The notes beneath the pieces were generated by a model, which was given only the letters and a program-made list of their open reading frames with translations, was not told the origin of the DNA and made no database searches. This document shows positions 1 through 64,000 of a stretch of 64,000 bases of DNA, in pieces (position 1 is the stretch's first letter; every line of letters starts with the position of its first letter). Origin of the DNA: Geodermatophilus poikilotrophus (GTDB taxonomy: Bacteria > Actinomycetota > Actinomycetes > Mycobacteriales > Geodermatophilaceae); contig NZ_FOIE01000008.1 in assembly GCF_900111455.1 (NCBI RefSeq), forward strand, positions 214,223 to 278,222, written 5' to 3'. The translations under genes and the position numbers were made by a program.

Positions 1-483
1 GTCGCCGTTGTCCTTGTCGCCGTTGTCCTTGTCGCCGTTGTCCTCGTCAACGACCTCGACGTCCTCCTTGGTCTCCTCGTCGAGCTTCTCGTCGTCCTCG
101 GTGATGGTGACCGTCACGTCGACCTTGTCGCCCTCCTCGGCCTTCTCGTAGTCCTCGACGACCTCGAGTTCGACGGTGATCTCGTTCTTCTCGCCGTTGC
201 AGTCGAGGTCCTCGTCCGCCTTCTCGTAGCGGATGTCCTTGTCCTCGTTCTCGGCGACCACATCGGCCGTGACGGAGTCTTCGTCCTCCTCCTCGCACTT
301 GTACTCGAACGTGACCTTGAGCTTGTCGCCGTCTTCCTCGAGTTCGGCCTCGTCGTTGATCTCGATGACCTTGGCCCAGGTGCCGTCGTCGGAGTGCCCG
401 TCGCCAGCGAGTGCCGGCGAGCCTCCGACGAGGACCATCGCCGTGGCGGCGGGCAGGGCGAGCAGCAGACGTGAACGGTTCAT
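1..483 (-). CDS. Secreted highly acidic protein with DNGDK repeats (C-terminus cut by window edge)
   Basis: An open frame of 161 codons runs from an ATG at 483 off the left edge without a stop. A purine-rich ribosome site (GGAAGGAAG) precedes the ATG. Residues 1-26 look like a Sec signal peptide: Arg at 3 and 5, a hydrophobic core, and a likely cleavage after SPALA. The mature part is dominated by Asp, Glu and Lys with alternating beta-like hydrophobics (for example VTVTI) and has only two cysteines, C63 and C95, which could form a disulfide. From about residue 147 a five-residue DNGDK unit repeats three times up to the edge. I do not recognise the family. The composition suggests an extracellular, possibly cation-binding protein, but that is inference. 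The full repeat length is unknown. Confidence 0.8.
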   Translation of the reverse strand, partial: MNRSRLLLALPAATAMVLVGGSPALAGDGHSDDGTWAKVIEINDEAELEEDGDKLKVTFEYKCEEEDEDSVTADVVAENEDKDIRYEKADEDLDCNGEKNEITVELEVVEDYEKAEEGDKVDVTVTITEDDEKLDEETKEDVEVVDEDNGDKDNGDKDNGD

Positions 484-671
484 GGAGTCTTCCTTCCCGG
501 CGGCCGCATCCGTGCGGCCGAGAGTGCAATGACGGCCGAGACCCTCTCGGGGTCCGCCGGGAGATCACAACCAGGTCACGGTGAATCCGGCGCTACGAGC
601 TCCGGACCCCGGGCGAGGCGTGACTCCCGGGCCCGTCTCACCTACAGCCTGGCCCCGACAACGCGGCCATC
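484..671. other. Intergenic region upstream of the acidic protein gene
   Basis: This 188-base stretch lies between the end of the MocR-type regulator and the start of the acidic protein, both on the minus strand. It should hold the promoter of the acidic protein. No convincing -35/-10 pair, operator or strong hairpin was recognised apart from the ribosome site beside the start. Confidence 0.4.
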
Positions 672-2039
672 TCATACGTCGCACAGCGCTCTGGTCAGCA
701 CCGGCAGGGCACGGCCCAGGTCGGCGCGGGTCGGCGCGGCGAACCCCACGACCAGTCCGGCCGCGTGCGGCCCGGGTCCCGTCCAGTGCCGTCCCAGTCC
801 GTCCACCGCGACGCCGTCCGCGGCCGCTGCGGCGATGACCCCCTCCTCGGCCGCCCGGTCCGGCAGCGGCACGAGCACGTGGGCGCCGGCCGGGTCGCCC
901 TCGGCGTGCGCCCCGCCTGCGGCCACCGCCGCCAGCACCTGCTCGCGCCGGACGACGAGCTCCCGCCGGAGCCGGCGCAGGTGCCGGGCCAGGTCACCGC
1001 TGCCGGCCAGCGCGGCGAACACCCGCTGTCCGGCCCGCGCGGGTCGGGTACCGGTCGCCGTCCGCCGGGCGACCAGCGCGGCGCGCAGGTCCGGCGGCGC
1101 CACCACCCAGCCCACACCCAGCGTGGGACTGACGATCTTGCTGCTCGTGCCCAGGTGCACCGCGACGTCCGGCCCGAGTGCACCCAGCAGCGGCAGCGGC
1201 GCGACGTCGTACCGCAGTTCGCCGTCGTAGTCGTCCTCCAGCACCCACCAGCCCTCGGCGCGGGCCCGGGCGACCAGGCCGAGCCTGCGGGCCGCGGACA
1301 GGCGGCGGCCGAGGGGGTACTGGTGCGCCGGCGTGCAGTAGACCGCCGCCAGCCCCGTGGGGACCGCGTCGACGACGAGGCCGTCCCGATCCACCGGCAG
1401 CGGCACCACGGTCACGCCGGCGTCCCGGAGCGCCCCCAACACCCGCTGGTAGCCCGGGTCCTCGACCCCCACGCGGCTGCCGGGCGGCAGCAGCCGGGCC
1501 ACCTCCGCGACGGCCGCCGAGGTCCCGGCGGTGGCCAGCACGTCATCGGGCAGGGCGGCCAGGCCGCGGTGGCGGAGCAGGTGGTCGGTGACGGCGCGCT
1601 GGAAGCCCGGGTCGGCGGCCGGCTCCGGACCGGCGTCGGGGGCGGGGTCCCCCGCAGCCCGCCACGCCCGCCGCCAGGCCGAGCGGTCCAGGACCTCCAG
1701 GCACGGCGCGCCGGCGCGCAGCTCGATCGGCGCTGCGACCACCCGCGGAGCCGCGGGGCGCGCCGGGGAGGGTGCCGCAGCCGCGGTCTGCGCCCCGACG
1801 ACGAACGTGCCGACGCCGCGGCGCCCGTCCGCCCAGCCCTCGGCCAGCAGCTGGTCGTAGGCGGCGGCGGTGACGGTGCGGCTGACCCGGAGGGCGACCG
1901 CCAGCTCCCGCGTGGAAGGCAGCCGGTCGCCCGGGCGGAGCACGCCGCCCACGGTGGCCGCTCGCAGCGCGTCGGCCAGCTGCACCGACAGCGGCCTCCC
2001 CGATCCGCGGTCGAGCACCAGGGGCGGGACGTCGACCAC
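672..2039 (-). CDS. MocR/PdxR-type GntR regulator with aminotransferase-like domain
   Basis: A 455-residue protein with an N-terminal GntR winged helix (LADALRAA, then RLPSTRELA and VSRTVTAAAYDQL, residues about 15-75) joined to a fold-type I aminotransferase-like domain. The PLP-binding lysine is probably in HLGTSSKIVSP. MocR proteins use PLP to sense B6 or amino compounds. I chose the GTG at 2039 because GGAGGAGG lies five bases upstream and the conserved PPLVLDRGSGRPLSVQL follows directly. The longer in-frame ATG starts overlap the divergent gene and would consume the shared promoter. It diverges from a flavin-binding oxidase-like gene, a frequent arrangement that suggests control of that neighbour and of itself. 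Confidence 0.85.
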   Translation of the reverse strand: MVDVPPLVLDRGSGRPLSVQLADALRAATVGGVLRPGDRLPSTRELAVALRVSRTVTAAAYDQLLAEGWADGRRGVGTFVVGAQTAAAAPSPARPAAPRVVAAPIELRAGAPCLEVLDRSAWRRAWRAAGDPAPDAGPEPAADPGFQRAVTDHLLRHRGLAALPDDVLATAGTSAAVAEVARLLPPGSRVGVEDPGYQRVLGALRDAGVTVVPLPVDRDGLVVDAVPTGLAAVYCTPAHQYPLGRRLSAARRLGLVARARAEGWWVLEDDYDGELRYDVAPLPLLGALGPDVAVHLGTSSKIVSPTLGVGWVVAPPDLRAALVARRTATGTRPARAGQRVFAALAGSGDLARHLRRLRRELVVRREQVLAAVAAGGAHAEGDPAGAHVLVPLPDRAAEEGVIAAAAADGVAVDGLGRHWTGPGPHAAGLVVGFAAPTRADLGRALPVLTRALCDV

Positions 2040-2130
2040 CCGCACCTCCTCCGGCTTCGGGGCAGTGGCCTGCTGGATCGCCAGCGTATTGGCCCTTGGA
2101 CGGGGCCACCGCACCGGGCACGGTGAGGCC
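2040..2130. promoter_or_regulatory. Divergent MocR / PNPOx-like promoter region
   Basis: These 91 bases separate the regulator start (minus) from the flavin-binding gene start (plus). They contain a short direct repeat TTGGCCCTTGG around 2089-2099 that could be half of a MocR operator, since this family usually binds direct repeats. No clear sigma-A hexamers were assigned. Confidence 0.4.
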
Positions 2131-2790
2131 ATGGACACCGCACCACCGCTCTCGCCCACCGCCCGCAGCACGGTCCGCCGGGGCGCCGAGCGGGCCCGCA
2201 CCGACCGCACCGAGCTGCACGCCGTCCTCGACGCCGGCCTGGTGGGGCACCTGGGCGTCGTCCTGGACGGCTCGCCGGTCGTGCTGCCGACCGGCTACGG
2301 GCGGCGGGGCGACACCCTCTACCTGCACGGTTCCACCGGCGCGGCGACGCTGCGCGCCGCGGCCGCCGGTGTGCCGGTCTGCTTCACGGTGACCCACGTC
2401 GACGGCGTGGTCTACGCCCGCTCGGCCTTCCACCACTCGATGAACTACCGCTGCGCCGTCGTCCACGGCGTCGCCCGTCGGGTGACCGACCCGGGCGAGC
2501 GCCTGCTGGGTCTGGAGGCGCTCACCGAGCAGCTGGCCCCCGGCTCCTGGGCCGCCACCCGGCAGCCCGACCGCAGGGAGCTCGCCGCCACCGCACTGCT
2601 CGCCCTCGACCTGACCGAGGCCAGCCTCAAGGTGCGGACCGGCCCGCCCGGCGACGACGAGCGCGACCTGGCCGCACCGGTGTGGGCGGGCGTGCTGCCG
2701 CTGCGCACCGTCGTCGGGGAGCCCGAACCGTGCCCACTGCTGCCGGACGGGGCGCCGGTGCCGGCCCGGATCCGGGACCGGGGGGTCTGA
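2131..2790 (+). CDS. Pyridoxamine 5'-phosphate oxidase-like FMN-binding protein
   Basis: A 219-residue single-domain protein of the split-barrel flavin-binding family. Family-like features are LVGHLGVVLDGSPVVLPTGY near residue 35-55, LYLHGSTGAATL near 60-70, and SAFHHSMNYRCAVVHG around 100-115, typical of the nitroimidazole-resistance/PNPOx-like branch. The substrate is not visible; members reduce or bind flavin and sometimes bind F420. The ATG is preceded by GGTGAGG. Divergence from a MocR regulator suggests induction through a PLP- or amine-linked signal. It converges on the sugar dehydrogenase gene, with a palindromic repeat between them. Confidence 0.85.
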   Translation: MDTAPPLSPTARSTVRRGAERARTDRTELHAVLDAGLVGHLGVVLDGSPVVLPTGYGRRGDTLYLHGSTGAATLRAAAAGVPVCFTVTHVDGVVYARSAFHHSMNYRCAVVHGVARRVTDPGERLLGLEALTEQLAPGSWAATRQPDRRELAATALLALDLTEASLKVRTGPPGDDERDLAAPVWAGVLPLRTVVGEPEPCPLLPDGAPVPARIRDRGV

Positions 2791-2793
2791 GAA

Positions 2794-2849
2794 AGGACCC
2801 CGTCCTCCCCACCCTTCGCAGGTTCGGGGCGGGGCCCGGGACGGGGCCG
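2794..2849. repeat. Palindromic repeat, family A, copy 1 (terminator-like)
   Basis: This element almost exactly fills the gap between two convergent stop codons. The arms CCCCGTCC (2798-2805) and GGACGGGG (2839-2846) are perfectly complementary, and the core between them (CACCCTTCGCAGG) is shared with the other copies near 17.6, 30.0, 31.1, 50.0 and 58.3 kb. As RNA from either strand it would form a long GC stem, so it could end both transcripts. There is no U tract. Confidence 0.75.
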
Positions 2850-2850
2850 C

Positions 2851-4083
2851 TCAGCGCGGGGTGACCCGCAGCAGGCGGTCCTCGCCGTCGCCGTTGTCGG
2901 TGGTGACGTACAGCGCGCCGTCCCCGCCCTGCTGCACGCTGCGGATGCGGCCGTACGTGCCCTCCAGCTCGGGCAGCCGGAACTGCTCGCGCAGGGTCCC
3001 GTCGTCGGCCACGCGCAGGGCCAGGACGCCCTGGTCCCTCAGGATGCCGAGCAGCAGCAGGCCCTCGTACCCCTGCCACTGCTCGCCCGCCAGGAAGGTC
3101 GCGCCCGAGGGGGCGATGGTGGGGTCCCCCGACGCCCAGGTGGCCGGCATCGCCTCGGGCAGGGAGAGGTCGGTCATCGACACGAACTCGCCGTAGCCGG
3201 GGCCCTGGGGCGCGAAGCCGCCGTTGCCGCCGGCCTGCAGCAGGGTCACCTCGTCGTCCCGGCGGGGGCCGTGCTCGGCGGCGTAGACCTGCCCCGTTCC
3301 CGGGCGGACGGCGAGGCCCTGCACGTTGCGGTGCCCGTAGGTCCACACCCGCGGGTCGGCGTCCGGGCGGCCCAGGAACGGGTTGCCGGCGGCCGCCTCG
3401 CCGGTGGCCGGGTCGACCCGCAGCACCTTGCCGGCGACCGTGCCGAGGTCCTGGGCGTTGGTGGCGACGGCGTTGTCGCCGGTGCCCACGAGCAGTGCCC
3501 CGGTGCCGTCGAAGCGCAGCCGGCAGCCGCCGTGCCGGCCGCGGCGCTCGTTGACCGGGATGTCGTCGATCAGCGGGTCGGCGACGCGGGTCGCCGTCGT
3601 CCAGCCCGGGTCGACGGTCCAGGCGGTCACCTGGATCTCCGCTGCGCCGTCCTCCTCGACGCCCTGGCAGGTGTAGAAGCGGCGGTCCCGCGCGAACCCC
3701 GGGTCGAGCACCAGGCCCATCAGCCCGGTCTCCCCGGTGGCGAACAGGTCGCCGAAGTCGGCGTCGAGCGCGCGCACCGTGCCGTCGGTCAGCACCGCGG
3801 TCAGCCCGCCGCCCCGCTCGTCGAGCAGCAGGGTGCCGTCGGGGGCCTGGGCGACGTCCCAGGGGTGGTCCAGACCCTCGGCGAGGACCGCCACGTCCAG
3901 CGCCGGGCGGGGCTCGGACGCCGGATCGGGCTCAGGCGGCGCGGGCGGGGACGTCGTCGCCGTCGGGGCGCTCTGCTCGGCGGGTGCCGCGGCCGCGGGC
4001 TCCTCGCCGGGCGTCGCGGAGCACGCGGACAGCAGCAGGACGGCTCCCGTGCCGAGTGCAGCCGGCCCCGTCCGGAGGTTCAC
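2851..4083 (-). CDS. PQQ-dependent sugar dehydrogenase-like lipoprotein (GSDH family)
   Basis: A 410-residue lipoprotein with a type II signal peptide and lipobox LLSAC (C about 20), a Pro/Ala/Thr-rich linker to about residue 60, then a six-bladed beta-propeller of the glucose/sorbosone dehydrogenase type. Family signatures include GLDHPWDVAQAPDG, GLMGLVLDPGF, GRHGGCRLRFDG and VWTYGHRNVQGLA, with AAEHGPRRDDEV late in the propeller. These enzymes oxidise sugars outside the cell using PQQ, although many actinobacterial members have no proven substrate. No PQQ synthesis genes are in the window, so the cofactor would have to come from elsewhere. It converges on the PNPOx-like gene. Confidence 0.85.
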   Translation of the reverse strand: MNLRTGPAALGTGAVLLLSACSATPGEEPAAAAPAEQSAPTATTSPPAPPEPDPASEPRPALDVAVLAEGLDHPWDVAQAPDGTLLLDERGGGLTAVLTDGTVRALDADFGDLFATGETGLMGLVLDPGFARDRRFYTCQGVEEDGAAEIQVTAWTVDPGWTTATRVADPLIDDIPVNERRGRHGGCRLRFDGTGALLVGTGDNAVATNAQDLGTVAGKVLRVDPATGEAAAGNPFLGRPDADPRVWTYGHRNVQGLAVRPGTGQVYAAEHGPRRDDEVTLLQAGGNGGFAPQGPGYGEFVSMTDLSLPEAMPATWASGDPTIAPSGATFLAGEQWQGYEGLLLLGILRDQGVLALRVADDGTLREQFRLPELEGTYGRIRSVQQGGDGALYVTTDNGDGEDRLLRVTPR

Positions 4084-4152
4084 CGGGAGCTCGCGAACGG
4101 TGAGCGGGACGGGCTCCGAGTGGTGGGGGGCAGGGGGGCCGTCACGGGGTGC

Positions 4153-5211
4153 TCAGCTGGTGCGCGTCACGACGTAGTCGCACAGGGCCGAGAGCGCCTC
4201 GCGGACCGGCCCCTCCGGGACGCCGGACAGCCGCGCCTGCGCCCGGTCGGCGTACTCGCGCAGCACCCCGGTGGCCCGCTGCAGCGCCGCCGAGGAGCGC
4301 AGCAGGTCCAGGGCCTCGGCGTGCTCGGCGTCGTCGGTGATGGGTCCGGAGACCAGCGCGCGCAGCCGCTGCTCGGCCGGGTCGTCGCCGGCGAGCGCGA
4401 AGAGGGCGGGCAGCGTGGCGATGCCCTCCCGCAGGTCCGTGCCGGGCGACTTCCCCGACGCGCCGTCCCGGCTGAGGATGTCGAGCAGGTCGTCGGAGAG
4501 CTGGAAGGCGACGCCGACCTCCTCGCCGAAGGCGGTGAGCGCGGTGACCAGCTCGGCGTCCACCCCGGCGAAGGAGGCACCGAAGCGCGCCGAGGTGGCC
4601 ACCAGGGAGCCGGTCTTGTCGGCCAGCACGTCGAGGTAGTGGTCGACCGGGTCGTCCCCGGGCTGGGCGCCGACGGTCTCCCGGATCTGCCCGGTGACCA
4701 GTCGCTCGAAGGTCCGCGCCTGGATGCGCACCGCCTCGGGGCCGAGGTCGGCGAGCAGGTCGGAGGCGCGGGCGAAGAGGAAGTCGCCGGTGAGGATGGC
4801 GATGCTGTTGGACCACCGGCTGTTGGCGCTGGGGGCACCGCGGCGGACGACGGCCTCGTCCATGACGTCGTCGTGGTACAGCGTGGCCAGGTGGGTGAGC
4901 TCGCAGACCACCGCGGCCTCGGTGACCCCCCGCGCGTGCGGGTCGCCGAGCTCGGCGGCGAGCAGCGCCAGCAGCGGGCGGAAGCGCTTGCCGCCGGCGG
5001 CGACCAGGTGCCCGGCCGCCTCCCGCACGAACGGGTGGTCGCTGCCGACGGCCGTGCGCAGCGCCTCCTCGACGCGGCCCAGCCCCGCGGCGAGCCGGAC
5101 GCCCAGGTCGCCCTCGGGCAGCCACGGGCCGATCGTCGAGGCGGGGGTCGAGATCCGCTGCCAGGTGTCGGTCGGGGTGTCCCCGCCGACGGCGGCGCTG
5201 GCTCCGGTCAT
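4153..5211 (-). CDS. Polyprenyl diphosphate synthase (menaquinone side chain)
   Basis: A 352-residue all-trans polyprenyl synthase. Both Asp-rich motifs are present: DDVMD after LATLYH in the first third and DDLLD after AFQLS in the second half. GGKRFRPLL near residue 75 is the usual N-terminal substrate motif. It condenses isopentenyl diphosphate units to make the long-chain prenyl tail used by MenA. The ATG at 5211 shares one base with the nuoN stop (TGATG), so translation is probably coupled to the nuo operon. In mycobacteria the counterpart grcC1 lies beside menJ; here the whole nuo operon separates the two. Chain length cannot be read from the sequence by eye. Confidence 0.92.
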   Translation of the reverse strand: MTGASAAVGGDTPTDTWQRISTPASTIGPWLPEGDLGVRLAAGLGRVEEALRTAVGSDHPFVREAAGHLVAAGGKRFRPLLALLAAELGDPHARGVTEAAVVCELTHLATLYHDDVMDEAVVRRGAPSANSRWSNSIAILTGDFLFARASDLLADLGPEAVRIQARTFERLVTGQIRETVGAQPGDDPVDHYLDVLADKTGSLVATSARFGASFAGVDAELVTALTAFGEEVGVAFQLSDDLLDILSRDGASGKSPGTDLREGIATLPALFALAGDDPAEQRLRALVSGPITDDAEHAEALDLLRSSAALQRATGVLREYADRAQARLSGVPEGPVREALSALCDYVVTRTS

Positions 5212-6758
5212 CAACCGACGAAGATAGCCGCCTGCTGTGCCAGATCGAGCACCGCCCCGGGCACGACGCCCAGCACCACCGTCGCGGTGACCGTCACGGC
5301 GAGCACTAGCGTCGTCGGCAGGCCGGGGACGCCGACCGTCGGTCCGTCGACGGCTGGCTCGGAGAAGTACATCAGCACGATGACGCGCACGTAGAAGAAC
5401 GCCGCGACGGCGCTGGCCAGCAGCGCCACGACCACCAGCGGCCAGGCCCCGTCGTCGATCGCGGCCCGGAAGACGGCGAACTTCCCGGTGAAGCCGCTGG
5501 TGAGCGGGATGCCCGCCAGCGCCAGCAGGAACAGCGCCATCACCGCCGCGGTGAGCGGCGAGCGGCGGCCGAGCCCCGCCCACTTCGACAGGTGGGTGGC
5601 CTCGCCGTCGCCGTCGCGGACCAGGGTGAGCACCGCGAAGGCGCCGATCGTGGTGAGCCCGTAGGCCAGCAGGTAGAACATCGTGGCCCCGAGGCCCGAG
5701 CCCGTGCCGTCGGCTCCGCTGCCGTAGCCGAGGACGCCGGTGAGCAGGAAGCCGGCGTGGGCGATCGAGGAGTAGGCGAGCATCCGCTTGAGGTCGGTCT
5801 GGGTGAGCCCGAGGACGGCACCGACGACCATCGAGACGATCGCGATGCCGTAGACGAGCGGCCGCCAGGTCCACTCGTCGGTGCCGAACGCCACGTAGAG
5901 CAGCCGCAGGATCGCCCCGAAGGCCGCGACCTTGGTGCAGGCGGCCATGAAGGCGGTGACCGGTGTCGGGGCGCCCTGGTAGACGTCCGGCGTCCAGGCG
6001 TGGAACGGCGCCACGCTGGCCTTGAACATCAGCCCGACGACGAGCAGGGCCAGCCCCAGGACCAGCAGGACCCCGCCCCCGGCCTCCCCGGCGGACGCCT
6101 CGCGGATGGCCGACAGCCGGATGCTGCCGGTGGCGCCGTAGACCAGCGCCAGGCCGTAGAGGAAGAAGGCCGAGGCGAACGCGCCCAACAGGAAGTACTT
6201 GACCGCCGCCTCCTGCGACAGCAGTCGCCGGCGGCGGGCCAGCCCGCTGATCAGGTACAGCGGCAGGCTGAGCACCTCGAGCGCGACGAACATGACCAGC
6301 AGGTCGTTGGCCGCGACGAACAGCATCATGCCGCCGATGGCGAACGTGGCCAGCGGGTAGACCTCGGTCTGCACGCGCGGGGCGGTGATCAGCTCGCGGT
6401 CGCGCGGGCTGCCCGCGGGCACGGCCGCGGCGGCGACGAAGGCGGAGCGGGCCGGGTCCAGCGAGCGCTCGGCGAACAGCAGCAGCGACAGCGCGCCGAG
6501 CCCGGCGATGGTGGCCTGCAGGAACACCGCGGCGCCGTCGACGGCGAGCGCACCGCCCGCGGTCACCTGCCGCTCCCCCGCCAGCAGCAGGCTGCTGACC
6601 AGCCCGCCGAGCGTGCCGACCAGCGCGACGGCGACCTGCACGGGGTGCCGGCTCTCGCGCGGCGCGAACGCCTCGACGAGGACGCCGACGCAGGCGGCAC
6701 CGAAGACGAACAGCAGAGGTGCCAGCGCGGCCAGGGAGAGGTCCGGGGCCTCGATCAT
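5211..6758 (-). CDS. nuoN: NADH-quinone oxidoreductase subunit N
   Basis: A 515-residue antiporter-like membrane subunit of complex I with about 14 hydrophobic helices. Proton-path residues lie in typical contexts: the Lys in FKASVAPFHAWTPDVYQGAP and the Lys in TQTDLKRMLAYSSIAHAGF. The C-terminal SGFTGKFAVF is also characteristic. It is the last nuo gene. Its ATG overlaps the nuoM stop by one base and its stop overlaps the prenyl synthase start by one base. The subunit pumps protons in the membrane arm. Confidence 0.97.
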   Translation of the reverse strand: MIEAPDLSLAALAPLLFVFGAACVGVLVEAFAPRESRHPVQVAVALVGTLGGLVSSLLLAGERQVTAGGALAVDGAAVFLQATIAGLGALSLLLFAERSLDPARSAFVAAAAVPAGSPRDRELITAPRVQTEVYPLATFAIGGMMLFVAANDLLVMFVALEVLSLPLYLISGLARRRRLLSQEAAVKYFLLGAFASAFFLYGLALVYGATGSIRLSAIREASAGEAGGGVLLVLGLALLVVGLMFKASVAPFHAWTPDVYQGAPTPVTAFMAACTKVAAFGAILRLLYVAFGTDEWTWRPLVYGIAIVSMVVGAVLGLTQTDLKRMLAYSSIAHAGFLLTGVLGYGSGADGTGSGLGATMFYLLAYGLTTIGAFAVLTLVRDGDGEATHLSKWAGLGRRSPLTAAVMALFLLALAGIPLTSGFTGKFAVFRAAIDDGAWPLVVVALLASAVAAFFYVRVIVLMYFSEPAVDGPTVGVPGLPTTLVLAVTVTATVVLGVVPGAVLDLAQQAAIFVG

Positions 6759-8395
6759 CAGTCCGTCCCCTCGACGGGAGCCTCGGGCGAGACGCCGGCC
6801 GGGTCGGCCCCGACGTCGCTCATGGTGGCGGCGACCGCCGGCTCGATCAGGTCGATCAGCGGTTGCGGGTAGACCCCGAGCGCGATGACCAGTGCGACCA
6901 TCGGCGCGGCGACGGCCAGCTCGCGGCGGGAGAGGTCACGCACCCGCAGCCGGGCCGGCGCCGGCGGCGGGGCCTCGAGGGTGGCGGTCGCGGCGGTGGC
7001 CCCTCCCCCGCCGCCCGTGGCGGGCGCAGAGGTCTCCGGCGACGGCTCGAGCAGCACGCCGCGCGGCGGGCCGTGCATGGTGCGTTGGTAGAGCAGCAGC
7101 ACGTACAGCGCCGCCAGCACGATGCCGACGGTGGCCAGCACCGTGAACACCGGCCGGGTCGGGAAGGAGCCGATCAGCACGAGGAACTCGCTGACGAAGC
7201 TGTTGGTGCCCGGCAGCGCGAGGGAGGCCAGGCCCGCGACGAGGAAGACGCCGGCCAGCAGCGGCGCCTGGGCGGCCACGCCGCCGTAGTCGCCGACCTG
7301 CCGGGAGCCGCCACGGGCGATGAGCATGCCGACGACCAGGAACAGCAGGCCGGTCGCGATGCCGTGGTTGACCATGTAGAGCACCGCCCCGGTGGCCGCC
7401 TCGGTGGTGAAGGCGAAGATGCCCAGGGCGATGAAGCCGAAGTGCGCGATCGAGGTGTAGGAGACCAGCCGCTTCATGTCGCTCTGGCCCATCGCCAGCA
7501 GCGCGGCGTAGAGGACGCCGGCGACGGCGAGGGCGAGCACGTACGGCGCGAGGTCGCGCGAGGCGTCGGGGAACAGCGGCAGGCAGTAGCGCAGGAAGCC
7601 GAAGGTGCCGACCTTGTCCAGGACGCCGACCAGCAGCACCGACCCGCCGATCGGCGCCTCGGCACCGGAGTCGGGCAGCCAGGTGTGGAACGGCACCAGC
7701 GGTGCCTTGATCGCGAACGCGACGAAGAACCCGAGGAACAGCAGCTTCTGCATACCCGGGTCGATCTCCATCCCCCGCAGTGCGTCGAAGGCGAACGTCC
7801 CCTCGCCCAGCTCGCCGGCGCTCACCACGTACAGCCCGATGACGGCGGCCAGCATGACCAGCCCGCCGACCAGGCTGTAGAGGAAGAACTTGACCGCCGC
7901 GTACTGCCGGCGCGGCCCGCCGAAGCTGCCGATCAGGAAGTACATCGGGACGAGCATCGCCTCGAAGAAGACGTAGAAGAGGAAGACGTCGGTGGCGGCG
8001 AAGACGCCGACCATCAGCGACTCCAGCAGCAGGAGCCAGGCGAAGAAGGTCTTCATCGACCGGTGCCCGGTGGGCTCGTCGCGCCAGGAGGCGAGCACCA
8101 CCACCGGCACCAGGACGCCGATGAGCAGCAGCATCACCAGCGCGATGCCGTCGACGCCGAGGGCGAAGTCGACACCGAAGTCGGGGATCCAGGGGACCGA
8201 CGTCGTCAGCTGGAACCGCTCACCGCCGGCGTCGAAGGCGACGGTCGCCAGCACCGCGAGCAGCAGCACCAGCAGGCTCACCCCGAGGGCGGCCTGCTTG
8301 GCGGTCTCCTCGCGGCCCCGCGGGAGCGCCGCGACGACGGCCGCCCCGACCGCCGGGACGGCGATCATCGTCAGGAGCCAGGGGAAGTCGGTCAC
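6758..8395 (-). CDS. nuoM: NADH-quinone oxidoreductase subunit M
   Basis: A 545-residue antiporter-like subunit. Diagnostic stretches are FEAMLVPMYFLIG, KAPLVPFHTWLPDSGAEAP and MKRLVSYTSIAHFGFIALG, which carry the conserved Glu and Lys residues of the proton channel. The C-terminal 90 residues include a low-complexity Gly/Ala/Thr loop before the last helix, longer than in Escherichia coli NuoM. The start is GTG at 8395, 31 bases after nuoL. Confidence 0.97.
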   Translation of the reverse strand: MTDFPWLLTMIAVPAVGAAVVAALPRGREETAKQAALGVSLLVLLLAVLATVAFDAGGERFQLTTSVPWIPDFGVDFALGVDGIALVMLLLIGVLVPVVVLASWRDEPTGHRSMKTFFAWLLLLESLMVGVFAATDVFLFYVFFEAMLVPMYFLIGSFGGPRRQYAAVKFFLYSLVGGLVMLAAVIGLYVVSAGELGEGTFAFDALRGMEIDPGMQKLLFLGFFVAFAIKAPLVPFHTWLPDSGAEAPIGGSVLLVGVLDKVGTFGFLRYCLPLFPDASRDLAPYVLALAVAGVLYAALLAMGQSDMKRLVSYTSIAHFGFIALGIFAFTTEAATGAVLYMVNHGIATGLLFLVVGMLIARGGSRQVGDYGGVAAQAPLLAGVFLVAGLASLALPGTNSFVSEFLVLIGSFPTRPVFTVLATVGIVLAALYVLLLYQRTMHGPPRGVLLEPSPETSAPATGGGGGATAATATLEAPPPAPARLRVRDLSRRELAVAAPMVALVIALGVYPQPLIDLIEPAVAATMSDVGADPAGVSPEAPVEGTD

Positions 8396-8426
8396 GACGT
8401 GGCCTCTCGGTTCTGCAGGGACCCGG

Positions 8427-10322
8427 TCACCCGGCCGTCACCGCCAGCAGCGCGCCCGCCACGACCACCGCGCCGCCGAGCATCGACAGCGCGTAGGAGC
8501 GGACGAACCCGGTCTGGGTGCGGCCCAGCCGGGACGACGAGCCGCCCAGCGTCGCGGCCAGCCCGTTGACCGCGCCGTCGACCCCGCGGTTGTCGACGAA
8601 GACCAGCGCACGGGTCAGCCACTGGCCCGGCCGCATGAACAGCGACTCGTTCACCGCGTCGGCGTAGAGGGCGCGGCGGGCGGCGCGGGTCACCGGCGAC
8701 ACCCGCACCGGCGCGGTCACCGGGACCTCGCGGCGGCCGACGAACAGCCAGGCGGTGAGCACGCCGAGTGCCATCACCACGGTGACCAGGATGCTCACCA
8801 CGAGCGGCGCGACGACGTGCTCGGCCGCCTCTGGCTCGCCGAAGACCGGGGTCAGCCACTCCTCCAGCGGGAAGGCGACGACCAGCAGGAAGCCGGCGAG
8901 GACCGAACCGACGGCGAGCAGGACCATCGGCGCGGTCATCACCGACGGTGACTCGTGCGGGTGCACCCCGGGCTCCCAGCGGGGGCGGCCGAAGAAGGTC
9001 ATGAGCATCAGCCGGGTCATGTAGAAGGCGGTGAGCCCGGCGGCCAGGATCGCGATCCCGCCGAGCAGGTAGCCCCAGCCGTCGCCGCGGTCGAACGCGG
9101 CCTCGATGATCGCGTCCTTGGTGTAGAAGCCGGACAGGAACGGGAAGCCGATCAGCGCCAGGTAGCCCAGCCCGAACGTCACGAAGGTGACCTTCATCCG
9201 CGAGGCCAGCCCGCCGAAGCGGCGCATGTCGACGTCGTCGTCCATCGCGTGCATGACCGAGCCGGCACCGAGGAACAGGCCGGCCTTGAAGAAGCCGTGG
9301 GTGAGCAGGTGCGCCAGGCCCGCGACGTAGCCGACCGGGCCGAGCCCGACGGCCAGGAACATGTAGCCGATCTGGCTGACCGTCGAGTAGGCCAGCACCT
9401 TCTTGATGTCGTCCTGGGCGCAGCCGGCGATCGCGCCGATCATCAGGGTGATCGCGCCCACGGCGAGGACGGCGGCCCGCGCGGTGGGCGTCGCATCGTA
9501 GACCGGTGCGCAGCGCGCGATGAGGTAGACGCCGGCGGTGACCATGGTGGCCGCGTGGATCAGCGCCGACACCGGGGTCGGGCCCTCCATGGCGTCGGGC
9601 AGCCACGCTTGCAGCGGGAACTGGCCGGACTTGCCGCACGCGCCGAGCAGGAGCAGCAGCCCGATCGCGGTGACCGTGCCGCCGGCCAGGGTGCCGACCG
9701 CGCCGAACACGCCGTCGTAGGAGACCGTCCCCAGCTGCGCGAACATCAGGAAGATCGCCAGCGCCAGCCCGACGTCGCCGACCCGGTTCATGATGAACGC
9801 CTTCTTCGCGGCGGTCGCCGCCGACGGGCGCTCGTGCCAGAAGGCGATGAGCAGGTAGGACGCCAGGCCCACGCCCTCCCAGCCGACGTACAGGGCCACG
9901 AAGTTGTCGCCGAGGACCAGCAGCAGCATCGCCGCGACGAACAGGTTCAGGTAGGCGAAGAACCGCCGGCGCCGGGGGTCGTGCGCCATGTAGCCGATCG
10001 AGTAGACGTGGATCAGCGCGCCGACGCCGGTGATCAGGAGGACGAAGACCGCCGAGAGCGGGTCGAACAGCAGGCCGGCCTGCACGTCCAGCGACCCGGT
10101 GGCGACGAAGGTGAACAGGTCGACGTCGAGCCGCCGGCCGTCCAGCTGCAGCGTGCACAGCAGGCCGAGCACGAAGGCCGCGACGACCGTGCCGGTGCCC
10201 AGCAGGTGCCCCCAGCGGTCGGTGCGCCGTCCCCCGAGCAGCAGGACGGCGGCGCCGGCCAGCGGCAGCGCGATGAGCAGCCAGGCGGAGGTGATCAGCC
10301 CGTCGGCCGGTGCGGTGTCCAT
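8427..10322 (-). CDS. nuoL: NADH-quinone oxidoreductase subunit L
   Basis: A 631-residue subunit, the largest antiporter-like protein of complex I. It shows [42 protein letters not shown] and [19 protein letters not shown] in the conserved core. The C-terminal portion should include the lateral helix that runs along the membrane arm. The ATG at 10322 follows nuoK by 16 bases. No frameshift or missing channel residue was noticed. Confidence 0.97.
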
Positions 10323-10338
10323 CCCCGGTCCCCGTCCC

Positions 10339-10638
10339 TCAGTACTTGAGCAGGTTGGCGTCGTCGACCGACGCCGACCGGCGGGTCCGGAAGAGCGACA
10401 TGATGATCGCGAGGCCGACGACGACCTCGGCGGCGGCGACGACCATGACGAAGAACGCCATGACCTGGCCGTCGAGGGTGCCGCTGGCCCGCGCGAAGGT
10501 GACCAGCGTCAGGTTCACCGAGTTGAGCATCAGCTCGACGCACATGAACACGACGATCGCGTTGCGCCGCACGAGGACGCCGACCGCGCCGATGGTGAAC
10601 AGGATCGCGGCGAGCACCAGGTAGTGCGTGAGGCTCAT
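10339..10638 (-). CDS. nuoK: NADH-quinone oxidoreductase subunit K
   Basis: A 99-residue, three-helix subunit with the family signature [10 protein letters not shown], in which the Glu lies in the membrane and is needed for proton transfer. A second acidic residue follows in [12 protein letters not shown]. The length matches the usual 100 residues. The ATG at 10638 overlaps the nuoJ stop as ATGA. Confidence 0.96.
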
Positions 10639-11459
10639 CGGTCGCGCCCCCCCGGGACGTCGCTGGGCGCCGGGTCGAGGGTGCCCAGCGCCGCGTCGGG
10701 GGTGCCGAGCTCGGCCCGGCCGGTGGGCCTCGGCATCTGCTCGACCTCCTGGGGCTCGATCCCGGTCGCGAAGCTGTCCTCGGCCAGCCGCCCGTCGGGC
10801 AGCAGCGCCGGCGCGGCGACGGAGTTGCCGCGCGCGAAGACACCCGGTCCGGGCAGCGTCTGCGGCCGGTCGGTGAGGAACCGGGCGCGCGACAGCTCCT
10901 TCTGCGTGGGCCGGGTGCCGGGCTCGCGCTCGATGTGGGCCAGCACCATCGCCCCGACGGCGGCGGTGATGAGCAGCGCGCTGGTGACCTCGAACGCCAG
11001 CAGGTAGCGGGTGAAGAGCACCTCGGCGATCGCCTCGATGTTGCTGGTCTCCGCGCCCTGCACGGCCGCGAGGCCGGCGACGGGGATGCCCTGGGTGGCC
11101 CGGGCGATGCCGGCGCCGACCAGCCCGGCGAAGCCGAGGCCGAGCACGATCGCCGCCACCCGCTGACCGCGCAGCGTCTCCACCACCGAGTCGGACGAGT
11201 CGCGGCCGACCAGCATCAGCACGAACAGGAAGAGGATCATGATCGCGCCGGTGTAGACGATGATCTGCACCGCGCCGAGGAACGGCGCCTCCTGGACGAC
11301 GTAGAAGACGCCCAGCGCCAGCATCGTGTTGACCAGCCACAGCGCCGAGTGGACGGCGTTGCGCGAGAGCACCATGCCCAGCGCGCCGGCCAGCGCGATG
11401 GGCCCGAGCACCCAGAAGACGACGGCCTCGCCGGTGCCGATGACGACGTCGGGGTTCAC
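10635..11459 (-). CDS. nuoJ: NADH-quinone oxidoreductase subunit J
   Basis: A 274-residue protein. The first 165 residues are the five-helix NuoJ core, with [20 protein letters not shown] as its best-known part. About 110 polar residues follow, which E. coli NuoJ lacks; such tails are common in actinobacteria and probably face the cytoplasm. The start is GTG at 11459, overlapping the nuoI stop as GTGA. A few actinobacterial tail motifs are visible (for example [10 protein letters not shown]), but I know no function for them. Confidence 0.95.
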
Positions 11460-12151
11460 GACCGGGCCCCTGGCACCGGCTGGTCGACGCGCGCACCGGC
11501 GGCGGGGTCGACCGGCGGGGCCGCTCCTGCTGCCTCCCGGACGTAGTAGTCCTTCTCGTCCTCCCCCAGCCGCATGGCGTGCGGCGGGGCCTCCATGCCC
11601 GGCAGCAGCGGCGCCATGAGCTGCTCCTTGGTGTAGATGAGGTCGGCCCGGTTGTCGTCGGCCAGCTCGAAGTCGTTGCTCATGGTCAGCGAGCGGGTGG
11701 GGCAGGCCTCGATGCACAGGCCGCAGAAGATGCAGCGCAGGTAGTTGATCTGGTAGACGCGCCCGTACCGCTCGCCGGGCGAGTAGCGCTCGTCCTCGGT
11801 GTTGTCACCGCCCTCGACGTAGATGGCGTCGGCGGGGCAGGCCCAGGCGCACAGCTCGCACCCGACGCACTTCTCCAGCCCGTCGGGGTGCCGGTTCAGC
11901 ACGTGCCGCCCGTGGTAGCGCGGCTTGGTCACCTTGGGCACCTCGGGGTACTCCTCGGTGGTCACCTTGCGGAAGATCTGCGCGAAGGTGACCCCGAAGC
12001 CCTGCCCGGGACCGGGCAGCCAGCTGGACCGCTTGACCGCCCCGGCGTCGCGGCCGCGGCGCTCGAGCTCGCGCTTCGTCTGCGCCACCATGTCGTGACC
12101 GGGGTCGTGGGGATCCGGCGAACGGCGGTCCACGTCGCGGTGCTCAGTCAT
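11456..12151 (-). CDS. nuoI: NADH-quinone oxidoreductase subunit I (two 4Fe-4S clusters)
   Basis: A 231-residue ferredoxin-like subunit. Clusters N6a and N6b are held by [12 protein letters not shown] and [12 protein letters not shown], each with a complete CxxCxxCxxxCP set. It passes electrons from NuoG towards NuoB. The ATG at 12151 overlaps the end of nuoH by eight bases. The polar N-terminal 45 residues precede the conserved VTFAQIFRK segment. The C-terminal tail is Pro/Ala-rich. Confidence 0.96.
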
Positions 12152-13604
12152 CGACGTCCTCCTCGATCGTGGTGGTGCTGCGCCGTCCGGTGCCCACCAC
12201 GGCGCCCTCGGGCGCGACCGCGTCGCGGCGGCGCAGCCGGGGCGACGGCGGGACGGCGAGGTCCATCGGCGGGATGGGGAAGCCGCCCTCGGCCCGGCTG
12301 GGACCGCCCGGCCCGCGGCGCGGCCCGGGCGGCGGCAGCACCTCGGGCTCGGTGGGGTGGTTGGAGCCCGCCGCCGCCTCACGGGCGGCGAGGCGGGTGG
12401 CCCGGTTGCTGGCGCGGCTGGCGACCAGCAGCACGGCGATGACGAGCAGCGCGATCGGGACGCCGACGAACAGCGCCACCTGGCCGGTGGAGAGGTCGGC
12501 CTCGCGGGCCACGGTGCGCATGGTGGCGACGGCGAGGATCCAGACCAGCGCGGTCGGGACCAGCACCTTCCACCCGAAGCGCATGAACTGGTCGTAGCGC
12601 AGCCGGGGCAGCGTGCCGCGCAGCCAGATGAAGACGAACAGCGCGGCGACGACCTTGAGGAAGAACCACAGCAGTGGCCACCAGCCGGAGTTGGCGCCGT
12701 CCCAGACCGAGATCGGCCACGGCGCCCGCCAGCCGCCGAGGAACAGCGTCGCGGCCAGCGCGGAGACGGTGACCATGTTGATGTACTCGGCGAGGAAGAA
12801 CAGCGCGAACTTCAGCGACGAGTACTCGGTGTGGAAGCCGCCGACCAGCTCGCTCTCGGCCTCGGGCAGGTCGAACGGCGCCCGGTTGGTCTCCCCCACC
12901 ACGGCGATGACGTAGATGACGAAGGAGACCGGCAGCAGGACGGCGAACCAGCCGGGGCCGGTGAACTCCAGGCCGAAGAAGGAGACCGGGTTGCCGTCGG
13001 CCTGCGCCGCGACGATCTCCGAGGTGGACATCGACCCCGCGTAGAGGAACACCGCGACGATCGACAGGCCCATCGCGATCTCGTAGCTGATCATCTGCGC
13101 GGCGCTGCGCAGCGAGCCCAGCAGCGGGTACGTGGACCCGGAGGCCCAGCCGCCGAGGACGATGCCGTAGATCCCCATGGCCGAGCAGGCCAGCACGACG
13201 AGGACCCCGATGGGGGCGTCGGTGAGCTGCAGCGGCGTCTGCTGGCCGAAGATGCTGACCACCGGGCCGAGCGGGATCACCGAGAACGCGAGGAACGCGG
13301 GCACGGTGGCGAGGACCGGGGCCAGGAAGTAGACCGGCTTGTCGGCCAGCGCCGGCATGATGTCTTCCTTGAACGCCAGCTTCAGCCCGTCGGCGAGGCT
13401 CTGCAGGTAGCCGCGCGGCCCGACCCGGTTGGGGCCGATCCGCTGCTGCATCCGCGCGACGACCTTGCGCTCGAACACGATGGCGAACAGCGTCAGCAGC
13501 ACCAGCAGGGCGAAGACCCCGACGACCTTGATGAGGACGATCCACCACACGTCGGTGCCGAAGTCCGCGAGGGTCGGCTGGTCGGCCGCGGCGGCGAGGA
13601 TCAC
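12144..13604 (-). CDS. nuoH: NADH-quinone oxidoreductase subunit H
   Basis: A 486-residue quinone-site membrane subunit. [22 protein letters not shown] and [18 protein letters not shown] are the classic NuoH signatures around the quinone chamber. The last 75-80 residues form a polar, Pro/Arg-rich tail beyond the final helix (from about ASRASNRA), longer than in E. coli. The start is GTG at 13604, overlapping nuoG as GTGA. Confidence 0.96.
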
Positions 13605-16057
13605 TCCGCACCCCCCGCGACCAGGCGGACGACGCCGCCGGGCGGGGTGCCCAGCCGGGTGCGCAGCTCGCTGCCCGGTGAGCGCATCGGCAGCCAGACC
13701 ACCTGGTCGGGCATCTCGGTCACCAGCACCGGCAGGCTGACCTCCCCCATCGCGCCGCAGACGGTGACCCGGTCGCCGTCGGCCAGGCCCAGCCGGCGGG
13801 CGGCGTCCTTGCCGAGACGGGCGACCGGCGGGCGGGCGGTGCCGGCGAGCTCCGGCTCGTCGCGCTGCAGCGTCCCGACGTCCAGCAGCTGCCGCCAGGA
13901 GGCGAGCACCGCCTGGTCCTCGGCGAGCTCCGGGTCACCCGGCGGGACGACGTCCAGACCCCGGACCCGCGGGCGCTCGGCGACCACGCCGAGGGCGGCG
14001 AGCTCGGCACGGGCGACCTCGGGTGCGGGCAGCCGCAGGTCGACGTCCATCTCGTCGGCCAGGCCCTGCAGCACGCGGCCGTCGGGCAGCTGCCCGGCGC
14101 CGTGCAGCGTGGTGTCGAACGGGCGCAGCCGGCCCTCCCAGTCCAGGTAGGCGCCGGCCTTCTCGGAGGCGGCGGCCACCGGGAGGACGACGTCGGCGTG
14201 CTCGGTGACCGCGCTGGGGAGCATCTCCAGGCTCACCACGAAGTCGGCCCGGGCCAGGGCGGCCTCGGCCAGGCCCGGATCCGGGAGGTCGGCGGGGTCG
14301 ACGCCGCCGACGAGCAGGCCGGCGAGCTCCCCGTGGACCACCGCGGTGAGGATGCCGGTGGTGTCGCGCCCGGGGGTGGCCGGCAGCTCGTCGACACCCC
14401 AGGCGGCGGCGACCTGGGCGCGGGCGCCGGCGTCGGTGACCGGGCGACCGCCGGGGAGCAGGGCCGGCAGCGCCCCGGCCTCGACGGCACCGCGCTCACC
14501 GGCCCGCCGCGGCACCCACGCCACGCGGGCGCCGGTCGCGCGGGCGAGTGCGACGAGGGCCGAGAGCGCGCCGGGCGACTCGGCCAGCCGCTCGCCGGCG
14601 AGCACGACCGCCCCCGACTGCCGCAGCGCCTCGACCGCGGGCCCGCCCCAGCTGCCCTCGGCGAGGGCGGCCAGCGAGCGGGCCTCCGTGCCGGGCCGGG
14701 TGGCCAGCACCGTGGCCTGCAGCTTCTCCGCGGCGGCAGTGGCGAACGGGGCGAGGTCGTACACCGCCAGCCGGTTCTTCCGCACCGCCCGGCGCAACCG
14801 CAGGAAGACGATCGGCGACTCCTCCTCCGGCTCCAGGCCGGCGAGCAGCACGGCAGGCGCGCTGGTCAGGTCGTCGTAGGTGACCGCACCGTTGGCCGGG
14901 CCGGTGCCGGCGACGTGCGCCACCAGGAAGGCCAGCTCCTCGGCCGAGTGCGCGCGGGCGCGGGCGTCGACGTCGTTGGTGCCCAGCGCCACCCGGGCGA
15001 ACTTGGCGTAGGCGTAGGCGTCCTCCACGGTCAGCCGCCCGCCGGGCAGCACCCCGACCCCGCCGGCGTCCCGCGCGGCGCGCAGCCCCTCGGCGGCCGC
15101 GGCCCACGCCTCCGGCCAGGACGCGGGCTGCAGCACGCCGTCCCGCCGGACCAGCGGCGTGGTGAGCCGGTCGTTGGCCGTGGCGTACCGGAAGGCCCAC
15201 CGCCCCTTGTCGCAGTTCCACTCCTCGTTGACCGCCGGGTCGTCCCCCGCCAGCCGGCGCAGCACCTTGCCGCGGCGGTAGTCGGTGCGCTGGGCGCAGC
15301 CGGAGGCGCAGTGCTCGCAGACGCTCGGCTCGCTGCGCAGGTCGAACGGTCGGGAGCGGAACCGGTACTGGGCGCTGGTCAGGGCGCCGACCGGGCAGAT
15401 CTGCGTGGTGTTGCCGGAGAAGTAGGAGGAGAACGGCTCGTCCTCGTAGATGGCCACCTGCTCCAGCGCGCCGCGCTCGAACAGCTCGATGAACGGGTCG
15501 CCGGCGACCTGCTGGGAGAAGCGCGTGCAGCGGGCGCAGAGCACGCAGCGCTCGCGGTCGAGCAGCACCTCGCTGCTGATCGGCAGCGGCTTGGGGTAGG
15601 TGCGCTTGACGTCGACGAACCGGCTCTCCGTGCGGCCGTTGCTCATCGCCTGGTTCTGCAGCGGGCACTCGCCGCCCTTGTCGCAGACCGGGCAGTCCAG
15701 CGGGTGGTTGATGAGCAGCAGCTCCATCGTGCCCTGCTGCGCCTTGTCGGCGACCGGGCTGGTGAGCTGGGTCTTCACCACCATCCCGTCGGTGACCGGC
15801 ATGGTGCAGGAGGCGACCGGCTTGCGCTGGCCCTCCACCTCGACCAGGCACTGGCGGCAGGCGCCGACCGGCTCGAGCAGCGGGTGGTCGCAGAACCGCG
15901 GGATCTGGACGCCGATCTGCTCGGCGGCCCGGATGATCAGCGTCCCCTTGGGCACGGCGACGTCGAAGCCGTCGATCGAGCAGTGGACGGCGTCCGGCGG
16001 GGTCTGCGGACCGGGCACCGCGGGCGCGGTGGCCGGGGCGGGCTGGGGCGTCGTCAC
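13601..16057 (-). CDS. nuoG: NADH-quinone oxidoreductase subunit G
   Basis: An 818-residue iron-sulfur subunit. The N-terminal 2Fe-2S ligands lie in [16 protein letters not shown] and VASC. A His/Cys 4Fe-4S site lies in [17 protein letters not shown], and a further cluster in [11 protein letters not shown] with CPVGAL. A third set, [10 protein letters not shown] plus EWNCDKGRW, matches the extra N7 cluster kept in some bacterial complexes. The molybdopterin-like C-terminal domain follows and is probably structural. The GTG at 16057 overlaps nuoF as GTGA. Confidence 0.96.
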
Positions 16058-17382
16058 GAGGCCACTCCGACGGGTTCGAGCCGGAGACTGCGGCCCAGGC
16101 GGGCCTGTTCCTCCGGCGGCAGCAGCGCGACGTAGTCGTCGCGGAAGTACTTCAGCGAGCTGGAGATGCAGCTGGTCGCGCCGTCACCGAGGGCGCAGAA
16201 GGAGCGGCCCAGGATGTTGTCGCAGGTGTCGGTGAGCAGGTCCAGGTCCGCCGCCGTCCCCCGGCCGTCGACCAGGCGCTGCAGGACCTGCACCAGCCAG
16301 TACGTCCCCTCGCGGCACGGGGTGCACTTGCCGCAGCTCTCGTGCGCGTAGAACTCGGTGAACCGCAGGGTGGCCTCGACGATCGAGTCGGTCTCGTCGA
16401 AGACCATGAGCGCGGTGGTGCCGAGCATCGAGCCCGCGGCGGCCACCGAGTCGAAGTCCAGCGGGACGTCGAGGTGCTCGGGGGTGAAGTACGGCGTCGA
16501 CGAGCCGCCCGGCGTCCAGAACTTGAGCTCGTGCCCCGGGCGGACGCCGCCGGCCATGTCCAGCAGCTCGCGCATCGTCGTCCCCATGGGGGCCTCGTAC
16601 TGGCCGGGGCGGACGACGCGGCCCGACAGCGAGTAGATCTTCGGTCCGGGCGACCGCTCCGGGCCGAACTCCTTGAACCAGTCCGAGCCGCCGCGGACGA
16701 CGAACGGCACGCTGGCCAGCGTCTCCACGTTGTTGATCACCGTGGGGGCGCCGTAGAGGCCGGCCACGGCGGGGAACGGCGGCTTGAGGCGCGGCTGCCC
16801 GCGGTAGCCCTCGAGCGAGTCGAGCAGCGCGGTCTCCTCGCCGCAGATGTAGGCGCCGGCACCCGCGTGCACGATCAGCTCCAGGTCGTAGCCCGAGCCG
16901 AGGATGTCGGTGCCGAGGTAGCCCGCCTCGTAGGCCTCGCGGACGGCGTTGACCAGCCGGCGGTGGGCGTGCACCGCCTCGCCGCGGACGTAGATGACCG
17001 CCAGGTGCGACCGGATGGCGTAGGAGGCGATGACCACGCCCTCCACCAGGGAGTGCGGGTCGGCCATCATCAGCGGCAGGTCCTTGCAGGTGCCCGGCTC
17101 GCCCTCGTCGGCGTTGACCACGAGGTACTTGGGCAGCGCGGCCGGCCCGGTCGGCGTCTCCCCCGGCTTGGGCTGCGGGATGAAGCTCCACTTCATGCCG
17201 GTCGGGAAGCCCGCGCCGCCACGGCCGCGCAGCCCGGAGTCCTTGACCATGCCGACCAGCTCGTCGGGGGTCATGGACAGCGCGGTGCGCAGCGCGGTGT
17301 AGCCGTCGAGCCGCTCGTAGGTCGACAGCCGCCAGGACTGCGGCTCGGCCCAGCGCGAGGTGAGCACGGGTGCGAGGGGCAT
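16054..17382 (-). CDS. nuoF: NADH-quinone oxidoreductase subunit F (NADH and FMN site)
   Basis: A 442-residue flavoprotein that accepts hydride from [20 protein letters not shown] is the FMN-binding region, and [15 protein letters not shown] belongs to the NADH/FMN pocket. [12 protein letters not shown] plus the later Cys in [11 protein letters not shown] hold the N3 4Fe-4S cluster. The ATG at 17382 lies one base after the nuoE stop. Confidence 0.97.
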
Positions 17383-17383
17383 G

Positions 17384-18448
17384 TCACGCCTTCCCGTCGG
17401 TCGGGGTGGTGCCGGTGGCGGGCTCGGTGGCGGGTGGGGTCTCGGTGCCGGCGTGCTGCCGGCCCCGCGGCTGCCCGTACTCGGCGCCCTTGTCGGGGTG
17501 CGCCTGCGCGGCGCCGGCCCGCTCGGCGGGGTTGTCCGCGGCCGCGACGCGGGCGTCGGCGGCCTCCTCCTCCGGCGTCTCGCCGGTGCGGCCCGAGGGC
17601 CGCACCGTCTCGCCGGCCCCGTCCCGGGCCCCGCCCTGAGCCTGCGAGGGGTGGGCAGGACGGGGTCCTCCTGCGGTGTCGGCCGGCGGCCGCGCGGGCC
17701 CGGGCATCGGCGGGGCGGACTCACCGCGCTCCGCGGCCAGCCGCAGCCCGGCCAGCGTCGGGCCGATCGCGCCCTCGGCGTCGACCGCGGCTGCCCGGGC
17801 GGCCTCGCCGCCGTACTGGTCGAAGCCGGCCAGCTGGCGGGAGACGCCGCGGAAGTCGGTCAGCGGCGCCCCGCGGGTGGGGTGCGGCTTCTCGCCACGG
17901 CGGAGCGCCGCGACCAGTTCGCGGGCGCTGTCGACGTCCTGCTGGTCGTAGAACTCGTAGTCGACGGTGACCACCGGCGCGTAGTCGCAGGCGGCCAGGC
18001 ACTCGGCGTGCTCGAGGGTGACCGAGCCGTCGGCGGCGGTCTCGTCGTGGTGGACGCCGAGGTCGCGGGAGAGCGCGTCGAAGATCCGCTGCCCGCCCAG
18101 GACGGCGCACAGCGTGTTGGTGCAGACGCTGACCAGGTGCCGGCCGGTGGGGCGGCGCTTGTACATCGTGTAGAAGGTCGCGACCGCGCCCACCTCGGCC
18201 TTGGTCAGCCCCAGCTCCTCGGCGCACAGCGCGACGCCCTCGGGGGTGACGTAGCCCTGGTGGCTCTGGACCAGGTGCAGCATCGGCAGCAGCGCGGAAC
18301 GGGGCTGCGGGTAGCGGGCGATGATCTCCCGCGCCTCCAGCCGGACCTGCTCGGTCAGCGGCGGCAGGTCCGCGGCGGCGGGCTCGACCGGGCTGGAGTC
18401 CAGCCCGGTGACCGCCGTCCCCTCGGCGCTCCCGGGGAGGGCGCTCAT
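17384..18448 (-). CDS. nuoE: NADH-quinone oxidoreductase subunit E with long repeat-containing tail
   Basis: A 354-residue protein. Residues about 30-215 form the normal thioredoxin-like 2Fe-2S subunit, with ligands C109 and C114 (CTNTLC) and C150 and C154 (CLAAC). The remaining 140 residues are low-complexity Ala/Gly/Pro/Glu sequence not needed in other NuoE proteins. Residues about 260-278 ([13 protein letters not shown] and neighbours) are encoded by a copy of the dispersed palindromic repeat found between genes elsewhere in the window. The tail therefore seems to have grown by capture of a repeat without frameshift. The ATG at 18448 overlaps nuoD by four bases. Confidence 0.95.
17617..17671. 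repeat. Palindromic repeat, family A, copy 2 (inside nuoE)
   Basis: The arms CCCCGTCC (17617-17624) and GGACGGGG (17658-17665) flank the shared core CCGCCCTGAGCCTGCGA. This is the only copy within a recognised gene. It stays in frame and encodes about 19 residues of the NuoE tail. Its orientation is opposite to copy 1. A hairpin here would lie inside the nuo message, so it is presumably melted by translating ribosomes. Confidence 0.8.
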
Positions 18449-19776
18449 CGGTCGCACCCGCCCATCACCGGGTCCAGGGAGGCGATGGCCGCGATGACGT
18501 CGGCGATCATGCCGCCCTCGCTCATCGCCGCCGTGGCCTGCAGGTTGACGAAACTGGGGTCGCGCACGTGCACCCGCCACGGTCTGGTGCCGCCGTCGCT
18601 GACCACGTGGTAGCCCAGCTCGCCGCGGGGTGACTCGATGGGCACGTAGACCTGGCCGGCCGGCACCCGGAAGCCCTCGGTGACCAGCTTGAAGTGGTGG
18701 ATCAGGGCCTCCATCGACTGCCCCATGATGTGCTTGACGTGCTCCAGGGAGTTGCCCATGCCGTCGGGCCCCAGCGACAGCTGGGCCGGCCAGGCGATCT
18801 TCTTGTCCTCGACCATGACCGGCCCCGGCTCCAGCCGGTCCAGGGCCTGCTCGATGATCTTCAGCGACTCGTTCACCTCGGCCATGCGGACCAGGTAGCG
18901 GCCCCAGGCGTCGCAGGTGTCGGCGGTCGGCACCTCGAAGTCGTAGGTCTCGTAGCCCAGGTAGGGCTCGACCTTGCGCAGGTCCCACGGCAGCCCGGCG
19001 GCGCGCAGCACCGGCCCGGTGACACCCATCGCCACGCAGCCGGTGACGTCGAGGTAGCCGGCGTCCTTGAGCCGGGCCTGCCAGATCGGCTGGCCGGTGA
19101 GCAGCTTGTGGAAGTCGGCGACCCGGTCCGGCATGACCTGCAGGAACTCCCGGATGTGCTCGACCGCGCCGGGCGGGAGGTCCTGCGCCAGCCCGCCGGG
19201 GCGGATGTAGGCGTGGTTCATCCGCAGCCCGGTGATCTCCTCGAGCAGGTCCAGGACCAGTTCCCGCTCGCGGAAGCCGTTGGTCATCCCGGTGAGCGCG
19301 CCCATCTCCATGCCGAAGGTGGCCAGCGCGACCAGGTGCGAGGCGATCCGGTTGAGCTCCATGACCAGCACGCGGATCGTCCGCGCGCGCTGCGGCGCCT
19401 CGATGCCCAGCAGCTTCTCGACGGCCAGGCAGTACCCGGCCTCGTTGTACAGCGGGGACAGGTAGTCCATCCGCGTGACGAACGTCGTCCCCTGCGTCCA
19501 GTTGCGGTACTCGGTGTTCTTCTCGATGCCGGTGTGCAGGTAGCCGATCACCACCCGCGCCTTGGTGACCGTCTCGCCCTCGAGGTCGAGGACGAGCCGC
19601 AGGACGCCGTGGGTGGAGGGGTGCTGCGGGCCCATGTTGACGACGAGGCGCTCCTCGCCGTAGGCCTCCGCGCCGAGCGTCTGGTCCCAGTCACCGCCGG
19701 TGACGGTGTAGACGCGGCCCTCGGTGGTCTCCCGGGAGCCGGCGTACGGGTCGGTGGGGTTGTAGGTGGTGCTCAT
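18445..19776 (-). CDS. nuoD: NADH-quinone oxidoreductase subunit D (49 kDa-type)
   Basis: A 443-residue subunit related to the large subunit of NiFe hydrogenases, but without the metal-binding cysteines, as expected. [15 protein letters not shown] is the N-terminal signature next to the quinone site, and [10 protein letters not shown] follows. The protein ends in the normal short tail. The ATG at 19776 overlaps nuoC by four bases. NuoC and NuoD are separate here, unlike the fused E. coli protein. Confidence 0.97.
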
Positions 19777-20510
19777 CGGTAGCTCCGCCGGGTGTCGGGG
19801 GGCGGGATCGTGGCGTCGTGGTACTCCACCGGCACGCCGCCGAGCGGGTAGTCCTTGCGCTGGGGGTGGCCGTCCCAGTCGTCGGGCATGAGGATCCGGG
19901 TCAGCGCCGGGTGGCCGTCGAAGACGACGCCGAACATGTCCCACGTCTCCCGCTCGTGCCAGTCCGCCGTCGGGTAGACGGACGTGACCGAGGGGACGTG
20001 CGGGTCCTCGGCGGTCACCGCGACCTCCAGCCGGATCCGCCGCCGGTAGGTCATCGAGGTCAGGTGCAGGACGACGTGCAACCGGGGCCGGCCGGGACCT
20101 GCCGCGGGGCCGCCGCTGTCCAGGTAGTCGACGCCGGAGACGCTGCTGCACAGCTCGAAGCGCAGCGCCTCGTCGTCGCGCAGGGCCCGCACCAGGGTGA
20201 GCAGGTGCTCGCGGGCGACGAAGTAGGTGATCTCGCCGCGGTCGGCCAGCACCCGCTGCACGGCGGCGTCGTAGGTGGCCTGGCCGACGGCGTCGATCAG
20301 CGCGTCGGTGACCTCGTCGAAGTACCCGCCGTAGGGCCGCTCGGTGGAGTGCAGCGCGACCGCGCCGCCGGGCTCGACGCGGACCAGCCCGCCGAAGCCG
20401 GAGGTGTCGCCGCTGCCGCTGACCCCGAACGCGCCCTTGCGGAACCCGCCGCCGGGGGCGGTGGCGCCCTGCTCGGCGTCCGTGCCGCTGCGGTCGCCCG
20501 GGCCGGTCAC
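19773..20510 (-). CDS. nuoC: NADH-quinone oxidoreductase subunit C (30 kDa-type)
   Basis: A 245-residue peripheral-arm subunit. The C-terminal half carries [21 protein letters not shown] and [26 protein letters not shown], the best-conserved parts of this family. The N-terminal 45 residues are polar and Gly-rich. The GTG at 20510 overlaps nuoB as GTGA. Confidence 0.96.
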
Positions 20511-21187
20511 CGGTTCCCCCGCACGTACGGCTCGGGCAGCAGGACGGCGTCGCCGCCGCGCTGCTCGATGGCGAACTGGCCGGTGCGCCGGTCGGCCGCC
20601 GCGCGCTCGTAGGCCGCCCGCGCCGCCTTGTCGGCCCGGACGCTGGACGGCATCTCGACGTACAGCTCCTGCGCCCGGCCCTCGGCCCGCGCCTGCTCGA
20701 GCTCACGGGCCCGCCTCGGACCCAGCGGCTCGTGCATGATCTTGTGGTGCAGCTTGAGGATCGCGTCGGTGAGCATCTCCGGCCGCGGCGGGCACCCGGG
20801 CAGGTACATGTCCACCGGGACGACGTGGTCGACGCCCTGCACGATCGCGTAGTTGTTGAACATCCCGCCGGAGCTCGCGCACACGCCCATCGCCAGCACC
20901 CAGCGGGGCTCGGGCATCTGGTCGTAGATCTGGCGCAGGACCGGGGCCATCTTCTGGCTGACCCGCCCGGCGACGATCATCAGGTCGGCCTGCCGCGGGG
21001 AGGCCCGGAAGACCTCCATGCCGAAGCGGGCCAGGTCGTAGCGGCCGGCGCCGGTGGCCATCATCTCGATCGCGCAGCAGGCCAGCCCGAAGGTGGCCGG
21101 CCACAGCGACGACTTGCGGGTCCAGTTGACCAGCTTCTCCACCGAGGTCAGCAGGACGCCGCTCGGCAGTTTCTCCTCGAGTCCCAT
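20507..21187 (-). CDS. nuoB: NADH-quinone oxidoreductase subunit B (cluster N2)
   Basis: A 226-residue subunit that holds cluster N2, the last iron-sulfur centre before the quinone. Ligands are the tandem cysteines in [11 protein letters not shown], the Cys in [11 protein letters not shown] and the Cys in [10 protein letters not shown]. The core ends near residue 165. About 60 further residues (coiled-coil-like, Arg/Glu-rich) follow, as in other actinobacteria. The ATG at 21187 is ten bases after nuoA. Confidence 0.97.
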
Positions 21188-21197
21188 CAGAGGCCTC

Positions 21198-21560
21198 TCA
21201 GTCCCAGTCCAGGCCGCCGCGTCGCCACACGTAGACGTAGGCGATGAACACGGTGCCGATGAAGACGACCATCTCGACCAGCCCGAAGACGCCCAGCGCG
21301 TCGTTGGCGACGGCCCACGGGTAGAGGAAGACGATCTCGATGTCGAAGACGATGAAGATCATCGCCGTGAGGTAGTACTTGACCGGGAAACGGCCGCCGG
21401 TCAGCGGCTGGTCCACCGGCTCGATGCCGCACTCGTAGGCGGCCAGCTTCGCCCGGTTGTACCGGCGGGGGCCGACGAACGGCGCGACCGCCACCGAGAA
21501 CAGCGCGAACGCCGCGGCCAGCGCGAACAGGCCGACGATCGGCACGTACACCGAGAGCAC
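21198..21560 (-). CDS. nuoA: NADH-quinone oxidoreductase subunit A
   Basis: A 120-residue, three-helix membrane subunit. [22 protein letters not shown] includes the Cys of the loop that senses the active/deactive state in related enzymes, and [12 protein letters not shown] is the second signature. The start is GTG at 21560. It is the first nuo gene and lies 45 bases after the menJ-like gene on the same strand, so the two are probably cotranscribed. Confidence 0.96.
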
Positions 21561-21605
21561 AGCGTCTACCTCTCGCCGTCGGGGGTCGGGTCGGGAGCGG
21601 TCACG

Positions 21606-22865
21606 TCAGACCGCCGGGGCCAGGCGGGTCAGGACGGCGACGGCGCGGTCGAACCGGTCGCCGTCCCGGCCGTCGGAGAGGTTGCCCATCAGCCGCAGCG
21701 CCCGGGCCACCAGCGACGGCCGCTTCAGGCCGTGCGCGGTGGCGAACCGGACCAGGTCCGGCCGGGCCAGCAGCGCCAGGAACCCGGTGCCCAGCCGGTG
21801 GTGGCGCCCGTACTCCTCGCGCAGCCGGGCCGGGTACCGGCGCAGCACCGCCTCGCGCGCGACCCCCTCGGGCGCGGCCAGGCCCGCCACGGCGGTCTCG
21901 GCGGCCATCCGGCCGGTCTCCAGCGCGTAGCTGATGCCCTCGCCGTTGAACGGGTTGACGGTGCCCGCGGCGTCGCCGGCCAGGAGCAGCCCGCGGGTGT
22001 AGGCCGGCCCGCGGTGCAGCGCCATCGGCAGGCCCGCACCGCGCAGCGGGGTGACCGCGTGCTCCTCGCCGAGCTGCCACTCGGCCGGCAGGGTGGCCAG
22101 CCACCCGCGCAGCACCGCCCGCGGCTCGGCGCCGGTGCCGCGGCGGGTGTCGAGCAGGCCGAAGCCGACGTTGCTGGTGCCGTCGCCCATGCCGAACGCC
22201 CAGCCGTAGCCGGGCATCGAGTCCGCGCTCGGGCCACCGGTGGACAGGTCGAAGGAGATGTCGAGGTACTGGTCGTCCGTGCGCGGGGACGAGACGTACC
22301 GGCGGACGGCGACGCCGAGCGGCCGGTCCTCCCGTCGCAGCAGGCCCAGCGCCTTGGCCAGCCGCCCGGAGAGCCCCTCGGCGGAGACGACCAGCGGCGC
22401 GCGCCAGGTGGCCGGCGTCCGGTCCGGGCCCTCCTCGGCGTGCACCCCGGCGACCCGGCCGGCGTCGTCCAGCAGCGGGCCGGTGACCGTGACCTCCTGC
22501 ACCAGCCGGGCGCCGGCCGCGACGGCGTGGTCGGCCAGCCCGGCGTCGAGGTCGCGGCGACCGCGGATCAGGCCGTACGACGGCCAGCGGTCCAGGACCG
22601 GCCAGTCGACCTCGACCACCTGGCCGCCGCCGGTGACCCGCAGGCCCTTGTGGCGGACCCAGCCGGTGGTGTCGACCCCCATGTCGTCGAGCGCCTTGAC
22701 CCCGCGCGGGGTCAGCCCGTCGCCGCAGACCTTCTCGCGGGGCAGCCGGGCCTTCTCCAGGACGGCGACGTCGAGGCCGGCCCGGGCGAGGTGCCACGCG
22801 GCCGAGGAGCCCGCCGGGCCGGCGCCGACGACGAGCACGTCGGCCCGCCGGTCGCCGTCGTCCAC
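21606..22865 (-). CDS. menJ: Geranylgeranyl reductase-family flavoprotein (menJ-like)
   Basis: A 419-residue FAD-dependent reductase. VLVVGAGPAGSSAAWHLARAG is the Rossmann dinucleotide motif, EKVCGDGLTPRGV the family signature near residue 45, and LLLAGDAAGTVNPFNGEGI the second FAD motif. In mycobacteria the counterpart MenJ saturates one double bond in the menaquinone side chain. The placement before nuo and near men genes supports the same role here, but side-chain reduction of another isoprenoid is possible. The GTG at 22865 has a GGAGG ribosome site. The Rex operator lies 33 bases upstream of the start. Confidence 0.88.
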   Translation of the reverse strand: MDDGDRRADVLVVGAGPAGSSAAWHLARAGLDVAVLEKARLPREKVCGDGLTPRGVKALDDMGVDTTGWVRHKGLRVTGGGQVVEVDWPVLDRWPSYGLIRGRRDLDAGLADHAVAAGARLVQEVTVTGPLLDDAGRVAGVHAEEGPDRTPATWRAPLVVSAEGLSGRLAKALGLLRREDRPLGVAVRRYVSSPRTDDQYLDISFDLSTGGPSADSMPGYGWAFGMGDGTSNVGFGLLDTRRGTGAEPRAVLRGWLATLPAEWQLGEEHAVTPLRGAGLPMALHRGPAYTRGLLLAGDAAGTVNPFNGEGISYALETGRMAAETAVAGLAAPEGVAREAVLRRYPARLREEYGRHHRLGTGFLALLARPDLVRFATAHGLKRPSLVARALRLMGNLSDGRDGDRFDRAVAVLTRLAPAV

Positions 22866-22898
22866 CTCGGCCCCCTCCGTTCGAGTTCACCGGCCACT

Positions 22899-22916
22899 TT
22901 GTGAATTGCTTCACAA
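22899..22916. promoter_or_regulatory. Rex operator in front of menJ-nuoA-N
   Basis: The 18 bases read TTGTGAA, TTGC, TTCACAA: a perfect inverted repeat with a four-base spacer that fits the published Rex consensus TTGTGAAnnnnTTCACAA exactly. It lies just downstream of a candidate -10 (TAGAGT, 22937-22932 on the minus strand) and upstream of the menJ ribosome site. Rex bound at low NADH/NAD+ would block the transcript. The rex gene itself is at 43.3-43.9 kb in this window. Confidence 0.9.
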
Positions 22917-22931
22917 GGCGGCCCGGTCCCC

Positions 22932-22962
22932 ACTCTAGGCCGGGGTGTGAGCTCGGTGACAA
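22932..22962 (-). promoter_or_regulatory. Candidate promoter of the menJ-nuo operon
   Basis: On the minus strand TTGTCA (22962-22957) and TAGAGT (22937-22932) are separated by 19 bases. That spacing is slightly long for sigma-A, but both hexamers fit. The inferred transcription start near 22925 puts the Rex operator at about +9 to +26. Confidence 0.5.
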
Positions 22963-23026
22963 GTGGGCACCTGCGATTGGTACGTCACGGTTCCGTCTCG
23001 TCCCACCCGTACCAGGCGGGAGGCGC

Positions 23027-23752
23027 TCAGCCGAGCGGCTTGCGGCCGCGGTGCAGCGCCACGATGCCGCCGGTGAGGTCGCGCCAGGCGACGTCGGCCC
23101 AGCCGGCACCCTGCAGCCGGGCGGCCAGCGCCGGCTGGTCGGGCCAGGCCCGGATCGACTCGGCCAGGTAGACGTAGGCGTCGGGGTTGCTGCTGACCGC
23201 GCGCGCTATGCGCGGCAGCGCCCGCATCAGGTACTCGGTGTAGACGGTGCGGAAGGGCGCCCAGGTGGGGCTGGAGAACTCGCAGACCACCAGCGTGCCG
23301 CCGGGGCGGGTGACCCGGGTGAACTCGCGCAGCGCGGCGTCGGGGTCGGCGACGTTGCGCAGGCCGAAGGAGATGACCACGCCGTCGACGCTCTCGTCGG
23401 CCAGCGGCAGGGCCATGGCGTCGCCGGCCACCTTGGGCACCGGCCGGGCCGCGCCCGCGCGCAGCATCCCCTGGGAGAAGTCGCAGGCGATGGCGTGCAC
23501 GCCGCCGGCGGACAGCTCGACGGTGGAGACCGCCGTCCCGGCGGCGACGTCGAGCACGGTCTGGCCCGGGTGGGCGCCCAGGGCCTCGCGGGTGGCCCGC
23601 CGCCAGGAGGCGTCGAGGCCGCCGGAGAGGACCGTGTTGGTGACGTCGTAGCGCTCCGCGACCCGGTCGAACATGGCCGCGACGTCGGCCGGCCGCTTGT
23701 CCAGACCGGCCCGGACCCCGGCGGTGTGTGCGCTGTCTCGCCGGTCTCCCAC
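23027..23752 (-). CDS. menG: Demethylmenaquinone methyltransferase
   Basis: A 241-residue SAM-dependent C-methyltransferase of the UbiE/MenG family, the last step of menaquinone synthesis. The N-terminal [17 protein letters not shown] and the SAM motif VLDVAAGTA are typical, and [16 protein letters not shown] is the family's central signature. The GTG at 23752 lies only 35 bases from the divergent menF start, so the two promoters overlap. It is followed by the Rex-controlled promoter of menJ. Confidence 0.93.
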
Positions 23753-23775
23753 GACGGCGACGCTACCGGGCTGCC

Positions 23776-23787
23776 TACCCTGGGCTG
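23776..23787 (+). promoter_or_regulatory. Leaderless-type -10 element of menF
   Basis: TACCCT (23776-23781) followed by six bases and then GTG. No Shine-Dalgarno is present, so transcription probably begins at the start codon. Confidence 0.6.
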
Positions 23788-25062
23788 GTGAGCGTGGCAG
23801 CAGTGACCACCCCCGGTGCGGTCACGCCCGTCGTCACGACCACCCCGCTGCTCGAGCCCCCCGCTCTGCTCGACCTGCTGCCGGCCGCCGGCGCCCTGTC
23901 CTGGGTGCGCCGCGGGGAGGGCCTGGTCGGCTGGGGCGAGGCTGCCCGGCTGGAGGTCACCGGCCCGCGGGCCCTGGCCGAGGCGGCCGCGTGGTGGGAG
24001 GCCCACAGCGCCGGTCTGGACGTCGACGACCGGGCCGGGGTGCCCGGTTCCGGGCCGGTCGTGTTCGCCAGCATCGCCTTCGACCCGGCCGCCGGGACGT
24101 CGGTGTTCGTCGTCCCCGAGGTCGTCGTCGGCCGGCGGGACGGCCTGGCCTGGGTGACCACCAGCGGGGACGCCGACCCCGCCGACGTGCTGTCCGCCGC
24201 ACCCAGGACCGCGCCGTCCGCGCCGGGGCGGCTGCGCTACGCCGACGGCGCGCTGGACCCCGCCTCGTGGTGCGCGACGGTGGCCGCGGCCGTCGAGCGG
24301 ATCGACGCCGGCGAGCTGGCCAAGGTGGTGCTGGCCCGTGACCTGCTGGTCACCGCTGACGCACCGCTGGCCCCCCGCGCGCTGCTCGCCCGGCTCGCCG
24401 CCCGCTTCCCCGACTGCTGGACCTTCGCCGTCGACGGCCTGCTGGGCGCGACGCCGGAGCTGCTGCTGCGCCGGACCGGCCGGCAGCTGTCCTCGCGGGT
24501 GCTCGCCGGGACCGCCCCCCGCGGCGCCGGCGCCGACGACGAGCGGCTGGCCGCCGGCCTGCTCGCCTCGGCCAAGGACCGCGCCGAGCACGCCCTCGCG
24601 GTGGAGTCGCTGGTGCGCGCGCTGGACCCCTACTGCACGGCGCTCACCGCGCCCGGCGAGCCCGAGCTGCTGACGCTGGCCAACGTGCGGCACCTGGCCA
24701 CCGACGTCACCGGCGTCCAGCGCCGGGCCGGTGCCCGCGGCTCCGCCGGCCTGCTCGAGCTGGTCGGCGCGGTGCACCCGACGGCCGCGGTCTGCGGCAC
24801 CCCGACCGACGCCGCCGCCGCGCTGATCGGCGAGCTGGAGGGCATGGACCGCGGCCGCTACGCCGGCCCGGTCGGCTGGGTGGACGCCCGCGGGGACGGC
24901 GAGTTCGGCCTGGCGCTGCGCTGCGCGGAGCTGTCCGACCGGGACCCGGCCTCGGCGCGCCTGTTCGCCGGCTGCGGCATCGTCGCCGGCTCCGACCCGG
25001 CCGCCGAGCTGGCCGAGACCCAGGCGAAGTTCGCCGCCTTCCAGGCCGCGCTGGAGAGCTGA
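23788..25062 (+). CDS. menF: Isochorismate synthase
   Basis: A 424-residue chorismate-binding enzyme. The conserved C-terminal catalytic half includes [34 protein letters not shown] and [10 protein letters not shown], and ends with [21 protein letters not shown]. It converts chorismate to isochorismate, the entry into menaquinone. I chose the GTG at 23788 because TACCCT (23776-23781) lies six bases upstream, the geometry of a leaderless actinobacterial transcript, and there is no ribosome site. Longer starts run into menG. Confidence 0.92.
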
Positions 25063-25065
25063 GCC

Positions 25066-25200
25066 GGGCTCGTCCGCACGGGCGTGCCAACTCCGCAGGC
25101 GACGACCTCCTCCCCGGAGGGTCGTGCTCTGCCCAGCACCGTGGGCAGAGCACGACCACCCGCGGACGAGGACCTGCTGGGCGGTGGTGCAACCGCCACG
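25066..25200. terminator. Strong nested hairpins between convergent menF and menD
   Basis: A perfect 16-base inverted repeat (25120-25135 with 25142-25157, six-base loop GCACCG) lies in the gap between two convergent genes. Outside it, CTCGTCCGC near 25067 pairs with GCGGACGAG near 25162, and a further small hairpin GGCGGT/ACCGCC follows near 25180. It would fold on both strands and probably stops both transcripts. There are no long T runs, so termination would rely on the stem. Confidence 0.7.
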
Positions 25201-25259
25201 TCCGGAGCCGTCGTGGGTCTCGATGCCGCCCGGGTCGACGGCCGGCTGCGGCGAGGCGC

Positions 25260-26939
25260 TCAGGCTCCGCCCAGCGCCTCGGCGGCGGCCGAGCGCAGCC
25301 GGGTCGCCAGCTCCGCCTCGGCGCGCTGGTCGGTGCGGACGACGACCACCCGGGGTCCGCCCGCGGCGACGGCGTCCCGGAGGTCGGCCGACGACGACAC
25401 CCGCTCGGCCGGCCAGCCGAGCGCCTCCGCGACGGCGACCAGGTCGCGGCCGTGCGGCGTGCCGAACACCCGCCGGTAGCCGGCCTCGTACCGCGGCTGC
25501 CCGGGCTCGAGCTGGGCGAAGATGCCGCCGCCGTCGTTGTCCGGGACGACGAGGGTGAGGTCCGGCCGGGGTTCGCCCTCCCCCACCAGCAGGCCCTGCA
25601 GGTCGTGCAGGAAGGTGAGGTCGCCGAGCAGCGCGAACGCCCGGTCGCCGTGCACGCGGGCCGCGCCGACCGCGGTGGAGACCGTCCCGTCGATGCCGGC
25701 GACGCCGCGGTTGGCCAGCACGGTGAGCTCCGGGCGCGGGACGGCCAGCCGGTCGACGTCGCGCACCGGGGTCGAGGAGCCGAGCACCAGCAGCGCACCG
25801 TCGGGCAGGGCGGCGACCAGGTCGCGGGCGAGCATCCCGGCGGTCAGCCCGGGCAGTGCATCGAGGACGCCGTCGACCGCCGTCCCCAGCCGGCCGGCGG
25901 CCGCGCACCACGCCGCCCGCCACGCCGCACCGGCCGGGGCGCCGGCGGCCGGCAGCCCGCCCACCCAGGTCGTCGAGCGGCCGGCGTCGGGCCAGTGCGG
26001 GGCGGCGGACACGGTCTCCACCCGGACGGCGGGGTCGGCGAGCAGCGCCGACACCGGCCGGGACAGCGTCGGCCGGCCCACGACCAGCACCCGGTCGGGC
26101 CGGTGGTCGGCCAGCCAGCCGGGCACCCCGAGCAGCAGCGCACCGCCGCGCACGGACGCCGCCCACGCACCGCTCGACGGCTCGGCGACCACCGGCCAGC
26201 CCTGCGCGCCGGCCAGCTCGGCCGCTGCCCGGCCCAGCGCCGGCGGCGCGTCACCGACGACGACGAGGGTGCGCTGCGGGCCGGTGTCGGCCGGCCGGGG
26301 TGGTGCGGGCAGCGAGCCGTCTGTCCACGGGGAACCGTCCGGCCGGCCGGACCACGGGCCGGTGGTCCGCACGTCGGCGTCCTCGGGAAGCAGCGGCTCG
26401 CGGAACGAGAGGTTGAGGTGCACCGGCCCCGGGTCGCCGGAGAGCCCGCCGCGGGCGGTCAGCAGCGCCTTGGCCACCAGCGAGCGCCAGTACCGGTTCT
26501 GCGCCTGCTCGCGGCCGGCCTCGGGCACGCCGACGTCGACCGCCGCCCGCACCGCCCCGCCGTAGAGACCGGGCTGGGCGATGGTCTGGTTGGCGCCGGT
26601 GCCGCGCAGCTCCGGCGGCCGGTCGGCGGTCAGCGCCAGCAGCGGCACCCCCGCGGCGTCGGCCTCCAGCACCGCGGCGTGCAGGTGCGCGGTCGCCGTC
26701 CCCGATGTGGTGAGCACCGGCACCGGCCGCCCGGACGCCTTGGCCAGGCCGAGCGCGAGGAAGGCCGCCGTCCGCTCGTCGATGCGCACGTGCAGCGTCA
26801 GCCGGCCGTCCCGCTCGGCGTCGGCCAGCGCCAGCGCGACCGGCGCCGAGCGGGAGCCGGGCGCCACCACGGCGTCGGTGACCCCGCCGCGGACCAGCTC
26901 GTCGACGAGCACCCGGGCGAGGGCGGTGGAGGGGTTCAC
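25260..26939 (-). CDS. menD: SEPHCHC synthase (2-oxoglutarate decarboxylase type)
   Basis: A 559-residue thiamine-diphosphate enzyme that adds the succinyl semialdehyde unit to isochorismate. APGSRSAPVALAL and DERTAAFLALGLAKASG (with the catalytic Glu) are at the N-terminus, and ANRGVAGIDGTVSTAVGAA with GDLTFLHDLQGL and VPDNDGGGIF make up the cofactor domain. The GTG at 26939 overlaps the menC stop as GTGA, so it is coupled to menC. Confidence 0.95.
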   Translation of the reverse strand: MNPSTALARVLVDELVRGGVTDAVVAPGSRSAPVALALADAERDGRLTLHVRIDERTAAFLALGLAKASGRPVPVLTTSGTATAHLHAAVLEADAAGVPLLALTADRPPELRGTGANQTIAQPGLYGGAVRAAVDVGVPEAGREQAQNRYWRSLVAKALLTARGGLSGDPGPVHLNLSFREPLLPEDADVRTTGPWSGRPDGSPWTDGSLPAPPRPADTGPQRTLVVVGDAPPALGRAAAELAGAQGWPVVAEPSSGAWAASVRGGALLLGVPGWLADHRPDRVLVVGRPTLSRPVSALLADPAVRVETVSAAPHWPDAGRSTTWVGGLPAAGAPAGAAWRAAWCAAAGRLGTAVDGVLDALPGLTAGMLARDLVAALPDGALLVLGSSTPVRDVDRLAVPRPELTVLANRGVAGIDGTVSTAVGAARVHGDRAFALLGDLTFLHDLQGLLVGEGEPRPDLTLVVPDNDGGGIFAQLEPGQPRYEAGYRRVFGTPHGRDLVAVAEALGWPAERVSSSADLRDAVAAGGPRVVVVRTDQRAEAELATRLRSAAAEALGGA

Positions 26940-27871
26940 CCGCGCACCGCGTGCAGCCGCGCCAGCCACCGCGCCTCGACCTCCGGGCCGGCGGCGACGT
27001 CGGCCAGCCGGTCGGGCGTGACGGCACGCACCGGGAGCGCACCGTCCACCGGCAGCAGCGGGTCGCCGGTGACGTCCCCGTCCAGCAGCGCGACGGTGGC
27101 CAGCCCGCAGGCGAACGGCAGCTCGGGCAGCGCGGCGGCCAGGGCCACGCCGGCGGCGATGCCCACCGAGGACTCCAGCGCCGAGGAGACGACGCACGGC
27201 AGGCCGTGCGCCCAGGCCACCTCGAGCGCCGCCCGGACCCCGCCGAGCGGCTGCACCTTGAGGACGACGACGTCCGCCGCCTCGCGCAGGTCCACCCGCA
27301 GCGGGTCGGCCGAACGCCGGACGACCTCGTCAGCGGCGACCCGGACGTCGACCCGGCGGCGCAGGGCGGCCAGCTCCGCCAGCGACGCGCAGGGCTGCTC
27401 GACGTACTCCAGGCCGACCCGGTCGAGCACGCGGATGCGCGCGGCGGCGGTGTCGACGTCCCAGGCGGCGTTCGCGTCGACCCGGATCGCGCCGTCCGGG
27501 CCGAGGGCGTCGCGCACCGCCTCGACGCGGGCCAGGTCGTCGGCCGGCGCCTGGCCCGGCTCGGCGACCTTGACCTTCGCCGTCCGGCAGCCGGAGGCGG
27601 TCACGATCGCGTGCGCCCGCCCGGGGTCGACGGCGGGCACGGTGACGTTCACCGGCACGGCGTCCCGCACCGGCGCCGGCCACCCGTCGCAGGCCGCCTC
27701 GACCGCCGCGGCCCACCAGCGGCGGCTCTCGGCGACGTCGTAGTCCCAGAACGGGGAGAACTCCCCCCAGCCCGCCGGGCCCTCCACCAGCACCCCGTCG
27801 CGGACGTCGATGCCGCGGAACCGGGTCCGCATCGGCACCGACCAGACCTGCGCCCCGTCGGTGTCGATCAC
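26936..27871 (-). CDS. menC: o-Succinylbenzoate synthase
   Basis: A 311-residue enolase-superfamily enzyme, short as in other actinobacteria. TAKVKVAEPG provides the KxK acid-base lysines, RVDANAAWD and YVEQP supply metal ligands, AADEVV continues the set, and VLKVQPLGG carries the second catalytic Lys. It dehydrates SHCHC to o-succinylbenzoate. The GTG at 27871 has TACGCT seven bases upstream on the minus strand (27884-27879), so it is probably leaderless. It diverges from menE. Confidence 0.93.
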   Translation of the reverse strand: MIDTDGAQVWSVPMRTRFRGIDVRDGVLVEGPAGWGEFSPFWDYDVAESRRWWAAAVEAACDGWPAPVRDAVPVNVTVPAVDPGRAHAIVTASGCRTAKVKVAEPGQAPADDLARVEAVRDALGPDGAIRVDANAAWDVDTAAARIRVLDRVGLEYVEQPCASLAELAALRRRVDVRVAADEVVRRSADPLRVDLREAADVVVLKVQPLGGVRAALEVAWAHGLPCVVSSALESSVGIAAGVALAAALPELPFACGLATVALLDGDVTGDPLLPVDGALPVRAVTPDRLADVAAGPEVEARWLARLHAVRG

Positions 27872-27878
27872 GTCAGCA

Positions 27879-27912
27879 AGCGTAGTTCGGGCGCGCAGTA
27901 GCCTCGGACCTC
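27879..27912. promoter_or_regulatory. Back-to-back leaderless promoters of menC and menE
   Basis: Only 41 bases separate the two divergent GTG starts. On the minus strand TACGCT (27884-27879) is seven bases from menC. On the plus strand TAGCCT (27899-27904) is eight bases from menE. Neither gene has a ribosome site. Confidence 0.55.
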
Positions 27913-29073
27913 GTGCCCAGGCACCTCACACTCGTGCCGGCGCCGGCCGACCCTCTCGCGCTCCTCCCCGACCTGCGCGCCGCCCTGGACGGCACGACGC
28001 CGCTCGCCGTCCTGCCCGCCGGCCCGCCGCCCGCCGTCAGGGCTGCGCTGGCCGTGCTGCGCCCCGAGGTGCCCCTGGAGGACGGCGCGGACCTCGTCGT
28101 CGTCACCTCCGGCTCGACCGGCGGCGGCCGCGGCGTGCTGCTGCCGGCGGCCGCGGTGCGCGCGTCGGGCGAGGCCACGCTGCGCCGGCTCGGGGGGCCG
28201 GGCGCCTGGCTGCTCGCGCTGCCGGTCTCGGCGATCGCCGGCCTGCAGGTGCTCTGCCGCTCGATCCTGGGCGGCACCGACCCGACCGTGCTCGCCTCCG
28301 GGGAGCCGCTGGCCGCCGCCGTCGCCCGCATGCCGGCCGGCCGGCGCTACACCGCGCTGGTGCCCACCCAGCTGCGCCGGTACCTCGACGCCGAGCCCGC
28401 CGCGCTGCGCGCGTTCGACGCGGTGCTCGTCGGCGGCGCGGCCACCGACGCAGGCCTGCTGGCCGGCGCCCGCGACGCGGGCGTCGCCGTCGTGACCACC
28501 TACGGGATGACCGAGACCGCCGGCGGCTGCGTGTACGACGGCGAGCCGCTGGACGGCGTGCGGGTGCGCGTCGCCGACGGCGGGGACGCCGCAGGACCCG
28601 GCGGTGTGGGCATCGAGCTCGCCGGGCCGGTGCTCGCGACCGGCTACCGACTCGACCCCGGGGGCACCGCGGCCGCGTTCGCCGGCGGCTGGTTCCGCAC
28701 CCGCGACGCCGGGGCCCTCGACGACGCCGGCCGGCTGGCCGTGCACGGCCGGCTGGACGACGTCGTGGTCACCGGCGGGGTCAACGTCGCGCCCCAGGCC
28801 GTCGAGGCCGTGCTGCGCCAGCACCCGGACGTCGCCGACGCCGTCGTCTTCGGCCGGCCGGACGACGAGTGGGGCCAGCGGGTGGTTGCCGCGGTGGTGC
28901 CGGCACCGGGCGCGGAGCCGGACCTCGCCGCGCTGCGCCGCTGGGTCACCGCGCGGCTGGGCGGGCCGGCCGCACCGCGGGAGCTGCACCGCATCGCCGC
29001 CGTCCCGGCCCTGCACACCGGCAAGCCCGACCGCCGCGGTGTCGCCGCCGCGATCCCCGACGAGAGGTCCTGA
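27913..29073 (+). CDS. menE: o-Succinylbenzoate-CoA ligase
   Basis: A 386-residue AMP-forming ligase, shorter than the 450-plus residues of many MenE proteins but normal for actinobacteria. TSGSTGGGRGVLLP is the P-loop-like A3 motif, TTYGMTETAGG the A5 motif, RTRDAG with GRLDDVVVTGGVNVAP the hinge region, and TGKPDRRG contains the C-terminal catalytic Lys. It activates OSB for ring closure by MenB, whose gene is not in the window. It ends two bases before menA. Confidence 0.92.
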   Translation: MPRHLTLVPAPADPLALLPDLRAALDGTTPLAVLPAGPPPAVRAALAVLRPEVPLEDGADLVVVTSGSTGGGRGVLLPAAAVRASGEATLRRLGGPGAWLLALPVSAIAGLQVLCRSILGGTDPTVLASGEPLAAAVARMPAGRRYTALVPTQLRRYLDAEPAALRAFDAVLVGGAATDAGLLAGARDAGVAVVTTYGMTETAGGCVYDGEPLDGVRVRVADGGDAAGPGGVGIELAGPVLATGYRLDPGGTAAAFAGGWFRTRDAGALDDAGRLAVHGRLDDVVVTGGVNVAPQAVEAVLRQHPDVADAVVFGRPDDEWGQRVVAAVVPAPGAEPDLAALRRWVTARLGGPAAPRELHRIAAVPALHTGKPDRRGVAAAIPDERS

Positions 29074-29075
29074 CC

Positions 29076-29948
29076 GTGGCCACCCCCGCCCAGTGGCTGG
29101 CCGGCGCCCGCCCGCGCACGCTGCCCGCGGCCCTCGCCCCCGTGCTCGTGGGCACCGGCACCGCCGCGGCCCTCGACGGCTTCCGGCCGCTGACCGCGCT
29201 GCTGGCCCTGCTGGTCGCCCTCGCGCTGCAGGTGGCGGTCAACTACGCCAACGACTACTCCGACGGGGTGCGCGGCAGCGACGCCGTCCGGGTGGGCCCG
29301 ATGCGGCTGGTCGGCTCGGGCGCGGCGACCCCGCGGCAGGTGCTGGGCGCAGCGCTGGCCTCCTTCGCGGTCGCAGCGGTGGCCGGGCTGGCCCTGGCGG
29401 CGCTGTCGAGCTGGTGGCTGGTCGGGGTCGGCGCGGCCTGCATCGCCGCCGCCTGGACCTACACCGGCGGCCCGCTCCCCTACGGCTACCTGGCGTTGGG
29501 CGAGGTGTTCGTCTTCGTCTTCTTCGGCCTGGTCGCCGTCGTGGGGACGACGTTCGTGCAGACCGGCTCGGTCGACGGGCTGGCCGTCGCGGCCGCGGTG
29601 CCGATCGGCCTGCTGTCGGTGGCGCTGCTGGTGGTGAACAACCTGCGCGACATCGAGGGCGACGCCGCCGTCGGCAAGCGCACGCTGGCCGTGCTGCTCG
29701 GCGACCGCGGCACCCGGATCGCGTTCGCGGCGCTGCCGGCGGTGGCGTTCGCGGTGGTCGTCGCGATCGGCGTGGCGCGGCCCTGGGCCCTGCTGGCGCT
29801 GCTCGCCGTCCCGCTGGCCGTGCCGCCCGTGCGCACCGTGCTCTCCGGCGGGCGCGGCCCCGCGTTGATCGCGGCGCTGCAGGGCACCGGTCTGCTCACC
29901 CTGGTGACCGGGGTGCTGCTGGGCGCCGGGCTGGCCCTCAGCGGCTGA
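29076..29948 (+). CDS. menA: 1,4-Dihydroxy-2-naphthoate polyprenyltransferase
   Basis: A 290-residue UbiA-family membrane enzyme with about nine helices. The two Asp-rich motifs are NYANDYSDGVRG near residue 60 and NNLRDIEGD near residue 190. It joins the long prenyl tail to DHNA, giving demethylmenaquinone for MenG. The GTG at 29076 has GAGAGG upstream and follows the menE stop almost directly, so the two form an operon. Confidence 0.95.
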   Translation: MATPAQWLAGARPRTLPAALAPVLVGTGTAAALDGFRPLTALLALLVALALQVAVNYANDYSDGVRGSDAVRVGPMRLVGSGAATPRQVLGAALASFAVAAVAGLALAALSSWWLVGVGAACIAAAWTYTGGPLPYGYLALGEVFVFVFFGLVAVVGTTFVQTGSVDGLAVAAAVPIGLLSVALLVVNNLRDIEGDAAVGKRTLAVLLGDRGTRIAFAALPAVAFAVVVAIGVARPWALLALLAVPLAVPPVRTVLSGGRGPALIAALQGTGLLTLVTGVLLGAGLALSG

Positions 29949-30018
29949 AGGAGGACCCCGTCCTCCTCACCGCTCGCAAGCTCGCGGCGAGCCTCTGGAC
30001 GGGGCCAGCGGGGTCCTT
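29948..30018. repeat. Palindromic repeat, family A, copy 3
   Basis: The arms CCCCGTCC (29956-29963) and GGACGGGG (29997-30004) enclose a diverged core with an inner GCTCGC/GCGAGC hairpin. It fills the gap between the convergent menA and DUF4229 stop codons. Confidence 0.7.
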
Positions 30019-30332
30019 CACCCGTCGCCGGTGAGTCGGGCCTCGCGCGCGGCCTTCGCCTGCTGACGGGCGACGCTGCGCGCGGCCAGGGCCTCGGTGA
30101 GCCGCTCGCGCGAGGAGCGCAGCAGCAGGTACGAGACCGGCATCGACAGCAGCAGCCCGAACAGCGCGCCGGACCAGAAGTCCAGGCCCAGCACCCACAG
30201 CAGCAGGACCAGCGCGGCGGCGATGGCCAGCCGGCCGACCGTGTACACCGCCAGCCAGGGCGCGATCCTGGGCGGCGCCGCCGGCCCTCCGGTCGGCGCG
30301 CCCGGCACCGCCGGCTCAGCCCTCTCCGCCAT
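30018..30332 (-). CDS. DUF4229 membrane protein
   Basis: A 104-residue protein with two hydrophobic helices (about residues 28-47 and 50-71) after a Pro/Ala-rich N-terminus, and a basic C-terminal tail with a short predicted amphipathic stretch. It matches the actinobacterial DUF4229 family, which is often found near menA and ccs genes. No function is known to me. Its start overlaps the end of the Lrp-type gene by 17 bases, so it is likely in that operon. Confidence 0.8.
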   Translation of the reverse strand: MAERAEPAVPGAPTGGPAAPPRIAPWLAVYTVGRLAIAAALVLLLWVLGLDFWSGALFGLLLSMPVSYLLLRSSRERLTEALAARSVARQQAKAAREARLTGDG

Positions 30333-30819
30333 GGCGACCCTCCCACTTGGTGCTGAGCACGACCGTCGTCCGCGTGCGGGCGACGCCTCTGACCCGGTTC
30401 AACGCGCTGATGGTGGTCTCCAGTGCCGCGATGTCGGTCACCCGGACCTTGAGCACGTAGCCCTCGCTGCCGGCGACCCGCCAGCAGTCCTCGACCTCGG
30501 GCATCGCGGCCAGCGCCTCCTCGATGCCGGTCTCGTCGACCGAGTCGCTCTCGATGACGCCCACCAGCGCGGTGACGCCCAGGCCCACCGCCGCCGGGTC
30601 CACGACCGCCCGGTAGCCGGTGACGACCCCGGCCGCCTCCAGCTTGCCGACCCGCTCGTGCACCGCCGGGGAGGAGAGACCGACCCGCCGCGCGAGCTCG
30701 GCGTAGCTCGCCCGGCCGTTGGCGCGCAGCAGGTCGATCAGCTGCTGGTCGACGGCGTCGATGGCGTGTCCCTCCCGCAGGTGCCGCGCTGGGTGTGCGG
30801 TCGAGTATCGCCCGCGCAC
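30316..30819 (-). CDS. Lrp/AsnC-family transcriptional regulator
   Basis: An N-terminal helix-turn-helix (DAVDQQLIDLLRANGRASYAE, then VGLSSPAVHERVGKLE) followed by an RAM ligand domain (ALVGVIESD, GSEGYVLKVRV). It probably senses an amino acid. The start is unclear. The GTG at 30819 is the only usual codon and gives 167 residues, 19 more than the family normally has. Homology begins at an ATC (30762) placed seven bases after a perfect GGGAGGG ribosome site. A rare ATC start is therefore possible and would give 148 residues. Confidence 0.85.
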   Translation of the reverse strand: MRGRYSTAHPARHLREGHAIDAVDQQLIDLLRANGRASYAELARRVGLSSPAVHERVGKLEAAGVVTGYRAVVDPAAVGLGVTALVGVIESDSVDETGIEEALAAMPEVEDCWRVAGSEGYVLKVRVTDIAALETTISALNRVRGVARTRTTVVLSTKWEGRHGGEG

Positions 30820-30866
30820 GTACTGTGGAGAGCAGTCGGGCTCGATCGGCGAGGGGGTGGGCCGCC

Positions 30867-31073
30867 ATGGCCTTCGTGGTGGTGCTGGTGGTGGCGATCG
30901 CCGTGGTGGTGCTGGTGCTGCGCGCGGCGGAGAAGGGCGGTCCCGGCGGGGTCCGCGCCCCGAAGCCGCCCCGGCCGCAGCGCGCCGCCCGCCCGGTGGC
31001 ACCGGACGACGACCCGGAGTTCCTGCGCGAGCTGGAGCGCCGCACCCGGCGCGACGACGGCTCCCCCGCCTGA
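30867..31073 (+). CDS. Small single-pass membrane protein
   Basis: A 68-residue protein. The first 19 residues are an uninterrupted hydrophobic Val/Ile/Leu segment that acts as an anchor or uncleaved signal. A basic, Pro-rich linker and an acidic/basic C-terminus (DDDPEFLRELERRTRR) follow and would face the cytoplasm. The ATG at 30867 follows GAGGGGG. It is divergent from the Lrp-type gene and convergent with the next small gene. Not recognised as a named family. Confidence 0.7.
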   Translation: MAFVVVLVVAIAVVVLVLRAAEKGGPGGVRAPKPPRPQRAARPVAPDDDPEFLRELERRTRRDDGSPA

Positions 31074-31101
31074 GCGCCTCGGTCACCCAGGTCCCGAGCG
31101 C

Positions 31102-31204
31102 GGTCCCGCCCTGAGCCTGCGAAGGGTGGGGAGGACGGCGGCCCCGTCCCGGGTCCCGCCCTGAGCCTGCGAAGGGTGGGGAGGACGGGGTCCTTACTTC
31201 AGGC
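31102..31204. repeat. Palindromic repeat, family A, copy 4 (tandem doublet)
   Basis: The 37 bases at 31102-31138 recur identically at 31152-31188, an offset of 50. The second unit is complete, with arms CCCCGTCC (31142-31149) and GGACGGGG (31193-31200). It separates two convergent small genes and shows recent duplication of the element. Confidence 0.85.
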
Positions 31205-31468
31205 GGCGCGGAAGAGGCGCCGCCACCCGCGGCGCTTCTCCGGCTGCTCGGCGTCCGGCACGGCCTGAGGGGCCCGGTCGGAGATCCCCCCGGGCCAGCC
31301 CAGGCCCTCGTGCGTCGTCGATGTCCCCGGCCAGCCGAGACCGCTCTCGGTGCCCTCGGCCCGCGCGTGGCCGTGCCGTCCGGCAGGGGCACCCGCCGGA
31401 CGCTGCGCGAGCGCGGCGGCGACGACGGGATCCACCGCCGCCCCTTCCGAAGCAGAGTGCCTACCCAC
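31199..31468 (-). CDS. Small protein with GLGWPG motifs and basic C-terminus
   Basis: An 89-residue protein starting at a GTG (31468) with AGGGGAG six bases upstream. It opens with the GRHSA sequence common in actinobacterial envelope proteins, is Ala/Gly-rich, has two GLGWPG motifs in the middle, and ends in a strongly basic, aromatic segment (KRRGWRRLFRAA) that may bind membrane or nucleic acid. No signal peptide or full transmembrane helix. The function is unknown. Codon-position GC supports coding. Confidence 0.65.
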   Translation of the reverse strand: MGRHSASEGAAVDPVVAAALAQRPAGAPAGRHGHARAEGTESGLGWPGTSTTHEGLGWPGGISDRAPQAVPDAEQPEKRRGWRRLFRAA

Positions 31469-31634
31469 GGGGAGCTCCCCTCCGGCGCGACATGGGGGCA
31501 TGGAAGCACGGCCGCGTCCGGCGTGTCATGGACACGCCGCCCGTACGGGAGACCCGTGTCACCTCGTGTGGCGAACGGGACGGCCCGCGCGCAGGACCCC
31601 TTCCCCGGTGGACGAGGGGCCCGCGGTGGAGCGG

Positions 31635-31676
31635 TCAGCAGTCCCAGGCGGCGTACTGCGGGTCCCGCTCGGCCAT
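31635..31676 (-). CDS. Candidate 13-residue micro-ORF downstream of ccsB
   Basis: Right after the ccsB stop, GGGAGGCG is followed by an ATG and 13 codons (MAERDPQYAAWDC) with a TGA. Ribosome-site spacing is short. The peptide ends in Trp-Asp-Cys. This may be chance; it is listed because of its position and because nothing else occupies the 216-base gap. Confidence 0.25.
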   Translation of the reverse strand: MAERDPQYAAWDC

Positions 31677-31684
31677 CGCCTCCC

Positions 31685-32614
31685 TCAGTCCAGCCCGCCG
31701 TAGCTGTGCAGGCCGGTCGAGACCATGTTGACGTAGAGCAGGTTGAACAGGACCACGGCGAAACCGACGACGTTGACCCACGCCGCCGGGCGCCCCCGCC
31801 AGCCGACCGTCGTCCGCGCGTGCAGGTAACCGGCGTAGACCACCCAGGAGATGAACATCCAGGTCTCCTTGGGGTCCCAGCCCCAGAAGCGGCCCCAGGC
31901 GCTCTCCGCCCAGATGGCGCCGGCGATCATCGCGAACGTGTAGATGGGGAAGGCGAAGACGGCGGTGCGGTGGGCGACCCGGTCGAGTGTCGCGGCGCCC
32001 GGGAGCCGGGACAGGAACGAGCCGTCCGCACCGGCCTCCTGCCGGGACCGCAGCAGGTACAGCACGCTGGCGATGCCGCTGACGAAGAAGAGACCCGAGC
32101 CGAGGATCGCGCTGGACACGTGCACGGCCAGCCAGCTGGAGCGCAGCGCGGCGACCAGCGGCCCGGTCTCGGTGTAGAGGAACAACCCGATCGCGACGAG
32201 CGAGATCACCACCGGCGCCAGCACGAAGGCGCCGATGTCGCGGACGGCCGGGACCCGGGTCGCTAGCACCAGGTAGGCCACCACGCCGACGAGGACCACG
32301 GCGGTGGCGAACTCGTACATGTTGCCCCAGGGCAGCCGGTCAGCGGCCATCCCGCGGGTGATCAGCACGCCTGCGTGCGCGGCGGCGCCGAGGACGGTGA
32401 CCGCCAGCCCGGCGAGCCCCCAGCGGTCGCTGCGGAGCGGGGCGGCAGGCGCACCCGCGTCCGCCCCGCCGGACCCGGCGGGGACCAGCTCCCTGGCCGG
32501 CCGCCGGCCGAACGCCAGCTGCGCCGAGAACGCCACGACGGCAACCGAGTAGAGCGCGACGGCGATCGAGAACAGCCTGTCCGACAGCTCGGCCAGCGAC
32601 GGGTCAACGGTCAC
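31685..32614 (-). CDS. ccsB: Cytochrome c biogenesis protein CcsB (haem handling)
   Basis: A 309-residue membrane protein with about eight helices. FWGWDPKETWMF is the tryptophan-rich haem-handling motif, and the flanking His residues (HVSSAIL, GYLHARTTVGW) are typical axial ligands. With ResB it exports haem and attaches it to apocytochrome c in System II. The start overlaps the end of resB by 11 bases. It is the last gene of the ccd/res/ccs block. Confidence 0.94.
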   Translation of the reverse strand: MTVDPSLAELSDRLFSIAVALYSVAVVAFSAQLAFGRRPARELVPAGSGGADAGAPAAPLRSDRWGLAGLAVTVLGAAAHAGVLITRGMAADRLPWGNMYEFATAVVLVGVVAYLVLATRVPAVRDIGAFVLAPVVISLVAIGLFLYTETGPLVAALRSSWLAVHVSSAILGSGLFFVSGIASVLYLLRSRQEAGADGSFLSRLPGAATLDRVAHRTAVFAFPIYTFAMIAGAIWAESAWGRFWGWDPKETWMFISWVVYAGYLHARTTVGWRGRPAAWVNVVGFAVVLFNLLYVNMVSTGLHSYGGLD

Positions 32615-34280
32615 GCGGGGAGACCTCCGGTTCCGGTGCGGCCCCGCCGGACGGCGGGGCGGAGGGGGTCGGGGAACGCTCGTCGAGCGCGGCCCGCAGC
32701 TGCCCGGTCAGCTCGGCGAAGCGGGTGGCGCTCTCGCCGCCGCCCCGCGTCAGCGAGCCGACGGTCAGCACGGTACCGCCGCCGTCGGGAGCCGGGCCGA
32801 CGCGGGCGAAGAAGCGCTCACGGCGCAGGAACAGCAGGGCGAGCAACCCGACGAGCACGGCGATCGCGGCGGCGAGCACCCACACCTGGCCGGGGTCGTG
32901 GGAGAACTGCAGCGCGGCGAACTGCGAGACGCCGGTGAAGGTGACCGCCGTCCCGTCGGGGAGGGTGAGCGTCTCGCCGACCGCCAGGTTGGCCCGGCCG
33001 ACCTCGGCGAGCCGGCCGCGCTCGATCTGGCTGGCGTCGAGCGAGTAGACCGACTGCGGCAGGCCGGAGTCCAGGCCCAGGTAGCCCTGGTAGGCCAGGA
33101 CCGCCACCTGCGGGTTCAGCGGCCGGGGGTCGATCGAGGTCAGGACGCCGCCCTGCATCAGCCCGGTCGGGGCGAAGAAGCCCTCGAGGGCCAGCTGGTC
33201 CTCCACGCCGGCGCCGAGGTCGGGCAGCTTGAGCGCGCCCTCGCTGGACATCGTGGTCTGGTCCGAGGGCAGGAACGGCGCCGAGACGTCCGTGAACGCC
33301 GTCCCGTCGGGCAGGGTGACGGTGAACCGCGGGGCGTAGCCGTGGCCGGTGACGTACACCCGGTCGCCGTCGAGCCGGAGCGGGTCGTTGACGCCGATGG
33401 TGGCCGGCTCCCCCTCCTCGCCGGGGCCGCCGTAGCGGATGTCGGCGGTGTAGGAGGCCGCGGTCAGGTCCTCCTCGTACTCCGCGCGGAAGTCCTCCAG
33501 GTCGATGCAGAGCGGGCTGAGGTCACCGCTGTCGACCAGCGCACCGGAGGAGTGGGTGTCGTACTGCTGGAAGGAGTTGCAGAAGCCCTGGCCCTCGGTG
33601 ACCAGGATGCTGCCCTCGTACCCCCACAGCTTGCCGCCGGCCAGGCCGAGCAGCAGCGCCACCAGGGACAGGTGGAACAGCAGGTTGCCGCTCTCCTTCC
33701 AGAAGCCCTTCTCCGCGGAGAGCTCCGGGCCGGATGCCGCAGGACCCGGCGGAGTCGACGCGGCACCGTCCCGGCGGACGACGCGGAAGCGCCGCACCCG
33801 CAGCTCCTCCTCGACCACGTCGAGGACGGCCGGGCCGGGCAGCGCGGTGGCGAGCTCACCGGAGTCGGGCAGCCGCTGCAGCCGGCGCGGCGCCGGCGGC
33901 GGAGCGGCCCGCAGCGCGCGGACGTGCTCGGCCAGCCGGGGGACGACGCAGCCGATGAGCGAGACGAACAGCAGCAGGTAGACCGCGGCGAACCACGGCG
34001 AGCCGAAGACGTCGAAGGCGTAGAGCCGGTCGAGCACCGGCGCCAGCGTCGGGTGGTCGGCGAAGTACTGCCGGACGGCGTTCTGGTTCAGCGAGCGCTG
34101 CGGGAGCAGCGACCCCGGGATCGCCGCCAGCGCCAGCAGGAACAGCAGGACGATCGCCGTCCGCATCGCGGTCAGCCGGCGCCACCAGCGCAGCCACAGC
34201 CCCCAGGCGCGGGCGCCCAGGGAGGGCCGGGCGGGCGGCGGCGGTGCCGCGGCCGGCCGCGGCGGGGCGACGGTGCTCAC
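32604..34280 (-). CDS. resB: Cytochrome c biogenesis protein ResB/Ccs1
   Basis: A 558-residue partner of CcsB. Three N-terminal helices (about residues 35-60, 95-120 and 200-220) are followed by a large extracytoplasmic domain and a last helix near residue 475. RSLNQNAVRQYFADHP and FWKESGNLLFHLSLVALLLG are recognisable ResB segments. The GTG at 34280 overlaps the end of a 26-codon MIRU-like ORF, which supplies its ribosome site (GAGGAGG). Confidence 0.92.
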   Translation of the reverse strand: MSTVAPPRPAAAPPPPARPSLGARAWGLWLRWWRRLTAMRTAIVLLFLLALAAIPGSLLPQRSLNQNAVRQYFADHPTLAPVLDRLYAFDVFGSPWFAAVYLLLFVSLIGCVVPRLAEHVRALRAAPPPAPRRLQRLPDSGELATALPGPAVLDVVEEELRVRRFRVVRRDGAASTPPGPAASGPELSAEKGFWKESGNLLFHLSLVALLLGLAGGKLWGYEGSILVTEGQGFCNSFQQYDTHSSGALVDSGDLSPLCIDLEDFRAEYEEDLTAASYTADIRYGGPGEEGEPATIGVNDPLRLDGDRVYVTGHGYAPRFTVTLPDGTAFTDVSAPFLPSDQTTMSSEGALKLPDLGAGVEDQLALEGFFAPTGLMQGGVLTSIDPRPLNPQVAVLAYQGYLGLDSGLPQSVYSLDASQIERGRLAEVGRANLAVGETLTLPDGTAVTFTGVSQFAALQFSHDPGQVWVLAAAIAVLVGLLALLFLRRERFFARVGPAPDGGGTVLTVGSLTRGGGESATRFAELTGQLRAALDERSPTPSAPPSGGAAPEPEVSPRDR

Positions 34281-34357
34281 AACACCTCCTCGCTGGCGCT
34301 CGTCGGTGCTGTGAGCAGTGCTGCTCCGTTGATCGGTGACCTCGCGAGCTCGGTCAC
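34277..34357 (-). repeat. MIRU-like 26-codon element between ccdA and resB (copy 1)
   Basis: This 81-base element sits in a stop/start junction. Its GTG overlaps the ccdA TGA as GTGA and its own TGA overlaps the resB GTG as GTGA. It encodes a 26-residue peptide that begins VTELARSP and ends PTSASEEVL. The 5' end folds as GTGACC/GGTCAC, and the 3' end (ACGAGCGCCAGCGAGGAGG) gives resB its Shine-Dalgarno. Two relatives flank rex at 43.2 and 43.95 kb. Confidence 0.8.
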
Positions 34358-35172
34358 AGCACGCTCTCCGCGAAGCCGTTGGCGGCCAGCCAGCCCTGCA
34401 GCCAGCGCATCATCTCGGTCCAGGCGCCGGTGACCAGCAGCAGGCCGACGACGACGAGGACGGCGCCGCCGAACCGCGTGACCGCCTGCGCGTGCCGCCG
34501 CAGGAACGACGTCGCGCCCATCGCCCAGCGGGCGCCGAGGGCGACGAGCACGAACGGCACGCCCAGTCCCAGGCAGTAGGCCAGCCCGAGCAGCGCCCCG
34601 CGTCCGGCGGTGGCCTGCTGGAAGGCGAGGTTCTGCACCGCGGCGAGCGTGGGGCCCAGGCACGGCGTCCAGCCCAGCCCGAAGACGACGCCCAGCAGCG
34701 GCGCCCCCGCCAGCCCGGTCGCCGGGCGGAGGGCCATCCGCCTGGTGCGCTGCAGCAGCGGCAGCCAGCCGAGGAAGCCCAGCCCGACCAGGACGGTGAC
34801 GACGCCGAGCACCCGGGTGATCTCGTCGTTGTACTGCAGCAGCAGCCGGCCCAGGCCGCCGACCGCGGTGCTGATGGTGACGAAGACGGCGGTGAAGCCG
34901 AGCACGAACAGGACGGCGCCGAGGACCATCCGCCCGCGGGGTGACCGCTCGTCGGTGCGGACCACCGTCGCCGTGGAGCCGCCGGACGCGACCGCGGCGG
35001 GGGCCGTCGTCCGGGCACCGGAGCCGACCAGCCCGGTGACGTAGGACAGGTAGCCGGGCACCAGCGGCAGCACGCACGGCGAGGCGAAGCTGACCAGCCC
35101 GACCAGCGCCGCGACGGCAGCGGCCACGAGCAGCGGGCCGTCGGTCACGAGGCCGCCGAAGGTCTCCCCCAT
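34354..35172 (-). CDS. ccdA: Thiol-disulfide transporter CcdA
   Basis: A 272-residue, six-helix membrane protein. The redox cysteines are in FASPCVLPLVPGYLSY and GWTPCLGPTL. It carries reducing power across the membrane to the thioredoxin-like ResA so that haem-binding cysteines in cytochrome c stay reduced. The ATG at 35172 shares one base with the resA stop. A polar Ala/Thr/Arg loop separates helices 1 and 2. Confidence 0.93.
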   Translation of the reverse strand: MGETFGGLVTDGPLLVAAAVAALVGLVSFASPCVLPLVPGYLSYVTGLVGSGARTTAPAAVASGGSTATVVRTDERSPRGRMVLGAVLFVLGFTAVFVTISTAVGGLGRLLLQYNDEITRVLGVVTVLVGLGFLGWLPLLQRTRRMALRPATGLAGAPLLGVVFGLGWTPCLGPTLAAVQNLAFQQATAGRGALLGLAYCLGLGVPFVLVALGARWAMGATSFLRRHAQAVTRFGGAVLVVVGLLLVTGAWTEMMRWLQGWLAANGFAESVL

Positions 35173-35747
35173 CAGCCCTCCTCGGCCAGCAGCAGGTCGA
35201 GCACCGCCCGCAGGTCCTCCTGCGCGACCGCGCCGGTGTAGACCGCGGCCACCCGCCCCTGCGCGTCCAGCACGATGGTGGACGGGATGGCGTTGGCCGG
35301 GTAGTCCCGGAACGCCAGGGCCACCTCGCCCCGCGGGTCGTGGAGCGACGGGAACTCGATGCCGAAGCTGTCCTCGAACGCGCGGGCCAGCTGGTCGGTG
35401 TCCTTCACGTTGACGCCCAGGAACCGCACGCCCCGGTCGCGCACCTCGGCGTAGACCTCCTGGAACTCCGGCGACTCCACCCGGCAGGGGGCGCACCAGG
35501 AACCCCAGAAGTTGACGACCGCGATGCCGCCGTCGAGCTCGGTGGAGGCGAAGTCGTCGCCGTCGAGCAGGGTGCCGGAGAACTCCGGCGCGGCGGCGCG
35601 CTCGTCGGACGGGATGACCTCCCCGGCCGGGGTGCCCTGGACGAAGCGGAACTCCCCGCCGTTGTTGACGTCGACGGCGCCGTCGCCGGTGGCGCAGCCG
35701 GTGAGCAGCAGCGCAGCCACCAGCGCGCCGAGCAGACCTCGCCTCAT
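35172..35747 (-). CDS. resA: TlpA/ResA-type thioredoxin lipoprotein
   Basis: A 191-residue lipoprotein with lipobox LLTGC (Cys about 18) and a thioredoxin fold. The active site is GSWCAPCRVE, and the cis-Pro loop is AIPSTIVLD. It probably keeps apocytochrome c cysteines reduced, drawing electrons from CcdA. The ATG at 35747 overlaps the phosphatase stop as ATGA. Confidence 0.92.
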   Translation of the reverse strand: MRRGLLGALVAALLLTGCATGDGAVDVNNGGEFRFVQGTPAGEVIPSDERAAAPEFSGTLLDGDDFASTELDGGIAVVNFWGSWCAPCRVESPEFQEVYAEVRDRGVRFLGVNVKDTDQLARAFEDSFGIEFPSLHDPRGEVALAFRDYPANAIPSTIVLDAQGRVAAVYTGAVAQEDLRAVLDLLLAEEG

Positions 35748-36379
35748 GCGCCGGGGACCGCGTCCGGCGGGGTGGCGCCGGCGGGCTCGGCGTAGGAGAT
35801 CCCCACGACGTGGTCGCCGTCGTAGGTCACCGAGGTGACGCTGGCCAGCCCGCACTGCCGGCGGCGCGGGTCGTGCGTGTAGCGGCGTCCCTCCAGGTGC
35901 AGCCGCAGCGTCCAGATCGGCAGCTGGTGGCTGACGCAGACCGCCGCGGCACCGCGGGCGGCGTCCCGCGCGGACTCGACCGCGGCCAGCATCCGCGCGG
36001 CGATCTCGACGTAGGGCTCGCCCCACGACGGGCGGAACGGGTTGCGCAGCTTCCACCAGTGCTGGGGGGAGCGCAGGGCGCCGTCCCCCACGCCGACCCG
36101 CAGCCCCTCGAAGGCGTTGCCCGCCTCGATCAGCCGGTCGTCCACCCCGATCGGCAGGTCGAGCTTGCCGGCGATCGGCGCGGCGGTCTGCTGCGCGCGC
36201 TTCAGCGGGCTGCTGACCACGTGGGTGACGCCCTTGCCGGACAGCCACTCGGCGGCGGCCAGCGCCATCGCCTCGCCGGTCTCCGACAGCCGGTAGCCCG
36301 GCAGCCGGCCGTAGAGCACCTCCTCCGGGTTGAACACCTCGCCGTGGCGGAGCAGGTGGACCACGGTCTCCTCGGCCAT
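35744..36379 (-). CDS. Histidine phosphatase-family protein
   Basis: A 211-residue protein of the phosphoglycerate-mutase-like superfamily. LLRHGEVFNPEEVLYGRLPG carries the catalytic His, SSPLKRAQQTA the second Arg, and CVSHQLPIWTLR the second His. The Glu (LIEAGNAFEG) is also present. The mycobacterial counterpart lies in the same hemL-resA position. The substrate is unknown. The start shares one base with the hemL stop. Confidence 0.88.
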   Translation of the reverse strand: MAEETVVHLLRHGEVFNPEEVLYGRLPGYRLSETGEAMALAAAEWLSGKGVTHVVSSPLKRAQQTAAPIAGKLDLPIGVDDRLIEAGNAFEGLRVGVGDGALRSPQHWWKLRNPFRPSWGEPYVEIAARMLAAVESARDAARGAAAVCVSHQLPIWTLRLHLEGRRYTHDPRRRQCGLASVTSVTYDGDHVVGISYAEPAGATPPDAVPGA

Positions 36380-37764
36380 CAGGTGCTCATCCCGGTGGAG
36401 GCGTCGGCCGGCTCCTCGGCCGGCGGGGCGGACGACGGGTCGACGGCCGCGGCGGCACGGGCGGCCGCCGGGAGTGCGTCGAGGACCCGCTCGACGGCCT
36501 CGTCGTCGAGCGCGGCGCTGACGAACCACGACTCGAACGCCGAGGGCGGCAGGTAGACGCCGCGGGCGAGCATCGCCTGGAAGAAGGCGGTGTAGCGGGC
36601 GGCGTCCTGCGAGCGCGCGTCGTCGTAGTCGCGCACCTGCCGGTCGTCGGGGACGAAGAACACCGAGAACATCGAGCCGGCCTGCTGCACGCGGTGCGGG
36701 ACGCCCGCGGCGAACAGCGCGGCGCTGGCCGCCCCGCGGAGGGTGACGGCGACCTCGTCGCAGCGGGCGTAGACCTCGCGGGTGCAGTGCCGCAGCGTGG
36801 TGAGGCCCGCGGCGACCGCGACCGGGTTCCCCGACAGCGTGCCCGCCTGGTAGACCGGCCCGGCCGGGGCCAGGTGCTGCATGAGGTCGGCGCGGCCGCC
36901 GAAGGCCGCGGCCGGCAGCCCGCCGCCCATGACCTTGCCGAAGGTCATCAGGTCGGCGTCCACCGGGTCCAGGCCGTACCAGCCGGAGCGGGACACGCGG
37001 AAGCCGGTCATGACCTCGTCGACGATCAGCAGTGCACCGTGCGCGGCGGTGGTGCGGCGCAGCGCCTGGTTGAAGCCGTCCAGCGGCGGGACGACGCCCA
37101 TGTTGCCGACCGCGGCCTCGGTGATGACCGCGGCGATCTCGCTGCCCCGCTCGGCGAAGACGGCCTCGACCGCGGCCGCGTCGTTGTAGGGCAGGACGAC
37201 GGTGTCGGCGGCGGCGCCGGTGGTGACGCCGGGGGTGTCGGGCAGGCCGAGGGTGGCCACGCCGGAGCCGGCCGAGGCCAGCAGCGCGTCGACGTGGCCG
37301 TGGTAGCAGCCGGCGAACTTGACGATGACCCGACGGCCCGTGACGCCGCGGGCCAGGCGCACCGCCGAGAGGACCGCCTCGGTGCCGGAGTTGACCAGCC
37401 GCACCTCTTCCACCGGCGGCATGCGGCGGACGATCTCCTCGGCCAGCTCCACCTCGCCCTCGGTCGGGGTGCCGAAGGTCAGGCCGCGGCGGGCGGCAGC
37501 GGTGACCGCCTCCACGACCGCCGGGTGGGCGTGGCCGAGGATCAGCGGGCCCCACGAGGCGACGAGGTCGACGTAGCGGCGGCCGTCTGCGTCGGTGAGG
37601 TACGCGCCCTGGCCCTGGGCCATGAAGCGGGGGGTGCCACCGACGGCGCCGAAGGCGCGCACCGGTGAGTTCACCCCGCCGGGGGTGACCCGCTGCGCGC
37701 GGGCGAACAGGTCGGCCGACGCGGGGGCCTCGTAGGCGTACGGGGGGCTGTCCAGCGAGGTCAC
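36379..37764 (-). CDS. hemL: Glutamate-1-semialdehyde 2,1-aminomutase
   Basis: A 461-residue PLP enzyme that makes 5-aminolevulinate from the product of HemA (C5 haem route). [10 protein letters not shown] opens the domain, and [17 protein letters not shown] contains the Schiff-base Lys. DEVMTGFRV and [11 protein letters not shown] are also typical. The GTG at 37764 overlaps the preceding stop as GTGA. The last 35 residues are an Ala/Pro-rich tail. Confidence 0.95.
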
Positions 37765-38261
37765 GACCCCAGTGTCCCCTCCCTCTCCGACGGGCCGCCG
37801 GGGACGTCCGCCACAGCCGCGAGCAGGGCACGCGACAGCGCCGCCGGGTCGCGGGTGGGCACCAGCACGGTGCGCCCGTCCGTCGTCCGCAGCGGCAGGC
37901 CCGACCGGCCGCGCGGCAGCGACCAGCCGCCGCCGAGCACCGGGGCACCCGCGTCCACCCCCGCCGTCCCGGCGCCGACCGCGCGCAGGTGGGCGGCGTC
38001 GACGTCGGCGAGCGGCACCCGCTCCGGGCCGACCGCGAGCACCGGGTCGGCGCCGCCGGCGTCGACCTGCACCGTCCAGGCCCGGCGGGCCGAGACCACG
38101 CCGGTCGCGACCACGCCCAGGACGGCGACCACGGCCAGCGCCCACACCGGCGGCGGCAGCCCGGGGCCGGGCAGGGCGGCGTCCAGGACGACGAGGAGCC
38201 CGAGGGCCCCGGCGACCAGCCAGAACGGCCGCCAGGAGCCCCCGGGCTCTGCGTAGGACAT
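37761..38261 (-). CDS. Small membrane protein, DUF3093-like
   Basis: A 166-residue protein with two hydrophobic helices (about residues 12-30 and 38-58) and a soluble C-terminal domain ending in [14 protein letters not shown] and [13 protein letters not shown], as in DUF3093-type actinobacterial proteins. It sits between hemB and hemL with one- to four-base overlaps, so it is in the haem operon. The role is unknown. Confidence 0.75.
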
Positions 38262-39265
38262 CAGCGCAGCCAGCGGGCGGCCTCCACCGCCCAGTAGGTG
38301 AGCACGGTGCCCGCGCCCGCCCGGCGGATGGCGGTGAGCGTCTCCAGGACAGCCCGCTGCCGGTCCACCCAGCCGTTGGCGGCGGCCGCCTCGAGCATCG
38401 CGTACTCACCGCTGACCTGGTAGGCGCTGACCGGGACGTCGACGGCGTCGGCGACCCGGGCGACGATGTCCAGGTAGGGCAGCGCCGGCTTGACCATGAC
38501 CGCGTCGGCGCCCTCGGCGAGGTCCTGCGCCACCTCGCGCAGCGCCTCGTCGGCGTTGGGCGGGTCCATCTGGTAGGTCGAGCGGTCGCCGAACTGCGGC
38601 GCGCCCTCGGCCGCCTCGCGGAACGGGCCGTAGAAGCCCGAGGCGTACTTGGCGGCGTAGGCCAGGATCGGCGTCTCCTGGAAGGCCGCGCCGTCCAGCG
38701 CCCGCCGGATCGCCGCGACCTGGCCGTCCATCATCCCGCTGGGGGCGATGACGTGCGCTCCTGCCTGGGCCTGGGCGATCGCGACGGCGGCGTAGCGGTC
38801 CAGCGTCGGGTCGTTGTCGACGACGCCGGCCGGGGTGACGAGCCCGCAGTGCCCGTGGTCGGTGTACTCGCACAGGCACAGGTCGGCCATGAGCACCAGC
38901 TCGTCGCCGAGGTCGGCGCGCAGCTGCTGCAGGGCGACGTTGACGATGCCGTCGGCGGCGTCGGCCTGGGAGCCGACCGCGTCCTTCTCCGACGGGATCC
39001 CGAAGAGGACCAGCCCGCCGATGCCGGCCTCGGCCGCCTCGTGCGCGGCCTTGCGCAGCGACTCGGTCGTGTGCTGGACGACGCCGGGCATCGAGCTGAT
39101 CGGCTGCGGCTCGTCGATGCCCTCCTTGACGAACACCGGCAGCACGAGGTCGGCCGGGGCCAGCCGGGTCTGCGCGGTGAGCCGCCGCAGCGCGGCCGTC
39201 GACCGCAGCCGACGCCCGCGCGTGAAGCCACGGGTCGACCCGCCCGCCCCCACACCTGCGGTCAC
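38261..39265 (-). CDS. hemB: Porphobilinogen synthase (5-aminolevulinate dehydratase)
   Basis: A 334-residue enzyme joining two 5-aminolevulinates. The catalytic lysines are in [17 protein letters not shown] and [25 protein letters not shown] contains the zinc cysteines. [12 protein letters not shown] and [10 protein letters not shown] are further signatures. The GTG at 39265 overlaps the hemD stop as GTGA. Confidence 0.96.
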
Positions 39266-40812
39266 TGCTCCTCGCCGCCCTCCGCCTCGCGCAGGGACAG
39301 CGCGTGCTCGGCCAGCGCGTCCACCAGCGGGCCCACCGCGGCGGTCTCCGGCTGGACGTCGACCCGCAGGCCGAACTCCTGCGCGGTCGCCGCGGTCTGC
39401 GGGCCGATCACCGACACGACGGTCTTCGCGTGCGGCTTGCCGGCGATGCCGACCAGGTTCCGCACGGTGCTCGACGAGGTGAAGCACACCGCGTCGAAGC
39501 CGCCGCCCTTGATCGCCTCGCGCACCGGGGCGGGCGGCGGGGCGGCCCGGACGGTGCGGTAGGCGGTGACGTCGTCGATCTCCCAGCCGCGCTCCTTGAG
39601 GCCTGCGGCGAGGGTCTCGGTGGCGATGTCGGCGCGGGGCAGCAGCACCCGGTCGATCGGGTCCAGCACGTCGTCGTACTCGGGGAAGTCGGCCAGCAGG
39701 CCCTCGCTGGACTGCTGCCCGGTGGGCACCAGCTCCGGCACGATGCCGAAGGCGCGCACGGCATCGGCGGTGGACTCCCCGACGCAGGCGACCTTCACGC
39801 CGGCGAACGCGCGGGCGTCCAGGCCGAGCTCGACGAACTTCTCCCGGACGGCCTTCACCGCGTTCACCGAGGTGAAGACGATCCAGCCGTAGCGACCGGT
39901 GACCAGGCCCTTGATGGCGCGGTCCATCTGCGCGGGGCTGCGCGGCGGCTCGACGGCGATCGTCGGCACCTCCACCGGGACGGCGCCGTAGGCACGCAGC
40001 CGGTCGCTCATCTCGCCCGCCTGGTCCTTGGTGCGCGGCACCAGCACCCGCCAGCCGAACAGCGGCCGGCTCTCCCACCAGGACAGCCGGGCGCGCTTGT
40101 CGACGGCCGACCCGACGGTGGCCACGACCGGGCCGCTGACGGCGTCCAGGCCGGCGGTCTTCTCGGCGACGGCGGCGAGCTTGGCCACCACGCTGCGCTG
40201 CCCGGTGCCCGAGCCGCCGGTGGTGACGACGACCGCGGTGCTGCCGGACAGGCCGCCCTCGACCAGCCGCGCGGCGGCGTCCGGGAGGTCCTCGGCGTCG
40301 CCCTGGAGCACCAGCGGCGCGTCCAGGCCCTTGGCCGCGGTGGCCAGCGCCGCCAGGTCGGCCTCGCCACCGCGCAGGTCCGCGGTCAGCGAGGTGCCGC
40401 CGAGCGCGACGCCGGCGAACGCCGGGACGGCGGTCTGCGGGGCGACGCCGGGGACGACGTCGAAGCCGACCGAGGTGCGGCTCACGGCCAGCACCTCCTT
40501 GACCACGGCGTCGGAGGTGAACGGGTCGCCGGCGACCAGCCGGACGACGGTGCCGCCGGCCTTGGCGGCGGCCACGGCCGCCTTGGCGACCTCGGCCGGC
40601 TCCCCGGTCGCGGGGGTCAGCTCGAGCTCCGGCCGGTCGGCGCGGACGGCCTCGGCGACCGCCGGCGGGACGGCGGCGTCGACGAGGACGGTGTGCGCCT
40701 CGGCGAGCGCCGCGGTCGCCCGGGCGGTGAGCATCCCGGGGTCGCCCGGGCCGGCGCCGACGAAGACGACCGTGCCGGTCGCCCCGCCGTTCTGCTTGCG
40801 GAAGCGCGTCAT
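39262..40812 (-). CDS. hemD: Fused uroporphyrinogen-III C-methyltransferase-like / uroporphyrinogen-III synthase
   Basis: A 516-residue fusion normal in actinobacteria. Residues 1-245 resemble a SAM-dependent tetrapyrrole methyltransferase (VFVGAGPGDPGMLT, VVRLVAGDPF, PGVAPQTAVPA), and residues about 260-510 are the HemD synthase (RVLVPRTKDQAGEMSDRL, FTSVNAVKAV, FTSSSTVRNL, VSVIGPQTAATA). HemD inverts ring D to form uroporphyrinogen III. The methyltransferase part may serve sirohaem or cobalamin synthesis or be regulatory; some motifs look weakened. Confidence 0.92.
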   Translation of the reverse strand: MTRFRKQNGGATGTVVFVGAGPGDPGMLTARATAALAEAHTVLVDAAVPPAVAEAVRADRPELELTPATGEPAEVAKAAVAAAKAGGTVVRLVAGDPFTSDAVVKEVLAVSRTSVGFDVVPGVAPQTAVPAFAGVALGGTSLTADLRGGEADLAALATAAKGLDAPLVLQGDAEDLPDAAARLVEGGLSGSTAVVVTTGGSGTGQRSVVAKLAAVAEKTAGLDAVSGPVVATVGSAVDKRARLSWWESRPLFGWRVLVPRTKDQAGEMSDRLRAYGAVPVEVPTIAVEPPRSPAQMDRAIKGLVTGRYGWIVFTSVNAVKAVREKFVELGLDARAFAGVKVACVGESTADAVRAFGIVPELVPTGQQSSEGLLADFPEYDDVLDPIDRVLLPRADIATETLAAGLKERGWEIDDVTAYRTVRAAPPPAPVREAIKGGGFDAVCFTSSSTVRNLVGIAGKPHAKTVVSVIGPQTAATAQEFGLRVDVQPETAAVGPLVDALAEHALSLREAEGGEEQ

Positions 40813-40897
40813 CGCGTGCTCCTGGGTAGGGCCCTGACGGGCTGGTGTGCGGGGGTACGGGAGGCCGGGGTCTGCTGCCCGGCCCGGGAGGTGCGGC

Positions 40898-41836
40898 TCA
40901 CCGGGACGCCGCCATCAGTTCGGCGGCCCCCCGGTCGAGGAGTTCTGCGGCGAGCTCGCGGCCGAGCCGCTCGGCCTCGGGAGGCGGTCCGGTGATCGAG
41001 CCGCGGACGCCGTCGCTGCCGTCGAGCGCGGTGACCGAGGCGCGGAGGAACAGCTCGGGGCCGTCCTCGCCCTCGGCGAGCTCGGCGTAGGCGGCGACCG
41101 GCGCGCTGCAGCCGGCCTCCAGCGCCGCCAGCGTCGTCCGCTCGGCGACGACGCAGGCGCGGGTGGCGGCGTCGTCGAGGGGGGCGAGCAGCTGCCGGGT
41201 CCGCTCGTCGTTCCCGCGGCACTCCACGGCCAGCGCGCCCTGCGCCGGCGCGGGTAGGACCTGCAGCGGGTCGAGCGTCTCGGTGACCGCCGACAGCCGC
41301 CCCAGCCGGGACAGCCCGGCGCGGGCCAGCACGACGGCGTCCAGGTCACCCGGGACGACGCGCGCCAAGCGGGTGTCGACGTTGCCGCGGATCGGCACCA
41401 CCTCGAGGCCGAGGCCCAGGGCGCGCAGCTGGGCCACCCGCCGCGGGGCGCCGGTGCCCACCGTCGCGCCCGGCGGCAGCTCGCCGAGGGTGAGGCCGTC
41501 GCGGGCGACCAGCGCGTCGCGCGGGTCCTCCCGGAGCGGGACGGCGGCGATGGCCAGCCCCGGCTCCGGCAGCGTCGGGAGGTCCTTGTAGCTGTGGACG
41601 GCGACGTCGACGGTGCCCTCGAGCAGCGCCTGCCGGATCGCCGTCACGAAGACACCCGTGCCGCCGAGCTGGGCGATCGCCACCGAGGAGCGGTCGCCCT
41701 CGGTGCTGATGTGCACCAGCTCGACCGGGACGCCGCTGGCCGCGGTGATGGCGTCGGCGACGGCCTGCGACTGGGTGGTCGCCAGCTGGCTGGCGCGGGT
41801 GCCGAGGCGCAGGGTGCCGGTGGTGGTCGCCGTCAT
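40898..41836 (-). CDS. hemC: Hydroxymethylbilane synthase
   Basis: A 312-residue porphobilinogen deaminase. [15 protein letters not shown] opens the protein. [15 protein letters not shown] holds the cysteine that binds the dipyrromethane cofactor. [11 protein letters not shown] and [11 protein letters not shown] contain catalytic Asp and Arg positions. The ATG at 41836 overlaps hemA as ATGA. Eighty-five bases without visible structure separate it from hemD. Confidence 0.96.
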
Positions 41837-43209
41837 GCCGTGCCCCCGGGCCGCAGCTCGTCGGGGTCGACGGCGACCGCCTCAGCCAGGTTGGTCCGCG
41901 CCGGGAGGACCTCCGCGTCGATGCCCAGGCCGAACAGGGCCCGCAGCGCGTCGGCGTAGTCGACTCCGCCCGGGGCGCTGGCCAGCTCCTTGACCCGCAC
42001 GGTCGGCTCGTGCAGCAGCTTGTCGACGACGCGGCGCACGGTCCGGGCCACCTCGGCGCGGGTGCGGGCGTCCAGGTCGGGCACCCGCGTGGACAGCCGC
42101 AGCAGCTCCGCGTCGACGACCTCGGCGGCCTGGCTGCGCAGCGCGGAGACCGTCGGCGCCACCGCGGCGGCCTGCCGCTCGGCACGCAGCAGCGCGGTCT
42201 CGGCCTCGATGAGGGCGTGCGCCGCGGCGACGTCGTCCGCCGCCACCGGGCTGGCGGACGAGTGCCCGTCGGCGCCCCGCTCCCCCTGCAGGAGGGCCAG
42301 GTCGACCACGTGCACCCCGGGCAGCGCGGCCACGCCGGGGTCGACGTCGCGGGGCAGCGCCAGGTCGATGACCACCAGCGGCCGGTCCGGCCGGGCGGCC
42401 CCGGTCCGCGACCGCATCGCCCCGGCCACCACCTCCGTGCCGATGACGATGCCGCGCGCGCCGGTGCAGGTGACCAGCACGTCGGCGGCGGCGATCTCCG
42501 CGGGCAGGTCGGCGAGGTCGGCGAGGCGGCCCTCGACGGACGTCGCCAGCCGCTGGGCGTGCGCGGGTGTGCGGCTGCTCACGGTCACGGCGGCGCCGCG
42601 GCGGGCCAGCGTGGTGGCGGCCAGCGCGCCCATGGAGCCGGCGCCCACGACGAGTACCGGACGTCCCTCCAGCGAGCCGATGCGCTCCTCGGCGCGGTCC
42701 AGCGAGACCGACACGAGCGAGGCGCCGGCCTTGTCGATCCCGGTCTCGGAGTGGACCCGCTTGCCGACCCGCAGCGCCCGCTGCGCGACCGGGTGCATGG
42801 CGCGGCCCACCGTGCCCTGCTCCCGGGCGAGCGCGTAGGCGTTGCGCAGCTGGCCGAGGACCTGGGTCTCGCCGACGACCATGGAGTCCAGGCCCGCGGC
42901 GACGGTGAACAGGTGCGCGACAGCCTGGTCCTCGTAGTGCACGGTGACGTACGGGGAGAGCTCCTCCACCGTGGCGCCCGCCTGACGGGCCAGCACCCGG
43001 CTGACGTCGGTGACGCCGCCGTGGAACCGGTCCACCTCGGCGAAGACCTCGACCCGGTTGCAGGTCGCCAGCACGATCGCCTCGCTGACGTGGTCGCTGC
43101 CGACCAGCTCGTGCAGCGTCTTGACGGTGTCGTCGGCGCCCATCGCGAACTGCTCGAGCAGCGCCACGGGGGCCGTCTGGTGGCTGACACCCACGGCGAG
43201 CAGGCTCAC
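41833..43209 (-). CDS. hemA: Glutamyl-tRNA reductase
   Basis: A 458-residue first enzyme of the C5 haem route. [15 protein letters not shown] carries the catalytic Cys near residue 50, [13 protein letters not shown] the specificity region, [21 protein letters not shown] the NADPH motif, and the C-terminal helical dimer domain follows. The GTG at 43209 overlaps the end of a MIRU-like ORF as GTGA and uses the ribosome site in that element. It is downstream of rex, as in the known streptomycete rex-hem operon. Confidence 0.95.
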
Positions 43210-43286
43210 GAGTCCTCCTCGCCGGCGCTCGTCGGACGCGCTCGCCGGGCTGCCGCGCCCACGGGTGAGCTCGCGAGCTCGCTCAC
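43206..43286 (-). repeat. MIRU-like 26-codon element between rex and hemA (copy 2)
   Basis: This 81-base element has the same length and junction geometry as the ccdA/resB copy: the GTG overlaps the rex TGA and the TGA overlaps the hemA GTG, both as GTGA. The peptide begins VSELASSP and ends PTSAGEEDS. Its hairpin reads GTGAGC/GCTCAC where copy 1 has GTGACC/GGTCAC, a compensatory pair change. ACGAGCGCCGGCGAGGAGG provides the hemA ribosome site. Confidence 0.82.
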
Positions 43287-43948
43287 GCGGTCACCTCCAC
43301 CGTCGTCGCGGCCGCGCCGCGCTGCTGGCCGAGGAACGCGAGCACCTGCAGCTCGACGGACAGGTCGACCTGGCGGACGTCGACCCCCGCGGGCGCGGTC
43401 AGCGCCACCGGCGCGAAGTTCAAGATGCTCCTCACCCCGGCCGCGGTCAGCCGGTCGCAGACCGACTGGGCGACGTCGGCCGGTGTCGCGATGACCCCGA
43501 TCGTGGCCGCGGTCGCGGCCACCACCTCGTCGAGCTCGGCCACCGGCCGCACCGGCTGGCCACCGATCCGCCGGCCGACGCGCTCGGGGGCGGCGTCGAA
43601 GAGGCCGACGAACCGGAACCCGCGGCTGCCGAAGCCGGCGTAGTCGGCCAGGGCCGTGCCCAGGTTGCCGATCCCGACCAGCACGCAGGGGCGGGACTGC
43701 TCGACACCGAGGACCCCGGCGATGCGGTCCCGCAGCGTGGCCACCTCGTAGCCCACCCCGCGGACCCCGCAGGGGCCCAGGTGCGAGAGGTCCTTGCGCA
43801 GCCCGGCCGGGTTGACGCCCGCCGCCGAGGCGAGCTCACCCGAGGACACGTTGCGGCGCCCGCCGTCGGCCAGACCCGCGAGCACGCGCAGGTACACGGC
43901 CAGGCGGGCGACGGTGGCCTCCGGGATCCGGGGGCGGGCTGGGGACAC
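43283..43948 (-). CDS. rex: Redox-sensing transcriptional repressor Rex
   Basis: A 221-residue NADH/NAD+ sensor. Residues about 10-85 form the winged helix (VARLAVYLRVL, SSGELASAAGVNPAGLRKDLSHLG), and the rest is a Rossmann domain (CVLVGIGNLGTALADY) with the swapped C-terminal helix. Rex releases DNA when NADH is high. The GTG at 43948 follows a GAGGAG ribosome site at the end of a MIRU-like copy. However, the element's 26 codons are in frame, so a 247-residue form starting at 44026 is possible. It heads rex-hemA-hemC-hemD-hemB. Confidence 0.95.
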   Translation of the reverse strand: MSPARPRIPEATVARLAVYLRVLAGLADGGRRNVSSGELASAAGVNPAGLRKDLSHLGPCGVRGVGYEVATLRDRIAGVLGVEQSRPCVLVGIGNLGTALADYAGFGSRGFRFVGLFDAAPERVGRRIGGQPVRPVAELDEVVAATAATIGVIATPADVAQSVCDRLTAAGVRSILNFAPVALTAPAGVDVRQVDLSVELQVLAFLGQQRGAAATTVEVTA

Positions 43949-44026
43949 GGGCCACTCCTCGCCGGCGCTCGTCGACCTCGTGCCCTGAGGAGCTGTGCCG
44001 TCGCACGACCTCGCGGTCTCGGTCAC
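43949..44026 (-). repeat. MIRU-like 26-codon element fused to the 5' end of rex (copy 3)
   Basis: Seventy-eight bases encode VTETARSC..., ending STSAGEEWP, aligned residue for residue with the other two copies, but without a stop: the frame continues into rex. The hairpin GTGACC/GGTCGT can still form using G-U pairs. ACGAGCGCCGGCGAGGAG lies just upstream of the usual rex GTG. No upstream gene ends here, so this copy lies in the rex leader. Confidence 0.75.
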
Positions 44027-44123
44027 GTGGCACTCCACAAACGGTCGCGCCCGGAGTCCGGCGGGTGCCGGATGCGGTCGAACGACATCGGGGACCCGGG
44101 CGGTCAGCCGCCCGGCGACCGCC

Positions 44124-44152
44124 ACGGTAACCGCTTGTGAACGCAGGAACAA
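44124..44152 (-). promoter_or_regulatory. rex promoter with imperfect Rex operator between -35 and -10
   Basis: On the minus strand TTGTTC (44152-44147), 17 bases, then TACCGT (44129-44124) make a good sigma-A promoter. The stretch 44152-44135 reads TTGTTCC, TGCG, TTCACAA: one perfect half and one weak half of the Rex consensus. Autoregulation through such a site is known for the streptomycete rex-hem operon, so the same is likely here. Confidence 0.65.
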
Positions 44153-44239
44153 AGTCGCCGGGGGGCCACCAGGCCGCTACCCAGCGCAGACGCGCACCGC
44201 TGTGGTGGAGACCATAGCAAGGGCCCCCGTGCCGGCCTC

Positions 44240-44311
44240 GGTCGGGCGAGGCCGATCCCGTCGTCGACCGGTGCGCTCCGGCGCCGCTGCAGCAGCGCGG
44301 GAGCGCACCGG
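44240..44311. terminator. Two hairpins downstream of the glutaredoxin gene
   Basis: CCGGTGCGCTCC (44268-44279) pairs perfectly with GGAGCGCACCGG (44300-44311), and the 20-base loop contains an inner CGCTGC/GCAGCG stem. Next to it CGGCCTCG and CGAGGCCG form a second stem near 44234-44255. They lie after the glutaredoxin stop on the minus strand and should end that transcript before the rex promoter. Confidence 0.6.
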
Positions 44312-44341
44312 CCCTGCCGCCGTCCGGGCGTCGGCCCCCGG

Positions 44342-44590
44342 CTACAGGGCGAGGTCCCGCCGCAGCCGGGGCACGTCGACGGTGAAGTAGGAGTGCTCCC
44401 GCCCGTCGAGCAGCACCACCGGCACGCGGTCGCCGTACTCGGCCTGCAGCTCCGGGTCGGCGTGCACGTCGACCGTGGTCACCGTCAGCCCCGCCTCCGC
44501 GGCGAGCCGGTCGAGGGTCTCCGCGGCCACTGCGCACAGGTGGCAGTCGGCCCGGGTCAGCAGCTGCAGCCGAGGCGCGTCACCGGTCAC
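44342..44590 (-). CDS. Glutaredoxin-family protein
   Basis: An 82-residue thioredoxin-fold protein with active site CHLC near residue 16 and the cis-Pro in RVPVVLLDG. It belongs to the small DUF836-like/glutaredoxin group present at the same place in mycobacteria. The reducing partner is unknown. The GTG at 44590 overlaps the upstream ligase gene by 11 bases. Confidence 0.85.
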   Translation of the reverse strand: MTGDAPRLQLLTRADCHLCAVAAETLDRLAAEAGLTVTTVDVHADPELQAEYGDRVPVVLLDGREHSYFTVDVPRLRRDLAL

Positions 44591-46136
44591 CGTCGCCCCC
44601 GGCGGTCGGCTCGTCGTCGGCGCGGGCCAGACCCAGCTCGCGCAGCCGCGCCCGGCTGACCTTGCCGGTCAGCGAGTGCGGCAGCGCGGTCAGCACGTGC
44701 ACCGACGTGGGCACCTTGTACCGGGCCAGGGACGCCGCCGCGTGCGCCCGCAGCTCCTCGAAGGCCAGCCGAGCACCCGGGCGCAGCGCGACCACGGCGC
44801 GCACGGCGGCGCCGGTCCGCGGGTCCGGCACGCCGATGACCGCGCTCTCCGCGACCGCCGGGTGCGCGTCGAGCACCCGCTCCACCTCTGCGGGGTAGAC
44901 GTTGAAGCCGCTGACCAGGACCAGGTCGCTGCGCCGGTCGACCAGGTGCAGGTCGCCGTCCCCGTCGGCGTAGGCGAGGTCGCCGGTGGCCAGCCAGCCC
45001 TCGGCGTCCGGCCCGTCGACGCCGTCGGGCCAGTACCCGGAGAAGAGGTTGGCCCCGCGGATCCAGATCTCGCCGGGGCCGTCCTCGGAGAGCTCCCCGG
45101 GCGCCGACACCTCGCCGTCCTCCAGCGGCTCGTGCAGCGCGGTGTCGCGCAGCTGCAGCTCCACCCCGGGGACCGGGCCGCCGATGCACGTCGGCTTGGC
45201 CCGCCCGGTCGCCAGCGTGCTGGCCACCACCGGGCAGGCCTCGGTCAGCCCGTAGCCCTCCCACACCGTGACCGCGGCCCGCTCGCGCATCGCCGTCCAG
45301 ACGTCCTCGGGCAGCGGTGCGGCGCCGGAGGTGGCGATGCGGACGGCGGCGAAGGCGCGGCGCAGGCCGGCGTCGGACCCGGCGGCGTCCGCGACGGCCA
45401 GCCAGGCCTGGTAGACGGGCGGGGCGCCCGGGACCGCGGTGACCTCCTCGCGCGCCATCACCTCCAGCGAGGTGACCGGGTCGAAGGACTCCACGAGCAC
45501 CGCGCAGGCGCCGGCCGCCGCGACCAGGCCGAAGCCGGCGTTGAGGCCGTAGACGTGGAACAGCGGCAGCACCAGCAGCACGCGGTCGTCGGGCCGGACC
45601 GGGGGCGGGTCCATCCGCAGGCACTGCTCCTGGTTGGCCCGCAGCGCGGCGGCCGACAGCATCGCGCCGCGCGGCCGGCCGGTGGTCCCGCTGGTGTAGG
45701 CGAGGAAGGCCAGGGAGCCGGGGGCCTCGGGCACCGCCGGCGGGGCGGCGTCGTCCGTCGGCGGCCCGGCGAGCACGGGCACGCCGGCCACCTGCGGCCG
45801 ATCCCCGGGCGCGACGAGCAGCGCCGCCCCGGAGTCGGTGAGCACGTGCTCCAGCTCCGGGTCGGTGTAGGCGGTGTTGACCGGGACGACGACCAGCCCC
45901 GCACGCAGGGCGCCCAGCGTCGCCCGCAGCCAGTCCACGCCGTTGGGCAGCTGGACGGCCACCCGCTCGCCCGGCGCGAGGCCGCGGGCTGCGTACCCGG
46001 CGGCCGCGCGGTCGACCAGGGCGTCCAGCTCGCCCCAGCTCAGCCGCTGCTCGCCGGCCACGACCGCCGGTGCGTCCGCGCGGTCCCGCGCCGCGGCGCG
46101 CACCAGCACGGACAGCGAGCTACCGACGTCGGTCAT
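44580..46136 (-). CDS. AMP-forming acyl-CoA synthetase-like enzyme
   Basis: A 518-residue ANL-superfamily ligase. [16 protein letters not shown] is the nucleotide motif, [15 protein letters not shown] the A5 motif, [11 protein letters not shown] and [19 protein letters not shown] the hinge, and SLTGKVSR contains the C-terminal catalytic Lys. It resembles medium/long-chain fatty acyl ligases more than MenE; the substrate is uncertain. I chose the ATG at 46136, six bases after GGAGGAG, over an ATG two codons upstream. It probably forms an operon with the glutaredoxin gene. Confidence 0.88.
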
Positions 46137-46540
46137 GCACATCTCCTCCGGTGGAGCGCTCGGGGCCACCAGCGGGGTGCGCGGCCGGGGGCGGGGTGGC
46201 GTGGACGGGCTGCAGCGATGTTGTCACCACGGGCACACCCCCGCAGCACTGCGATCCCCGTACGGCGGGCCGTTCCGCCCGGGGGCGGGAATCCCGGCGG
46301 GCGCACGAGGAGGACGACGCATGCGGCGGTCGAGCCCGGTCGACGGGCGCGTGCCCGCAGCGGCGTCCGCCGGGTCACGGCCGCCTCCACGACCACTACG
46401 TGAGCATGGTCCACCGCTGCTCGTCTGCTGGGCTCGGGCGGTCGGCCGCCGCCCGGGACCCCCGGCCGACGTGGCCGCGGACGCCACTAGGGTTCCCTCG
46501 GAGATCCACCAGCCGCCCCGGGGGCGGTGGAGGAGCGACA
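46137..46540. other. 404-base divergent intergenic region
   Basis: This region lies between the ligase (minus) and the HAD phosphatase (plus). A TAGGGT near 46487 could be a -10 for the phosphatase message. A GTGACAACATCGC stretch on the minus strand around 46210 may belong to the ligase promoter. No repeat copy and no convincing gene were found. Confidence 0.4.
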
Positions 46541-47458
46541 GTGGAGGTCGTCGTGCCGGGACTGCCCTTCCGCGGCCGCCGCGCGCGCTCGGCGGACGTG
46601 CCGGACGAGGAGACGCGGGCGCACGTCGCCGGTGCCGCCTCGGCCGCGGCCGCCGAGGTCGAGCCGGCCCCGGCCGTCGTCCCGGACCTCACCGCGGCAG
46701 CGTTCTTCGACGTCGACAACACGATGATGGTCGGCGCGTCCATCTTCTGGTTCGCCCGGGGACTGGCGGCCCGCAAGTACCTCACCACCCGCGACATGTC
46801 GCGCTTCGTGTGGCAGCAGGCGAAGTTCCGCATCGCCGGCAACGAGAGCGCCGACGACATGCACACCATCCGGGAGAGCGCGCTGGCCTTCGTCGCGGGG
46901 CGCCCGGTCTCCGAGATCGTCCAGGCGGGCGAGGAGATCTACGACGAGCTGATGGCCGACCGGATCTGGGCCGGCACGCAGGTGCTCGCGCAACAGCACC
47001 TCGACGCCGGGCAGCGGGTCTGGCTGGTGACCGCGACGCCGGTGGAGCTGGCCAGCATCATCGCCCACCGGCTCGGGCTGACCGGCGCGCTGGGCACCGT
47101 CTCGGAGGTCGTCGACGGGCACTACACCGGCCGGCTGGTCGGTGAGCTGATGCACGGTGAGGCCAAGGCCGAGGCGGTCCGGGCGCTGGCCGAGCGGGAG
47201 GGCCTGGACCTCCCGCGCTGCACGGCCTACAGCGACAGCTCCAACGACCTGCCGATGCTCACGCTCACCGGCCGCGCGATCGCGGTGAACCCCGACACCG
47301 AGCTGCGTGCGGTGGCCCGGTCCCGCGGCTGGGAGATCAAGGACTTCCGCACCGGCCGCAAGGCCGCGAAGACCGTGGTGCCCACCGTGGCGGCCGCGGC
47401 GCTCTCCGGCGGGCTGGTCGGCGGCGCGCTCGCCCTGCGCCGCCGCAGGATCTCCTAG
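46541..47458 (+). CDS. HAD-IB family phosphatase (SerB-like)
   Basis: A 305-residue protein. [11 protein letters not shown] is the DxDxT nucleophile motif (about residue 65), [10 protein letters not shown] motif II, and [11 protein letters not shown] motif IV. It ends with a Gly/Ala-rich hydrophobic stretch plus RRRRIS, probably a membrane tail. The family includes phosphoserine phosphatase and acyl-phosphate-type relatives; mycobacterial SerB1 sits in the same place. The GTG at 46541 lies just after GGAGGAG. Confidence 0.88.
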
Positions 47459-47577
47459 ACGACGTGTCGGAACGGCCCTCGTCAGGGACGCGCCGAGCGT
47501 GGTGACGTGCTGGAACGGCCCGGCTGCAGGGGCCCGGGCCGAGCGGAGCGAGGGCCGGGGGGCAGCCGGGTCCTTCG
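47459..47577. terminator. Convergent-gene gap with hairpin and GGAACGGCC repeats
   Basis: CCCGGCTGC near 47519 pairs with GCAGCCGGG near 47562, with a GC-rich inner stem. GGAACGGCC occurs twice (about 47468 and 47513), and again near 63852. The region probably terminates the HAD gene and the acyltransferase gene, which converge here. Confidence 0.5.
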
Positions 47578-48486
47578 TCAGCTGAAGACGGACCTGCGCT
47601 GCAGGAGCAGCTCGTAGAGCGACTGCTGGATCGTCTCGCGCACCTGGTCGGTGAGGTTGAAGACGAGCATCGGGTCCTCGGCGGCGGCGGGACCGTAGGA
47701 CGCCGTCTCGATCGGCTCCCCGAAGGCGATCAGCCACTTCGACGGCAGCGGCACCAGCCCCAGCGGGCCGAGCGCGGGGAACGTCGGCGTCACCGGGAAG
47801 TAGGGCAGACCGAGCAGCCGGGCGAGGGTCTTGGCGTTGCCGATCATCGGGTAGGTCTCCTCGGCCCCGACGATGGCGCACGGGATGATCGGCGCACCGG
47901 TGCGCAGTGCGGCGCTGACGAAACCGCCCCGGCCGAACCGCTGCAGGGTGTACCGCTCGCGGAACGGCTTGCCGATCCCCTTGAAGCCCTCGGGGAACAC
48001 CCCGACCAGCTCGCCCCCCGTGAGCAGCCGCTCGGCGTCCTCGTTGCAGGCCAGCGTGGAGCCGAGCTTGCGCGACAGCGAACCGATGACGGGCAGGTCG
48101 AACACCAGGTCGGCGCCGAGCAGCCGCAGCCGCCGCTGGGCCGGGTGGTCGTCGTGCAGCGCGACCGTCGCCATCATCGCGTCGAGCGGCACCGTCCCCG
48201 AGTGGTTGGCGACGACCAGTCCGCCGCCGGTGTCGGGCACGTTCTCCACCCCGTGGGTCTCGACCCGGAACCAGCGCGAGAACAGCGGCCGCAGCAGGGG
48301 CAGGAGCACGTGGTCGGTGAGGTCGGCGTCGAAGCCGAACTCGTCGGTGTCGTAGTCGCCGGTCAGCCGCCGCCGGAGGAACTCCAGGCCGCCGGCGACC
48401 TGCTCCTCCCACGAGGCGGACGACGGCGGCGGGACCCGCGGCTCGTCGTCGTCCGGCCGCAGCGGGATGACCCGTGCCTCAGGCAT
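47578..48486 (-). CDS. Lysophospholipid acyltransferase-like protein (PlsC superfamily)
   Basis: A 302-residue acyltransferase. VVANHSGTVPLDAMM is the first motif; the His-Asp spacing is six residues instead of the usual four, as in the MGAT-like branch. VFPEGFKGIGKPF is the second motif. ALVFDLPVIG-like and IVGAEETYP segments follow. It probably transfers acyl groups to glycerolipids. The start overlaps the end of the epimerase gene by eight bases. Confidence 0.85.
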   Translation of the reverse strand: MPEARVIPLRPDDDEPRVPPPSSASWEEQVAGGLEFLRRRLTGDYDTDEFGFDADLTDHVLLPLLRPLFSRWFRVETHGVENVPDTGGGLVVANHSGTVPLDAMMATVALHDDHPAQRRLRLLGADLVFDLPVIGSLSRKLGSTLACNEDAERLLTGGELVGVFPEGFKGIGKPFRERYTLQRFGRGGFVSAALRTGAPIIPCAIVGAEETYPMIGNAKTLARLLGLPYFPVTPTFPALGPLGLVPLPSKWLIAFGEPIETASYGPAAAEDPMLVFNLTDQVRETIQQSLYELLLQRRSVFS

Positions 48487-49585
48487 CGCGCACCGCCCGC
48501 AGGCCGGGGGTCGGCGGTGCCGGCCACAGCCGCTCCCCCACCGCACCCGCCGCCGAACCGACGCGGGCCACGAGGTCCTGCGCCCGCGTGGTGACCCCGG
48601 CGACCACCTCGGGCGGGATCACCGGCGTCAGGGTGCTCGCGTAGTCGGCCAGTGCCTGCTCGGTGGTGTACCGCGGGGTGTAGCCGAACTCCTCGCGCAG
48701 CACGGTGGTGTCGACGACCCGGCCGAAGTTCAGGAAGCGCATCTGCTCCGGGGAGTAGTCGACGTAGCCGAACCGGTGGGTGACCCGGCCCAGGGACCCC
48801 AGCGCGGGCGAGGGCAGCGGGACCTGCAGCCGGCCCAGCCGGCGGATCACCTGTGACAGCAGCAACGTGCCCTCCCCACCGACGTTCACGGTGCCGGCGA
48901 AGTCACCGGTGGTGGCCCGCGTCAGCACCGCCAGCGCGTCGTCCTCGTGCAGCAGCTGGACGCGCGCGTCGTACCCGAGCGCCGTCGGGACCAGCGGCAT
49001 GCGCAGGAAGTGCGTGAGCACCGAGTCGATGCGCGGGCCGATGAAGTTGGTGAAGCGCAGCGCGGCCACCCCGACGTCGGGACGACGGCGCGCGAAGGAC
49101 CGGACGTAGCCCTCGATGTCGAGGCTGTCCCGGGCGAAGCCCCCGGAGGGGACCCGACGGGCCTGCATGGCCTCGGTGAAGACGGCCGGGTCGCGCGAGG
49201 AGGCGCCGTAGACGGCACTGCTCGACTTCAGCACGAACCGGCGGACGGACGCCGCCCGCTGGCAGGCGGCCAGCAGCTGCATCGTCCCGATGACGTTGAG
49301 CTCCTTCATCGGCCCCCGCCCGCCGGAGCCGGCGGGCGTGGAGCTGATGTTCATGTGCACGACCGTATCGACCGACGCCGTCGCGATGACCTTGCCGATC
49401 AGCGGGTTGCGGATGTCGGCCCGCACGAACTCGGTGCGGCCCAGCCGGCGGAGCACCTCCGGCGACGGGGGGACGGTGTCCACCCCGATGACCCGCTCGA
49501 CGGCGCGGTCACGAGCGAGCTCGGCCGCCAGCGCACCACCGAGCCACCGGCTGACACCGGTGACCAGGACGACAGCGGGCGGCAC
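48479..49585 (-). CDS. NAD-dependent epimerase/dehydratase (GalE-like)
   Basis: A 368-residue short-chain dehydrogenase-type sugar-nucleotide enzyme. VLVTGVSRWLGGALAAELA is the Rossmann motif, KSSSAVYGASSRDPAVF is the SxxxY region, and FTNFIGPRID follows. The Lys after Tyr is not in the common YxxxK spacing, so activity may differ from GalE. The substrate is unknown. The GTG at 49585 starts ten bases after the ribosomal micro-protein stop. Confidence 0.85.
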   Translation of the reverse strand: MPPAVVLVTGVSRWLGGALAAELARDRAVERVIGVDTVPPSPEVLRRLGRTEFVRADIRNPLIGKVIATASVDTVVHMNISSTPAGSGGRGPMKELNVIGTMQLLAACQRAASVRRFVLKSSSAVYGASSRDPAVFTEAMQARRVPSGGFARDSLDIEGYVRSFARRRPDVGVAALRFTNFIGPRIDSVLTHFLRMPLVPTALGYDARVQLLHEDDALAVLTRATTGDFAGTVNVGGEGTLLLSQVIRRLGRLQVPLPSPALGSLGRVTHRFGYVDYSPEQMRFLNFGRVVDTTVLREEFGYTPRYTTEQALADYASTLTPVIPPEVVAGVTTRAQDLVARVGSAAGAVGERLWPAPPTPGLRAVRDA

Positions 49586-49595
49586 GAGCGTCAGC

Positions 49596-49694
49596 TCACT
49601 TCTTGTTGCGGCGCTGGACGCGGGTCTTCTTCAGCAGCTTGCGGTGCTTCTTCTTCGCCATCCGCTTGCGGCGCTTCTTGATGACCGAACCCAT
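49596..49694 (-). CDS. Small basic ribosomal protein, bS22/AURKAIP1-COX24 type
   Basis: A 32-residue peptide made mostly of Lys and Arg (MGSVIKKRRKRMAKKKHRKL...), matching the AURKAIP1/COX24 domain. Its mycobacterial counterpart at the same locus (Rv0500B) was found in small-subunit ribosome structures as bS22, as far as I recall. It is an easily missed real gene, between the HTH gene and the epimerase. Confidence 0.9.
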   Translation of the reverse strand: MGSVIKKRRKRMAKKKHRKLLKKTRVQRRNKK

Positions 49695-50041
49695 GTGCGT
49701 GCTCCCGACGTCGTTGCGGCGCGGCGGCCACCGCCGACCGGGAGGTCGTACCGGGCACCGCGCGAGGTGATCAGCTCGTGTGCGACGACCCGGACCGGAT
49801 GGGTCCCGTCGTCGCTCGGCGCCCGAGCGTACCCGGCGGCCCCGCGGCGACGCTGCCGCGTGGGCCTGCCGGCGATCCGGACCCACCACGAGGGGTGGGG
49901 TGGTGCAGTCGGCCTCCGCCGGGAGCGGCAGTCACGGCCCTCCTGCAGGTGGAGGACCTCGCCCCTCTCAGCCCTCGCGAGCTCGGGCTGGGCCTCCGGG
50001 TCAGGCCGGCCTGCGAGGGGTGGGGAGGACGGGGTCCTCTC
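49695..50041. other. 347-base region upstream of the bS22-like gene
   Basis: On the minus strand TACGCT (49831-49826) could be a -10, giving a leader of about 120 bases before the bS22-like ATG. The right part ends in a partial family-A repeat (50009-50040) adjoining the HTH stop. Nothing else is visible. Confidence 0.4.
50009..50040. repeat. Palindromic repeat, family A, partial copy 5
   Basis: GCCTGCGAGGGGTGGGGAGG followed by ACGGGGTCCTCT matches the right half of the complete copies. The left CCCCGTCC arm is absent. It lies at the 3' end of the HTH gene. Confidence 0.65.
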
Positions 50042-50389
50042 TCAGGCGATGTCGGTGTAGGCGTCGCGCAGGTAGTCCTGCACGGCGCGCTCCGGGACGC
50101 GGAAGGAGCGGCCGACGCGGACGGCGGCGAGCTCGCCGGCGTGCACGAGGCGGTACACGGTCATCTTCGAGACGCGCATCATGCTCGCGACCTCGGCGAC
50201 CGTCAGGAAGGTGACGGCGGCGCGGGGGGCCGGGACCGGCGGGCGGCCGACGGGCATGGCGGCGGGGTGCTGCGGCGGGATCGGGCGGGCCATGGTGGCG
50301 GCCTGGATCGGCCGGCCGACGGGACGCGGGCCGGGGACGCCGGGGCGGGCGTAGGCGGCGGCGGGAACGGTGCGCTGGGGCATGGTCAT
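50042..50389 (-). CDS. Excisionase/BldC-type helix-turn-helix DNA-binding protein
   Basis: A 115-residue protein. The first 55 residues are a Pro/Ala-rich arm (ARPGVPGPRPVGRP), then FLTVAEVASMMRVSKMTVYRL with GELAAVRVGRSFRVPE forms a MerR-like winged helix of the excisionase/BldC group. The ATG at 50389 has GGAG eight bases upstream. The mycobacterial counterpart is Rv0500A. It likely regulates transcription; there is no recombinase nearby, so a phage role is unlikely. Confidence 0.88.
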   Translation of the reverse strand: MTMPQRTVPAAAYARPGVPGPRPVGRPIQAATMARPIPPQHPAAMPVGRPPVPAPRAAVTFLTVAEVASMMRVSKMTVYRLVHAGELAAVRVGRSFRVPERAVQDYLRDAYTDIA

Positions 50390-50640
50390 CTCTTCATCTC
50401 CGGACCTAGCACGCGCCGGGCGTCGGCTTCCCCACCGACTACGGAGCCCGCATGTGCTGACACAGAGAGTAGGGGGACATGCGTGACAGAAGCGATGGAA
50501 GAAACGGACAGGGGGAACGGTCCGTCCTGGGCAGAAGTACACCTATGTAGCCGTATCGACATGTGCCCGGGCGCGTCGTCGACGACACGTCCCGAACCGG
50601 TCACGGATCGTCGACACATCGACGCTCCATCGCGTTACGG
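50390..50640. promoter_or_regulatory. Promoter region of the HTH gene (lower GC)
   Basis: This 251-base gap is clearly less GC-rich than its surroundings. On the minus strand TACTCT near 50475 may be a -10. Two related motifs, TGTCACGCATG and TGTCAGCACATG, lie on either side of it and could be binding sites. This is only suggestive. Confidence 0.35.
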
Positions 50641-51471
50641 TCACCGGTCGCGCGCGGCCCGCCCCAGCTCCACCGAGCGTGCGTGCGCCGCCTCGATGGC
50701 CGCGATCAGCGCGGCGCGCACGCTGTGCCGCTCCAGCTCCCGGATGGCGGCGATCGTCGTCCCGCCGGGGCTGGTGACGGCCTCCCGCAGCTGCACCGGG
50801 TGCTCGCCGGAGTCACGCAGCATGACCGCCGAGCCGAGCGCGGTCTGCACGATGAGGTCCACGGCCAGGTCGCGCGGCAGGCCGAGCAGGATGCCGGCGT
50901 CGACCATCGCCTCGACCAGGTAGAAGAAGTAGGCCGGTCCGCTGCCCGACAGCGCCGTCACGGCGTCCTGCTGGGCCTCCGGCACCCGCCGCACCCGCCC
51001 GACCGCGGCCAGCAGCGTCTCGGCCTCGTCCAGGTGCCCCTCGTCGGCGTGCGCTCCGGCGGAGAGCACGCTCATCCCCTCGTCGACCAGTGCCGGCGTG
51101 TTGGGCATGACCCGGACGACGGGGACGCCTGGGGGCAGGGCGGCCTCGATGGTCGCCGTCGGGACGCCGGCGGCGACCGACACCACCAGGTGACCGGTGT
51201 CCACCGAGCCCGCCAGCAGCTCCAGCAGGGTGCCGATGTCCTGCGGCTTGACCGCGAGCAGCAGCACCCGAGCCCGGGCGGCGGCCTCGGCCAGCCCCAG
51301 CACCGGGACGCCGTAGCGCGCGGTCAGCTCGGCGGCCCGCTCCGGGTGCCGCTCGCAGACGACGATCCCGTCGGCCCCGCCGCGGCGGACGAGGCCGGAG
51401 AGCAGGGCCTCCCCGATCTTGCCGCCGCCGATGATCGCCAGCCCCGAGCGGCCGGTCCCCCCGGCGCTCAC
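50641..51471 (-). CDS. proC: Pyrroline-5-carboxylate reductase
   Basis: A 276-residue NADPH-dependent enzyme, the last step of proline synthesis. LAIIGGGKIGEALLSGL is the Rossmann motif, and LSGSGPAYFFYLVEAMVDAG and TSPGGTTIAAI are the catalytic signatures. The GTG at 51471 overlaps the preceding stop as GTGA. Confidence 0.95.
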   Translation of the reverse strand: MSAGGTGRSGLAIIGGGKIGEALLSGLVRRGGADGIVVCERHPERAAELTARYGVPVLGLAEAAARARVLLLAVKPQDIGTLLELLAGSVDTGHLVVSVAAGVPTATIEAALPPGVPVVRVMPNTPALVDEGMSVLSAGAHADEGHLDEAETLLAAVGRVRRVPEAQQDAVTALSGSGPAYFFYLVEAMVDAGILLGLPRDLAVDLIVQTALGSAVMLRDSGEHPVQLREAVTSPGGTTIAAIRELERHSVRAALIAAIEAAHARSVELGRAARDR

Positions 51472-51821
51472 GACCGGCCCCCCGCACGGCACGCCTCGGG
51501 GACCCCGGCACCCGAGCGCCCGATCACCCGGTACCCGCCGGCGACCGGCCGGCACTGCTGCTCGCTGCGGCCCTGCCACGGCATGACGTGCTCCCAGCTG
51601 TCGAGGACTCGTTCGTTCCGGGCGGCGCGCTCGCCGGCGGCAGGTTCGGCCGCGCGGACCACCACGGGCACCGGGCCGACCTCGGCGACCCCGGGGTCCA
51701 CCGCGGCCGGGTCGCCGTCCGGGCCGGCACCGGCGGCACGGACCGGGTCGGCGACCCGCGGACCGGCGCCGGGGAGGACGTCGACCAGGTGGCGCACGGC
51801 AACTGTGATCTGCGCACGCAC
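51468..51821 (-). CDS. Uncharacterised 117-residue protein upstream of proC
   Basis: The GTG at 51821 is seven bases from TAGGTT (51834-51829), a leaderless-type arrangement. The protein starts VRAQITVAVRHLVDVLPG, has Val/Pro-rich beta-like segments (GPVPVVVRAAEP) and a C-terminal NERVLDSWEHVMPW with one Cys later. It is coupled to proC through a GTGA overlap. I do not recognise it. Composition and third-position GC support coding. Confidence 0.65.
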   Translation of the reverse strand: MRAQITVAVRHLVDVLPGAGPRVADPVRAAGAGPDGDPAAVDPGVAEVGPVPVVVRAAEPAAGERAARNERVLDSWEHVMPWQGRSEQQCRPVAGGYRVIGRSGAGVPEACRAGGRS

Positions 51822-51881
51822 GGGGCCGAACCTAGTGCTCGGGGCGTGTGTGCTCCTCGGGGGCGGGGTAGCCGCCGCCGC

Positions 51882-52451
51882 ATGGCTGACGAACTCGACG
51901 GGTTGAGGGTGGCCGTCCTCGCGACCGACGGCGTGGAGCAGGTGGAGCTCGATCGGCCGTGGCAGGCGCTCGAGGAGGCCGGCGCCCAGCCGGAGCTCGT
52001 GTCGCTCGAGGCCGGTGAGATCACCGCCTACGAGCACATCGACAAGGGCGACACCAAGAAGGTGGACGCGGTCGTCAGCTCGTCCGACCCCGACGACTAC
52101 GGCGCGCTGGTGCTGCCCGGCGGCGTCATCAACGGCGACTTCGTCCGCGCCGACGCCGACGCCGTGGCCTTCGTGAAGGCGTTCTTCGACGCGGGCAAGC
52201 CGGTGGCGGCGATCTGCCACGCCGGGTGGGTGCTCGCCGAGGCGGGCGTCGTCCGCGGGCGGAGGATGACCTCCTGGCCCTCGCTGCAGACCGACCTGCG
52301 CAACGCCGGTGCGACGTGGGTGGACGAGGAGGTGGTCGTCGACGGCAACCTGGTGACCAGCCGCAACCCCGACGACCTCGACGCGTTCACCGCCGCCATC
52401 GTCGAGCAGTTCGCCGCGGCCGACCAGGACGAGGACGCCGGCGAGGGCTAG
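51882..52451 (+). CDS. DJ-1/PfpI-family protein
   Basis: A 189-residue class I glutamine amidotransferase-like protein. VAAICHAGWVLAEAGVV carries the nucleophilic Cys in the elbow, and LVLPGGVINGDFVR holds the acidic partner region. Members act as proteases, chaperones or deglycases; the substrate is unknown. There is no ribosome site. TAGCCG lies seven bases before the ATG, so the message may be leaderless. Confidence 0.88.
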   Translation: MADELDGLRVAVLATDGVEQVELDRPWQALEEAGAQPELVSLEAGEITAYEHIDKGDTKKVDAVVSSSDPDDYGALVLPGGVINGDFVRADADAVAFVKAFFDAGKPVAAICHAGWVLAEAGVVRGRRMTSWPSLQTDLRNAGATWVDEEVVVDGNLVTSRNPDDLDAFTAAIVEQFAAADQDEDAGEG

Positions 52452-52487
52452 GGGCAGCGGCCTCGCCGCAGGGTCCCGCCGCGAGCC

Positions 52488-53306
52488 TCACCCGGTGGCG
52501 AGGAGGCCGGCGGCCGGCGCGATGGTGAGCAGGGTCCCGGCGAAGACCAGGACCGCCACCAGCCGCGCGCCGACCGGCTCCCGGTCCTGACGCTGCCGCC
52601 ACACGCCGACCCCGCCGACCAGCCCGGCCACCGCGACCGGGGCCAGGAGGACGGCCAGGTAGGGCAGCTGCTGCCAGAGCACGGTGAACAGGAAGTAGAT
52701 GCCGACGCCGGCGGCCAGCGCGAGCACCAGCTCGCCGCCGAAGCGCAGCCAGGCCACCGCGCCCTCGCGGGGGGCGAGGTCCTCGTCCTCCAGCAGCGGC
52801 GGGTCGTCGGCCCGGACGACGGGGATCGGGCCGGTCCGCGGCCCGGGAGCGGCGGTCACCCGCTCGCGGGGCGCCCGCTCCCGCGACCGGTCCTCCCCCG
52901 ACCGGTCCTCCCGCGACCGGTCCTCCCGCACGGCCCCGTCCGGCGCGGCCCCGGCCGCGGTCGCGCCCGGGACACCGGGCTTGCGCGAGGGCCGCAGGCC
53001 GGGGATGGCCGCGGTGGAGGGCTCCGGCTGCCGGCGTCCGACCCGCCGGTCGGGCCGGGGTGGGACGGAGGCGCCGTCCCCGGCCCGGTCGCTGGCCCGC
53101 CGTCCGAACTCCGACCGGTCGGCCACCCGCCCGGTGTCCCCCGTGCCGCGCTGGCGGACGCCGGTGTCCTCGAGTTCGTCCCCCCGCCGGCGCCGTCCGC
53201 GGGTCGGTGACTCGACCCCGGCCTCCCGCAGGATGTCGGCCAGCGGACGGCCGCCGGTCTCCGGGTCGCGGCGCCCCTCGCCGCGGCTGCCGGGGGGAGT
53301 GCTCAT
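52488..53306 (-). CDS. Membrane protein with long disordered N-terminus
   Basis: A 272-residue protein. Residues 1-180 are polar, Arg/Pro/Asp-rich and probably disordered. They include three 15-base tandem repeats (starting 52885, 52900 and 52915) encoding EDRSR/EDRSG units. Two to three transmembrane helices follow (about 185-210, 215-235, 250-270). It corresponds to the conserved membrane protein next to ppx in mycobacteria (Rv0497). The start overlaps ppx by four bases. Confidence 0.8.
   Translation of the reverse strand: MSTPPGSRGEGRRDPETGGRPLADILREAGVESPTRGRRRRGDELEDTGVRQRGTGDTGRVADRSEFGRRASDRAGDGASVPPRPDRRVGRRQPEPSTAAIPGLRPSRKPGVPGATAAGAAPDGAVREDRSREDRSGEDRSRERAPRERVTAAPGPRTGPIPVVRADDPPLLEDEDLAPREGAVAWLRFGGELVLALAAGVGIYFLFTVLWQQLPYLAVLLAPVAVAGLVGGVGVWRQRQDREPVGARLVAVLVFAGTLLTIAPAAGLLATG
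52885..52926. repeat. Three 15-base tandem repeats inside a coding region
   Basis: GACCGGTCCTCC recurs every 15 bases at 52885, 52900 and 52915. The period keeps the frame and encodes repeated Glu-Asp-Arg-Ser units in a disordered region, so copy number could vary without breaking the gene. Confidence 0.8.
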
Positions 53307-54250
53307 CTCTCGTCCTCCAACGAGTCCAGTCGCCGGAGGATGACGCCCTCCCGCAGCGCCCACGGGCAGATCCGCACGGACGGTACGTCCAGCGCCCGCA
53401 TCGCGGCCCGCGCCACGACGGCACCCCCGGGGATCTGGTGGGCGCGGTCGGGTGACACGCCCTGCAGCTCGGCCAGCGCGGAGGACTCGATGCGGGCGAC
53501 GAACCCCAGCAACTGTCCGAGCCCGTCGAGGGTCAGCTGGCGCGGCGCGCGCAGCCCGGCGGAGTAGGGCGCCGCGCCGGTCAGCCGGGCCAGCGTCCGG
53601 AACGTCTTCGACGTCGCCGCCACCAGGTCCGGCGGCCCGCCGGCCAGCAGTTTCTTCGCCGCGGGCTTGAGCAGGTCGGCGGCGTGCTCGTCGAGCTCGG
53701 CGAGCGCCCGCAGGTCGGGGCGCCCGCCGGTGCGCGCCTCGGGGAGGAAGCGGCGGGTCATCCGGCCGGCGCCCAGCGGGAGGGACAGCGCGGCGTCGGG
53801 GTCCTCGTCCAGCCCGCTGGCCAGCTCCAGCGACCCGCCGCCGATGTCGAGCACCAGCAGCCGGCCGGCGCTCCACCCGAACCACCGGCGGACGGCGAGG
53901 AAGGTCAGCCGCGCCTCCTCCTCGCCGCTGGTCACCTGCAGCTCCACGCCGGTCTTCTCCCGCACCCGGTCCAGCACCTCCATGCCGTTGCGGGCCTCGC
54001 GGATCGCCGAGGTCACCAGGGCCAGCACCTCGTCGCAGCCCTGCTTCTCGGCCTGCTCGCAGGCCTTGCGCACCGCCCGGAGGAGCGCCTTCTCGCCGTC
54101 CTTGGACAGGACGTCGTCGTCGCCGACGTGCTCGGCCAGGCGCAGCAGCCACCGGTCGTCGTGCTGCGGCGTCGGGTGGCCGCCCCGATGGGCCTCGACC
54201 ACCAGCAGGTGCACGGTGTTCGAGCCGACGTCCAGCACCCCGAGCCTCAT
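53303..54250 (-). CDS. Ppx/GppA-type phosphatase
   Basis: A 315-residue actin-fold protein. VLDVGSNTVHLLVVE is phosphate-1, LVTSAIREARNG follows, and VLDIGGGSLELASG is phosphate-2. It lacks the C-terminal HD domain of long exopolyphosphatases, as in the short actinobacterial type. It probably hydrolyses polyphosphate or pppGpp. The ATG at 54250 has CAGACT six bases upstream and no clear ribosome site. Confidence 0.92.
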   Translation of the reverse strand: MRLGVLDVGSNTVHLLVVEAHRGGHPTPQHDDRWLLRLAEHVGDDDVLSKDGEKALLRAVRKACEQAEKQGCDEVLALVTSAIREARNGMEVLDRVREKTGVELQVTSGEEEARLTFLAVRRWFGWSAGRLLVLDIGGGSLELASGLDEDPDAALSLPLGAGRMTRRFLPEARTGGRPDLRALAELDEHAADLLKPAAKKLLAGGPPDLVAATSKTFRTLARLTGAAPYSAGLRAPRQLTLDGLGQLLGFVARIESSALAELQGVSPDRAHQIPGGAVVARAAMRALDVPSVRICPWALREGVILRRLDSLEDER

Positions 54251-54336
54251 GCGGTCAGTCTGCCTGGCCCCCTCCGGAGGCTCGCACCGAGCGGAGCGAG
54301 GCGTGAGGGGAGGGGTCCCTTCTCTACGCTGGACGG

Positions 54337-55137
54337 GTGCACGACGCCCCGCCCGAGGTACCGCTGGACTTCGCCCGGGAGTGGGTCGAGTTCCCCGACC
54401 CGGCCGATCCGCACCACGTCGTCCGCGCCGACCTGACCTGGCTGTCGTCCGCCTGGACCTGCGTCTTCGGCCGAGGCTGCGCCGGCGTCGTCGAGGGCCG
54501 CCCGGACGACGGCTGCTGCAGCCACGGCGCCTTCTTCGCCGACGGGGACGACCTGGCCCGCGTCACCGCGGCCGTCGCCGACCTCACCGACGAGGACTGG
54601 CAGCTGGCCCCCGTGGGCCGCGGCGCCTGGACGGAGGAGGACGACGCCGACGAGGAGGGCGGCGTGCGCTCGCTGCGCACCCGCCTGGTCGACGGCGCCT
54701 GCGTCTTCCTCAACCGGCCCGGCTTCCCCGGCGGCACCGGCTGCGCGCTGCACCGGATGGCGCTGCGCGAGGGGCTGCACCCGCTGCTCACCAAACCCGA
54801 CGTCTGCTGGCAGCTGCCGGTGCGCCGCGAGCAGGAGCAGGTCGAGCGGCCCGACGGCACGACGGTGCTGGTGTCGAGCATCGGTGAGTTCGACCGCCGC
54901 GGCTGGGGCCCCGGCGGGCACGACCTGCACTGGTGGTGCACCGGCTCCCCGACGGCGCACGTCTCCGCCGAGCCGTTGGTGGTCACCTACGCCGGGGAGC
55001 TCACCGCCCTGCTGGGGACGGCGGCCTACGCGGAGCTGCGGCGGCTGACCGAGGAGCGCCTGGACCGGGGTCTGGTCGCCCCGCACCCGGCCAGCCCGAC
55101 ACCCGTGCCGGTGACGCTGCACCGCCGGCGTCCCTGA
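54337..55137 (+). CDS. Cysteine-rich protein, YkgJ/DUF3109-like
   Basis: A 266-residue protein with Cys at about 42, 48, 60, 61, 123, 137, 158 and 203, mostly in [27 protein letters not shown] and PDVCWQLP. The spacing resembles zinc/iron-chelating YkgJ-type proteins. There is no signal peptide. The GTG at 54337 lies six bases after TACGCT (54325-54330), a leaderless pattern. Function unknown; metal binding is inferred. Confidence 0.75.
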
Positions 55138-55232
55138 ACGTCCACCCGATCGGGGTTCCGACAGCACCGGGCGGCCACGCTGCGCCACTACCCTCTCCCC
55201 GACTGACCGACGACGAGCGGACGGCGGGACCA

Positions 55233-57416
55233 GTGGACGAGGAGCGCGCGACGCCGGGCCCTCCCCCGGCCGGGGAGCGCACCACGGCCGGGACCGCGCG
55301 CCCCGACAACGCCTTCCTCGCGCTGGTCCGCATCCCGGTCTTCCGCCGGCTGTGGGCGGCGATCACCGTCTCCAGCCTCGGCGACTGGCTGGGCCTGCTG
55401 GCCACCACGGCCATGGCCCAGCAGCTCACCCGGGAGGAGTCCCTCGCGGTGCAGGGCGCCGCGATCTCCGGCGTCATCCTCACCCGGCTGCTGCCCGACC
55501 TGGTGCTGGGCCCGCTGGCCGGGGCGCTGGCCGACCGGCTGGACCGGCGGACGACGGTCGTCGTCGGCGAACTGCTGGCGCTCGCGCTGTACCTGTCCAT
55601 CGCGGTCACCTACGAGCTGACCTGGCTCTACGTCGCCCAGTTCCTCGTCGAGGCGGTCGGGTTGTTCACCAACCCGGCCAAGCAGGCGATGTGGGTGTCG
55701 ATCGTGCCCCGCGAGCGGCTCGCCGTGGCCAACCAGGTCTCGCTGTTCTCCGTGTACGGCGCCGTCCCCGTCGCCGCCCTGGTGTTCGCGCTGCTGTCGA
55801 CGGTCAGCCGGCTGATCGGCGAGGGCGACGAGAGCGAGGCCCGGACGGCGATCGTCGTCGCCCTGGTCTTCAACGCCGGCAGCTTCGGCCTGAGCGCGGC
55901 CACCGTGTTCCTCTCCCGCCGGCTCATCCCGGGCACGCCGGTCGACCGGGACGGCGGGCAGCGCAACGTGCTGTCGCTGGTCGTGGAGGGCGTGGCCTTC
56001 CTGCGCGGGCAGCCGTTGATGCGCGCCCTCTACGTGGGCGTCATCGGCGCGTTCGGCGCCGGCGGCCTCACCGTCGGGGTCGCCCAGCTGTACGTGGCCA
56101 CGCTGCGCGCCGGCGCGGCCGGCTACTCGGTCGTGTTCGGCGTGGTCTTCACCGGCCTGGCCATCGGCATGCTGGCCGGGCCCCGGATCCTGCCCACGGT
56201 GCCGCGGCGCAGCGTGTTCACGCACGCCATCGGCCTGGCCGGGGTGGCCCTGCTGGTGATGTCCCTGCTGCGGGACTTCGTGCTGGCCACCGCGGCGGCG
56301 TTCTGCGTGGGCCTGTTCGCCGGCGTCAGCTGGATCATCGGCTACACGCTGATCGGCTTCGAGGTGGAGGACCGGCTGCGCGGCCGCGTCTTCGCCTTCG
56401 TCATCTCCTCGGTGCGCATCGTCCTGCTCCTGGCGGTGGCGGTCGGCCCGGGCCTGGCGGGGCTGCTCGGCACCCACGACGTCCGCCTGGGCGACCTGGT
56501 GCTCACCCTGACCGGTCCCGGCCTGACGCTGCTGGTGGGTGGGGTGGTCGCCCTCGTGGTGAGCGCCTACGCCACCCGCCAGGTGGTGCCGCCGCGCTCG
56601 CGCACCCGGTTCCGCGACGTGCTGCGGCTGCTGTGGGGCCGCTCGGACCTGTTCTCGGCCGCCTCCAGCGGCGTGGGGCTGTTCGTCGTCGTCGAGGGGG
56701 CCGACCGCGAGCTCACCCGCCGCTACGCCGCGGACCTGGCGCAGGTGCTGCGCGACTGCGGTTGCCCGGTCGAGGTCACCTCCGAGCCCAGCGACACCGA
56801 GCTGGGCCGGCAGGTGCGCGGCCTGCTCTTCCCGCCCCCGCCCGGCTCGGGCACCGGCTCCCCGCAGCCGGCGCCGGCCGTCGACGACACCGGGAGCCCG
56901 ATCGGCGCGCACACCGCCGCGCTGCTGGCGGCCGCCGACCGCGCGCAGCACGTCGCGGCGGTGATCCGCCCGGCCCTCGAGCGCAGGCGGGTGGTGGTCA
57001 ACACGCACTACGTGGACACCTCGATCGCCTTCCACGGCGCCGGCCAGGGGCTGGACGCCGACCGCATCTTCCGGACGTCGCTGTGGGCCACCCGCGGGTT
57101 GCTGCCGGACCTCACCGTGGTCGTCGACTCCCCCGTCACCTCCGCCCCCGCGGACGCGGACGCGCAGGCGGTGCGCCGCGCCTTCCTCGCCCAGGCCGAG
57201 GCCGCGCCCGACCGCTACGTCGTCGTCCCCGGGGAGCTGCTGGACGCCGACGGCGGGGACGGGATGGTCTCCCCCGTCGTCCGCCGCCGGCTGGCCACCC
57301 TGGTGGCCACGCGCTACCCGGCCCCCGCCGAGGACCCCGCGGTCCCCGCGGAGCCGGCGGCGCCGGACGCCACCTCCACCGCTGCCGCGGAACGGGCAGG
57401 TCGCTCCGTAGGCTGA
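55233..57416 (+). CDS. MFS transporter fused to a degenerate thymidylate-kinase-like domain
   Basis: A 727-residue protein. Residues about 25-460 form a 12-helix MFS permease (VSSLGDWLGLLATTAMAQQL, GALADRLDRRTTVVVGE between helices 2 and 3). From about residue 480 it aligns with dTMP kinase, but the P-loop position reads VEGADRELTRRY (488-497) with no GxxGxGKS. The DRY motif is THY (591-593). The Arg-rich LID between VVVDSP and the C-terminus is missing. MFS-kinase fusions are known in actinobacteria; this one looks enzymatically dead. The GTG at 55233 was chosen; an in-frame CTG at 55203 after TACCCT is an alternative. Confidence 0.85.
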   Translation: MDEERATPGPPPAGERTTAGTARPDNAFLALVRIPVFRRLWAAITVSSLGDWLGLLATTAMAQQLTREESLAVQGAAISGVILTRLLPDLVLGPLAGALADRLDRRTTVVVGELLALALYLSIAVTYELTWLYVAQFLVEAVGLFTNPAKQAMWVSIVPRERLAVANQVSLFSVYGAVPVAALVFALLSTVSRLIGEGDESEARTAIVVALVFNAGSFGLSAATVFLSRRLIPGTPVDRDGGQRNVLSLVVEGVAFLRGQPLMRALYVGVIGAFGAGGLTVGVAQLYVATLRAGAAGYSVVFGVVFTGLAIGMLAGPRILPTVPRRSVFTHAIGLAGVALLVMSLLRDFVLATAAAFCVGLFAGVSWIIGYTLIGFEVEDRLRGRVFAFVISSVRIVLLLAVAVGPGLAGLLGTHDVRLGDLVLTLTGPGLTLLVGGVVALVVSAYATRQVVPPRSRTRFRDVLRLLWGRSDLFSAASSGVGLFVVVEGADRELTRRYAADLAQVLRDCGCPVEVTSEPSDTELGRQVRGLLFPPPPGSGTGSPQPAPAVDDTGSPIGAHTAALLAAADRAQHVAAVIRPALERRRVVVNTHYVDTSIAFHGAGQGLDADRIFRTSLWATRGLLPDLTVVVDSPVTSAPADADAQAVRRAFLAQAEAAPDRYVVVPGELLDADGGDGMVSPVVRRRLATLVATRYPAPAEDPAVPAEPAAPDATSTAAAERAGRSVG

Positions 57417-57420
57417 CCCG
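57409..57420 (+). promoter_or_regulatory. Leaderless-type -10 of the methyltransferase gene, overlapping a stop codon
   Basis: TAGGCT (57409-57414) overlaps the end of the MFS-kinase gene (its TGA is at 57414-57416), and six bases separate it from the GTG at 57421. Confidence 0.5.
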
Positions 57421-58269
57421 GTGGACGAGCTCACCGGCTGGACGGCCGAGGACACCGAGGACGTCGTCTGCTGCCTGTGCCGGGTGCCCGGCACGCTGGT
57501 GCACGACGTCGCCCCGTTCGGGGTCGTCCGCTGCCCGCAGTGCCAGCTGGTCTTCACCAGCCCGCGGCTGCGCCCCGAGGCGCTGCAGCGGATCTACGAC
57601 GACGCCGGCTACTTCGAGGGCGGCGTGTACGGCTCAGCCGTCTCCACCGGCGCGGAGGCGCCCTCGGCCGAGGCGCGCCTCTCCCCCGCGATGCTGCTGC
57701 AGCGCACCTGGACGGCGGGCCGGCTCGCCCTGGTCGACCGCGAGCGGGGCGGCGCGGCGGCGGGCGGGCGGCTGCTGGAGGTCGGCGCGGGCTACGGCCT
57801 GTTCCTGGCCGCGGCCCGGGAGGCGGGGTGGACGACGTCCGGCGTCGAGCTCTCCCGCACCGGGGCCAAGCACGCCCAGGACACCCTCGGGCTCGACGTG
57901 TTCTGCGGTCAGCTCGAGGAGGCGCCGCTGATCCCCGGCTTCGACGTCGTCTGCGCCTGGGACACGGTCGAGCACGTACCCGACCCGCTGTCGTTCTGGC
58001 GGACCGTGCGCACGCAGGTCGCCGACGACGGCGTCGTCCTGTTCTCGACGCCCTACGTCTCCTCGCTCCCGGCACGGCTGCTCGGCACCCGCTGGTGGAC
58101 GCTCAAGCCGACCGAGCACATCTGGCACTTCACCCCGCGCACCCACGCGCTGCTGCTGGCTCGGGCGGGGCTGGCGCTGACCCGCGTGGTTCGCAACCCG
58201 CTGGCCCCGGCCAACGCCGGGCGGTTGGACTCGCTGGTCGGCGTCGCCCGGCCCATCCCGGGCCCCTGA
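57421..58269 (+). CDS. SAM-dependent methyltransferase with N-terminal zinc ribbon
   Basis: A 282-residue protein. Residues 15-45 contain CCLC and CPQC, a likely zinc knuckle. The methyltransferase core follows: LLEVGAGYGLFLAAAREAG (motif I), AWDTVEHVPDPLSFW, and LFSTPYVSSLPARLL. This layout is common among sugar- or envelope-modifying Methyltransf_23 proteins. The substrate is unknown. It follows the MFS-kinase gene by four bases. Confidence 0.85.
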   Translation: MDELTGWTAEDTEDVVCCLCRVPGTLVHDVAPFGVVRCPQCQLVFTSPRLRPEALQRIYDDAGYFEGGVYGSAVSTGAEAPSAEARLSPAMLLQRTWTAGRLALVDRERGGAAAGGRLLEVGAGYGLFLAAAREAGWTTSGVELSRTGAKHAQDTLGLDVFCGQLEEAPLIPGFDVVCAWDTVEHVPDPLSFWRTVRTQVADDGVVLFSTPYVSSLPARLLGTRWWTLKPTEHIWHFTPRTHALLLARAGLALTRVVRNPLAPANAGRLDSLVGVARPIPGP

Positions 58270-58309
58270 TCCCGGGTCCTGTCGGCCCTCCGCAGGGTCC
58301 CGCCGCAGG

Positions 58310-58363
58310 CCCCGTCCCGAGGCTCGCCCCGAGCGTGCGAGGGGTGAGGAGGACGGGGTCCTC
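58310..58363. repeat. Palindromic repeat, family A, copy 6
   Basis: The arms CCCCGTCC (58310-58317) and GGACGGGG (58351-58358) flank a core GAGCGTGCGAGGGGTGAGG. It lies between the convergent methyltransferase and GlxA-type genes. Confidence 0.75.
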
Positions 58364-58390
58364 GAACGGTGGGGGGCAGGGGGTCCTCGA

Positions 58391-59389
58391 TCATGCGGCC
58401 CGGTCGTCGTCCGCCGCGACGAGCGCGCGGCGGAAGGTCTGCCGGTAGGCCCGCGGGGAGACGCCCCGGCGGCGGGTGAACTGCTCGCGGAAGCCCGCGG
58501 CGGTGCCGAAGCCGACGAGCCGGGCGATCTCCTCGACCGGGGCGTCGCTGCCCTCCAGCAGCGCCTCGGCCGCGGCCAGCCGCTGGGCCAGCAGCCAGGC
58601 GTGCGGCGTCGTCCCCGTGGTGGCCTTGAACCGGCGGGCGAAGGTGCGCGGGCTCATCAGCGCGCGGCGGGCGAGCACCTCGACGCTGATGTCGTCGGCG
58701 AGGTTGCCCTGCGCCCACTCCAGGACCGCGCCGAGCAGGTCGTCCTCGACCTCGGCGACCGGGGCGTCGATGAACTGCGCCTGCCCGCCGTCGCGGTGCG
58801 GCGGCACCACCATCTCGCGCGCCAGCGCGTTGGCGGCCGCCGCGCCCCACTCGCGGCGCACGAGGTGGAGCAGGGTGTCGACGCCGGCCGCCGTCCCGGC
58901 GCCGGTGATGACCCGGCCGTTGTCCACGTAGAGCACCGAGGGGTCGACGTCGACGGCGGGGAACCGGGCGGCCAGCTCCCCGGCCCACTTCCAGTGGGTG
59001 GTGACGCGCTTGCCGTCGAGCAGCCCGGCCTCGGCGAGCACGAAGGCGCCGGTGCAGTGGCTGATGATCGTGGCGCCGCGGGCGTACGCCTCCTGGAGGG
59101 CGTCGAGCAGCGCGGGCGACGGCACGCGGTCGAACAGCTCCCAGGCCGTGATCGAGACGATGTCCGAGCGGGCCAGCCGGTCCAGGCCGTGTTCCACCGT
59201 GATCGGGATGCCGGTGTCGGTGCGCAGCACCCCCGGCGCCTCGCTGACCAGCGCGAAGTCGAAGCGCGGCAACCCCATGTGCCGGCGGTCGTAGCCGAAG
59301 ACCTCGGCGCACACGCCGAGCCCGAAGCTGCCGACCAGACCGTCGGCGACGACGACGCTCACGACCAGTGGGCGCTCGGTTCCGGCCAT
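58391..59389 (-). CDS. GlxA-family AraC-type transcriptional regulator
   Basis: A 332-residue protein. The N-terminal DJ-1/PfpI-like domain (GLVGSFGLGVCAEVFG, IISHCTGAFVLAEAG) is joined to two AraC helix-turn-helices (LARRALMSPRTFARRFKATTG and IARLVGFGTAAGFREQFTRRRG). GlxA regulators often control amine or one-carbon catabolism. There is no target operon beside it. The ATG is at 59389. Confidence 0.92.
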   Translation of the reverse strand: MAGTERPLVVSVVVADGLVGSFGLGVCAEVFGYDRRHMGLPRFDFALVSEAPGVLRTDTGIPITVEHGLDRLARSDIVSITAWELFDRVPSPALLDALQEAYARGATIISHCTGAFVLAEAGLLDGKRVTTHWKWAGELAARFPAVDVDPSVLYVDNGRVITGAGTAAGVDTLLHLVRREWGAAAANALAREMVVPPHRDGGQAQFIDAPVAEVEDDLLGAVLEWAQGNLADDISVEVLARRALMSPRTFARRFKATTGTTPHAWLLAQRLAAAEALLEGSDAPVEEIARLVGFGTAAGFREQFTRRRGVSPRAYRQTFRRALVAADDDRAA

Positions 59390-59470
59390 GCAGGCAGTAT
59401 GGCAGGAAAGCTGCGATCAGCGTCACACCTGCCACTCGTCGCGTGAGCCTCCCGGGAGCACGCTCGTCCC

Positions 59471-59677
59471 ATGTTGCTGATCACCTGCCCCGTGACGAAC
59501 ACGGACGAGTTGGTCGCCGAGCGGCGCATCCGCTCGGTGGTCAACCACCCGACCCACATCGCGCTGCACGTCGAGTGCCCCTGCGGCGGCGTGCACGTCT
59601 ACCGCACCGGCCGCCGGTGGGAGTCCGCCCGCCGTCCGGCCGCCGCTCGACCTGCGCCGGAGCTCACCCCGGCCTAG
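59471..59677 (+). CDS. Small protein with CPCGG motif
   Basis: A 68-residue protein (MLLITCPVTNTDELVAERRI...) with cysteines at 6 and in ECPCGGVHVYRTGR, perhaps a partial zinc site, and an Ala/Pro-rich tail. The sequence around RSVVNHPTHIALHVEC is beta-like. The family is not recognised. It precedes the DUF3072 gene, and its TAG is part of the next gene's -10. Confidence 0.65.
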   Translation: MLLITCPVTNTDELVAERRIRSVVNHPTHIALHVECPCGGVHVYRTGRRWESARRPAAARPAPELTPA

Positions 59678-59687
59678 ACTCGAACAC

Positions 59688-59897
59688 ATGAGCGAACCGA
59701 CTGCCAACGACGACCGCAGCGCTGAGAAGGACCCCTCGGACTGGGTGACCGGTGACGAGCCCGCCACCGGCGCGCAGAAGAGCTACCTGCACACGCTGGC
59801 CCGCGAGGCCGGCGAGGAGGTGCCGGACGACATCACCAAGGCCGACGCCTCGCGCAAGATCGACGAGCTGCAGGACGAGACCGGCCGGGGCCAGTAG
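59688..59897 (+). CDS. DUF3072 protein
   Basis: A 69-residue acidic protein. TGAQKSYLHTLAREAGEEV and KADASRKIDEL match the DUF3072 family, in which the helix pair resembles a small SAP/LEM-type domain. Function unknown. TAGACT (59675-59680), seven bases, then ATG suggests a leaderless message. Confidence 0.85.
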   Translation: MSEPTANDDRSAEKDPSDWVTGDEPATGAQKSYLHTLAREAGEEVPDDITKADASRKIDELQDETGRGQ

Positions 59898-60095
59898 CCC
59901 CGGTCGGCCCGCCTGCGCGAGCCACCCGACGCACGCCGGGGAACGGCACGTGGCCGCGGATGCCGACGAGCGCCGCTCCGCGAGGTGCCGTCGAGGAGCG
60001 GGCCCCGGAGGGGTCCGCGACGAGGCGGCGGTGGGGCTCCGCCCAGCTGGGGAACGGCACCTGGCCGCGGTGTCGGCCGGTGGGCCGACGGTGTG
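59898..60095. repeat. Intergenic gap with a 22-base direct repeat
   Basis: The two 22-base copies at 59938-59959 and 60049-60070 (GGGGAACGGCACxTGGCCGCGG) differ at one base (G or C at x). They lie between the convergent DUF3072 gene and regX3. The GGAACGGC core is shared with short repeats near 47.5 and 63.85 kb. No gene is evident. Confidence 0.7.
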
Positions 60096-60776
60096 TCAGG
60101 CCTCGAGCTTGTAGCCCAGGCCGCGCACGGTCACCAGGTACTTGGGGTTGGCCGGGTCCGGCTCGATCTTGGCGCGCAGCCGCTTGACGTGGACGTCGAG
60201 GGTCTTGGTGTCGCCCACGTAGTCCGAGCCCCACACCCGGTCGATCAGCTGGACCCGGGTGAGCACCCGCCCGGCGTTGCGCAGCAGCAGCTCGAGCAGG
60301 TCGAATTCCTTCAGCGGCAGCGCCACCGGCTCGCCGTCCACCGAGACGACGTGCCGCTCCACGTCCATGCGCACCGGGCCGGCCTCCAGCGCCGACTCCA
60401 CCGGCGCCTCCACGTCGCCGCGGCGGCGCAGCACCGCGCGGATGCGGGCGACCAGCTCGCGGGCCGAGTACGGCTTGGTCACGTAGTCGTCGGCACCGAG
60501 CTCCAGGCCCACGACCTTGTCGACCTCGGCGTCCTTGGCGGTCAGCATGATGATCGGCACGCTGCTGCGGGAGCGCAGCTGACGGCAGACCTCGGTGCCG
60601 GGCAGCCCCGGGAGCATGAGGTCGAGGAGGACGACGTCGGCGCCACCCCGGTCGAACTCGGCGAGCGCCCCCGGCCCGTTGGTGGCCACGACGGGGTCGA
60701 ACCCCTCCTTCCGCAGCATGTACGACAGCGCGTCGGAGAAGGACTCCTCGTCCTCCACGACCAGCACTCGGGTCAT
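60096..60776 (-). CDS. regX3: Response regulator RegX3
   Basis: A 226-residue OmpR-family regulator. The receiver domain shows VVEDEESF, VLLDLMLPG with the phospho-Asp near 53, IIMLTAKD and YVTKPYS. The C-terminal winged helix ends in VRGLGYKLEA. With SenX3 it answers low phosphate. It overlaps senX3 by four bases (ATGA). Confidence 0.94.
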   Translation of the reverse strand: MTRVLVVEDEESFSDALSYMLRKEGFDPVVATNGPGALAEFDRGGADVVLLDLMLPGLPGTEVCRQLRSRSSVPIIMLTAKDAEVDKVVGLELGADDYVTKPYSARELVARIRAVLRRRGDVEAPVESALEAGPVRMDVERHVVSVDGEPVALPLKEFDLLELLLRNAGRVLTRVQLIDRVWGSDYVGDTKTLDVHVKRLRAKIEPDPANPKYLVTVRGLGYKLEA

Positions 60777-62017
60777 GACCGTCCCTTCGGGGCGTCAGCG
60801 GCGGGCGGACCGCCGGCGAGGTCGTGCTCGGCCGGCGCGTCGCCGGCGGGTCCGGAGGTGGCGGGGGTGTCCGCGCCGGCGGCCAGCGGGATCCGCAGGG
60901 TGAAGGTGGAGCCGAGGCCCTCCTCGCTCCACACGCTCACCGAGCCGCCGTGGTTGGTGGCCACGTGCTTGACGATGGCCAGCCCGAGGCCGGTGCCGCC
61001 GGTGCGGCTGGCCCGGGACTGGTCGACCCGGTAGAAGCGCTCGAACACCCGTGAGCGGTCCTCCCGCGGGATGCCGATGCCGTTGTCGGTCACGGTGATC
61101 TCCACGAAGCCGGCCCGGGCCCGGGCGCCGACGGCGATCCGGGTGTGCTCGGGGCTGTAGGCGACGGCGTTGGCCAGCAGGTTGGTGACGGCGGTGGCCA
61201 GCTGGTACTCCACACCGCGCACGACCAGCCCGCCCTCGCCGCCGGTGACGATCGCGATCTGCTTGGCCGCGGCGGCCAGCTTGGTGCGGTCGACGGCCTC
61301 GGCGATGACCGTGTCGACCTCGACCGGCACCAGCTCCGGCAGCGGCTCGCCACCCTGGAGCCGGGATAGGTCGATGAGCTCGCGGACCAGGCGGGCCAGC
61401 CGGTCGGCCTCGTGGGTCATCCGGGTGGCGAAGCGGCGCACCGTCTCCGGGTCGTCGGCGGCGTCCTCGACCGCCTCGGCGAGCAGCGACAGCGCGCCCA
61501 CCGGGGTCTTCAGCTCGTGGCCGACGTTGGCGACGAAGTCCCGGCGGACCGCCTCCACCCGGCGGGCCTCGGTCACGTCCTGCAGCACCAGCGCCACCGG
61601 TCCCGCCGCCGGGCCCGATCCCCGCTCCAGCCGGACACCCAGGACGCCGACCTGCCGCGGCCCCCCGCCCACGACCGAGCCGGGCAACGACACCTCCGCG
61701 CGCCGCCGGCCGCCGTCCCGCACCGCGCGGGCCAGCTCCAGCAGCTCGGGGACCAGCAGGCGGGTGTCGCGGACGATGCCCAGGGAGCGCGCCGCCGGGT
61801 TGGCCAGGAGGACGACGTCGCCCCGGTCGACCAGGACGACCGCGGGGTCGATCAGGTCGAGCAGCCGCCGGGACAGGACCGCCTCGGGGGCCGCTCCGTC
61901 GGACGGCGCGGACCGCTCGAGGTCGGGACGGCGCGGACGCCGCAGCAGCGTGGCGACCAGGACGCCGACGACCAGACCGACGACGCCGCCGACCAGCAGG
62001 GCGACCGACGAGCTCAC
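60773..62017 (-). CDS. senX3: Sensor histidine kinase SenX3
   Basis: A 414-residue membrane kinase. Residues 1-25 are one hydrophobic anchor, then a PAS-like domain (about 60-150), the His box FVANVGHELKTPVGAL (phospho-acceptor His near 168), and ATPase boxes NLLANAVAYSP, ITVTDNGIGIP, GTGLGLAIVKHVA. It lacks a large outside domain, so it probably senses via phosphate transport proteins and PhoU, as in mycobacteria. The GTG is at 62017. Confidence 0.93.
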   Translation of the reverse strand: MSSSVALLVGGVVGLVVGVLVATLLRRPRRPDLERSAPSDGAAPEAVLSRRLLDLIDPAVVLVDRGDVVLLANPAARSLGIVRDTRLLVPELLELARAVRDGGRRRAEVSLPGSVVGGGPRQVGVLGVRLERGSGPAAGPVALVLQDVTEARRVEAVRRDFVANVGHELKTPVGALSLLAEAVEDAADDPETVRRFATRMTHEADRLARLVRELIDLSRLQGGEPLPELVPVEVDTVIAEAVDRTKLAAAAKQIAIVTGGEGGLVVRGVEYQLATAVTNLLANAVAYSPEHTRIAVGARARAGFVEITVTDNGIGIPREDRSRVFERFYRVDQSRASRTGGTGLGLAIVKHVATNHGGSVSVWSEEGLGSTFTLRIPLAAGADTPATSGPAGDAPAEHDLAGGPPAADAPKGRS

Positions 62018-62089
62018 GCGCCGATGCTAGGCCGCGCTCCGCGACGGACACCCCCCGTCCGGGTGACGGCGACACCCCGGACCGTCACT

Positions 62090-62122
62090 GTTCACGTCCC
62101 GGTGCCTCCCCGTTCACCGACA
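62090..62122 (+). promoter_or_regulatory. Candidate PHO box (RegX3/PhoP-type direct repeats)
   Basis: GTTCACG at 62090-62096 and GTTCACC at 62112-62118 lie 22 bases apart, two 11-base periods, with a weaker unit GGTGCCT at 62101-62107 exactly between. GTTCACC at 11-base spacing is the known direct-repeat unit of actinobacterial phosphate regulators. It lies between senX3 and phoU. A TACCCT around 62150 is a candidate phoU -10. Confidence 0.65.
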
Positions 62123-62240
62123 GGGCCGAGGTGGGTCGACGATCGGTCCTACCCTCGGGGTCCGGAGATCGTCGGGGCCTCGATCAGCGGGTCACCCCGA
62201 GCGTTGCGCCACGGCCGACGGGCCGATGAGGAGGACGACG

Positions 62241-62900
62241 GTGCGTCAGCACTACCACGAGGAACTCGACGACATCAACAACTGCCTGGTCGAGATGGCG
62301 AACTCGGTCGGGTCGGCCATGAGCAAGGCCACCACCGCACTGCTGGACGCCGACATCGAGCTGGCGAACCTGGTGATCCAGGGCGACGAGCACATCGACG
62401 CCACCCGGGAGAGCATCGAGCAGCGGTGCTTCACCCTGCTGGCCCGGCAGGCGCCGGTCGCCACGGACCTGCGCACCATCACCGCGGGGATGCGGATCAT
62501 CAGCGACCTCGAGCGCATGGGCGACCTCGCCGTCCACGTCGCGAAGCTCGCGCGGATGCGCTTCCCCGAGCACGCCGTCCCGCAGGAGCTGCGGCCGATC
62601 TTCCTGCAGGCCGGGAACGTCGCCGAGAGCCTGGTGACCCAGACGGCGACCGTCATCGCCAAGCTCGACGTCGAGGCGGCCGCGGCGCTGGAGGCCGAGG
62701 ACGACCTGATGGACCAGCTGCACCGGCAACTGTTCAACGAGCTGCTCGTCAAGGACTGGCCGCACGGTATGGAGGCGGCCATCGACATCACCCTGCTCGG
62801 CCGCTACTACGAGCGCTTCGCCGACCACGCGGTCAGCGTCGCGCGCCGGGTGGTGTACCTGGTCACCGGCGAGCGGGAGATGCACGCGCACGCCGACTGA
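62241..62900 (+). CDS. phoU: Phosphate-signalling protein PhoU
   Basis: A 219-residue protein of two PhoU helical bundles. QHYHEELDDINNCLVEMAN opens the first, and repeated metal-site motifs such as MRIISDLERMGDLAVHVAK and YYERFADHAVSVARR close each half. PhoU links phosphate transport to SenX3 activity. The GTG at 62241 is placed after GAGGAG; an upstream ATG (62226) would overlap the ribosome site. Confidence 0.93.
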   Translation: MRQHYHEELDDINNCLVEMANSVGSAMSKATTALLDADIELANLVIQGDEHIDATRESIEQRCFTLLARQAPVATDLRTITAGMRIISDLERMGDLAVHVAKLARMRFPEHAVPQELRPIFLQAGNVAESLVTQTATVIAKLDVEAAAALEAEDDLMDQLHRQLFNELLVKDWPHGMEAAIDITLLGRYYERFADHAVSVARRVVYLVTGEREMHAHAD

Positions 62901-62957
62901 CGAGGGCACCGCCGTCCTGCGGACGGCACCGCGGCCACGAGCCGTCCCCCGCCCGCG

Positions 62958-62995
62958 CGGAGCCCTCCCCGACCCTCGCCGGGGAGGGCTCCGCC
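62958..62995. terminator. Perfect 15-base hairpin between phoU and gpmA
   Basis: GCGGAGCCCTCCCCG (62958-62972) pairs perfectly with CGGGGAGGGCTCCGC (62981-62995) across an eight-base loop. It lies between convergent genes and should work in both directions. Confidence 0.75.
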
Positions 62996-63065
62996 GGCCC
63001 GCTCCTCGGGCCGCCCTGCGGGGCCCGTCCCGCGCGTCCTCTGCGACCCCTCCGGGGCCGGCCCG

Positions 63066-63827
63066 TCAGCGCTTGCCCTGGTTCCGCACGGCTTCGATGG
63101 CGGCCGCGGCGGCCTCGGGGTCGAGGTACTGGCCACCGGGGTTGGTCGGGCGCAGGTCGTCGTCCAGGTCGTAGCGCAGCGGGACGCCGGTGGGGATGTT
63201 GAGCCCCACGACCTCGTCCTCGCCCATCCCGTCCAGGTGCTTCACCAGCGCCCGCAGGCTGTTGCCGTGCGCGGCGACGAGCACGGTCAGCCCCGCGCGC
63301 AGGTCGGGCACGATGGCGTCGTACCAGTACGGCAGCATCCGGACGACGACGTCGGCCAGGCACTCGGTCTGCGGGCGCACCTCCGGCGGCAGCACGGCGT
63401 AGCGCGCGTCGCCGTCCTGGGAGTACTCGCTGCCCGGTTCGATGGGCGGCGGCGGGGTGCTGTAGGAGCGGCGCCAGACCGTGAACTGCTCCTCTCCGTA
63501 CTCGGCGAGCGTGGCGGCCTTGTCCTTGCCCTGCAGCGCGCCGTAGTGCCGCTCGTTGAGCCGCCAGGAGCGCTTGACCGGGATCCACTGCCGGTCCGCG
63601 GCGGCCAGCGCCAGCTCGGCGGTGGTGATCGCGCGCCTGAGCACCGAGGTGTGCGCCACCTCCGGCAGCAGGCCGTGCTCGGCGAGGAGCTCACCGCCCC
63701 GGGCGGCCTCGCCGCGGCCCTTCTCCGACAGCGGCACGTCCACCCAGCCGGTGAACAGGTTGGCCTTGTTCCACTCGCTCTCGCCGTGGCGGAGCAGCAC
63801 GAGCGTTCCGGTCGTCACACCGGCCAT
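63066..63827 (-). CDS. gpmA: 2,3-Bisphosphoglycerate-dependent phosphoglycerate mutase
   Basis: A 253-residue glycolytic mutase. [18 protein letters not shown] contains the phospho-His, [18 protein letters not shown] the specificity region with the Glu, and [15 protein letters not shown] the second His. The length matches the family. It is on the opposite strand to phoU. The start is GTG or an in-frame neighbour; 63827 puts the conserved start 11 residues in. Confidence 0.95.
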
Positions 63828-63909
63828 CCTGCCCGACGGGTGAGGTGGTGGAACGGCCTGCCTGCAGGAAGGAGGACGGGGCCTCCCACGGCGGGGGCAG
63901 GGAGGTTCC

Positions 63910-64000
63910 TCACCCGGTGAGCAGCGGCCACAGCAGCCAGGCCTCGAACGCCGCCGGCGGCAGCAGGCCGCTGAACAGCCAGGGGCTGCGGACGGGTCGG
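63910..64000 (-). CDS. 3' end of a gene cut by the right edge
   Basis: An open frame runs off the right edge and ends with TGA at 63910. Its last 29 residues ([21 protein letters not shown]..., ending LLWPLLTG) are hydrophobic and aromatic, like the C-terminus of a membrane protein. It has no identity from this fragment and could be chance. Confidence 0.45.

Follow-up and report, generated by a model that had tools for sequence, protein, structure and literature searches.

We report that the 81-base sequence lying between ccdA and resB in the window (the whole stretch of 64,000 nucleotides of Geodermatophilus poikilotrophus DNA that was analysed) is very probably a copy of a MIRU-like insertion element that enters DTGA stop-start sites or gene starts and leaves the signals for translational coupling in place. 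Its many copies, the precise empty sites, the choice of site and orientation, the frame-keeping lengths, the SD-like site, and the hairpins that include its ends are all read directly from the sequences compared; mobility is suggested by the copy number together with the empty sites, and maintenance of coupling by the signals retained. With a start, a stop, and a ribosome-binding signal of its own, the element probably allows the neighboring genes still to be read together.

The ccdA/resB copy and its sister copies in the genome

The copy at ccdA/resB occupies positions 34277..34357 of the minus strand and measures 81 bp including both GTGA ends, that is, a 77-bp unit plus one DTGA. From 34357 down to 34277 runs a GTG...TGA frame of 26 codons plus the stop. 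The upstream gene, ccdA (34354..35172, minus strand; delimited by translation, named in an earlier sequence-only reading, and followed in relatives by sequence), closes with the TGA of the left GTGA (34354..34357, minus strand), where its stop overlaps the GTG start of the mini-ORF. The downstream gene, resB (32604..34280, minus strand; an ORF named in the same reading), opens at the GTG of the right GTGA (34277..34280, minus strand), which also contains the TGA stop of the mini-ORF. Folding and covariation place two hairpins in the copy. Hairpin 1 (34336..34357, minus strand) pairs the left GTGACC with GGTCAC, while in hairpin 2 (34279..34312, minus strand) a conserved GACGAGCGCCAGCGAGGAG core is enclosed by a covarying outer stem, which pairs with the start region of resB. 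Within hairpin 2, as read from the sequence, lies GAGGAGG (34285..34291, minus strand), an SD-like site for resB, 4 bases 5' of its GTG start. The sequence-only reading had described an 81-base ORF that links two genes through GTGA overlaps at both ends, can code for 26 residues, and carries the SD of resB; the frames and coordinates confirm these points, and the element described there is real.

The window holds three copies in all. The second, between a rex-like gene and hemA (43206..43286, minus strand; genes named by Pfam), belongs to a GTGAGC..GCTCAC subtype, and its junction is free of the element in some relatives. The third (43945..44026, minus strand) sits at the start codon of the same rex-like gene, which lies between the two copies (43283..43948, minus strand; Pfam Put_DNA-bind_N and CoA_binding); its right end is GTGT, not GTGA, and no coding frame was found directly upstream of it. 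A search of positions 33000-45000 against Rfam gave two matches at E ≤ 1, both under the cut-off and outside the three copies, and with no match over the gathering score in that range a known Rfam family was rejected.

In the genome as a whole (4.83 Mb, 18 contigs), BLAST gave 44 matches (40 candidates scored), and a covariance model gave 51 at E ≤ 0.1 and 49 at E ≤ 0.003, including the 37 own copies from which it was built and which match by construction. The genome-wide search that the sequence-only reading had proposed, with the 81 bases and a covariance model, thus yields about 49 copies, far above chance. The curated set used below consists of 40 own copies around BLAST matches with a profile score of at least 27, and excludes four weaker pieces and the copies found by the covariance model alone. 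NTGA stands at both ends of 35 of these 40, and the frame is intact in 32, one of which has no start codon; one copy is 105 bp long. DTGA is absent at an end in 5 of the 40 and in 27 of the 212 copies of the wider set described below. Adjacent copies have one DTGA in common, which gives tandem units a step of 77 bp. At one locus (L042:3001-3039), a 39-base internally deleted copy lies immediately 5' of a full copy and retains the start, the stop, the SD-like site, and both GTGA ends.

Insertion sites and empty junctions

The surroundings of the 35 own copies with TGA at both ends were assessed by codon usage, using a score derived from 89 long ORFs; a frame was accepted only if it was the best of six, and the frames examined were the upstream one closing at the left TGA and the downstream one opening at the right DTG. 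The right DTG opens a best-coding downstream frame in 33 of the 35 copies, compared with 407 of the 1974 further DTGA sites that these loci contain, and the left TGA also ends a best-coding upstream frame, so that both sides are coupled, in 25 of the 35 versus 52 of the 1974 control sites. The element sits most often inside operons, at stop-start overlaps, and its orientation is that of the downstream gene in 33 of the 35 copies. Ten copies have no clear coupled upstream gene. Two of these fail on both sides (L048:3069-3148, downstream of which lies a sister copy, and the weakly scoring L063) and eight fail upstream only, two of the eight (L048:2993-3072 and L042) having another copy or a piece of one upstream. 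Since these ten have no clear upstream partner, the element uses plain gene starts too. Outside the family, where frame length was the only measure, frames of at least 80 codons open on both sides in 35 of 76 copies and downstream in 64 of 76. Ten junctions were named by Pfam, among them rex-like/hemA, aroB/aroQ, folB/folK, ribE/ribBA, pdxT/yebC, fliP/fliQ, a T2SS E/F pair, and an M16 pair.

We then compared the ccdA/resB junction with that of relatives. A CcdA search gave 80 named loci, of which 26 with a ccdA at least 71% identical (L075-L099 and L116) were kept; the remainder, at most 62% identical, were excluded. A bare DTGA stands at the junction in 22 of the 26. The resB motif follows 3' of the junction in 25, the exception being G. 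chilensis (L075), because its contig diverges past the junction. In the 21 bare junctions with the motif, a DTG in frame with it lies at 93-111 bases, mostly at 105 (13 loci). The window junction, at 182 bases, is 77 bases longer than this commonest bare spacing. Blastococcus capsensis likewise has 182 bases, with one copy of another subtype (105 + 77), and G. siccatus has 259, with two tandem copies (105 + 154). The junction of Modestobacter sp. VKM Ac-2986 (161 bases) holds a piece resembling a decayed copy, and that of B. saxobsidens (188 bases) holds another insert.

The joined flanks of seven own junctions, at all of which the own genome carries the element by choice, were also searched in 14 other Geodermatophilus genomes. 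Among the 60 regions read, 12 have the element, 21 a bare 4-bp DTGA, and 27 neither or an unclear arrangement. By junction, the element, bare, and other counts are 3, 3, and 8 for rex/hemA (n = 14); 0, 0, and 6 for aroB/aroQ (n = 6, the flanks aligning a few bases off); 3, 8, and 3 for fliP/fliQ (n = 14); 0, 2, and 4 for folB/folK (n = 6); 2, 5, and 1 for ribE/ribBA (n = 8); 4, 1, and 5 for pdxT/yebC (n = 10, one element without its left DTGA and two of the others cut off); and 0, 2, and 0 for S9/DUF1810 (n = 2). Which DTGA, left or right, is the old target was not the same across the informative junctions.

Other sequences were met at some of these junctions. At fliP/fliQ, three genomes (G014, G008, and G013; L297, L298, and L299, respectively) carry a different repeat group, 87-165 bp long, at DTGA. 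This group has a common core near GAGCATCGCAGCGAGGAACGAGCGAGGAGCGG and also occurs at the ccdA/resB junction of B. saxobsidens (L080:3816-3899), with similar pieces at L048:1278-1341, L100:244-388, and L037:2665-2719; more than one repeat group seems to use DTGA coupling sites. At folB/folK, four Geodermatophilus genomes (G003, G010, G004, and G006; L302-L305) have 81-93 bp of other sequence with no DTGA overlap.

The sequence-only reading had favored a mobile repeat over an ordinary conserved gene and had suggested comparing ccdA/resB junctions with and without the element. The mostly bare junctions, the two relatives longer by 77 and 154 bases with one or two copies, and the further copies in the genome bear it out, as the same 81 bases are not found in all relatives. 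Its proposal that the element inserts at coupling sites without breaking the coupling stands as regards insertion, at several junctions, and has to be widened to include plain gene starts; as regards coupling, it finds its counterpart in the signals kept.

Frame, paired ends, and distribution

A wider set was drawn from 100 further regions and the earlier loci, in which the model R2 gave 108 and 115 matches, 214 of them distinct and 212 at least 60 bases long. Its counts describe the better-scoring matches of chosen genomes, and they are not independent events, because the copies were selected by score and are related by descent. DTGA stands at both ends of 185 of the 212 distinct copies, which are 68-84 bp long. 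Frame-keeping lengths predominate, namely 69 (3 copies), 72 (5), 75 (22), 78 (18), 81 (117), and 84 bp (11), and off-frame lengths of 68 (1), 80 (2), and 82 bp (6) make up 9 of the 185. The ORF is intact in all copies of in-frame length, which number 176 of the 185, or 59 of 68 when the commonest length is excluded. A second frame is also free of stops in 85 of the 117 81-mers; since composition often leaves it so, the lengths are more telling than the absence of stops. The entropy at codon positions 1, 2, and 3 (1.09, 1.20, and 1.13 bits) is nearly equal and gives no sign of peptide conservation. In 184 of the 185 copies, an SD-like motif, under a loose definition and without a control, lies no more than 15 nt from the right start. 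What is conserved is thus the two covarying hairpins, the frame-keeping lengths, and the ends, not the peptide.

RNAalifold alone gave 13 pairs, 4 with double changes, and these were extended by eye to 19. On a MAFFT alignment, which is not fitted to structure, 87.8% of the cells are paired versus 79.5% when shuffled and 26-42% when slid, and 56 double changes are seen versus 26 in the shuffles, with none of 500 shuffles reaching either value. Weaker measures of covariation gave 9 pairs with double changes versus 6.7 (reached by 27 of 500 shuffles) and further pair types (reached by 5 of 500). The wider, structure-fitted alignment has 226 double changes versus 70. Facing GA/GA positions mark the hairpin cores. 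Single-sequence folds are not exceptional (z of -2.0 for the window copy and -0.8 to +0.9 for five others), and the L047 copy folds otherwise.

The pairing extends to the ends of the element. On the fitted alignments (n = 185), the base that opens the left DTGA forms G-C with its hairpin partner in 116 copies, A-T in 54, and other combinations in 15, and at the right end the pair is C-G in 116, T-A in 59, and other in 10. A raw mutual-information scan mixed subfamilies and was confounded by them; it was therefore repeated within groups, which firms the left end and not the right. In unaligned Geodermatophilaceae 81-mers, the top partner of the left base is position 22 (G-C in 54 and A-T in 5 of 64), and in the other copies, also unaligned, it pairs with position 23 (G-C in 55 and A-T in 43 of 117), which is top in their 81-mers too. 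The right base is uninformative in Geodermatophilaceae, with only two A; elsewhere, an offset of 34 from the end was the best of eight tried (A-T in 44, G-C in 31, and G-G in 19 of 117), and in 81-mers the right first base finds its best partner in the left first base. The two first bases agree in 162 of the 185 copies, and they can differ with each still matched (L361, L362, and L378). For the left DTGA, the hairpin supplies a base complementary to its first base; for the right DTGA the same holds, less firmly. Such matching is expected both from target recognition by pairing and from later selection for sealed start codons.

All 25 genomes of the genus (own included) match at E ≤ 0.001, and outside it, in the same sample, 1 of 16 matches, over 28 bases only. 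With the consensus as query, 45 of 57 genomes of the family match at E ≤ 0.001. In one genus of the family (g20, nine genomes), three genomes (G060, G066, and G075) have no copy and six have 1-5, with far higher numbers elsewhere; copies this few would be useful in a gene presence/absence search for a mobilizing enzyme. In the order, with 15 candidates scored per genome, 84 of 298 genomes match at E ≤ 0.001; counted from the listing, 48 are in the window's family and 36 outside it, and many of these 36 have no more than one weak match. Inspection of 12 of the 36 revealed copies in families f2, f8, f15, and f16, which have the ends, a ACACAGCA-like middle box, and the 3' core in common, and one f15 genome gave 42 matches. 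The wider model R2 matched 62 of 150 f16 genomes at E ≤ 1e-4 and 11 of 151 f8 genomes at E ≤ 0.001, the latter in two genera only and none in g8. A laxer search of g8 matched 6 of 40 genomes at E ≤ 0.1 (best E, 2.4e-4). Those in four of the six are weak-scoring elements of 69 bases bounded by DTGA (11 of 13 matches, including a 65-base tandem unit); 126-base stretches in two of the six, one of them inside an open frame, were dropped as copies. Other families also have shorter versions of 69 bases, in some cases with a tandem step of 65 bp (L188, L189, L192, L428, and L429). Genus g8 is probably Mycobacterium (at least 396 genomes, and a CMAS mycolate gene beside one array), and we suspect f8 to be Mycobacteriaceae and f16 to be Pseudonocardiaceae. 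Judged by these matches, the element is not special to Geodermatophilaceae and has relatives in four further families of the order.

A search of 72,556 plasmid and 50,697 phage records with an 81-base consensus gave no match at E ≤ 0.01. In viral contigs, a 20-base core was matched exactly once, at a place where the remainder of the element is missing. A g8 array had weak matches (E, 0.06-0.2) to the haloarchaeal plasmids CP095395.1 and NZ_CP095398.1 (Natribaculum), which probably reflect chance or a shared GAGCGAAGCGAGC-like motif.

Proposed mode of insertion, alternatives, and known repeats

We propose that a 77-bp unit enters a DTGA (a TGA stop overlapping the next ATG or GTG) or a plain gene start, and that it is almost always oriented like the downstream gene. 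Once the unit is in place, the upstream gene would stop at the left DTGA, where a mini-ORF of 22-27 codons (lengths of 69-84) would start; the mini-ORF would stop at the right DTGA, and the downstream gene would start there behind an SD-like site supplied by the element. A ribosome finishing the upstream gene may re-initiate on the mini-ORF, open hairpin 2, and reach the downstream gene, and with a ribosome so delivered the insertion would cost little. The element may spread as a unit mobilized in trans, and the hairpins, which pair each DTGA with an internal complement, may serve as end recognition, coupling switches, or both.

Other origins have to be weighed against this. That an ordinary conserved small gene separates ccdA and resB, a reading with which the intact ORF and its start, stop, and SD-like site would agree, is refuted by the roughly 49 genome copies, by the absence of the element from 22 of the 26 named junctions, and by the lack of a conservation signal in the peptide (near-equal entropy at the three codon positions), and we give that reading next to no credence. 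Deserving more weight, if still rather unlikely, is a dispersed cis-regulatory RNA under host selection, in which hairpin 2 hides the SD and the start so that downstream translation needs upstream translation, and whose spread by recombination or gene conversion is incidental. The covarying stems do take in the start codon and the SD region, nearly every copy (184 of 185) has the SD-like site, the frame is kept, and the sites are operon junctions of common genes. However, ccdA/resB is bare in 22 of 26 relatives, as other junctions are in many, so these genes manage without the element, and at the same fliP/fliQ site three genomes carry a different insert group.

The remaining alternatives concern the means of movement. 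It is improbable that the element is a decayed MITE left over from one insertion sequence with a chance DTGA target. Such a MITE would be short, multi-copy, and without its own transposase, as the element is, and the 4 bp in common might represent a target duplication, the first bases agreeing in 162 of 185 copies, but no terminal inverted repeats were found by eye (the ends GTGACCGAGC and GACGCGTGA are not inverted repeats), and the same architecture recurs in several families with lengths in codon steps, which is not expected of a decaying remnant. We are similarly doubtful of a single-strand DNA element with hairpin ends, mobilized by an HUH transposase (IS200/IS605, REP/RAYT-like) that recognizes DTGA by hairpin pairing. 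The two end hairpins, the DTGA at the target and the right end, and the complementary base that varies with the A or G of the left DTGA (and, with less certainty, of the right DTGA) would all suit it, whereas Pfam Y1_Tnp (PF01797), the one enzyme profile searched, was found in none of the 57 family genomes (E ≤ 0.001) by a search that was positive in 5 of 14 control genomes. The MIRU-like insertion element is the reading that we retain.

Several consequences follow for known repeats. MIRU-type elements would extend beyond mycobacteria to harmless soil actinobacteria, with many sequenced species and, in some genomes, dozens of copies; many species, many copies, and clean empty sites make movement and its effect on coupling directly testable. 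The strategy of the element is legible from sequence, in the stop, the start, the SD-like site, the frame-keeping length, and the paired ends, and the element may account for annotated small genes and shifted start codons in the order. More tentatively, the Mycobacteriales might possess a single ancient superfamily of mobile elements, 65 to 80 bp long and lacking a transposase, whose two end hairpins pair with DTGA (through TCAC or TCAT), and which find and rebuild coupling sites by base pairing, with MIRUs as one branch and a mover other than a Y1 transposase. No described element of this group was found in the literature searched, beyond whose reach lay many subscription papers.

REP/REPIN sequences are dispersed short hairpin DNA without a transposase gene of their own. 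The element resembles the REP/REPIN-RAYT system in this respect and differs in lying mostly in operons at gene starts, in one orientation and with an open frame, and in the absence of the Y1 transposase from all 57 family genomes. With MITEs it has in common that it is a small non-autonomous repeat with a possible 4-bp target duplication, but it has no terminal inverted repeats (by eye) and has start, stop, and SD signals built in.

Supply et al. reportedly described DTGA as the MIRU insertion site in 1997, and DTGA insertion sites with empty counterparts were met here too. As for differences, the element occurs in other bacterial families and has two covarying hairpins with DTGA within the stems, a feature that, to our knowledge, has not been described for MIRUs. 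MIRUs are reported as short repeats of 46-101 bp at 41 loci. According to PMC2734929, the rnc-fpg1 intergenic region contains repeats and measures 279-358 bp in the M. tuberculosis complex versus 1-54 bp in other mycobacteria, and repeat length correlated with expression. The MIRU20 primer, as given in PMC8803872, reached no MIRU locus in 396 g8 genomes; its one g8 match, with two mismatches, lies in an MmgE/PrpD gene, where R2 scores at most 14.1 bits. The likeness to MIRUs extends to a short repeat at tens of loci (here 68-84 bp, 117 of 185 being 81 bp, with about 49 own copies), to a small ORF overlapping both neighbors by 4 nt (here on both sides in 25 of 35 copies and downstream in 33, the ORF being intact in 176 of 185), to the orientation of the adjacent genes (here that of the downstream gene in 33 of 35), and to tandem arrays (here 77-bp steps, with two copies in G. 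siccatus, and 65-bp steps elsewhere). It is well supported by this analogy that the element would work like a MIRU, the likeness being one of architecture and of the 77-bp step.
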